DNA from: Saksenaea vasiformis B4078
Lineage: Eukaryota > Mucoromycota > Mucoromycetes > Mucorales > Saksenaeaceae
Direction: 5' to 3'
DNA: 44,841 nucleotides
NCBI GenBank assembly: GCA_000697055.1
Contig: JNDT01001601.1
Span: 1 to 44,841 of the forward strand
Shown here piece after piece: positions 1 through 44,841 of this stretch. Under the pieces are notes generated by a model, which worked only from the letters and a program-made list of their open reading frames with translations, was not told the origin of the DNA and made no database searches. A program made the translations under genes and the position numbers. Position 1 is the stretch's first letter; every line of letters begins with the position of its first letter.

Positions 1-279
1 TTCCATTGCGAATGCAATTGGATTGAAAGATATTGGGGTGCGGCCAAGCGTGAAGCACGTAGAAACTGCAGCTACAGTTATAAGGCGCTGCAAGAAAATC
101 TTGACTCGTTTTTGGACTTGGCCGGCGACATTACAAAAATACGCCATTACTACAATAGGTGCTGGCGCTATATCGAAGCGTACAGCAACCGAATGGATGT
201 TCACGGTGCAACCGCAGAGGTTGAGAAGTTCTCTTCGAGAAAATATAAGTCGCATCGCAGAATTGGCCAACATGATTAA
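1..279 (+). mobile_element. C-terminal end of a DDE-type transposase (partial, enters from left edge)
   Basis: Frame 1 is open from the first base to a TAA at 277-279 and gives 92 residues. It contains CNWIERYWGAAKREARRNC, then a Tyr/Trp-rich stretch, and ends near RKYKSHRRIG. A 'N-(F/W)-IE-x-YWG-A-KR' block followed by 'KYKSHRR' is the usual C-terminal signature of a DDE transposase family common in mucoralean and basidiomycete genomes; the glutamate of the block would be the last catalytic acid. That family link is from memory. There is no ATG at the start because the gene enters from outside the window. No stop or frameshift interrupts the visible part, so this copy could be intact upstream. 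The terminal repeat that should follow was not identified. Confidence 0.65.
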
Positions 280-2025
280 GATAGCGGTCTTTAAATAAAT
301 AAACGGAGTTTGAAACTGTCAGATTGAAACAACTCGCAAAAACTCTAGGTTATTGGCCGAATGCACCATATGATGCAGATCGCGTGTTACAAAGAAGTCG
401 AAAACCAAGGTTGCTATCAATAAAGCGGCAGTCATTCGGATCCTATATAGTTTATGCTCATGGCGCTGTCCTCCTTGTTATAACCAATTATGACCTAATA
501 TGGGAGAATAAATGTTTCTGTCGCCATAAAGAAAGAGGAATTTGCTTTGGATTGCATTTCCCATATCAGGTGTAAATCAAGTACCCTTTTATGTGTAGAA
601 AGATTTGCATTGTAATGATCCTCATATAAAGAACATGATATCCTTGTTTTCGGCTCTTTCCTTCTTCAAAGCAGAGAAATGCCTCTAGAAGAGAATCGAA
701 GCTTCCGTGTCACTACACTTTCGAACATGCGTAGTCCGGCTCAGTTACTGCAGGGAGATGGGCTTGCATATATAAGCCCGGTTCATCAGCATATCCTTAT
801 CAGAATACTTCATTTGAAAGGAGAGATAGAGAATATTCCGGTAACTTTACAAATTTGTATCTTCCTTTTCTGTTGTTTATTTACTTTCGTTTCAGCCGGC
901 GCTACTGTTACCAAAGTATCAACGATACTTTTCCTACCGGGATTACGGATAAAGTAACATTTGACAAAATCTGAAGTGAATTCGATCATTTTGTCGTGTA
1001 CGCATTCTCTATTTGATCCACAACGGCCTTTCGGCAATCGTCTCTTTTAGCATTATTTTCTTACAATGAGCACTGTCAACTGTCCTACCTTATTTTTTTT
1101 TTTTTTTGCAACAAAGAATCATTCCAATTCGTGTTCCGTACCTTTGCTGTCGACAGTGTCGAGCTGTACCTTAAAATTTTGTCAAGAAATGACTTCCGTC
1201 TGTTCTCCGAGCAGTGAGGAGAAATACGATCTTTACAGGTGGTATACTTCACGAGATAATATTTAATGGACATGTGTGTGTGAAAGGCGTCTTTGTATCA
1301 CAATCGCTATTTATGTAAACATATATGGCTCAAGGATGGAAGCGTGATTAAGGAAAACCTTAGCAGGATTGCGTAGGATGTGATATACTTATTGGGCCGT
1401 TCTGGGCCTTTACAAACCAAGACCAACGGTGACACAAAGATCTGCAATAACTTAAGATGCAACAATACAGGTTTTTAACTTCGGATTGGTGCTCTTAGCA
1501 AGATTTTATTTGCACGTCTCGCAAACTGAATAGGCGCATCCCACAGATGCAGTCGGTGCGCCTCACCAATACAATAGCTTATCTTCACAAGTACAATTGG
1601 TGCATCTCGCACATACTGTACAACCGGTGCCTTCATGCATAACGAACGAACAAATTAAAGAGAAAGAAGTAAAAAATCATAGACCTCTTGTCGAGGCAAA
1701 GTTGAAAGTGGTCCATGGCATGTCGAATCAATCCTTGACAATCTTCACTACGGGAAAAAAAAATCCTAACAAAAACATTTCCAAAATCTTGCAAAAACCT
1801 TACAAACCAATAAACTCCCAAGGTTTTTCCCGTAGTGCTTGGACACTAATTTGTATCGAAGCTTCTTTCATATGCACGAGGACACCAATTGTATTTGTGA
1901 GACGCATCCATTGCATCTGCGCGATGCACTTCTTTGGAGTTAAAATCCTGTATATATTTACCCTGCAGTTAACACCCGTAGACACCAAGTATTCTTCCTG
2001 TTTCTTGCCCTCTATTTATCTGCGA
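280..2025. other. Long intergenic stretch with one promoter-like, spliced-looking unit
   Basis: No convincing gene. A TATATAA lies at 768-775, followed by a good intron shape (GTAACT donor near 841, pyrimidine-rich tract, TTTCAG acceptor near 897), but no reading frame of useful length spans the join. Around 1110-1217 a short frame reads ESFQFVFRTFAVDSVELYLK and then stops; it looks protein-like but is unassigned. From about 1480 to 1930 there are loosely repeated GGTGCATC/GCGCATCC-type words near 'cgca' and 'acaattgg', possibly an old repeat. A second TATA at 1951 belongs to the next gene. Confidence 0.4.
1951..1958 (+). promoter_or_regulatory. TATA box of the first acyltransferase gene
   Basis: TATATATT lies 68-75 bases upstream of the ATG at 2026 and inside the long open frame that reaches back to 1597. 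If transcription starts about 30 bases downstream, near 1985, the upstream codons cannot be translated. This supports 2026 as the start. Confidence 0.45.
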
Positions 2026-3393
2026 ATGAGTAGCTATATAAAAGAACGAGAGCTTGGACCACAAGAGAAGTTTTATGTAGCCACCCAATTGCTCCATGCG
2101 TACGGTAGTGTCCTGCTGGCAGCTGAGTTACAACATACGTTTCGCCCGGCCAATGCACGGACGTTTTATCTCGAGAAAATCGGCGTAGCATTGACGAAGA
2201 TTATCAGCCGTCATCCACAACTTGCTCTCGCCGTTGCCGACAGCAATCGACCGTCAGTGCATTTTATACGTCTATTATCTATTGATGTAAGCCAGCTCAT
2301 CCATTTCGTCGAAGAACGCTATTGGGAAACAAAGGAAGACATCTTTGCTGAGGAATGTGATAATGAGTTCGATCTCACAGACACCAGTTTACCATTATGG
2401 CGGTTGCGCGTTAGCTTCCACCCGGAAAGACGTGATGAGTGCTGCATTACGCTGGTTATTAATCACGTTGTTGCCGATGGAATGAGCCTTACTACTTTTT
2501 GGCAGGAACTACTGCTATTTCTTAATAAGGAAGAATCAGAAAGCCTAATTGTTTATCTGCCTGGACCGATACCACCCCCCTTCGAAGCACGTAAACCGCC
2601 TACCGCAGGGCTTCTGGATGTACTCTTGTGCAGCTGTAAAGACATGCTGAGAAGACTGCCGCTGTACGGACGTTTTACCAACGAGCCTCTCTGGGCTGGT
2701 GACTATCCTGCAAAGAAGGACACGACGCACCAAACAGTCCTACGATTGGTACAATTGGGTGGCTATGAATGGGTATCTTTGGTCAAGAATGCCAGACAGC
2801 GAGGTGTTTCAGTCCATGCAGTGGTCTACACGGCGTTCGTATCGGCTTGGGCAGACGTGTACCCCGATTATCCTGCGTTGGAAGCCGGGATACCCATCAA
2901 CTGTCGTTCGTTTTGCCAGCCACCTGTACCGAGTAACGAGATTGGCAATTTCATCGGCGCCTATCTACCCGTCTGGTCACAACCTTTTCCAGAGTTTTGG
3001 ACAATGGCAAAGCTGTACTACCAGGGATTACAACGAAATAAATTGGCGGGAGCCAAATTGGCAACGTTTCTCAACTTTTTGCCAAGGTATCCCGATTCCT
3101 ACAAGGCAATATGGTACGAGAAAATGCAATGTCCGTTGGGAAGATCTGGTGGGATAGACGTGTCAGATCTTGGACGATTTGAAGCTCAGCAACAGCGATG
3201 GAAGGTCAAATCCATGTGTTTTTGTCAAAGCACGAATCCATTTTTAACAGCAATTCGAGCAAACACAATTACCACTAATGGGACGTTGCACGCTGCCATT
3301 ATTTGGCAAAAGGATGCAATGGATGAGAAAAATGCAGATAGATTAACGAAGCACTTTATACACCGTTTGAAAGCCGCAGCACAATGGAAGTGA
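2026..3393 (+). CDS. Alcohol acetyltransferase/condensation-domain-like acyltransferase, copy A
   Basis: A single-exon gene of 455 residues starting at MSSYIKEREL. The frame is open further upstream, to 1597, but those codons have no counterpart in the sister protein at 3708-5087, while residues 1-152 of the two align without a gap. The core motif is NHVVADG at 146-152. In the BAHD/condensation/alcohol-acetyltransferase superfamily the motif is (H)HxxxDG, with the second histidine catalytic; here H147, D151 and G152 are kept and the preceding histidine is asparagine. The C-terminal half (CQSTNPFLTAIRANTITTNG and what follows) has the look of the second half of such enzymes. No signal peptide or membrane helix is evident, so it is probably cytosolic. 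A likely role is O- or N-acyl transfer from acyl-CoA; the substrate cannot be read from sequence. Confidence 0.75.
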   Translation: MSSYIKERELGPQEKFYVATQLLHAYGSVLLAAELQHTFRPANARTFYLEKIGVALTKIISRHPQLALAVADSNRPSVHFIRLLSIDVSQLIHFVEERYWETKEDIFAEECDNEFDLTDTSLPLWRLRVSFHPERRDECCITLVINHVVADGMSLTTFWQELLLFLNKEESESLIVYLPGPIPPPFEARKPPTAGLLDVLLCSCKDMLRRLPLYGRFTNEPLWAGDYPAKKDTTHQTVLRLVQLGGYEWVSLVKNARQRGVSVHAVVYTAFVSAWADVYPDYPALEAGIPINCRSFCQPPVPSNEIGNFIGAYLPVWSQPFPEFWTMAKLYYQGLQRNKLAGAKLATFLNFLPRYPDSYKAIWYEKMQCPLGRSGGIDVSDLGRFEAQQQRWKVKSMCFCQSTNPFLTAIRANTITTNGTLHAAIIWQKDAMDEKNADRLTKHFIHRLKAAAQWK

Positions 3394-3536
3394 TAGTTAG
3401 CACACCACTTTGCCAAATTTGTCCGTTCATTATGCAATCGCCATGGGATAGAACAGTAATAAAAATCCATTACTTAATTATTTTCCGCAGCGCAGAAATT
3501 GGTCACGACAATCACCTCTCCATAGGATCAAATCAA

Positions 3537-3541
<5 letters not shown>

Positions 3542-3603
<62 letters not shown>

Positions 3604-3614
3604 AGAGAGAGAGA
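3542..3614. repeat. (GA)n microsatellite with one interruption
   Basis: About 73 bases of GA dinucleotide with a GGGAGG interruption near 3597-3603. It lies in the gap between the 3' ends of the two convergent acyltransferase genes. Confidence 0.95.
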
Positions 3615-3707
3615 ATTTACTATATAAACATTACCTATTCAACTATCGTAACTGGCGAGAAAATCTATGTATTGAAATGATTAACTATATCTGAGTAAAA
3701 AAACAGT

Positions 3708-5087
3708 TCATTGGGCTGCATCTTTCAGCTTTTCTAGGAATTGCGATACGATCATGTCCGCCTTTTGCTCATCTACAGACTCCTGTTGCCAAGCAATGGT
3801 CGCGTACAAAGTCCCGTTTGCTGTGATGGTATTGGTTCCAATCGCAGTTGCGTAGGTATGGGCACTTTGGCAAAACCATATAGACTTCAGGCTCCATGTG
3901 CCCTGATAAGCGTCAAATCGTCCGAGATCCGAGTGCTCCATGCCGCCAGTCCTTCCCATTGGGCTCTCACGTCGTCTTTTGTACCACATTTCATTGTAAT
4001 CTTTTGGATACGTGGACAAAAACCGCAGCAGGGTAGATTGCTTGGCTGCAGCCGTTTTGTTACGTTGCAATGCTTTGTGATAATCCGTTGCAAGGGTCCA
4101 GAAATCGAGGAAGGGTCGTTCCCACATAGCTACATAGGCTCCGACAAAATTGCCCAGTTCGTTTTTTGGTACAGGCGGCTGGCAAAGCGGGCGGCAATTG
4201 ATTGGCGTGGAGAGTTCCACCGCAGGTTGATCGGTGTATACGTCCGCCCATGCGAGTACAATCGCGGCGTAGACGACAGCATGGACAGACAGCTGTTGTT
4301 GTTTGGCCTTTTTCGTCAAGCTTTTCCACGTATCGCCGCCTAGCTGTGCCAGACGCACCACTGTAGAATGGCTATCTTTTTCCTGCGCAGGGAAATCACC
4401 ATACCAACGCTCTTTGTTAAACTGCGATCCGATCAAAGGCAAATTTTTCAGCATGGATTTGCATAAAAGAGACGCGACGTCGAACGCACCGCTCATGGGC
4501 GGGTTCCGTTTCTCGTATGGCAGCGGTAGTGACTCTACTGGTTGTTCCTCAATTGTGTAACGAGGCTGCTCCTCGCTGGCCACCGTATTCAGATGCTTTA
4601 ACAACTCTTGCCAAAAAATGGACAGGCTCATACCGTCTGCAATAACATGATGCACAGCGAGCGTGATGCAACATGCATCGCTTCTTTCAGGGTGGAAAGC
4701 AATGCGTAGACGCCAAGGCGGGATGGCATCGTTCTTGAGGTCAAACTCTTGGCGACATTCTTTCTCCAGAGAATCCGCCTGCGTTTCCCAATACGGTTCC
4801 TGGACGAAATGCAGCACTTGACGCAGGTCAAACGACGCTAACTGGATAAAATGGACCGACGGCTCCTCAATGTCGGCAACAGCAACACGTAATTGCGGGT
4901 GATCATGAACAAGGGCTGCCAATGCCGGACAGAGTCTGGAAAGATAAAATTGCTCGGCATTATCAGAGCGAGGCCCGTGCTCTAACTCGGCTGTCAGCGT
5001 GACATTGCCATAACTCTTTAACAGTTGTTTGGAGACTTGATATTTCTCGAGAATTCCGAGGCTTCGCCCACGCGTGTGGTTAGCCAT
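3708..5087 (-). CDS. Alcohol acetyltransferase/condensation-domain-like acyltransferase, copy B
   Basis: A single-exon gene of 459 residues starting MANHTRGRSLG. An in-frame extension upstream exists only through non-ATG codons. It is the tail-to-tail paralogue of the gene at 2026-3393: by hand count about 80 of the first 152 residues are identical, with no gap, and identity continues to the C-terminus (CQSAHTYATAIGTNTITANG). The active-site motif is complete, HHVIADG at 146-152, so this copy keeps both histidines. Family and reaction type (acyl-CoA-dependent transfer to an alcohol or amine) rest on this motif and on overall layout. The inverted arrangement suggests a local inverted duplication. 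No membrane segment is seen. Confidence 0.78.
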   Translation of the reverse strand: MANHTRGRSLGILEKYQVSKQLLKSYGNVTLTAELEHGPRSDNAEQFYLSRLCPALAALVHDHPQLRVAVADIEEPSVHFIQLASFDLRQVLHFVQEPYWETQADSLEKECRQEFDLKNDAIPPWRLRIAFHPERSDACCITLAVHHVIADGMSLSIFWQELLKHLNTVASEEQPRYTIEEQPVESLPLPYEKRNPPMSGAFDVASLLCKSMLKNLPLIGSQFNKERWYGDFPAQEKDSHSTVVRLAQLGGDTWKSLTKKAKQQQLSVHAVVYAAIVLAWADVYTDQPAVELSTPINCRPLCQPPVPKNELGNFVGAYVAMWERPFLDFWTLATDYHKALQRNKTAAAKQSTLLRFLSTYPKDYNEMWYKRRRESPMGRTGGMEHSDLGRFDAYQGTWSLKSIWFCQSAHTYATAIGTNTITANGTLYATIAWQQESVDEQKADMIVSQFLEKLKDAAQ

Positions 5088-6024
5088 CCAATCAATGAGA
5101 AAAAGAAAAAGAACCAAGCGCTTTTAAACGCGAGTTATAGACATTTCCTGGTCCGAGCTGCCGCGGAGTGCGGTCTTTTCTCTCCCGGCACAAACCCCAA
5201 CGCAGGAAATGATGCTCAGGTACATGAACAAACCATACATCAACAAGTGATTGGTCACAAATAGAAAAAAAAGAAAAAAAGATGGGCGATAAACTTGCTT
5301 TAGATTGCATTGTTCACGATGGACACTTGGTTCCTAAATGGACTCAGCCTACCTGTTTCGCTTTAAAACCAGACATCTATAAACAAAGCCAACTGAAGAA
5401 AACAACACTTGGATCGTCTTTACGCCACTCAGCATCTTACATTGAAAACATCTGCAGAGGACATGAAGCATCGTAGAAGATGGGACCGCTCAAGATAAAA
5501 GATAGACAAAGATGAGGATATTTGGATTAGTTCCGACTATCTGATAAAATAAATTGGAATTCCCCCCCCCCTTAAATAACCCATCACGCTTATTATTTGA
5601 AACACCTTTTGTGTCAGAAAAAGAGAAATCCTGTTGTTTCTGACACGGCATGGAGTAAGACAGCTCGCAGGATTTGGCATCGGGTTAACGTAACGAAAAA
5701 GTTAGCCTTCCCCGACACAAAGTTCTCCAGAAGCAAGGCTTTGAAGAGCACGTTATGCCTGGCAGTCGCTTGCTTTTTCATGGCCAAAATGAGCGTGAGG
5801 CACTTTAACTTTCTGTAGCATGCTTGATTGCTTAGCAGATAGATAATGTTTCTTGGGATTTGTATCTATTTCAGTCTTTTTCGAGAGACAGAAAGGGGAC
5901 AGTCAAGCCACCCACCTTCCACGGGCGGGCGGCGGACGTATTCGGCAGAATTATTTTTGCCTGGTGCGTACTGCTTTTTCGATTTGAGGCCTGCAAACCA
6001 AACATTTAGACTTTTCGGTGCAGA
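5088..6024. other. Intergenic region between divergent genes (acyltransferase B and NAA15)
   Basis: Promoters of both genes must lie here. I see a C9 run near 5563 and small open frames without recognisable similarity. No convincing gene or repeat. Confidence 0.5.
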
Positions 6025-8996
6025 ATGAACGCAAAGAGGGAACTTCCGGCCAAAGAGAGTGCGGTCTTCAAGAACATCTTGGTATATTCCAAAGATACCA
6101 CTTGACAGATCTGACGCATTGGCATTAGAGAAACTATGAGCTGAGACAGTACAAGAAAGGTCTGAAGCTCGCGGAATCCATTCTCAAGAAGTTTCCCGAG
6201 CACGGAGGTACGGTGATATATACTTTGTCGCATGGCACACCTGTTCGTTAACCATTCGCAAAAGAAACCTTGGCCATGAAGGGTATTTTCCTCAACAACC
6301 TCGAAAAGAAGGAAGAAGGTTACGAGTATGTGAAGAAGGGTCTTCGACACGACATCACGTCGCATATCTGTAAGTCGAACGCCGGTTGGCATTTTTCTAA
6401 AACGCGTAACGTTTCCTTCCTTACAGGCTGGCATGTGTACGGTCTTTTGCACCGTGCTGACAAGAACTATGAAGAGGCGGCCAAATGCTACGCTAATGCC
6501 CTCAAGTTCCACAAGACAGATATTCAGATTCTGCGAGATCTTGCCGTGCTGCAGACGCAGTTACGTCAGTATGATGCATTGATTGTAAGTGGGAATATTG
6601 TATTTTATCTTCGTTATTTAAATCCTTCTGCGCTTCTAGGAAACACGAACGCAACTGTTGCACCAGAAGCCCGACAACCCACCTTTTTGGATTGGCCTTG
6701 CCATTGCCTATCAATTGGTTGGCAAGCCCGATGTGGCTATTTCGGTGTTGAAGGCACACGAAGAATCAGTCAAGGTTTGTGTAGGAGGGAGAGATTGAGG
6801 TGTTTGGTCCCTATGGGGAAAAAAGGAAAAAAAGAAAGAAATCGAGTTGCTGAAGAAAAACAAAAATTTTTTCGATTGACACAGGAGATTCCGGTGAATT
6901 ACGAACATTCCGAATTGTTGATGTACCATAACTGGCTGTTGGAAGAAACCGGCGACTATCAAGCGGCGTTGGACCATCTTGATAACATTGAATCGAAGGT
7001 GACGGACAAGCGCGGCATGAAAGAGAAGCGGGCATTGTACCTGTCGAAACTCGACAAAATCGAAGAGTCTGAGAAGGCTTACCGTCAGTTGATCGATGAG
7101 AACCCCTATGACAGCCGCTATGTCCGTGCTCTTCTGTCGGCCAAGGGATTCGACAAAGGTATTTTTTTTAAAAAAAAAAAAAAGGCCGCGAGAAAACGTG
7201 GGAGGCCATTGTTGTTGTTTGCTGATAAAGGGTTGTTGTAGAGGACAAGAAGACACAAGCCATCGAGCTGCTTGAGGAGCTGGCTACCAAGTACCCTCGC
7301 TCCAAGGCGATTGAAGATCTTGTTTTGACCAATGTGTCTGGCGACGTTTTCAAGACAAAAGTACAGACCACTCTCCAGAAAGCTTTGAGAAAGGGTGTCC
7401 CATCTTTGTTCACGAGCATGAAGAAGTACTATCGTGATGCGGAGAAACAGCGTATCATTGAAGCTGCTGTCATTGGTTTTGCCGACTCCTTGGAGAAGAA
7501 TGGCACCTTTGATGGTAACGATAAGGGTAAGTGAGAGATAAGGATTGGTTAAATGTTCTTGGGACTAATTTCCCAATGATCAGGAGCAAAGGAACCTCCA
7601 ACCGCTATTTTGTGGACATTATACTATCTTGCTCAACATTACGACTTCCACCGTCAGCTGGATAAGGCTTTGGCTTCCATTGATAAGGCCATTGCTCACA
7701 CACCCACGGTTGTCGAACTTTACATGACCAAGGGTAGAATCCTCAAGGTAAGCAAGCTTTGAAAGTAAGAAGAATTCACTAGTAGAATGCTGACTTCTTT
7801 CTTCTTCGTAGCATGCTGGCGAGATCGAGAAGGCGGCAGCTGTCATGAATGACGCACGTGAGTTGGATCTGCAGGATCGGTTTATCAATTCGAAATGCGC
7901 AAAGTACATGCTTAGAGCCGGCAAGATTGAAGAAGCTGAAAAGACGCTTGGCTTGTTTACTCGCGTAAGTTCCATTGGAGAAAAAAAAATTGGAGATGTC
8001 AGAAAAGACTAAAGGACATGGTCTACTCTACAGCGTGATGTGACACCAGTGCAAGATTTGACCGATATGCAGTGTCAGTGGTTCAATGCCGAGGAGGGAT
8101 TTGCTTTCCTTCGACAAAAGGACTATGGCAAAGCACTCAAGCGTTTCCATACCATTGATAAATTCTTCGCCGACTATTTCGATGATCAATTTGATTTCCA
8201 CTCCTACTGTCTTCGCAAGATGACCTTGCGCGCCTATGTTAAGTAAGTGGTAGGGACATCGCAAGAAATGGATGCTCATTCTCTTTCTTAGTACGCTTCG
8301 TTTTGAGGATGTTATGAAGATGCATCCTTACTATGTCAAGGCTGCCAAGGGAGCTGTCGAGGCTTATTTGGCGATTGCCGATAAGCCCAAGTCCACCAAT
8401 GGCATTGAGAATGAAGAAGGCATGTCTGAGGCAGACAAGAAGAAGGCAAGAAACAAGGCCCGTAAAGCCGAATTGAAGGCCCAAAAGGAGAATGAGGCAA
8501 AGAAAGGTGCGTATTGCATTGATAGAAAAGGAAGAGAGAGAGAGAGAGCCGTAACTGACCTTCTTTCCTTTTGTAGCTCCTGTCAAGGAGGAGGCAGTCA
8601 AGAAGCATGATCCTAAGAAGCCTGTTGATCAGGATCCCAATGGCGAAAAATATGCCACTACCACCACACCTTTGGAAGATGCTCTTCGTTTTGTGCAGCC
8701 ATTGCAACAGGTGGCACCCGATCTTGTCGATACGCATCTACTCAGCTTTGATATCTACATTCGTCAAAACAAGTGGTTACTGTCCTTGAAGAGTCTTGTC
8801 AAGATTGCACAAATCGAAAAGACCCATCCTGGCTTCAAGCCTCGATTGACTCGATTCCAAGAAGCAGGTAAGCTAACTAACACGCGATCGGTACCACTTG
8901 GCTAATCCTTTCTCCTCCTTAGTTGCAGTGGCTGAATTGGATGAAACATCCAAGAAAGTAGTTGACCAGCAACTGGCCACATTGACAAAGCAGTAA
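6025..8996 (+). CDS. NAA15: NatA N-terminal acetyltransferase auxiliary subunit Naa15 (Nat1/NARG1 family)
   Basis: Thirteen exons: 6025-6081, 6129-6207, 6265-6369, 6427-6584, 6640-6774, 6885-7158, 7242-7526, 7584-7747, 7812-7964, 8034-8242, 8292-8506, 8577-8867, 8923-8996. They sum to 2199 nt, 732 residues, close to fission yeast Naa15. Naa15 is the TPR scaffold that anchors the catalytic subunit Naa10 to the ribosome exit tunnel so that nascent chains are N-terminally acetylated. Family signatures cross the joins: KNIL/RNYELRQYKKGLK, EHG/ETLAMKG, SHIC/WHVYGLLHRADKNYEEA, KEPPTAILWTLYYLAQHYD, DRFINSKCAKYML, DDQFDFHSYCLRKMTLR/AYVN. A Lys-rich charged segment follows (KKKARNKARKAELKAQKEN). The C-terminal domain present in animals is shortened, as usual in fungi. 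The 3' end is 243 bases from the stop of the convergent gene. Confidence 0.95.
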
Positions 8997-9239
8997 ACAT
9001 GTGTTTTTTTTTTTTTGCGTTAGTAGGCGTAGTTACTAGCTACATTACATTTGTTTTGTTTCTTTTTTGGAAAACAAAAAAAGAAAAAGGAAAAAAGCAG
9101 GAAGGCATTATAGAAAGGTGTTTTTTTTTCTTCTCTTTCTTAGAAAAAAAAAAAGAAAAGTAATATTGGATTTCAAAACAGATGGAGGTCATTATTATTA
9201 GGTAATGGTTTAGGTTCTTTATTATTCTATTCTCTCTAT

Positions 9240-11741
9240 TTATGCCCACTAGAATTATTGTTGTTGTATCGAATGAGTGAGTCAAGGAATTTTGCGTGTA
9301 TGAATTCATTTTAACTTACCAGATCACGTAAATACTTGCGGTTACCCATCCATTCGATCAACAGCTTATTTGCTGCTACTGTATCCAGTTGATGGTATTC
9401 ACAGAGCATGTCAACCAGGACATCATTTACACCTTTAGCCATGCCTTTGGCATCACCACAGACATAAATCGCCGCGTCTTTTTTGATGACCATGTCATAC
9501 AATTCCTTCATGTCCTGGCGCAAAAGGTCTTGGACATATGTCTTTTGTTCCGTTCCACGACTGATAGCCAATGCCAGCTTCTTGATGGTACCATCTTTGG
9601 CAAAGTCTTCGAGTTCTTCTTCAAATAAATAATCTTTCTGTCGTTCTCTAAAACCGTAGTAGACCCAGATGTCGCCGAATTCCTTATCGATATCGCGTGA
9701 TGGATGCATGCCTACACCGCCCATGGATTTACGGATCTTGCGCTGTTCATGGCGATGTTCTACAAAACCAATGAAGGGGGCAATACCCGTACCAGGACCA
9801 ATAAGAACCAGAGGACGTGTTGTTTCTGTAGGCAGAACAAAGGTATTGATGTTCTGTCGTACAAAGATAGGCACAGTGATCGAGCGTGTAGGGAATTCGA
9901 CCGTTGTTGGTTTGTCGATCTTGTGTGGGATCAAACCGGTCAAATGGTCGAGCCAGGGAGTAGCAACGCCCTTGCGTGGTACATCGTACGAGGTGGTGTA
10001 GTCGACGATATTGAAAGCAAACATCATCTTGCCTGGATGTTTCAAGGGGGAATTAGCAATAGAGTAGTAGCGTGGCATATGGGGAGGCAAGACATCCAGC
10101 AAGCGTTCGACAGGAGGTCTGCAGGAAGGGAAACTCGTGAGAATATCGAGCAATGTCGGCACCTGGTCGCGTACAGCGTTGAATTGCGAAGCACCTTCAA
10201 CATTTTTTTTTTCATTAGTTCTACGGGATCCTAAATAATAATAATAAATCTGTACCTTGTTTGCTGCAGAGATACATCAAGGTTGTTTTCTCCTTTGGAT
10301 CCGATGCATAGTCTGCCAACAATCGGAACAAGGCTTTACGAGGTGAACTTGTGAGATCGGCGCCATAGCGCAACAACTCCACAAGCGTAACAGATTTCGC
10401 CTTTTGCAGGTGCGATGGAAGACCTATTTAAAAAAAAACATAAGATGTTGTGAGCAATTCCTATTGAACTTAATCTAGACAAGGAAAAAACATAACATAC
10501 TTTCGCCTTGTACTTCGTATAGGGTTTTGTATCCGTCTTCAAAGCTAGCCAGTCTAGCCAGAACAGCTTCTACGAGATTTTCATCGTTGGGCGCAATGAC
10601 ACCAAAGGCATCGCCGGGTTCGAAGTTGACTTCTTCGCCTACATCCAGTTCCAAGTGCAAGGTGCGTTTGATGGCGTCGTGGGTTGTGAGGCAGCGTGCT
10701 CGAGAGATAGCGGCATAGACGATGTTGGTAGGCACAGGGACAAAGTCAGGGACGGTGGTGGCGGTGCTGTTGGGTTTGGCAGGTCCGAGGCGATGAAGTT
10801 TGGTGGCGGCAGCAGGTACCTTGGGCAGGCCGGTCAATTTGGCACCAGCTTCTAGACCAGATAGATCGATTACAAGCGGATGGCCACGTTTGGTGCTTAG
10901 GGTTGTATTTGGTAAGTCGGTGTACTTCTCGACGGGTGGAGGTAATCCATTCGTTCGGTCTTCGATGCTGTACTTATCGACCAACGAATTGGGAAGGTTC
11001 ACGTATCTTTCGACCTCACTGGGCAAGCCTTTCTTACGTGCCTTCATCGAATAAGGTTCCAGGGTCAGATCTTCGACCTTTTCAACAATGACTTCCACAT
11101 TCGCGGCAGCGGCGGCGGCAGCAGCGGCCGCTTCTTCATCTCTTTGCAAGACGGTCGGCAGAACTTCCCACAACTGTTCAATCCATGGATCGACCACGAG
11201 TTCCAGACTAACGGAAAAGTTAAGAGGATCAGATAAAATGTCTGTTGTCTGTCTGTTTTATCTCTTTTTTTACCCTTCGGCATCATCGGCAAGACCTTTG
11301 GGATAGAATACGGTGGCGCCGAGTTCTTTGGCTTTTCTTTCCAGACGTTTGCCAGTGTTGTTAAAGTTACTGTAGTTGGTGTCGCCTAGACCTAGAATGG
11401 TGAAGCGGGCATGAGCAAGGTAGTTCTTGTCTTTCTGTCGTCGGAGGAACCGCCAGAACTTAAGGGCATTGTCGGGTGGATCACCGTCGCCGGTGTTGGA
11501 AGTGACGAAGATTATGACAGGTGCTTTTTCAAGATTGGACTTTTTGTGACCACGTCAATGAGTAAGTAACTCAAAAGCTTTGGTTTGACATGATAATTAC
11601 CTTTTCATAGTCGTCCATAACGAAGCATTCACCTTTGTAACCTCGTTGCTTTGCTTCTGAATGAATATTCTTTGCGATCCATTCAGCATTGCCAGTCTGG
11701 GAAGCCCATAGTATCAAGTAGTGAGACGCGAGATCTTGCAT
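9240..11741 (-). CDS. MTRR: Methionine synthase reductase (diflavin FMN/FAD/NADPH reductase)
   Basis: Six exons on the minus strand: 11741-11601, 11539-11274, 11207-10501, 10423-10256, 10194-9320, 9248-9240; 2166 nt, 721 residues. It starts MQDLASHYLILWASQTGNAE, so the FMN domain begins at once with no membrane anchor. That argues against cytochrome P450 reductase. FMN motifs are SQTGNA, SNTGDGDPPDN and LGLGDTNYSNF. The join GLADDAEG/LELVVDPW matches human MTRR (GLELVVEPW), as do LTTHDAIKRTLHLELDVG, LMYLCSKQGASQFN and HPGKMMFAFNIVDY. FAD motif RYYSIANSP, NADPH motifs GPGTGIAPFIGF and YVCGDAKGMAKGV. The 9-nt last exon adds Trp-Ala, restoring the terminal aromatic residue of this enzyme class. 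MTRR reactivates oxidised cobalamin on B12-dependent methionine synthase. Human comparisons are from memory. The hinge carries an Ala10 run and a degenerate internal repeat. Confidence 0.9.
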
Positions 11742-13118
11742 TTTCGGAAAAAGAAACAGAGAGAAGAAATAAAAAAAAAAAGGTAATTTCTTTTTATTTG
11801 AAAAAATCGGGATCGGTGAGGCTGTGTCTCTAATATGTAAAATAAATATGCGGGTCTGTGCTGTAGTCTATGTGATTGTTGTGTGCGTGTGTGTGTGTGG
11901 AGAGGGTTTATGTGGGTGACTGTCCCGATGAGATCTATGACATAAGTTGAGAAAACAGGATGGGTGAGTCACTGCCTTGCTTACTCAGATCAAAAGGAGG
12001 CCGTCCTTAAGAAGTGATTGGATCATCAGATATAAACAGGGCTTGGAAATGAGAAATAATAGAAGCATTATGTCTACTGGGATGAAAGATTCCAGAGAAT
12101 CTCTTCGTGCTGTTTAAATGCACCAATCGGGAAAGCAAGGAAATCATGAATTAATCCCATTGTTCAAGGCTGGACCCTCCGGTTAATCTCTTTCCCACCA
12201 TCTCATTTCTCTCTCTCTCTCTCTCTCTTGCTGTCTCTTTTTATGGGGACGGAGGCTCAAACAGGGCGGGATTTTTATAGAGAGGTGCTTGCCAAGACAC
12301 ACACACAAAAAAAAAAGAAAAAAAGAAAGGAAAACAGGGGTCACGTAGGGTTCTTCCTTTCTTATCCTATTCGGCGAATCAAAATGGTTATGGTTCTTGA
12401 ATGGGAAGATGTAAAAAGAGTGGCACAACATGATCGTGTGTCTGTGTCGCCATCTTTTCTCTTTTTTTTTTTTTTTTGGGTATCAAAAGGATTTCCTCAT
12501 TGGTTTACGGCATCTCTTCTAAATCGGGAGAGAGTGTTGAATGTGCACCGATCATGCTGCATCTGAGTTTATACTCTGTCATCTGGACCCGGGTTGCCAC
12601 GCTTTTAGCCATGTTGTCGCTTTTCTCACAAGATTATCCCATTCACGCGTTTTTGAATGTTAAGGTTAAATAGAATAGAAAGATTGAAGAGGTTTCCATG
12701 GAAGAAAGCGATGGTAACAAGAGTAAGAAAAAAAGACACGGAGAGATGGAAAAGAAAAGGGGAAAAAAGGGCACAGACATCCTGTATACAATAATCCAGT
12801 AATTGGGAAGGACGGAGGGACCATTTATTATGGATCGGCAGAATCACCTTATGTTACCCGTCCTTTTATCATGTGAATTTTTATTTCCCCGCTATGAAAC
12901 TTATCCACGCAAGAAAAGGTCTTTTTCCTAGGATTTATGCAGACCAAAAAGAAAAAAGATTTTCTATAAAATAGTAAATAAGTTTAAACAAACCCTTTTT
13001 TTTTCCTTCTTTTGACACACAACAGTTTCATTCAGGTTGGTTCTTTTTTTCCCCTGTGTGTGTGTCACTCATTTGGTTTTATGTACCTGCATCAGAGAGA
13101 AAAAAAAAATCTTATTCC
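11742..13118. other. Divergent promoter region of the MTRR and Medusa-like genes
   Basis: About 1.4 kb without a supported gene. It contains a (CT)10 tract at 12209-12228, several poly-A/poly-T runs and TG-rich patches. Long untranslated leaders are usual for fungal developmental regulators, so part of this may be the 5' UTR of the gene at 13119. No conserved upstream frame was recognised. Confidence 0.5.
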
Positions 13119-15399
13119 ATGAATCCTCCAACCCCACCTTCAGCTGATCTTACCTCTGAATGTATGTCACACAACCTGTCAATTTGGAACTTTTCCTTCT
13201 AACAATAATAATAATAATGATAATGATATAGCTTCTGGTTTTCCCGGTATTGGTATACAACAGCGATGGTCTTCTATCGATCAAAAACAACAATCATCAT
13301 CTTCTTCTCCTCCTCGTTTGATCGATATGGTACCACCAAGAGGTCCTCCCGGGACTTCCGTCAGTTTGGTGCTGCAATCCTTACGTCAGGATGCTTCAAC
13401 TATAAAATTGGCCTTTAATAGTCTCATTGTTGAAACCAAACAAATGCGAGCTCATGGCGTCATTTCTCTTGTGGCTACTGCGCCTCCTCTTCAACAAACA
13501 AACGCAAATTCAACCATTGTTCCTATTTCTGTTTGTGTTTTCGACAAAGATAACGTTATCGAGACTTGGCCAGTCACCGAATTTACCTATACAACAGAAC
13601 AAGAACAATCATCCTTTCATCGGAAACGTTCAGCAGAAGCTTCCTTTGATACAATGAATAGTAGTAGTTACACATCTGCCAAACGACATGAATACACTGG
13701 TCCCACGTTTCAACAGCCACCGCCACCACCACCACCACAACAACAACAACAACGAGGTACAAAGAAGAAAAATAAAGAAAAGAGAGAAGCAAAAAGAAAA
13801 AAGAAAACTCACTTTTTGGTTTATGTTTTAGCGGATACTTCTTCTTCTTCTTTTCTTGGTGTGTCATCCTATGATGGTTTTTACCAAGCCCCGGCTAGTA
13901 TCAGTTCTTACGTGCCTTTAGCACCTCAACAACAGGTTCCACAATATGCATCTTACCACCGGGATATGTACAACAATGACAGTAAGTAGTTTTTCCCTTT
14001 TGGAGATAAGGAGACCAGTACTCATGCGGAATTTCCTTTCACAGAGTACAGCTCCTATCGTACGTTCCAGCCACGCTATCCTCCCGGCGTATTTCCAATG
14101 AATTTCAATTTGCTGAATCCCTCCGCAGCTGAATTTACAGATGTTCTCGGCGGGTTCGACCAGACCAATAACAATAACAACAGCACCCAGACCAGTATTC
14201 AGGCTCAGCAGCAACCGCAAGTACCGCGGCAACAACAGCAGGGTGAGGAGGAGGAGGAGGAGACGACCACCAGCAGGAGACAGGCAACAGAGGTCCGACC
14301 ACAATCTGCCGTGTTCAATTTGCGCAAGTCGAACGTGCATGTTCCCACGACTTCTGTATCCAATTATCAACCTTATCCTGGCCTCGTGAGTCGAGCCAAT
14401 CTGAAAATTGTGGGTGAACTAGACTCCATGACCAAAGATTGGTTACCCGAAGAATGGGTCGCTCGTCGACGTCTCGTGCAATTCCACCGAGAACACAGCG
14501 GAAATGAGGTCCGATGTACTTTCCACCCGGTATCTCAAGATGACCAACTTACATCAAACGACATTGTTGTTTCCTGCATTTATTGGGAAGAACGGAATGA
14601 ATGTTTCATTACTTCCGTTGACTGTATACAGTTACTAGAACGTTTGATGGATATTCGATTCAATGTGGAAGAAAAGAACCGGGTGCGACGCAATCTGGAA
14701 GGGTTCCGACCCTTGACGGTTTCCAAATCCAAAGCTGATAGTGCCGACTTTTTCAAGACAGTGATGAGTTTCCCCAATCCCAAACCACGCAACATTGAAA
14801 AAGATATCAAAGTATTTTTATGGAAAACACTACCCTATGCACTGAAGAAGATTATCACAAAATATACGGCTTCTTGTTACTCTTCACCACGCCAACAACA
14901 ACAACCACGTCCTATGCAACATCATCAACCACAACAACCAACAGATATTCCTCCTCCTCCTCCTCCTATTCCTACTACTACAACTATGACTACCTCTTCT
15001 GCTTGTTATGTACAGCAACAAGAAGAAGCGTCTATGTTTGATACAATGTACCAACCATCGTATGTTGTTAGTTCGGCTGAGACACCTTCACTTATCAGTC
15101 ATCCTTCACCATCTAGCCCGTCCAAGTCCCAATCTCCGGCTTCCACCGGGTATTTAAACACAGTTGTACAAAGTGATCAGTTACCATCAACTATTGGCTA
15201 TGATTCTCCAGGCTTTGGCACGATAAACGATCTTGCCTGTCCATCGTCCTCCACAGTTGGAACTCCGGAAGAAGCAACCTCTGTGAAACCCGTATCGTCC
15301 TCCCGTGCTTCTTCGATCAGTAGCAATTATGGACACCGGGAACAACAAGATTTTCATCAACAACAACAACCATTCGCAGATGTGAAAGCTGAAAACTAA
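13119..15399 (+). CDS. medA: Medusa (MedA)-type developmental regulator
   Basis: Four exons: 13119-13161, 13232-13756, 13832-13981, 14045-15399; 2073 nt, 690 residues. The start MNPPTPPSADLTSE is placed by the first intron (GTATGT donor, ATATAG acceptor). Two conserved blocks mark the fungal Medusa/ACON-3 family: PPRGPPGTSVSLVL near the N-terminus, and a long central block from LVSRANLKIVGELDSMTKDW through EWVARRRLVQFHRE, IYWEERNECFITSVDCIQLL and RRNLEGFRPLTVSK. Family members are nuclear proteins that time conidiophore or spore development; here, in a zygosporic fungus, the role is inference. Low-complexity Gln, Pro and Ser tracts flank the blocks, giving a long disordered C-tail ending DVKAEN. 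The exon 2/3 intron has a purine-rich middle and is nearly all A/G up to its acceptor tract. Confidence 0.82.
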
Positions 15400-16136
15400 A
15401 AGAAAAAAACGATTCTTTTTCTTTTCTTTTTGCACCCCGCTCTTGTAGATATTTTTCTTTTTTTCTTCTTTCTTCTTTCTTTCCTTTGGCACTTTTGCAA
15501 AAAACAACAACAACATCTAAATAGTAACATTCATCTCGCTGTAAGTTTCTTCTTTTTACATAAAGAAAAAAAAAAGACAAAAGAATTTAGTAAATAGGAT
15601 TCTGCATTCATTATCGATCATTCCGAGAAATACTTGCTTAGTACATGGATGACAAATGACTTGCGATGCTGCATTTACCCCGAATGCAAATTACTCTTTT
15701 CCCATAAATGGATTTCGTACCAATGACAAATCGGATGTCTCCTAATGTGTTTCTTCTTTTTTCTTTTTTTTGACAGTATAGTGACGATATCAATTACTTT
15801 ATGCATGTTAAATAAAAAAAAGAGATTTTGGATCTTATGTGTGCCACCGTTCACTTCTTGTACTGAACAGACAAGCCCGATGTATGACAGAGACATGCGG
15901 AGTCCCTTAATGCATGAGAACGTGAACCTTTTTTTTTTTTTTTTTTGCTTCAGTAGGATTCCTCCTCATAACAGCTTATTTAACTCAAACCAATCAAGAT
16001 CATCATCATTCTATTTCTGTTGTCTGTTTTTTTTTCTTTGTAGTTGCATAAGAAGGACTCTTTTTTTTTTCTTTTTGGTAATAGGTAGTAATCATAGTAG
16101 TGTGGTTTATGTATATAGATCATCATCTTCTTTGGT
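15400..16136. other. Convergent 3' region between the Medusa-like and histone H3 genes
   Basis: Both genes end into this stretch. It holds several long T tracts (for example near 15930 and 16060) and AAATAAA-like words (near 15810) that could be polyadenylation signals. No gene seen. Confidence 0.5.
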
Positions 16137-17564
<1,428 letters not shown>

Positions 17565-17831
17565 AAAAAAGATCTCTTTTTTTCTTTCTTCTCTGTTCTA
17601 ATTCATGCTATTCCCGTTTATCAATGAAAAAAGCACTATTTTCTTTTGTGTGAAGAAGTTAAAATAAATAAAAAAAAACAAATGTAATAAACTCTGTGTG
17701 TGTGTGTGTGGGATAAAGAAGAAGAGAGGATCTGTGTAGCAAATCTGAAACATCGGGTATAGGTAGCTCGCATGAATTTCCAAGAAATCAATCAATGGTT
17801 TCATTATGGTTATTATTTTTTTATTCGGAAA

Positions 17832-19005
17832 TTAGTAACGACTGAATGTACCATAGCGTGCATACTCTTGTGCTGCAGGTCCCGTAGGAATCATGTGCTC
17901 AGGATATACTCTGTTTACATCACTAAAAAAAAAAGAAAAAAGAAAAAACATCCATCAGTCTCACTGTCTTCCTTTCCCCAGGGACAACTACTTACGCTGA
18001 TGTGTACCCTGAACGGGTGGGTGCAATGACAGAGCGTGTGACAGGCTGCGGTGGATAACCTGGCGTAGCACTGGGTTTGTTGACCAAATAAGCACGTAGG
18101 ACACGACCATCTGCAACTTCCCCGTCCAATTTGGAAACACAATCCAATGCTGACGATCGATGCATAAATTCTATCTCGGCCTCACCATACGATCGCCCTG
18201 ATCGGTCCAGAAACACTTCACAATGTGCAATCGCACCATAAGGTGAACATGCCGCCTTGAAAAAAAAAAATTCTCGCACGTTCAGCTACCCTCTCTCCCC
18301 CCCATCTTTTTGTGTTTCCCTTTTTTTACCTTTACATCATCCGCGTTAGCACCTGGATCCAGGTTACTGATCATCACTGTCGATGGTCCAGATTCATTTG
18401 GAGCACTCATGCCAGCATAATTAGACTGCGAAAGCCCCCGAATAGACATTGGTTGCTGTGGATAAGGTCTGTACATAGAGGAGGACGAGGAGGGTGGAGG
18501 CGGAGGCTGTCTTGCAGACTGTGGAGAGGTCGGTATAGAAGAAGGCGGCGGCTGTCTTCGGTGCTGTGGAGGACTCACAGGACGGCGGGTTACGGATTTC
18601 GTAATCACAATCTTGGAAGGATCAGGCTTCGTAACACGCTTGGTTGTGAGCGGCGGCATGGTCCTTGCTGGGGGAGAAAGCCTAGATGAAGGAGACCGTG
18701 CAGCGATCTACATAAAAAAGTATCAACCAGAGACAATGAACAGGGTAAATAGCATCGCGTACTGCATGGGAACTGGACAGTCGTTGTGGAGGTTTGCCAA
18801 TAGCTCTGGATCTTGTATTCAGTGGTACATTGCTGGTGCCTCGTCGACCGGTGGGGAAATTAAGTCGTCGATTAATGCTGTTCGCAGGTAGTGGTGGCCG
18901 TGCGCTGTTATTCCTCCACGTATCTCTTTTTTCCCTTTTCTGATGTTGCTTTTTTTTGATAATGTCATCAAGAGCAGTGTCGAGATCCATGCTAGTCGTT
19001 GTCAT
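17832..19005 (-). CDS. Yra1/ALYREF-type mRNA export adaptor with one RRM
   Basis: Four exons on the minus strand: 19005-18763, 18707-18330, 18255-17996, 17922-17832; 972 nt, 323 residues. The N-terminus has MDLDTALDDIIKKKQ, the short helix by which REF/Yra1 proteins bind the helicase UAP56/Sub2. A disordered Pro/Ser/Arg region follows, then one RRM: STVMISNLDPGANADDVK joined to a segment with SPYGAIAHCEVFLDRSG, and ending ALDCVSKLDGEVADGRVLRA. The C-tail ends in AQEYARYGTFSRY; Yra1-type proteins often end with a second UAP56-binding helix, but this tail lacks a clear LDxxL pattern. Role: couples the TREX complex to export receptors on spliced mRNA in the nucleus. The start could also be the second ATG at 18990. 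A POLDIP3-like RRM protein is the main alternative. Confidence 0.82.
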
Positions 19006-21660
19006 TGGGGGATGGAGAGCGAGAGTAAACGACTGTATCTGAACTCCGACCCTCAAACTGTGACTCCAAAAAAGAGAAGACTCGATTTTCCTTCCATCCC
19101 TGGGAGACAAGGCCTCGGCACGCTCAATCTTTTTTTTTATATATTCATGTATTGAAACAGAATTGTTATTTGCTATTTCTCGCACACAACGTCTGTAGAG
19201 AATGCTCACACCTTTTTTTTTAAAAAAAAAAAAAGAAAAAGGCTACTTGTTGATGACGCCTGCGATAAAAGATGGCCAGCGTTCTTCTGTCCGCAGACAG
19301 GCTATTATTGCAGATTTGCTTGAACGTCTCCAGTCTGACTAGCATAGCCTGACAGATACGCGCTGTGCCACTAAGTTCGCGTCGTCTACGCTCTCAATTT
19401 TTCACTCATCCAAAATAACAATAATAAGAATAGCTGAGAAGCTTGATGCACATAGTGACGACGGCGATTACGAAGTCTTTTCTCTATGCACTTTCAATAA
19501 CCTTTTAAACGCACTCTATGAAAGAAGTTACTTATGTATTCAAATCGCATAATTCAGAAAATCGCCTTGAATCGGCCAAGACAGTTTAGATTTTCGTAGG
19601 GACTGCAGGTGTTACACAATTGTGGACGACTGATAAGGTATGTAATATACAAGTTTTCTTACGAGCTATGGCTGTATTCAGTGGTATGTATTATAACAGC
19701 TGTTCTAGCCAGATGTTAACATGAAAGTGCCTTGATGAAACTGAAGTCTAGGGCAGGTTTTAGAGTAATCTGCCCTGTGTAACACCGATAGCTCTCAAGA
19801 GTTCCGGATGGGATTCCTATGGTTATGTTATGCACTGTGGGAAACTTGAAATGCGATATTACCAGCGTGTGTACTTTTCCGCTAAGCCCAATTCTCAGAC
19901 CTGAGATGCACTGAGATCCGGGCGGAGCGAGACCTCAAGGCACCTCTGGGAACATTTTCAATTGCCGCTGTCAAATTATCTCAGGATGTTATGCATGAAT
20001 CAACGATTTGGAGGTACCCATTTCTTATCCATGTTATACGTAAAGCAGATCGAGTCCTTATTCCATACTCTTGTACAGCTCTAATCGCTTCACTCATAAT
20101 GGATTTTGAATATACATTTGTGTCATCCAAATATATTAACTGCGCGTCGACACTACCTCAATCCTGCGGTGAGGAGCAGCGTATCTTTGCGCAGAGAATC
20201 AGGTACCTTTTACTTCTGAATCAAAGGTGTATTGCGCTGGTCCATTGTAATAGGTTCCCCAACGCACCAATCTGAACCCTTAAAGTGATAGTATTTAAAA
20301 GGGACGCATGAATTCTTTCTTTTTTTTTGACTCTGTTCATTTTACATCCCTTTCGGCTGGATTCTGTGTCGATGTACGGGATATCTGACTGGACCTACAG
20401 GAAAGGATGGGAGCACATTTGATAACGCTGTGAAAGCTCATACCAACAAACGCCAAACGATCTGCTCGTTTTCTGATGAAGAGAAGTTGTGAATCTATGT
20501 CACCATCAAGGACTGGATCCTCATTGGCGAGCCACTGCCACGCCACATGGAATAGCTGTATCAGCTGGTGATGTCCAAAGATGAAGGATACTTGGCGTGT
20601 ATCACTATGAAGAGACGCGAAAAAAAGTCCAAGCGTTGCAGGATCAACCATCAAGAGATGGGAGATCATTTTTGGCCAATCAGATCGGGAGATGCACGGC
20701 TGACTTCTTTTATTAGCACTGCTCCTTTTTTCTTAAGGTGTATACGAATTGCTAAGTGCTCCTTCTGACAGTCTTTATCGCCTACAAGCACATTTTTGCG
20801 TTCCTTTATTTTATTACAGTTCAATATCTTGTCACTATGACTTTTTATCCTTGCTATATTTCTCATAGTTTGACCATTGAGGAGTTGCAAGTGTAACCTA
20901 CCTGCGGTGCTCTTTCTATCAACTCCGGCTTCAGCATGATGCACCCGGCTTTGATTAAGTCCTTAGACACCTAGATAAATGAAGGAGGTCAGTGTCCTGA
21001 ATAAGACTGACAAAGGCTACATAGTAATGCGGTGATGGTACCAGCTTTCTGCTACATCCTATCCTTATCCAAGCAGCGATGCTGGTCTTGCCAAATATAA
21101 AATGTAACAGTAATCGGACAGAAGGGGCCAAAGAGCGCGAAGCAGTTCCTGGAACGATTACTCCTGGCCCGACAAACAGACTACCATCCACCATTTTGGT
21201 AAGCAGATTGCAGCTATCGTGAAGCACGGAGCTTTCACCCAGACAGCAACGCCGACATACCAAGCATCGGACAAAAGGGGAATGGCCAAGCCATCAACTA
21301 GTAATAATTGGCCCGTAGACATGGTGTTCACACAAAACAGAGAGTCTAAAGTAACAGTACCTATCTTTTTAATGGAATGAGCCTTGTGTTGAAGCTGCAG
21401 ACAGAAGATGTTATGAAGAAAGAAAACATAAGGAAGAAAAAGGGACCTTACGTCCAGAAGGAAATGAAAAGCATTTAAACGGTCCACTTTCCCCATAGTC
21501 ACACTGTTTACACAAATAAATAGTTCCTTTAGGTATTGGCATATCTTTCAGCTCTCTTTTTCTTGCCAAGATGACGTTGGAACCGCAGAACCCCCCCCCC
21601 TTTTCTTCATGAAGCCACCAGTAAACCCAATGTTACTTAAAGGTAAGAGGCGGGAATTGC

Positions 21661-21840
21661 CAGGGACGCTCACAATAGGACAAACCACTGCAGGTCGCTC
21701 TATTACAGCGCACTCCACTACGGGACACTCCACGACGGGACACTTCACTACGAGACGCTGCACCGCTATTTCCGTACTACGGCAGTTGTGACACTTTGTT
21801 TTAGTATCCGCTCGGAAAATGGGGAGTTCTGGAGTGTCCC
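21661..21840. repeat. 15-bp tandem-repeat transposon end(s), copy 1
   Basis: Units of about 15 bp, CACTCCACTACGGGA, CACTCCACGACGGGA and CACTTCACTACGAGA, run head to tail at 21710-21755, preceded by more diverged units. An opposite-strand copy of the motif (TGGAGTGTCCC) closes the stretch near 21830-21840. The same units appear at 40359-40862, so this is a dispersed repeat family, probably the sub-terminal arrays of a DNA transposon or MITE. Confidence 0.7.
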
Positions 21841-22120
21841 TAGTAATTCCCCATCGCAGGTGCCAAGCGAATATCTATTCCCAAATATTCGACGCTGGCT
21901 TTAGTTTCGACAAAGAATTCGGGACAAAGAGGTATAGATAATACATAACCTCGATGGCTGTACTGAGTTAGAGTTTTACTTTAACACAGAGCGGGATGCC
22001 AATCTCGGGTCGACCCGTACCCCAAAAGGTTGTGGGTCCTACGAAGAAGAACAGCATAGAATAGACATGGTATTTCGATCTCACAAAGCCTTTGCACAAG
22101 GACGTCTTCTCTGGCGAAGA

Positions 22121-22153
22121 GAAACAGAAGGAGAAAGTCTTTCCTTCTGTTTC
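22121..22153. repeat. Perfect 12-bp inverted repeat (hairpin)
   Basis: GAAACAGAAGGA at 22121-22132 pairs with TCCTTCTGTTTC at 22142-22153 across a 9-base loop. It is next to no supported gene. It could be a transposon end or part of a lost non-coding RNA. Confidence 0.6.
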
Positions 22154-22830
22154 CCGTGATACGCAAAAATGCACGAAACAATGCATCCAGACTTTGAAAG
22201 CCTGGAACACGAAGTTACCGTGCACAGGCCTTACCGAAGTGTTGTGAAGCTTGTAGAGAACGGTGCGCAAATTATAAACAAAGGAATCGTTCACTATAAA
22301 AAGGCCAGCGCCTCTCTCCCAAAGACTATGGCGAGGCCAGCGGAAGCTGCAAATTTGTTGCTAACTGTAGTTTCATTGAAGGTCTCTATCTACTTCTTGA
22401 TCACGATGGAGAAACTAGTAGTTAACATTTTCATCATTATTTTTATAGAGAGCCGTAAAGCTCAACCACGCAACTGCAGCAAATACGATTTCTATCCTAT
22501 CCCAATGCAATTTTTTACCGTGATGACTCCGTCGAACCGAAAGAAAACAAAGACCCAGATGATCATACTGTGGATAGAATCATGGAAAACTACCAAGATT
22601 CGAAAAACAAAACAAAAAAAAAGGAGAGTCTCAAAAGCTATCCAGCCTATCCAAGTTGAAGAGAATATTTTAACGAGTTCTCGGTGGGAGGAACTTCTCC
22701 AATAAATCGCACGTGTTCACTTAGCTGCGCCGTTTACTACGGAGTTTATACCGGGAAGATATCAATGACAAGAACGTAAGCGTAAATTTTATCTAAAAGT
22801 GACGCGAACTGACGCGAAATAATTCCCAAC

Positions 22831-22870
22831 TAGACGCAAAACCATGGGGTAAGATCGCGTAATTCACGCG
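22831..22870 (+). repeat. TAGACGCAAAA motif plus hairpin, copy 1
   Basis: TAGACGCAAAA at 22831-22841 is followed after 14 bases by a small hairpin CGCGT-AATTC-ACGCG at 22856-22870. The same arrangement with a different stem sequence occurs at 31995-32032. GTGACGC lies shortly upstream in both. Confidence 0.5.
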
Positions 22871-22896
22871 TTGAATTAATCAGCTGCGAACGCAAT

Positions 22897-24560
22897 GTGT
22901 ATGTAGGGAAGTCAATTGACCTCATTGCAACGGTTATTGGATGTCACCAAAAAATATCCAACCCCAGGGATACGGAGCGTTTCTGCTTGCGTGTCCTCCT
23001 ACTGCATGGCCGGAGAGCAATGAGTCTCGAACGCATGCGTACAGTCGAAGACATTTTGTATCCGGTCTTCCAAGTAGCAGTGCATGCAAGAGGCCTTCTC
23101 CGCGATGACAATGGATGGGATAACCGCCTTGCTGAAGCATCATTAATGAATGCATCCTCTCGTCAACTGCGCAAGCTGTTCTGTTGCCTTTTGATTCATT
23201 GCCACGTGTCTGATCCTGCGCAACTCTGGAATCGCTACTATAGAGAACTGGCCGCCGGTTTCATTCATTGATTCCAGCAAAGCCATCCAGCAGAGCACCC
23301 AGATGTTGCAGAGGCCTGCCTTTCAGTTACATTACGTGACATGGAGCGACTACTACGTAGCCAACAAAGGACGCTTTCTGATTTCCCGAGCTTGACTCAG
23401 CTAGCCCTGGAAGATGAAGATCTGAAGACTACAGTTGTTTTGCCGCCGACCTCGATTACGACGCAGAAATTTTACAAGAACAAGTATCAAAATGAGAATC
23501 TCTGCTTAATGGTGACCAAAAAAGCATATCTTCGGCATCATCGAACAAGCTCTTCAATCCACCGATTCATAAACTCTTTCTACTCCCCCCAACTCCAATG
23601 TGTTCTTCATTGATGGTCCTGGAGGGTACTGGGAAGACATTCCTTTACAACACCATTCTTGCCTATGTACGGTCTCATCATCACATCCTCTTGCAGTTGC
23701 ATCTTCTGGAATTGCCGCCATGCTCCTTGAAGGTGGCACAACTGCACATTCACGCTTGTTGCGGTGACCCGCAATGAGCCGGTGGTGCTGCATGGGGACG
23801 TCCAGTGTCCCAACCGAGTGCTCTACCACAATGCCCACTACGCGATCGTGAGTGGTGAGGTGCCCATAGAGAGCATCGTGAAACCCTTGAAGAGACGAGC
23901 TCGAAGAGAGAGAGGGACGACTCGCCACCGAGGAAGTGGTTGATCGGTTCAATAGTTCTCGGTTCGACAACTCTGTTCTACTGAACCACGCGCGGTCGGG
24001 TTAGACCTGAAGGAAAAACTGCCTAGGAATATTCAAGAGTATCTATCCATCGATGACGTTAATGACACAGAGCACTCCGCACTGTATCCTGTGGAGTACC
24101 TCAATTCAATTGTGTTAGCGAGCTTGCCACCTCACAAACTGCGCTTGAAACTTAATCAGCCAGCGATGCTAAATCGAGACCTTGTTCCTACCAATCGCCT
24201 ATCCCAATGGATGTCGCCTTATCTGCAGACAGTTCTCTCGCAACTTGATCACGGCAGAAATGGCAGTTGGCGCGCATGCAGGCACAATAGTCCGCATCCT
24301 CGGATTACCCTCCTGACAGACGAACGCGAGCTTCCATTCATTTTATTTCGCCATCAATTTCCTCTCAAGCCTGCATTTGCAATGACAATCAACAAATCAC
24401 AAGGTCAAACACTTGAACGCGTCTCAGTCTTTCTTCCAACGCCTGTCTTTTCTCATGGCCAACTATGTCGCACTCTCTCTCGAGTAAGCTCTCCGAGCAA
24501 CATCAAAATATTCCTGTATGCCAGCGAAAATTCAAATAACAAACGTCCAGTAAGCACAAC
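22897..24560 (+). pseudogene. Helitron copy 1: PIF1-like helicase, multiply broken
   Basis: Fragments of a Helitron helicase in order along the plus strand. The first is PRDTERFCLRVLLLHGRRA...RTVEDILYPVFQVAVHARGL (22950-23100), then RQLRKLFCCLLIHCHVSDPA. A frame with EGTGKTFLYNTILAYVRS (Walker A, near 23625-23680) follows, then a frameshift into VASSGIAAMLLEGGTTAH. The C-terminal part is SLPPHKLRLKLNQPAML, then LKPAFAMTINKSQGQTLERV and FSHGQLCRTLSRVSSPSNIK (24330-24520). Stops, frameshifts and a foreign-looking stretch at about 23760-24000 show it is dead. The Rep part that should precede the helicase is absent, so this copy is 5'-truncated. Helitrons are rolling-circle DNA transposons. Confidence 0.85.
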
Positions 24561-24695
24561 CAGAAATGTTGTTTACAAAGTAAGTCTTCCAGTCATTGTA
24601 AGCTTTTTTTTAAGAAAAAAATTATGTATTGACACCATCTTAACATCATTGATAGTTAATATCCAAACCAAACCGAAACACGTTGCTACATTTGT

Positions 24696-25103
24696 ATGTC
24701 CGTCAGGGAACTTACCCTGTACAAGCGCCGCCTGATTTGCAGGCCATGTAGAAACCGCGCTATGCGGTTGCGCAGAATGGCGGGTCAGGCCCGTATAACC
24801 AACAATGCGGACCTGATCGAGTTTTTAATCAGGCGCTACAGAGAGGATATCTCTACATCCCTATATATGCACTGTGGGCCAAATAGCACGGGAACCGTTT
24901 ACGAATATATAAACGCCCTGACGTCGAATTTCACTGATCCTTATCCACTTCTACCATCACATCTGGCCATGACCGTCTCTGAAGCTACCGAAACTGCACT
25001 TATGCAACTTTTTCCAGATCAACTGTTGCAGTTAATGTGCCTCTTCTTTTCCGTATCTAAATGTACTCATGTTACCAACATTATCTCTATGCCTTTCTTC
25101 TAA
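24696..25103 (+). other. Open frame of 135 codons between the two Helitron copies
   Basis: Reads ELTLYKRRLICRPCRNRAMR, then ADLIEFLIRRYREDIS and YEYINALTSNFTDPYPLLPS. The first half has even, protein-like composition and is Arg-rich with Cys residues; the last 25 residues look like random sequence. It could be the degraded N-terminal part of the following Helitron Rep protein. No family recognised. Confidence 0.3.
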
Positions 25104-25202
25104 AACCAACCATTTAAACAACAGGGGACGTTAATTCCGCGAACGAATAATGCCATCGCGACCATAATTGAGGATGATGAAAACGAGGAGCATGATTTAA
25201 GA

Positions 25203-26760
25203 AGACAGCGTCGGAACCGCGTTTCAGCCGGGCAATATTGTGCGTATCACCTACAAATAGGGTCAAACTCTTATTTGCATTTCTATGGTCGACTGTTCCA
25301 CGAGTACATCGTAGATATGTATGCCAAGATCGAATCTCAGCGTCTGTGGTTCATTCGTACTCATCAAGATGCATTGCGAGCTGAACTGTACTCAGAGGCT
25401 GCACATGCTGTTCTGTCTGGAGACTTGGACCCGATTCAGGTTGAGAAAAGGATTGTTCTGCCGTCTGGATTTACTGCTGGAGCAAGATATATGCATCAAC
25501 AATATCAGGTTGCTATGTCCATTGTAATGTCTCTCGGAAAGTTTAATCTTTCCATCACCATGACGTGCAATCCAAATGGCCTGAGATACAGCATCTCCAG
25601 ACAGAACGGGCCTCTGCTGTCATGTATTCAATGGAAAGTTTAAAAGCTTGATAGAGGATATCCGCAAGAAGCACATATCTGGACGAGTAACCGGATGGGT
25701 GCACGTCATCGAATTTCAGAAACGTGGGCTTCCTCATGCCCATATCCTTTTAATATTGCACCCTGACGACAATAGCACGGTAGGCAACGTCCACATTGAC
25801 AACAGTTGGATCGTTCCGTACAGTCCCTATCTTTCGACAAAGTACAATGCACACATAAACGTGGAGAGATGTGCAAACATACGAGCCATCAAGTACCCGT
25901 ATAAGTATGTCTATAAAGGGCCTGACAGAACCAACAATCAGCTTCAGGGAAATGGCGACTCGATGCAAGTAATTGCTGAAATTTCCCAATGGCAAGACGC
26001 ACGGTATATTTCTGCTACAGAATGCTGTTAGAAGCAAACGCCAGATGACACTCAAAGTGGCATTTTAATGTTGTAAAGCGAGTCCTCAGATCTGCAGAGA
26101 CATTGGAACCGCCCGCTACAATTTCTAATGTATTTTTTGTTGATGGTCCTGGAGGCAAAGGCAAGAAGTATCTTTACAACGTGATTCTCGCATATGTACG
26201 CTCGCAACATCGTATCGCGCCTACAGTTGCATCATCCGGAATTGCTGCCATGCTCCTAGAATGTGGAAGAACTGCTCACAATTCCAGCTCAGTAGCAAGC
26301 TTACATCCCATAATCTTCGCTTAAAGCTGAACCAACCTGTGATGTTGATTCGAAATCTTGATCCTGCCAATGGATTATGCAACGGATGTCGACTTATCTG
26401 CAAAGGCTCCTCGCACAACTCGATCGCTGTTGAGATAGCTGTTGGCACTCATGCAAGCATAACTGTGTACATTCCAGGGATAACACTCACAGAAGACAGT
26501 GTCCTCCCATTTACGCTCTCTCGACATCAATTCCTTTTGAAGCCCGCATTTGCCATGACAATTAACAAATCTTAAGGATAAACACTGAATCGCGCATCAG
26601 TGTTTGTCCCACTGCGGTTTTTTCTCATGGGTAATTATATGTTGCATTATCTCGAGCATGTTCTTCAAGCAACATCAAGGTCTTCCTTTATGCTCGTGAA
26701 GACTCTAACAACGCTCCTTTAACAATAAACATCCACAAGAAATGGCGTTTTAAAAGAGGT
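25203..26760 (+). pseudogene. Helitron copy 2: Rep (HUH) region plus helicase remnants
   Basis: The plus strand carries the Helitron-like N domain: LHFYGRLFHEYIVDMYAKIE, SQRLWFIRTHQDALRAELYS, RIVLPSGFTAGARYMHQQYQ and LSITMTCNPN (25240-25575). After a frame change the Rep core follows, with VIEFQKRGLPHAHILLIL (25700-25755). HAH is the metal-binding HUH-type motif, and KYPYKYVYKGPDR (25890-25930) is the tyrosine region. The next piece is helicase: VFFVDGPGGKGKKYLYNVIL (26130-26190), where Walker A GTGKT has become GKGKK, then a large internal deletion, LRLKLNQPVMLIRNLDPANG, and KPAFAMTINKS just before a stop at 26573. Order and orientation match a single Helitron with deletions. Confidence 0.88.
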
Positions 26761-29700
26761 GTTCTAAAACAGCGATAAGTTTCTTTTGAGCCATTCAGTT
26801 TAAGTTACTAAGCACCATTGACAAGTGCATGCGTAACCTATATATTCAATACACCAACATTAGTCTTATTGTTCTTAATCGCTACGTATCTTTTCCATCT
26901 ATGTACCTCTTCTATCCGCATATTCTTTCTAAGTCGCTCAATATGATTTCGCATACTTCTTTGTGTCTCTCTGCAACCACTTCTTGCAAACAGCCTCTTC
27001 TTTCTCATGGCTTCTTCTTTCTTACTTTTATAGGTGTCTTTTTTTTCAGCATGAATACCTTCTTCACGAATAAACACTCCAAGGAGGGCTGCAACTGAGC
27101 AAAGCAGACGTCGCAGCTTGTATGTGTGTATCTCTTCTTTTCCGTGTCTCTTATCAAGTGCTCATACCAAATAGCACCCATTGCTGGTTCGTGGATTATT
27201 TAAGAACCCGTCGTACCAACTCGATCGTCTGATTCCGCAATGGATCCAATTACGATAGTCATGTCGACCTTGGAGCGGTGCCTAAAGCCTGTGATCGAAC
27301 GAGGACGCATCCGATCGAGTTACTCGGCCTTACTGGTAATTCGATTTGCGGCGATATATCGTCTTCAGAGACAAGCTGCGCACTGATTCCCCGACCACGA
27401 CGAGATAGCCAAAGATACGGGGTTTGGTGGAAAACTTCCCGATATCGACGTGATGAATGTGATGAGGCGTGATTGAGTGGCCGATGATACGTTCGCCGAA
27501 TACAATCGGCAAGATTGCCAAATCCTGTCCCATGTTCTCATTCAATACAGGAAACGGCATTCGATCACTTCCACATAGATCCGTGGGCTGGTGTATCGGC
27601 TTAGTCATACTCGGAGCAGATCTATCTGTCGAAATATTATGACCTCGAGCACTGGCACGTTTATGTGCTCGCCGAACCTTGTCACAAGTTCATCAAACGA
27701 GGGTACATAAGCGGAAGAAACGAAATGCGGTTCCGGAGTTAGTTGTTAAGAAGGGTTTGCATCTATGCGACTTCACGTCTGAGAACCCTCCGCCCGGGAC
27801 CTCCCTCTTTCGTACGGCAAGATTGTTGTTCAAAAGACGATCTCACTCGCGTCAGAAGCATCAAACTACAACCGCCAAACGATGTCATGCCACAAGCAAG
27901 CTTACGAGGGTCAACTTATCGCGACGGTGCTTCTTAGTCGTCGCATCTATTCCGATGTCGAAGACCAGTACCTGAAGTACGAGACGAAGAATGTATTAAC
28001 TTAACCTTTATGTTTCAAGAGGTTCTGGTTATCTACGCACGAAAGTGATTCGTTTGCATCAACGGGGATTTAAGAAACTTGGTCGTCTGGCGACCATACG
28101 CCTTTGACAAGTTCCCGCAGTTGCACCAGCTGCTCGAACGTACACACAGCTTCCACTCACTTTTAGTTGCATATGTCGTGTCTCATTAATTTGACTTCTA
28201 TTCCTGTAGAGGCATCTGTTTACAAAGAAAGCGACACCTATCCGGCGATAAAATGCTTGAAGTGCACATGGAAACATTTGCACATTAACATTGGCAATGG
28301 ACCGTGTCGCTTAGTATTCTACTTCTTGATTCCGCGCGTATATTGAGTGCTAACGAACAAACTTCATTCCTGCATTCTTTGCAACGTCATTCGTACGATT
28401 CATGTTCGTCTGTCTCGGGATGTTTTCAATAGCACTGTTGATTAACTGCAAAAAGCTCGAATAGTTTGTAGAGATTTATGCCAATGTGTAATTTAGTTTC
28501 GTCTCTATGTCTTTCTCGGTTTGTTCGTTTTGTTAAAGAAAAAAAAAGAAGAAGTTCAAAAAAGGGGTAGTTCCCACCAGTGGTGGCAACTGACTGATAA
28601 ATCCTCTCCGACGTGCCATCTCCCAGCCGATTTGATGCTCCAGGTTTTCCCTGCTGTATTTCTACCCTCGGGCATTTCCCCAGTATTTAACAACTTCCTG
28701 ACCCGGCTTAAGCGTAAGCCAGAATGTTGGACACCAATCTCTGAAAGACACTGTCATCGACAAGGCAACCAGCCAGCCGTTATTCCACCAATCCGATAAG
28801 TTCATCCCTCCATGACCGCTACTCAGCTTACAGGAAAACGCTACATTTCCCGGTCAATTTTTCATTCAAAATCGGATCCTATTTAAATGCCGACTTTTTG
28901 GCTTGTTTGCAACTTGTGGTTCGGCCCCGTCCAAAAATTTTTCTGCGATCGTAAATACGCTTCACATCCATGAAGAGACACCTTTGCTCTAATGAATACT
29001 GCGATTTTTTCTTAATACAGTCCTTTCCTTCTTTCAACTATTTGGTGCTGGTTCCGAAACTAACTGGACGTTGAGAAATAGTAATTTTTACGCACTGCAC
29101 CCTTGAATCTTGCGTGGAAGTAGATTTTTATACGTCAAACCAAAGTCTGCTATTCGTTGTTCTAGTGTCCAACTGTAACATTTGCTTTAGATGACGCTGT
29201 GTGTGATGGGTATTCAAAGGGACACATAAATATATAATTAAAAAAACCGTCCCTCTGAGGTATTGGTTCTTCAGAGAGTATCGAAAACGGTGAAGTTCGT
29301 GAAATTCGGTTATAGGTTTATTCTCGTCAAAAAGAACCAGGAACAAATATTACTAAGAATTCCTCTAAATAACCGACCTCAGCGGAGTGATGTCTTTTCT
29401 AATTGAGCAATGTTGTGTACGAAAAAGATATACAGACACGACACCCTCGCTATGTACTTTTGACGAAATACGCTCCACATCGCTCCCACCAGTTACGTCG
29501 TGGGATCGACTTTCAATATCGGCAGGATTATCCTTAGCAAACTGACATCCAATTGTGATCCCATTTACTAACCGTGAATATATACTACAGTGGGTGCATG
29601 TCATAATTACACCCTTGGTGAGAAAAGTTGATAACATCGCCGAGAATATAATCGCATCGAATTGGATGTCTACCACATAAGCCATCGTTTCTATTGACTC

Positions 29701-30667
29701 ACTGAAGCAACTCGTTCAAGACGGTACCCAGATAAAGATTCATGGCCCATCGTAGTTTATGTATGATCTGACTGTACAAGCACACTACAATGGACCAACC
29801 CAATGCATTTGGAGTCGATGTAAAAAAGTATATTTCCCCGTGCAAAACCTTCCTCAGGGAAAGATCGAGCTTACCCAAACATAGCCAATTTTTTGGTTAC
29901 AAGCAACCCTTTCTTTCTCATCTCACTCACTCTCTACCCTCTACGAGCTCGCTACATTACACATGGTATGGATCAATGACTCGAGAAAAAGTAACCTGTT
30001 TATTCAACCCGTCCATCTGTTACCACATGATCGATTTGCACACACGTAAAATAGTGTCATTTTCGCATCAGCGCGTCTTGATGAAGACTGGAAAAATACG
30101 GCTTCGGGATAACCACATGCTGTGCATGCAACGCTTGCGCGTGGCTAACACAGAGTGATAAGATGGCGTTGCTCGGATGTCACTTTTTCTTAAAGGTAAA
30201 AAAAAAAAATTACTTACGAGAGTGGGATCGGTAGCTAAATCAGACAGCAACATCGTTTGTTCGCTACAAACAGTTAGCATTGGTCATTGTTATCTCGTTC
30301 ATCGCTGTTTTCTTTCTCTTTTTTTTTTCTATGAGGGTGGATCGAACACGTACGATGGTGTATGAATGATTCTGTGGCTGTATACACACTGATTGTCTGC
30401 ATCTTCTTCATATTGACAGTTACGGCATGAGAACATGAGCCGTCGATTTGATTTATCCTCCCGGGGGTATAATAAATTATTGCTACAATGGGACAGGTCA
30501 TGGAAATAAACAAATTTTAATTCGTTATTCTACTTCTCCACTGGGATTTCTCAGAATACCATTCTGCGCAATATTTGAAGCTGGCCATGGAAGGTAATGG
30601 AGACGTTGCACTTCCCGAATCGCCACAGCCCCTCCAAATCCAATATGGCGGAGTTTCTTCGTGACAC
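26761..30667. other. Gene-poor stretch; one coding-like relic at about 27340-28000
   Basis: No intact gene. On the plus strand, pieces in shifting frames read FGGKLPDIDVMNVMRRD (near 27420), TFAEYNRQDCQILSHVLIQY (near 27495), SKYYDLEHWHVYVLAEPCHK (near 27640) and LIATVLLSRRIYSDVEDQYL (near 27930). They are evenly composed and collinear, so an old element with a coding region of at least 600 nt is likely. The family was not recognised; YNRQDC resembles the third exonuclease motif of family B DNA polymerases, but that is weak. From 28000 to 30667 I see only short open frames and no repeat or RNA gene. Confidence 0.4.
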
Positions 30668-31808
30668 CTATTCGTGTGGCTTTTTGGCGCTCACCACCAC
30701 AGGTTGCAGCCAAGCGTGCGAATCCAGCAGGCCAAACATCAGGCTTGTGATATGCATAAATAGTCGATCGCTGAGACGCACGCCAACATCGAATGCATGA
30801 CATCGTTTGTACTGCGTTTGAATGAACTTACTTAATCCACCAAATACATGTTCCTTATCCACCGACTCAACATCCACTTGCGTGTAGCCGAGAGCTAAAA
30901 GCCGCGCATGATACTCCTCAGGAACGACCAAATTGACTTCTGGAATGCCAGCCATTCGACACAACAGCTTCAACAGCAAGCGCTTAAATGGCGTCATCCG
31001 TTGTGCCAGTCGAGGGTGAAGCGTCATATCGAAAAGTCCAATCGCACCGTTGGGCCTTAGGTGCTGATAGGCGCTGCGCAAGAAGTCCCATCGTGTACGG
31101 TAATGATATGCCGAGTCAATAGATAGAATGTAATCGAAACATGTCTGTCCAATCGCATGATCGAGTGCTTCAGCTGAACCATGGATGAAAGTGATATGAT
31201 CTTGCAAATGGTAGTACTGGGTCTTTAGCCTCTCTTCAGAAACGCGCCATTGAGTAGCTTCGTTTGTAATACCCTTGAAAAATGTTCACTTATTTTCAAT
31301 TCAGCACGTAAAGGATCCTACCGTGACTTTACACCTATAGAAATCTAAGCATATGTCAGTTGAGAACGCAATTCACAGTTCCTGTTATTGTTGTTTACCA
31401 GCAAAGAGGAAAGATGAGTCACCACAGCCATAACCAACGTCTGTAGAAATCGAGTTAGCACAAAGGAAGAGAAAGAGAGAAAAAAGTACCAAGTAGATGG
31501 CTGCCTTCGATCATAGCCAATCTATCCATGACGGCGTGAACGAGGCGTTCACAAGCTTCTGGGAAGGATATATCATCTTTGTTCCATAAACCCATATTGA
31601 ACCACAGTGTCTTGGGTGGAAGCTCGAGGTTAAATAATAGATGGCGTAGACCATAGGTATCATCAGTTTTTGTTGCTGTCTCGTTGTATATCAGACAAAC
31701 AAAGCCTGCTGCATGCAAATACAGCAAGATATCCTTCGTCACACCCTGTGCGACAGACAGAATCAGAAGCAGGGAAGCTGCATATGTAGAAATGGAAAGA
31801 ACACCCAT
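30668..31808 (-). CDS. SAM-dependent methyltransferase with N-terminal hydrophobic segment
   Basis: Minus strand. Exon 1 31808-31490 starts MGVLSISTYAASLLLILS and contains a second hydrophobic stretch (LYLHAAGFVCLIYNE), then LPPKTLWFNMGLWNKDD. Exon 2 31440-31399 joins as GSHLL/DVGYGCGDSSFLFA, the SAM-binding motif I. The last exon 31273-30668 reads GITNEATQWRVSEERLKTQY, then FDYILSIDSAYHYRTRWDFL (motif II) and LRPNGAIGLFDMTLHPR (motif III). This is a class I Rossmann methyltransferase of the Methyltransf_11/25 kind, probably membrane-associated and acting on a lipid or small molecule; the substrate is unknown. Between exons 2 and 3 the frame needs a 5-nt exon (TCACG, 31326-31322). The more natural exon encoding CKVT (31334-31322) leaves the frame off by one, so the gene may carry a frameshift. 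An upstream ATG-like extension to 31934 is possible. Confidence 0.7.
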
Positions 31809-31994
31809 AAGCTGAAGTGCAAGCAATGAAGACGGGGAGGGAAAAAAGGAGAATACGTCATTGAAGTAATCCTTTTTTTTTATCAAATGTCGGAATCTGG
31901 GTTGGTTACGTGCACGCCACAAGGGTGCACGCACTCCAAAATGAGATGCTTGAAAACGCAGACTTCATCTGAAGTGACGCCAAATATCTTCAGA

Positions 31995-32046
31995 TAGACG
32001 CAAAATCGCAGGAGGAATCCTGTAATTACAGGTGCATATGCCCTGA
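31995..32046 (+). repeat. TAGACGCAAAA motif plus hairpin, copy 2, with Helitron-like 3' end
   Basis: TAGACGCAAAA at 31995-32005 is followed 13 bases later by the hairpin CCTGT-AATT-ACAGG at 32019-32032, and 10 bases after that by CTGA then T (32043-32047). Helitrons end in a hairpin about ten bases before CTRR and insert next to T, so this could be a Helitron 3' terminus. Copy 1 (22831-22870) shares motif and hairpin position but not a clear CTRR. Confidence 0.4.
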
Positions 32047-32165
32047 TGCGAGTATTCTTCAAGCGGATGTGGAGCCAAGTGGTGCATCATTATCGTTCTT
32101 TTTTTCTTTTTGAAAAAAGGCATTTAACAATGCAATATAGAGAGAGTAACACGTTTATAAACTTT

Positions 32166-33340
32166 TTATTTCTTCGATGACAACCTGTCTGCACCTGGTA
32201 TAATGGCACTGTCTCGCAGACTTTTATCGTCTGTCTGGCTTTGGCAGAGAACTTGGCAAAAGGCCACGAACGCAACCCAGGTACTCTGCTTTAGTGACAT
32301 AATAGCGCAACTGTGGTTACTGAAATTCAGGATGGGGAAAGGAACACTGCGGAACACCACCAATGGAAGTCTGCATTTTATCCATTGTCCAGAATCATGA
32401 ATCCATTTGTTCGTATACACGTACCTTGACGTTTCGACGAAGACGTAGTAGGTAAACGGTCTTTTTTCTGCCATTGAGCTCATAGACAAAGAGTAATGAC
32501 CAGCGATGACCAACATGAGCATATTTTCAGCGTTTTTTCCTGGTTTTGACTTGGATTGGATATTGCGCTTCTGCTCACCAATGGCACGCTCCATCGCCCT
32601 TTCGCTGTAGGCTCGAGCAGGATCTAACTGGCGCAATATGTCGGGGAGATGGTAAAGGAAGTGCTGATTGATCGTAAATAGCTGGAGATCCTGCGTTTTC
32701 AAAAAAGAAATCCAGCAATTTACAGATCTATAGGAAAAATGATCGGTCAATTGCTGATTTTTCATTCTTTTTGCTATTGCACAAGGCATTGCTTACCTCT
32801 CAACCTCGTTCACATCTTCCTAATCTAACTCCCACTGTAGAGAAATAGCACACGCCTTCGTGAGAGAGATGAGCGCTTTCAATGGGCTATAAGACACTCT
32901 CTGGCTCTCACTGGTATGGCGTGGCTGGGATTGTTCTGCTTTTCTACGTTTTCAACCACGAGTGTGGGAACAATGTACAGCAGGAAATCAATCCACTCTA
33001 CAGAACGGACATGCCCGGAACGTTGGAAATAGTCTAATTGTTTTCCATTATCACGTAGTAAGCTCAACAAAGAGATGTTCCTTACTCGGGAAATTTCCTT
33101 CGAACGTAGTTGGGATGCTATCACGACCACGCACGATAGCATCTCCCATCGTTAGGCAGGTCTTCTTATTTAACCCAAATGGCGTTGTGAAACTGTCATA
33201 GCCACAAGTAAGCATTCTGAACACTTGGCCCACGATGTTGCATCCCCAACAATGCATCTCCTCCCAACCGAAGAAGGACGTTCCATGAAACGGTTTCAGT
33301 TGAGCAAAAGGAGTTCCCTTTTCTATACTGTGTTCCTAAT
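32166..33340 (-). pseudogene. Decayed DNA-transposon transposase
   Basis: Minus strand, three pieces in order. GTPFAQLKPFHGTSFFGWEE followed by MHCWGCNIVGQVFRMLTCG and GDAIVRGRDSIPTTFEGNF (33336-33055); then VRSVEWIDFLLYIVPTLVVE (33030-32950) in a shifted frame; then FTINQHFLYHLPDILRQLDP followed by ARAYSERAMERAIGEQKRN (32700-32540). The blocks 'FHGT-FFG--EMH', 'WIDFLLYIVPTL' and 'YS-RAMER-IG' are, from memory, those of a large transposase family abundant in Mucorales genomes. Frameshifts between the pieces and a missing N-terminal part show it is dead. It sits between the methyltransferase gene and UBC13, close to the UBC13 start, so it may have brought promoter sequence. Confidence 0.65.
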
Positions 33341-33699
33341 GAATAAAGGAGATAATCAGAGAATATTGTTAGAATATACTGCAAACTAACCACATCACCA
33401 AAGAGGAGCGCGTCAATCGATCTTTTCTCTCCGACGTTTTGGGAGTGTAAATGCAAAGTCAACAATCCGACACGCATCTCCGCTCGGATTAAGAGCACCC
33501 AAACGAAGTTGAGTCTGCGCGAATCCACCTCTCGGTAAGCACGTCAAAACGATACGAGAAAGCGGAGGGTTTGAGGTATGGGATGCGCGTGGCCGAACCT
33601 GCTGAGGGCCGCATTGAACCTTCGGCAAATCGAAACCCCGCTGGGCCAATACCACGTGTGCCTCTGACGCATTTCATTCACCTTTTTTTTTATCGTTCG

Positions 33700-34369
<670 letters not shown>

Positions 34370-34556
34370 GCCAGTTTTCCCTGCGTGGGACATAGCCTCG
34401 TAAATCATCTTTTTCTCTCATGATGTTTTGTTTACATACTAGTCATCAACTGTTTGTCCTCCAAGTTGTGTTATAGTTTTTTTTTTTCTAAAAAGAAAAA
34501 CAAAGCATACTAGTGGATATCCTTTTCACAACTCGGCAATCGACTGATGGAAAAAT

Positions 34557-35118
34557 CTATGTATTGCTTCGTTTCGCATGCTTGCTACCTTTCTCTTGAA
34601 ATGGATCTTCGCCATGAACCATAGGTGTCCTTCGAGCGTTGGAAAACATAGGCACTGATGGCTCGGGTGCTATGCGCGGAAGTCGTGGTAACGATTCACC
34701 TATTTGCCTGGCTTTCTCTGTGTAGACGGGATCCGCTGCAACTACATCATAGAAAGTAATAGGTTTATTTGTATCAAGCTCTGCGCCCGTGTGTGCCATC
34801 GTCATCATAGTTCGCGCAGCAGCAGCTACTGTTGCTTCATCACTGAGTTTTTCTGATAGTGGTGGACTTATTGGCGCTGACTGCCATACATCATGTCTTG
34901 GCGTCATAGCTGCTTCCATTTGACGTAAATCCTTGTCAATCATGCCGCTCTGTACTTTCAGCCTCGCATACTGAAGCCGCACTTTCAACGTGTTGGCGAT
35001 CTAAAGCCATTGGTTTATATATCTTGATGTCCATTTGCCAGCTTACCTCTTCTATGCTACGATGCCTCTTCACTTCATTTTCCCATGGTGGACTCAATTC
35101 AGCGTGCAGCCGGCTCAT
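34557..35118 (-). CDS. Small protein with a Whi5/Nrm1-like (GTB) motif
   Basis: Two exons, 35118-35047 and 35000-34557, separated by a 46-nt intron; 171 residues starting MSRLHAELSPPWENEVKRHR. Just across the join lies EIANTLKVRLQYARLKVQSG followed by a charged helix (MIDKDLRQMEAAM). The pattern L-K-x-RLQ-x-A-x-x-KV-x-x-G resembles the short motif by which the fungal repressors Whi5 and Nrm1 bind the G1/S factors SBF and MBF. The remainder is disordered, with several Ser/Thr-Pro sites (for example TPRHD, SPPLS, TPMVH) suited to CDK control, and a basic end (KHAKRSNT). Assignment rests on one motif, so it is tentative. If right, it would act on ACGCG-type promoters like the one between the histone genes. 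Confidence 0.55.
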
Positions 35119-35408
35119 ATGGATAATATGCAAAAGGTGGAGAGAGATGGGAAAGATACATGCTGGCTTTTTGTTTCTGGTCTGCCAGTATTTATCATAA
35201 TTCGTCTGGTCTCATGCTCTTCACTCGGTTCTTATTGGATATGATTCGTACCAAGGAAAAAAAAATATTAGCCTTCCAACCATTCGTGCAAAAATGAAGC
35301 AGCATGGCTGACGATCATTGTTAAATATTGACATTGCAAAGGAAAGAAAGCTAACACACGTAAAAAAAAAAAAAACCAAAACAAACACAATTACTAGTTT
35401 CGTTTAGA

Positions 35409-38400
35409 CTATCGGTGCATTCGGCGGCGAGCCTCCGATGCCTGCAATCGTTTGAATCCATCAATTAGGGCATCTACCATAGGATAGGATGTATCGCGTA
35501 ACCGGTAACCATCGGGTAATACTTTGATAACCTATCCACCATTTTTAAGTTACATACAGTATTGGGGTGACAGTTACTTACCCATCGCATTGGTGGTGCA
35601 CGCGCGCTCAGTTTGTAACCAAGATCAAAGTACCCTGGCTTTTCACTCATACAGAAACCATAGGCAGACATGCTTGGATTGGCACGAGTAAGCGCCGCAA
35701 GATGCTCCTCTGTTTTTCTGTTAGTATACGCCTTAAGAAACGGTGAGAGACTTACGTAATGCTTTGAATCCTCCCGCTCTGTATTTTGGATGCGATACAA
35801 GTTCTTGCACCTTTCTTGCAATAGCTTCCACGTATGTCACAATCAGTTCATCCAGATCTTCGAATTCTTGATCACCAATCTTCAGCATTGCAGGCGAGTT
35901 GTAGTCGTTGTTCGGTCGGACTTCAAGCACGTCAACGTGCTGATAGACACCTTCATCCACCTTCCACGTAATCGCAATATGGTCGTATCCTCGAGAAGAG
36001 GGTCGGATAACAAGATCACCGCGCTGGCGATCAGCAAGGAATTCCTCAGCTTCCCGATGATTGAACTGTTGGAACAAAGGATGTCGGATGTATCGTCCTG
36101 TTTTTGTTTGTTTTCGTTGTTTTAATTTACGTCGATCCTGTTCGCGTTTCTCCTCTTGATAGTCATAGTAAGGGTCATCGGAAAATTTGCGTAAAGGAAG
36201 ATCACTGTCCGGTTTGGTATCCGATGCTTTGCTCGACAAGTCCACAACGAATTTCTCCCGGTCAATGCGTAAGACTTTGCAGTTGATCGTTTGCCCAGGT
36301 GTCAACACGTCTGCCACGTTCATTATCCTGTCATCCGAGATATTATCTACATAGATTACACCTTCCAGTCCTGAATCAAGCATGCAGTGCGCAATTTTGC
36401 CACGTAACGCCATCACCTTGACTGGGATAATAAAACCTTGATTAAGTGTCTGAGGTGTTTCACCTGTAACCATAATAAATGTTTCTTCCATCGTTGGTCG
36501 CGAGTACTTTTGCCGTCGGTCATGGTAAGGACCCTGCAGCTCCAGCTTGATATGCTCCAAGATCTGTCTTTTAGGTGCATTGTACTGCTGCCTCAGCACA
36601 ACAGCATAATCATCCAAAATAAGATCGTTCAGCTTATCAGGGTATTCTTTAATCACACGCGTGACAATTGCCACTTTGGAATCGTAGTCATCCATTTCGT
36701 CTTCATCAATTTCCAAAGCGTCACCCGCCATCTTCCGTGCTAGTTCATAGTCCTGTGGATGGATACGCGTGTCATCTAAAATATCAGCGCCATCCACATC
36801 GCGAATTCGTAAATAGCTGGCACAATTCATAAAGGTGTTTGCAGGTGTTAGCTTGCGTAGTACGAGGGCTGTTCTGCTCTCAAGCTCGCCCTATTTATCT
36901 TTGTTAGCTTTGCCTTGACCATGTTCCACTTACTGTAGCATCAAGCTTCTTCAAGATACTCTGTGCCTTTCGCGGTCCAAAACCGCAAACATACTGCAGC
37001 GCGTTTGCTATGTATGGAGAATGAATGGCACTGTTGATATCTACACCAAAGTCATTCACGACATTGATTAATGCCCTTTCGAGGTAAAACAGTAGCAGAT
37101 CTTCCGGAACAAGATGTTGAAGTTCATGGTGTCGAAGCGCTAGGAGATCACGACCCAAGCCAACATACTCGAGTACAGGATTCTGCAATCGTCGTGCCAA
37201 ACTGATACAGTAGCGTACCACTTCATGGAGATCCCCAAACTCCTCCTCTGCACGCTTGGAATTCTTGTACAGTCTGGCAGCTTCATCGTTGACAACAACA
37301 AGATCCAGAGCACCCACACCACTGTCTTTTGCTTGATTGATCTCACCAACCATCATTTGCATGTGTTTGAGAACTTTTCGTGTTTCGGCTGTGTAGCCTG
37401 CAAATGCCACAACGTTTGGTTTACGCGACTTGATAAATTCTGCCATCGTTTTCCAGTGTTGCTCGTCCTTTAGATGCGGTACCTGGATATGATCCAGCAC
37501 CTTGCCACGATGGTTAACAAATACCGCCATAATGGGATCCTTTGGACCCCCATTGCCTGAGGACACAGCTACGACACGTGGGGTGCCGTTTTTGTAACGA
37601 TCGGCATCTGGTCCACGGAAAGGTCCAACATCAATCTTGGATTGCAACGACTTTGATGCTGCCTTGCAGATAAACTCTTGCGCTTCTACTCGCAACTTCT
37701 CTCGGATATATTTGTCCATCATGGGTACCAGATACTCCTTTAGAGCCTGCTCCAAAACTTCCCGGCGCTGATCATTCCATTGCTGAACAGTGTCACTATA
37801 TCCATCCGAAAGATAGTACTCGGCAACTTTGCTGAACCACATGCTATAGTTAGGAACTGTAACCGTGACTGAAAGCAAACCGTCGTTTTCTCCTTTAAGG
37901 ATATGCAAAAACTGGCCATCCTTGAAGGCTGAAACGGGCTTTTCATGAAGGTATTTGAACGGCTAAAGCAGATTTACGTGTCAACATGAATGCCAGTATA
38001 ATCTACAACCACCTACGTGCATCGGATGAAGATCCCCAATGGATCTAGCTCCCTTCTCCGTCGGTCGCACGTTGACCACGGCATGGGTTTCCCAATCACG
38101 ACGCATGGCTTTCCGCATCTGAGGATCATAACCGATCTCTTGTGCCAGCACCGATTTTGCGGCTATCAACAATGTTCAGAACTGTTTCTTCAAAGACGAA
38201 TAACATACCTTTCAAGACCTTTTGATAATCTGGGAAGCTACCATCAACATAATTCTGTGCTTCCTCTTCAGGATTTAAAAAGATATCTTCTGGATAGTAT
38301 CGTCGATTGCTGTTTAGATAATTTGCACCCAACTCTTGTGCTGTGATGCCAAATTTCTATGTGCAGCTCGGTAAGCAAAGACACATGTTGTCCAGAATAT

Positions 38401-40071
38401 TTACCGGTAGGAAAGCAGGAATCTTCGTCTTCTGACTTAGCTCATACAGTGATTTGTTTGATGGTCTTTTCGGTCCATTGTTCTGTTGCTGTCTTGCATT
38501 GACATTGTCACTGAATTTAAAGTTCACATAGTCCGTCAAATCCGTAATCTCCTCCATCTTTTCCACTTTGCTGCTTAATTCTTCGATATAACTGTCTCTA
38601 ATGAAGCATCGCGCGAGAAATTCAGCAAAGGTGGTTTTTCTTTCTTTAAAGCTGTGGTATTTGAAATCCAGATCGTAGATATCCCATAATTCCTCATTTG
38701 TCAAGATTTCCGTTGTGGCTCCCGTCATCTTGTCAATCTCGGTGAAGAAGTCGCGTCGATGGTCTTTGATGTGAGGAACTTCCAAGAATTCGCGAACGAA
38801 AAATCCAACGACATACGTGACAGCGGTAGTGAATTTTTCTGACGGTTGCTCTAATCCTCTGCTACGAGCTAACTGTTTGGCAATCCATTCGCCTTCCTCT
38901 TGCACATGAGCCATGTCTGCCTCTGTGAATGATTTTTTCAATCCTTCATATCGCATTTGCAGCCGTTCAGGCACGTCTGTCAAACGGATCACTTCGTCTT
39001 CTTCTGTTAACATGCGCTCCGCAAGTTCGCTCGGCTCAAAGATGTCGGCCAATTGAGGTTCGTTTTCGTGTTTATCCGTTTGCATTGGCTAAATCATCAC
39101 AGATGTACTGAATCCGAATCTGATTCACAGTATCTAACCATCCTTACCTCTTCGTCATAAAGAGCCCATTCATATTCACCACCGTCACCAAAAATATCGT
39201 ACATATCCATAACCGCACTGCAATGACGTCAAAAAAGGAAATAAAATATAGAGACCACCTACTCTTCACTAAGGCCTTCAGGAAGCATCTCCATCATGCC
39301 TTTGCCAGCTTTAGGTCGTCGTGCACGGTCATCGTCGTAGTAAGAATCTCTGTTATCTCGATATCTATCTCCTAGCACTTCGTCCAGATCGTCATCTTCG
39401 TCTGCAATAAAGTCGTTCAAATCGTCACGAGCAGGAGCTTCTTCTTCTTCATCAGAAAAGATCTTTTCTACACTCTTGGAAGCAGATGCAAATGAAGGTT
39501 CTTCGCGGCCGCGTTTAAGACGTTTCAATTTAGGCTAAGAAAAGTACAGCAAAGTCAAACGAAGAGCAATTAATAGAGATAAGCAACCTACCCCGGACGA
39601 ACGCGCCAGCTTTACGCCTGTATTTTCTTCCAAAAGATCGAGATCTTCTTCATCCAATTCTTCGGTGACTACAAAAATTCAATGTAAGCACATGAAATGT
39701 GAATGCTCTTGAAGCATACAAGTTTCTTTCTTTCGCCTCTTGCGTCTAACAGCTACCGCGGTTGATTCGTCAGAATCCTGATCTTCCTCTTCCTCGTCGT
39801 CGACGATGAATCCTTCTGCCACCTAGAGTACGAATTAGAAAACAAAAAGGGAAAATGAAGGAGACAGTTATATTAAAAAATAGAAACAGGATCATACTTT
39901 TCTGGCTTCTTCTTCATCTTCGTCTTCTTCTTCTTCGTCTTCATCGTCGTCATCGTCGTCTTGATCATATCCTACAGGTTCACCTTCTTCCTCAGACGCC
40001 TCTCGCTCTTGATCATTACGGAATCCGTATTCCATGTCATATGGCTCAGCGGCTTCGTCGCGGCTTGACAT
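35409..40071 (-). CDS. SPT6: Transcription elongation factor and histone chaperone Spt6
   Basis: Twelve exons on the minus strand: 40071-39898, 39822-39720, 39668-39592, 39534-39263, 39217-39148, 39088-38405, 38356-38209, 38162-38017, 37962-36934, 36890-35756, 35709-35582, 35531-35409; 4089 nt, 1362 residues. It has an acidic N-terminus (runs of Asp/Glu in residues 20-60), DEEDLDLLEENTGVKL, DIFGDGGEYEWALYDEE, the helical core, a YqgF/RNase H-like domain (PRVVAVSSGNGGPKD ... KPNVVAFAG), a helix-hairpin-helix (VCGFGPRKAQSILKKL), an S1 domain (about 1050-1120), and tandem SH2 domains starting RYIRHPLFQQF with RGDLVIRPSS. The end is ASEARRRMHR. Spt6 travels with RNA polymerase II, binds the phosphorylated Rpb1 linker through the SH2 pair and reassembles H3-H4 behind it. 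Intron 10 has a perfect TACTAAC followed by two AGs; only the second keeps frame. Confidence 0.96.
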
Positions 40072-40911
40072 TTTTGAAGTCGTCAAAGTCGGGCGAAAAG
40101 CAGCTCCTCCCCAAGTCAATGGATTTCGTTCAGCAAGCGCAGGTCACGTGTAGCTGAGATTAAAAATCGTAAATGGGCGATTGTATTGTCCTCCTGCTTT
40201 GTTGCACGCTTTCTGACATGATCTCGGCCATTTTCTTTCCCTCTGGACAGAAGCTGCGCCGACAATAATTTTATGCATAGTTAGTAAGCTTGCTTGTATT
40301 GAGCGAGTATATTCGCATACAGCTGAGGTTAAAGTTCATGTAGCAAGGCATTAGCTGAGGGACACTCCAACGGGACACTTCAGTCCCCGAAAAAGTTAAA
40401 AAGGATGGAGTGTAGTATCTAATACTTAATTTGGTTACAATAAAGTGTCCCGTACTGTGATGGCCCATAGTGCAATGTCCCATAGTGGAGTGTCCTGCAG
40501 CAGAGACTTCGTTGCTGGAGCGCCACAGTTATGTCCAGGTATATTGCAGTAGATATTTGATACAACAACACTCTGGATAGACAGAGAGTTTACTGTTTTC
40601 TGGGAATATTTGCTAGTAGGACTTATAATACACTGTCTATCAAATTTGTCCCTTAAAAAGTTCCAGTATTGTCCTTTTATCAAATATTCTTATATAGAAT
40701 CCTTACTGTGGTATGTCTGACTTTGCCGCAGGGCACTCCACTACAGGGCACACCACTGTGAAACACTCCGCTATCCTATACCTGATTATGGCAACTAGTG
40801 AAGTTACTATGTTATTATCCACTCAGAATTTGGAGGGACTGCGTGTCCCGCTGGAGTGTCCTTAACAGTTCCCATAGCTGAGGACGCAGTATTTATTTTG
40901 GATTGACGCAG
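40072..40911. other. Intergenic region upstream of SPT6 and downstream of the transporter gene
   Basis: Most of this stretch is the MITE-like element at 40359-40862. The first about 200 bases should hold the SPT6 promoter. No gene seen. Confidence 0.5.
40359..40862. mobile_element. MITE-like element with terminal inverted repeats and 15-bp sub-terminal repeats
   Basis: The left end (from 40359) reads GGGACACTCCAACGGGACAC and then TTCAGTCCC. The right end (to about 40862) is its inverted counterpart, GGGACTGCGTGTCCCGCTGG then AGTGTCC, with two mismatches and one indel. Inside the left end are opposite-strand units of about 15 bp (AAGTGTCCCGTACTG, CAATGTCCCATAGTG; 40443-40500), and before the right end same-strand units (GCACTCCACTACAGG; 40736-40780). 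TAGCTGAGG occurs at 40352 and again near 40875, a possible target duplication. It has no coding capacity, so it is non-autonomous. Confidence 0.65.
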
Positions 40912-42852
40912 TTATAGCACATATCGAAAGTCAGGATGTCTATCTCCCGCGAGTTCAATACCACCATACCGGGCTATTTCTTTCTTTTTTTCTTCTTCAT
41001 CCATTGCATCACGACGCCGGTTCTCTCGTGCAAGAATAATTCGTATAATGATTGCTACTACACTTTGTGCTGTCATAAAGCCCAGAGCAATTGCGTGACC
41101 ACCGATGTAAAAGGGAGGATCTTTAGAGGAGCGTGGAGAGTTAAAATGACTTGATCATTCCCTGGGTACACAGCATACCATAATAAAATTGACCACCAAT
41201 AACCCCTCCGCAGGTGCCCACGGATACAATAACAGCAGATGCCACGGCACGTCGAGTGAGACCTCCACTAACGAATAAAGAGGTTACTGGGCATGAAATC
41301 ATAAAATAACGCTTGTACATACAAATTGTTACTGAACCATGCAATTTTGACAGCAACGTTAACATAGACAGAAATAGTTATGAGACAGGCCGCCACATAG
41401 TTTGCCGCCACATTGTCTCGAGGAACGAACATCAGCATTAGAAATCCCGCGATAGCGAGCATGTTTGTTCCAATCATATGATAAGCACGTTCAAAGAATT
41501 TGTCTACTTTGTGTTATCCAAATTGCTCTCCAGTACAGATGTTCATAGACTTACCAGAACTGTAGCCAACTGCTAGCGTTGCAAAATAAGCTAACAAATA
41601 TGGCGGTGTTGTCAAACCTTGTGCCACCGCCCTTGTCCACGAACCCATACCAGCAATAATAGATGGTAGGAAAAGGGTGACACCTTGAATTGCGCTTGAG
41701 CCCATAATATGAATGGTCATGAACGCGTAGGTCTTCCAGTCTGTAAACACAAGTGCTACTTGCTTCCAGGACCAAGAATGATCGTCGGAGGTGCCAGCGT
41801 CTATTATTAAAATGTCACCAGACCGTGCGCTACTGTGATAGGAACAAATAACATTTACCAGCGGCAAGATGACCAACAACATACTCTCGTTCTTCTGATG
41901 TTAAAAATTTAGCGGTTTCTGGAGAGTCAGGCAAGTACCAAACGGCAAAGAAGGAAACCAGAATAGATGGTAAACCTTCAATGATAAAGAGCCTAAGAAG
42001 AAAGACTGTAAGCGCTCAACCGCGTTAGCTCTAGATTCTACCATTGCCATGTACGTAGTGCATAGTTTGGTATTTGACTAATAGCATATGCAAGCAAACC
42101 TCCAAATGCACCAGCAAGTGATCCAAACGACCAAAAGAAAGCTATTCTGCGACCGTACTCCTTGCGGGTGTACCACAGCGACATAAAGTAGATTACACCA
42201 GGGAAAAAACCTGCCCTCGGTCGTCAAAAGTTTGTCTATCATTAATATATACTTCATCGTTTACTCTTCCTACCGGCTTCAAAGACACCAAGCAAAAATC
42301 TTGCCACGGCGATGCCTGCAAAATTTTGACAGGCGGCCATAGCAGTCGCAATTGTACCCCATGACCTAAACAAATGGTCAATGTCTGTAATTACGTTGTG
42401 TTATTGCTTGCCCTGCTAGTAACGCTAGCCAATAGGATGGACGCCAGCGTCGCATAACAATGTTGGAGGGAACATCAAAAATGATATATCCAAAGAAGAA
42501 AATCGAAAGGGTCCACTGATATTCTAGCCTTGTCATACCGAGATCTGTGTCGAGTCCGCCCAATTTCGCATTGCCAATGTTGGTTCTAGCACTGCGTTAA
42601 CTTGTTTGCTTTTACCCTGTACAAGCTCACCGATCAATGTGACACCACAAATACAAGAAGCATAGGACTGGCAGAACACGAAGATCAATTTTTCTGGCAT
42701 TTACATGAGAAGACAATAGATGAAGTTTTAATTTACCGGAGAACTCTGGATCGCAAACATTTCTGCTCCACCGGTAATGGATTCTCTTGCTCTTTCGATC
42801 CGATCACCTTTTCATTGGTAAATGCTTGTTTGTTGTCAGCTTCTTCGTACAT
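40912..42852 (-). CDS. Major facilitator transporter of the Dal5/allantoate permease (anion:cation symporter) family
   Basis: Ten exons on the minus strand: 42852-42737, 42693-42631, 42591-42412, 42365-42274, 42210-42042, 41992-41859, 41800-41555, 41506-41323, 41267-41179, 41120-40912; 1482 nt, 493 residues. Family blocks continue across joins: RKIDLRVLPVLCFLYLWC/HIDRARTNIGNAK, FFFGYIIFDVPSNIVMRRWR, RFLLGVFEAG/FFPGVIYFMSLWY, LPDSPETAKFL, REYVVGHLAA/DAGTSDDHSWSW, WFSNNFGGLTRRAVASAV and the end DRHPDFRYVL. About 12 membrane helices are expected. Relatives in yeasts carry allantoate, nicotinate, pantothenate, biotin or thiamine precursors across the plasma membrane; substrate here is unknown. 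The intron at 42366-42411 uses a GC donor (GCAAGC). A TATATAG lies near 42906, before the start. Confidence 0.9.
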
Positions 42853-43806
42853 TTCAAATTCGTTAGTAGGGCAAGAACAGTAAGTATCAATCACAAATCA
42901 TTCTTATATAGGTCAAATCATTCTAACCGCCCAAGTCCTCCACTCGTAGGGGGCTCTCGGCCGCTGCTTCCTTGTCTTCTTTTTTTCCTTTCTGGGCCCT
43001 GGACGACGTAAATATTCAACCGAAAACTGGTATAATGGAAAACAGCATAAACGGCAACGATAGAAACTGGGTATTGGAGGAAGATCATAAGGTTACCACT
43101 GATGTACATCGTAAAGGTAATCGTGGGAGACGATCTATCGGCTTGCGTTCCTATCCCTCTATATAAACATGATTTCTGAGACTTCTATGAAGGTGTTTGC
43201 AAAGTCATCGTGCTGTAGCACTCGACAAACATGCGCGCTTAACACATATGCAAAACGCAGATACGAAGTATTCCGGTAGACTTGGGATTCTACCGTGCTC
43301 CTCCGTGATCGAGGCTCACAAGCTTCAGAATTTGGGTGCTTGTTCTAACGGGCTCAGTCTAGGTTTCTTTTTTTCCCTTACAATCATTTGGACTTCTAGA
43401 TCCTCCCCGAAAATGCATTATCCTGGTCAGCTCCACCGTTCATTGTTTTGTCTTTTATGTTCAGAGTGAGGGATAACCTCACTGTCTCGGCAACGCACAC
43501 TTCATTCATTCCAAGTTTGGTAACATGCACCCGATCGCAATTTCCGATAACGTCCGAAAAGTACTTTATTCGACGTTTCTTTTTCTTTTCCAAGTTTCAC
43601 GAAATCGGATTGTAATCGACCACCTCTGTATCCCGGAGGTTTCACTTCCGCCAAAATTATGTCCATCTTCTTGTTCAGCGGCCTGGCAAATGCATGTAAT
43701 CGGCTCTGTACAGTCACCTGACAAAAAAAAATTGTCAATAAAATACTCGATGAAAAAAAAAGGCTTACCTGTAAGCATCTACTGTTTTTGTTACAGCGAG
43801 ATATGA
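42853..43806. other. Region between the transporter start and the Fanzor 3' end
   Basis: Contains the transporter promoter side (TATATAG near 42906) and the 3' flank of the Fanzor gene. In Fanzor and TnpB elements the guide RNA is usually made from the 3' side of the nuclease gene, so 43500-43806 is where one would look; I cannot identify it from sequence alone. Small frames here (for example LQSDFVKLGKEKETSNKVLF near 43590 on the minus strand) are unassigned. Confidence 0.35.
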
Positions 43807-44841
43807 TCAGCGTTGAAACACCAATGGTCGGCCTTGACCAAGTGACGAGCATGTTGCAAGCTTGTGTATGTTTCTGCTGGCGTTGACATCGCGTTGCCAT
43901 AACGTGCCACAGGTTTGGCAACAGAGCACGCTATGCAGCGTTCCGTACGCTTCTTCGTTCAGTCGTAAGTTTTCCATGTTCTTTTGCTGACATCTGGAAC
44001 ACACCTAAGTATCCTCGATAATATGGAGTGTCTCCATGTGTTGTCAATATTACCTTTGACGTGTTGTACTCGTCCACATTGACCATAACAAGTAAACCGG
44101 CATTTTCTGCCTTTTTCAGAAGAACTCGACAGCGATCAGCCAGTCCAGAGATCTTGCCGCGCATGTTCGTTTGGAATGTGGCATTCCCGAATGCAACCAA
44201 AGGGATCCTGTCTGGCATTGGCCGTAGTGGTGCTTTTCGCCATTTCTGTTTCTGTGATCGTGGACGCCTACCAACCAAAGAGAATTAACAGCGCTGCCAA
44301 TTAAGTGTAACTGCCATACTTCTTCTCCCTTGCCCGTTTCCTATACGTGAAAATAAAAAAAAAGTTAGTCAAGCTCATATTACAATTTGAAAGGCACATA
44401 CTTTTGTTGCTTCTTCTTTCTCCAGGTCTTCCGTTTCTGTTTCAGACCGCGTAGATTATATTTTTTGCCACCATCAAGCAGTATGATGAGAAGTTCAGCC
44501 CCAGCCCGCTGCTTGCCAATATAGTTCAAGAATCGGAGACTTGCAAGCCTTTCATCATAGAAATCAAATAGCTGCTCCAGATTTGGCAATAGTGATTCGA
44601 GGTAAGTTGCCATTGTCTCTGGATTTGCTGTCTTCCGCGTTGTGATCTCCTGTTCTACTGCAAGGATTTCGTTTTCGCGCTTCATTCGCAGGATATTCGC
44701 ATTCGTCTTCTTGTACCCAGCCATGACATAAAACTCTGCTGTGGACATCTTCGAATTTCATGAGGTTCTGTACTATGACCATTACTAGCTACATAAATCT
44801 CCGTCATCCCCGGGTCAGCTCCCCATAAGTCGAATACGTTA
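43807..44841 (-). CDS. Fanzor-type (eukaryotic TnpB-like) nuclease, 5' end outside the window
   Basis: Minus strand, running off the right edge. The visible exons are 44841-44402, 44340-44320, 44267-44054 and 44004-43807, with introns of 61, 52 and 49 nt. All phases fit from the STAEFYVMAGYKKTN block to the stop. Features in order: WGADPGMTEIYVASNGHSTE (RuvC-I, Asp at 44816-44814); RFLNYIGKQRAGAEL, then DGGKKYN; a basic stretch (KQKRKTWRKKKQQK/KRARE); PLVAFGNATFQTNMRGKISG; VNVDEYNTSK/VCSRCQQKN; VLCCQTCGTLWQRDVNASRN, which carries the zinc-ribbon cysteine pairs and the RuvC-III Asp (43890-43888); end GQGRPLVFQR. This is the TnpB/Fanzor C-terminal layout, and Fanzors act as RNA-guided DNA nucleases. 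The RuvC-I segment and the STAEFY block are out of frame by one base, so there is a 1-nt deletion, an assembly error or a missed intron near 44750. Confidence 0.82.

Follow-up and report, generated by a model that had tools for sequence, protein, structure and literature searches.

Fanzors, enzymes that cut DNA under RNA guidance, are the eukaryotic counterparts of TnpB and Cas12. SpuFz1, the Fanzor1 of Spizellomyces punctatus (PDB 8gkh), is carried by Spu-1 elements, for which the locus description in PMC10432273 gives an inverted-repeat element with the gene and then a scaffold running through the 3' repeat, the arrangement also proposed here, as well as protein-less 'ghost' copies that resemble the deleted derivatives reported below. 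The SpuFz1 locus spans about 2.1 kb with a single ORF, whereas introns interrupt the present gene, the paired elements measure 3.8-6.8 kb and relatives reach 948 aa. Fanzor-only mariner elements of the PUl-4 kind (Bao and Jurka 2013), as characterised in the sections of PMC3627910 that deal with them, also hold a lone Fanzor1 gene, mariner-like repeats and TA duplications. A mucoralean enzyme, PpFz1 of Parasitella parasitica (PDB 9cf0/9cf1), has a solved structure and carries an insertion that binds cyclophilin. Judging by their name prefixes, the mariner elements that stand alongside PUl-4 are not known to include a mucoralean case. The mucoralean Fanzor elements named in section 12 of PMC3627910 are MuDr-type or unclassified. 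For MCi-2 of Mucor circinelloides, the account of this element in PMC3627910 reports subfamilies that diverge in their 5' part and share a near-identical 3' Fanzor region, as do the type A and type B copies below; unlike the element described here, MCi-2 has no recognizable inverted repeats and makes duplications of 11-12 bp. The enzyme family is known, and published work already covers Fanzor1 in elements of mariner type, Fanzors from Mucorales and derivatives without the protein; the useful new detail is a hairpin signature 3' of the gene.

The stretch analysed (the window) is the whole of contig C291 of genome G000, 44,841 bp long, and the genome searched comprises 38.7 Mb in 666 contigs. 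Near the contig end the minus strand encodes the C-terminal part of a Fanzor, with exons split by three introns, all GT..AG. In the direction of transcription, its parts are:

44751-44840, minus strand: RuvC-I exon piece (NVFDLWGADPGMTEIYVASNGHSTEPHEIR), DPG codons at 44808-44816, running off the contig; placed by homologue alignment
44402-44748, minus strand: Fanzor exon MSTAEFY...KKKQQ, starting past a one-base frame break; aligned to homologues P0001-P0005
44341-44401, minus strand: intron 1, 61 nt, GTATGT..TATAG
44320-44340, minus strand: short basic exon KRAREKK
44268-44319, minus strand: intron 2, 52 nt, GTATGG..GGTAG
44054-44267, minus strand: exon RPRSQKQKW...DEYNTSK, RuvC-II Glu codon at 44069-44071; placed by homologue alignment
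44005-44053, minus strand: intron 3, 49 nt, GTAATA..CTTAG; lacking in paralogue L063
43807-44004, minus strand: last exon, zinc ribbon and RuvC-III, Asp codon at 43888-43890, stop codon at 43807-43809

The initial annotation had proposed three introns on this strand and a join of DEYNTSK to VCSRCQ, and both proposals are borne out. Removal of intron 3 joins DEYNTSK to VCSRCQ, followed by CCQTCGTLWQRDVNASRNI, and three findings back the join. Against Pfam TNB, the last exon alone scores 27.9 bits and the sequence across the join 50.3 bits (E 2.8e-13); paralogue L063, on contig C484, has no intron at this site and reads NTSKVCLACLQ uninterrupted; and tblastn matches of the Mucor flavus homologue P0002 break at residue 885, the point of intron 3, in seven loci (L013, L020, L023, L024, L027, L032 and L062). 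A single gapped P0002 match spans residue 885 in L014, L056, L059 and L067. An alternative start of intron 2, GTTACA, was rejected because GTATGG preserves the frame. The absence of intron 3 from L063 and its presence in relatives represent an intron gain or loss inside one transposon family.

The DPG motif that had been noted upstream is present and aligned with homologues, but its frame differs from that of all downstream exons, a one-base break separating the DPG exon from the MSTAEFY exon with no intron to bridge it. An extra intron joining the two was rejected, since the more distant relatives L034, L056, L057, L058, L059, L062 and L063 read through the site uninterrupted. The break may be an assembly error in a single-base run, an explanation made less likely by the same break in L020; among the eight copies aligned besides the window's, the other seven (L021, L022, L023, L024, L026, L038 and L041) lack it. 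Because the contig stops at 44841, about 650 of 948 residues are missing, taking P0002 as guide. Truncated and frame-broken, the window copy as assembled cannot encode the whole enzyme; it is very probably dead and is in itself a case of ordinary decay.

Downstream of the stop codon, comparison of copies places the element border as follows:

43711-43722, minus strand: 3' end of the terminal inverted repeat (..GTCAGGTGACTG), which is the element end
43709-43710, no strand: TA at the element border, a target duplication of Tc1/mariner type, its partner TA lying off the contig

Nine copies, including the window's and that of a 79% relative (L034), end at the same base with GTCAGG..ACTG followed by TA and unrelated flanks, L022 having ATTG in place of ACTG. 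Many more copies end likewise, and L030, L037, L047 and L055 stop before the terminal repeat. A search with the terminal repeat found 100 sites with at most two mismatches, against 42 for a reversed-pattern control. Both repeats were found on one contig around a Fanzor match in eight elements, whose inverted repeats start with CAGT and are flanked by TA, features of Tc1/mariner elements (see also PMC3627910). Their lengths, obtained by subtraction, are:

C633: two elements, 4,115 and 3,810 bp
C641: 4,220 bp
C538: 6,781 bp
C438: 5,756 bp
C391: 4,308 bp
C282: 4,249 bp
C206: 4,348 bp

Both the 5' end of the window element and the flank beyond it lie off the contig, and only one TA of the expected target duplication falls within the window. 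An internal TACAGTTACTTGACAAC match in L024 and L026 was discarded as a 5' repeat, its position falling in the Fanzor reading frame. Among 30 distinct 3' flanks (four of 34 rows having been dropped as chance matches in coding sequence), 23 have G or C directly after the TA, as against a G+C content of about 43% in the loci, which may point to a target-site preference.

Of at least 157 DDE_3 matches (150 of 237 candidates scored), none of those listed lies inside the eight paired elements, and a Pfam search of the 5' parts of L013 and L014 gave no match at E up to 1. As no DDE transposase of its own was found inside it, the element is classed as a non-autonomous one of Tc1/mariner type. Three DDE_3 matches (C325, C658 and C254) are located 0.5-0.7 kb inward of a terminus equal to the 5' repeat of the Fanzor elements, exactly on C325 and C658 and with one letter off on C254, and all three carry internal stops. 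The Fanzor elements were presumably mobilised in trans by a mariner transposase.

The best explanation, to which we give a probability of about 0.78, is that the minus strand from 44841 to 43709 is the 3' part of a Tc1/mariner-type Fanzor transposon in a mucoralean-like fungus, with a scaffold after the stop codon and homing in intact copies. The 96 nt between the stop codon and the element end (43806-43711) would specify a guide-RNA scaffold, headed by a hairpin with an AACAAAA loop. In intact copies the 3' transcript would be processed into an omega-RNA made of the scaffold and about 15-20 nt of flank past the border; Fanzor bound to it would cut the insertion-free allele or sister next to the TA, and repair of the cut would copy the element back, whereas excision and insertion would depend on a Tc1/mariner transposase acting in trans. 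For S. punctatus, the locus description in PMC10432273 has the scaffold run from the stop codon to where the 3' repeat ends and the flank supply a guide of 14-15 nt. Given the same layout of stop codon, candidate scaffold, element end and flank, the guide of the window copy is predicted to read along the minus strand from 43708 downward:

43689-43708, minus strand: flank giving the predicted guide, placed from the SpuFz1 layout and the element end

If the role that the discussion of PMC10432273 proposes for TnpB is taken as a model, the transposon could gain from the cutting of empty TA sites and their repair off the occupied copy.

A DNA search of the genome returned at least 48 matches (40 of 47 candidates scored). 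Seven copies besides the window's span practically all of the 3' part with 94-97% identity, and such identity among near-full-length copies with different flanks indicates a fairly recent spread. Type A copies (tested: L020, L023 and L024) match P0002 from about residue 213 on. Type B copies (L014, L027, L028, L029, L030, L032 and L044) match the window copy at 94-98% identity from query base 359 onward and differ from type A in their 5' part; in those tested (L014, L027 and L032) the P0002 match is limited to the C-terminal Fanzor region. L025 has an internal deletion upstream, and one internal junction (340 to 952) is common to two shorter derivatives, on C461 and C269. In L013, a second TNB-like fragment, WNRDRNASRN, lies upstream in reverse orientation (about 1890-2084, minus strand). 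The genome has at least 137 Fanzor TNB matches, and the window gene belongs to a large transposon family and is not a new gene standing on its own.

Deleted derivatives are common, two of them with one junction; the window copy has a broken frame and is cut short where the contig ends; and stops interrupt the three DDE_3 matches that lie near a matching repeat. All of this would also suit a family that is a relic throughout, with Fanzor and mariner partner both inactive now and the window copy plain decay. This possibility, compatible with Fanzor identity, is in our judgement unlikely, though it deserves serious consideration. Across the four 3' exon segments of nine aligned sequences, variable columns fall on codon positions 1, 2 and 3 in the numbers 21, 24 and 49, and single changes from the commonest codon comprise 43 synonymous and 43 non-synonymous ones, with changes shared by descent counted repeatedly; L022 and L023 carry one internal stop each in this alignment. 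The synonymous excess among the copies speaks against a relic, as do the seven near-full-length copies with their high identity and different flanks, the absence of the frame break from seven of eight aligned copies, and the open frames of 249 and 377 aa in L063. The earlier view that the gene is not simply junk holds for the family on the strength of the synonymous excess, but not for the truncated and frame-broken window copy.

Returning to the transposon with a scaffold after its stop codon, two structures were located in the 96 nt concerned:

43782-43796, minus strand: SL1 hairpin CTGT-AACAAAA-ACAG, candidate omega-RNA scaffold; match to model R1 at 43780-43798, 25.2 bits
43763-43776, minus strand: SL2-like inverted repeat GCTTACAGGTAAGC, a more weakly supported candidate

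The counterpart of the GCTTACAGGTAAGC repeat in L063 is longer than that of the window. For SL1, we scanned 36 distinct 150-nt stretches past WQRDxNAxRN-type motifs, many of them close copies of one another, and took the best AACAAAA match with at most two mismatches as the loop, picked without regard to the stem, ties going to the longer stem. A stem of at least 4 bp stood at that loop in 29 of the 36 stretches, against 3.6% of shuffled stretches and 22 of 580 150-nt tiles of window positions 1-43,600 on both strands. The remaining seven stretches lack the hairpin and include the whole subfamily L003, L005, L006 and L007. As the loop was the search criterion, its conservation across subfamilies is partly by construction, and the stem alone is an independent result. 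Among ten distinct sequences both sides change in all five pairs, 96% of cells pair against 65% when shuffled, and the covariation score of 0.907 (shuffled, 0.251) was reached in none of 500 shuffles, which do not keep relatedness; sliding the partners lowers the paired fraction to 16-60%. This set leaves out L076 (tied, with a different loop), L028 (loop one base shorter), L037, L045-L048, L057 and L069 (no motif-scan match), and the hairpin-less L003, L005, L006, L007, L015 and nested fragment in L013.

A covariance model built from the ten sequences and run on 37 of 79 sources gave 21 matches at E below 1, one per source, and none at that threshold in the other 16, L037 and L045 included. 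In the subset compared with gene positions, which includes the window and L069, the matches lie just 3' of the Fanzor frame or its remnant. L057, L048 and L047 match the model although they are outside its rows and different from them; the match in L069 is identical in its letters to L072. The subfamily L003, L005, L006 and L007 (CTSC.TVWQRDINASRN) has no AACAAAA hairpin but CTTACAGTTGTAAG after the TNB motif, and its scaffold may differ. An Rfam search at gathering thresholds gave no match at the element.

The hairpin lies between the stop codon and the inverted repeat, where 3' end signals also sit, and one subfamily does without it. Folding energy of the region is unremarkable and not significant (z from -2.0 to +0.8 in 14 sequences), and the minimum-energy folds of three of the 14 (L063, L011 and L072) are without the hairpin. 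The gene could accordingly be that of a Fanzor1 relative working in some other way, its hairpin a cis element of mRNA or DNA for 3' end formation or transposase binding. We regard this as improbable. The stem covaries, which indicates an RNA stem and not a DNA-binding site; the position fits that of the SpuFz1 scaffold, which in the locus description of PMC10432273 takes up the roughly 75 nt that run from the stop codon through the 3' inverted repeat; and Fz1 omega-RNAs have a common first stem loop bound by RuvC/TNB, as stated in the structural comparison of PMC11423790. From these sequence comparisons, the hairpin 3' of Fanzor is probably part of a guide RNA.

More tentatively, and with the odds somewhat against the proposal as a whole, a mucoralean Fanzor scaffold signature, consisting of a stem under compensatory drift and an AACAAAA-like loop 77-94 nt past RuvC-III, might be read by many subfamilies and kept in truncated or protein-less derivatives, so that each insertion would add one guide against empty TA sites to a trans-acting pool. 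The portions of PMC3627910, PMC10432273, PMC10711439 and PMC11423790 available to us hold no such hairpin signature with covariation, and the strings AACAAAA and covariation are absent from the main texts, as distinct from figures and supplements, of PMC11423790 and PMC10432273. With its 137 or more Fanzor TNB matches, clean mariner-type termini, deletion derivatives and a 3' hairpin that covaries, this one genome would provide many natural guide/target pairs, a means of testing whether Fanzors bias transposon inheritance, and the hairpin signature offers a way to find scaffolds without RNA sequencing.

By homology, this intron-bearing gene is that of a Fanzor1, an OMEGA-type nuclease of mucoralean affinity, whose intact relatives presumably cleave DNA under RNA guidance. 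The RuvC triad, D of DPG, E of DEYNTSK and D of WQRDVNA, is fully encoded and aligned with homologues, and DPG is a Fanzor1 hallmark in the motif description of PMC10711439. The window model follows the pattern E-x6-CxxC-x23-CxxC-x6-D, in which the relocated RuvC-II Glu precedes the zinc finger by six residues and the spacer of 23 is longer than the 12-18 of the search pattern given in the same part of PMC10711439. Profile A7, built from nine of 16 homologues with the window sequence excluded, matched the PDB chains of SpuFz1 at E 3.9e-21, over the RuvC/TNB half (8gkh; profile positions 352-723), and of GtFz1 at E 1.2e-6; no PpFz1 chain is among its 15 matches listed at E up to 1. Single sequences reached a best E of only 0.046 in the PDB search, and close-homologue profiles were unconvincing, one run giving nothing at E up to 1 and another SpuFz1 at E 0.43, so the sequence link to Fanzor1 comes from the distant homologues in A7. 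The fold of homologue P0013 is similar to SpuFz1 and its top fold matches are Fanzor1; the model used in this search (mean pLDDT 61) is that of the homologue and not of the window protein. A first structure model reached a mean pLDDT of 34. No Fanzor2 chain appears in the 50 rows listed by VIA-align, which says nothing against a Fanzor2 relation.

The Fanzor identity and mucoralean affinity proposed initially are thus supported by the TNB score, homologue alignment, A7 and fold matches, and neither an unrelated family nor an incomplete triad was found; the anticipated profile evidence came from A7, with its top matches to Fanzor1, but not from close-homologue profiles. Family libraries recognise the short TNB domain only, NCBIfam naming TnpB and Cas12f2, all under cut-off, as might be expected of a bacterial-type TnpB, Cas12f or Fanzor2, perhaps a contaminant, but the motif-restoring introns, the mucoralean homologues, the Glu six residues before the zinc finger, the top profile and fold matches to Fanzor1 and the weaker Fanzor2 chain 9b0l (E 1.4e-5 with A7, E 7.9e-3 with Foldseek) make this extremely improbable. 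The description of the nuclease as compact is doubtful, with eight of the 16 homologues measuring 745-948 aa and the other eight, which may include fragments, 364-727 aa. P0015 of Thamnidium elegans (727 aa), with Myb-type Pfam domains, is matched by the Fanzor query over 24% at 75% identity and is either a fusion or an annotation artefact. Viral contigs searched for the last exon gave 13 stretches that fit the pattern, none of them confirmed. On contig C419 (64464-64676, minus strand), a TNB match lies inside a 772-aa stop-free open frame.

An open frame on the minus strand next to the insertion, at 43502-43708 (..MDIILAEVKPPGYRGGRLQSDFVKLGK..), drew no Pfam match at E up to 1 and may belong to a disrupted gene from a different family. 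Two ORFs at 42038-42596, also on the minus strand, match the MFS transporter family PF07690 (E 1e-5 and 2.8e-5, under the curated cut-off) and are probably exons of one spliced transporter gene. Further away, 28560-28854 on the minus strand matches Signal recognition particle RNA (Rfam RF00017) with 113.4 bits.
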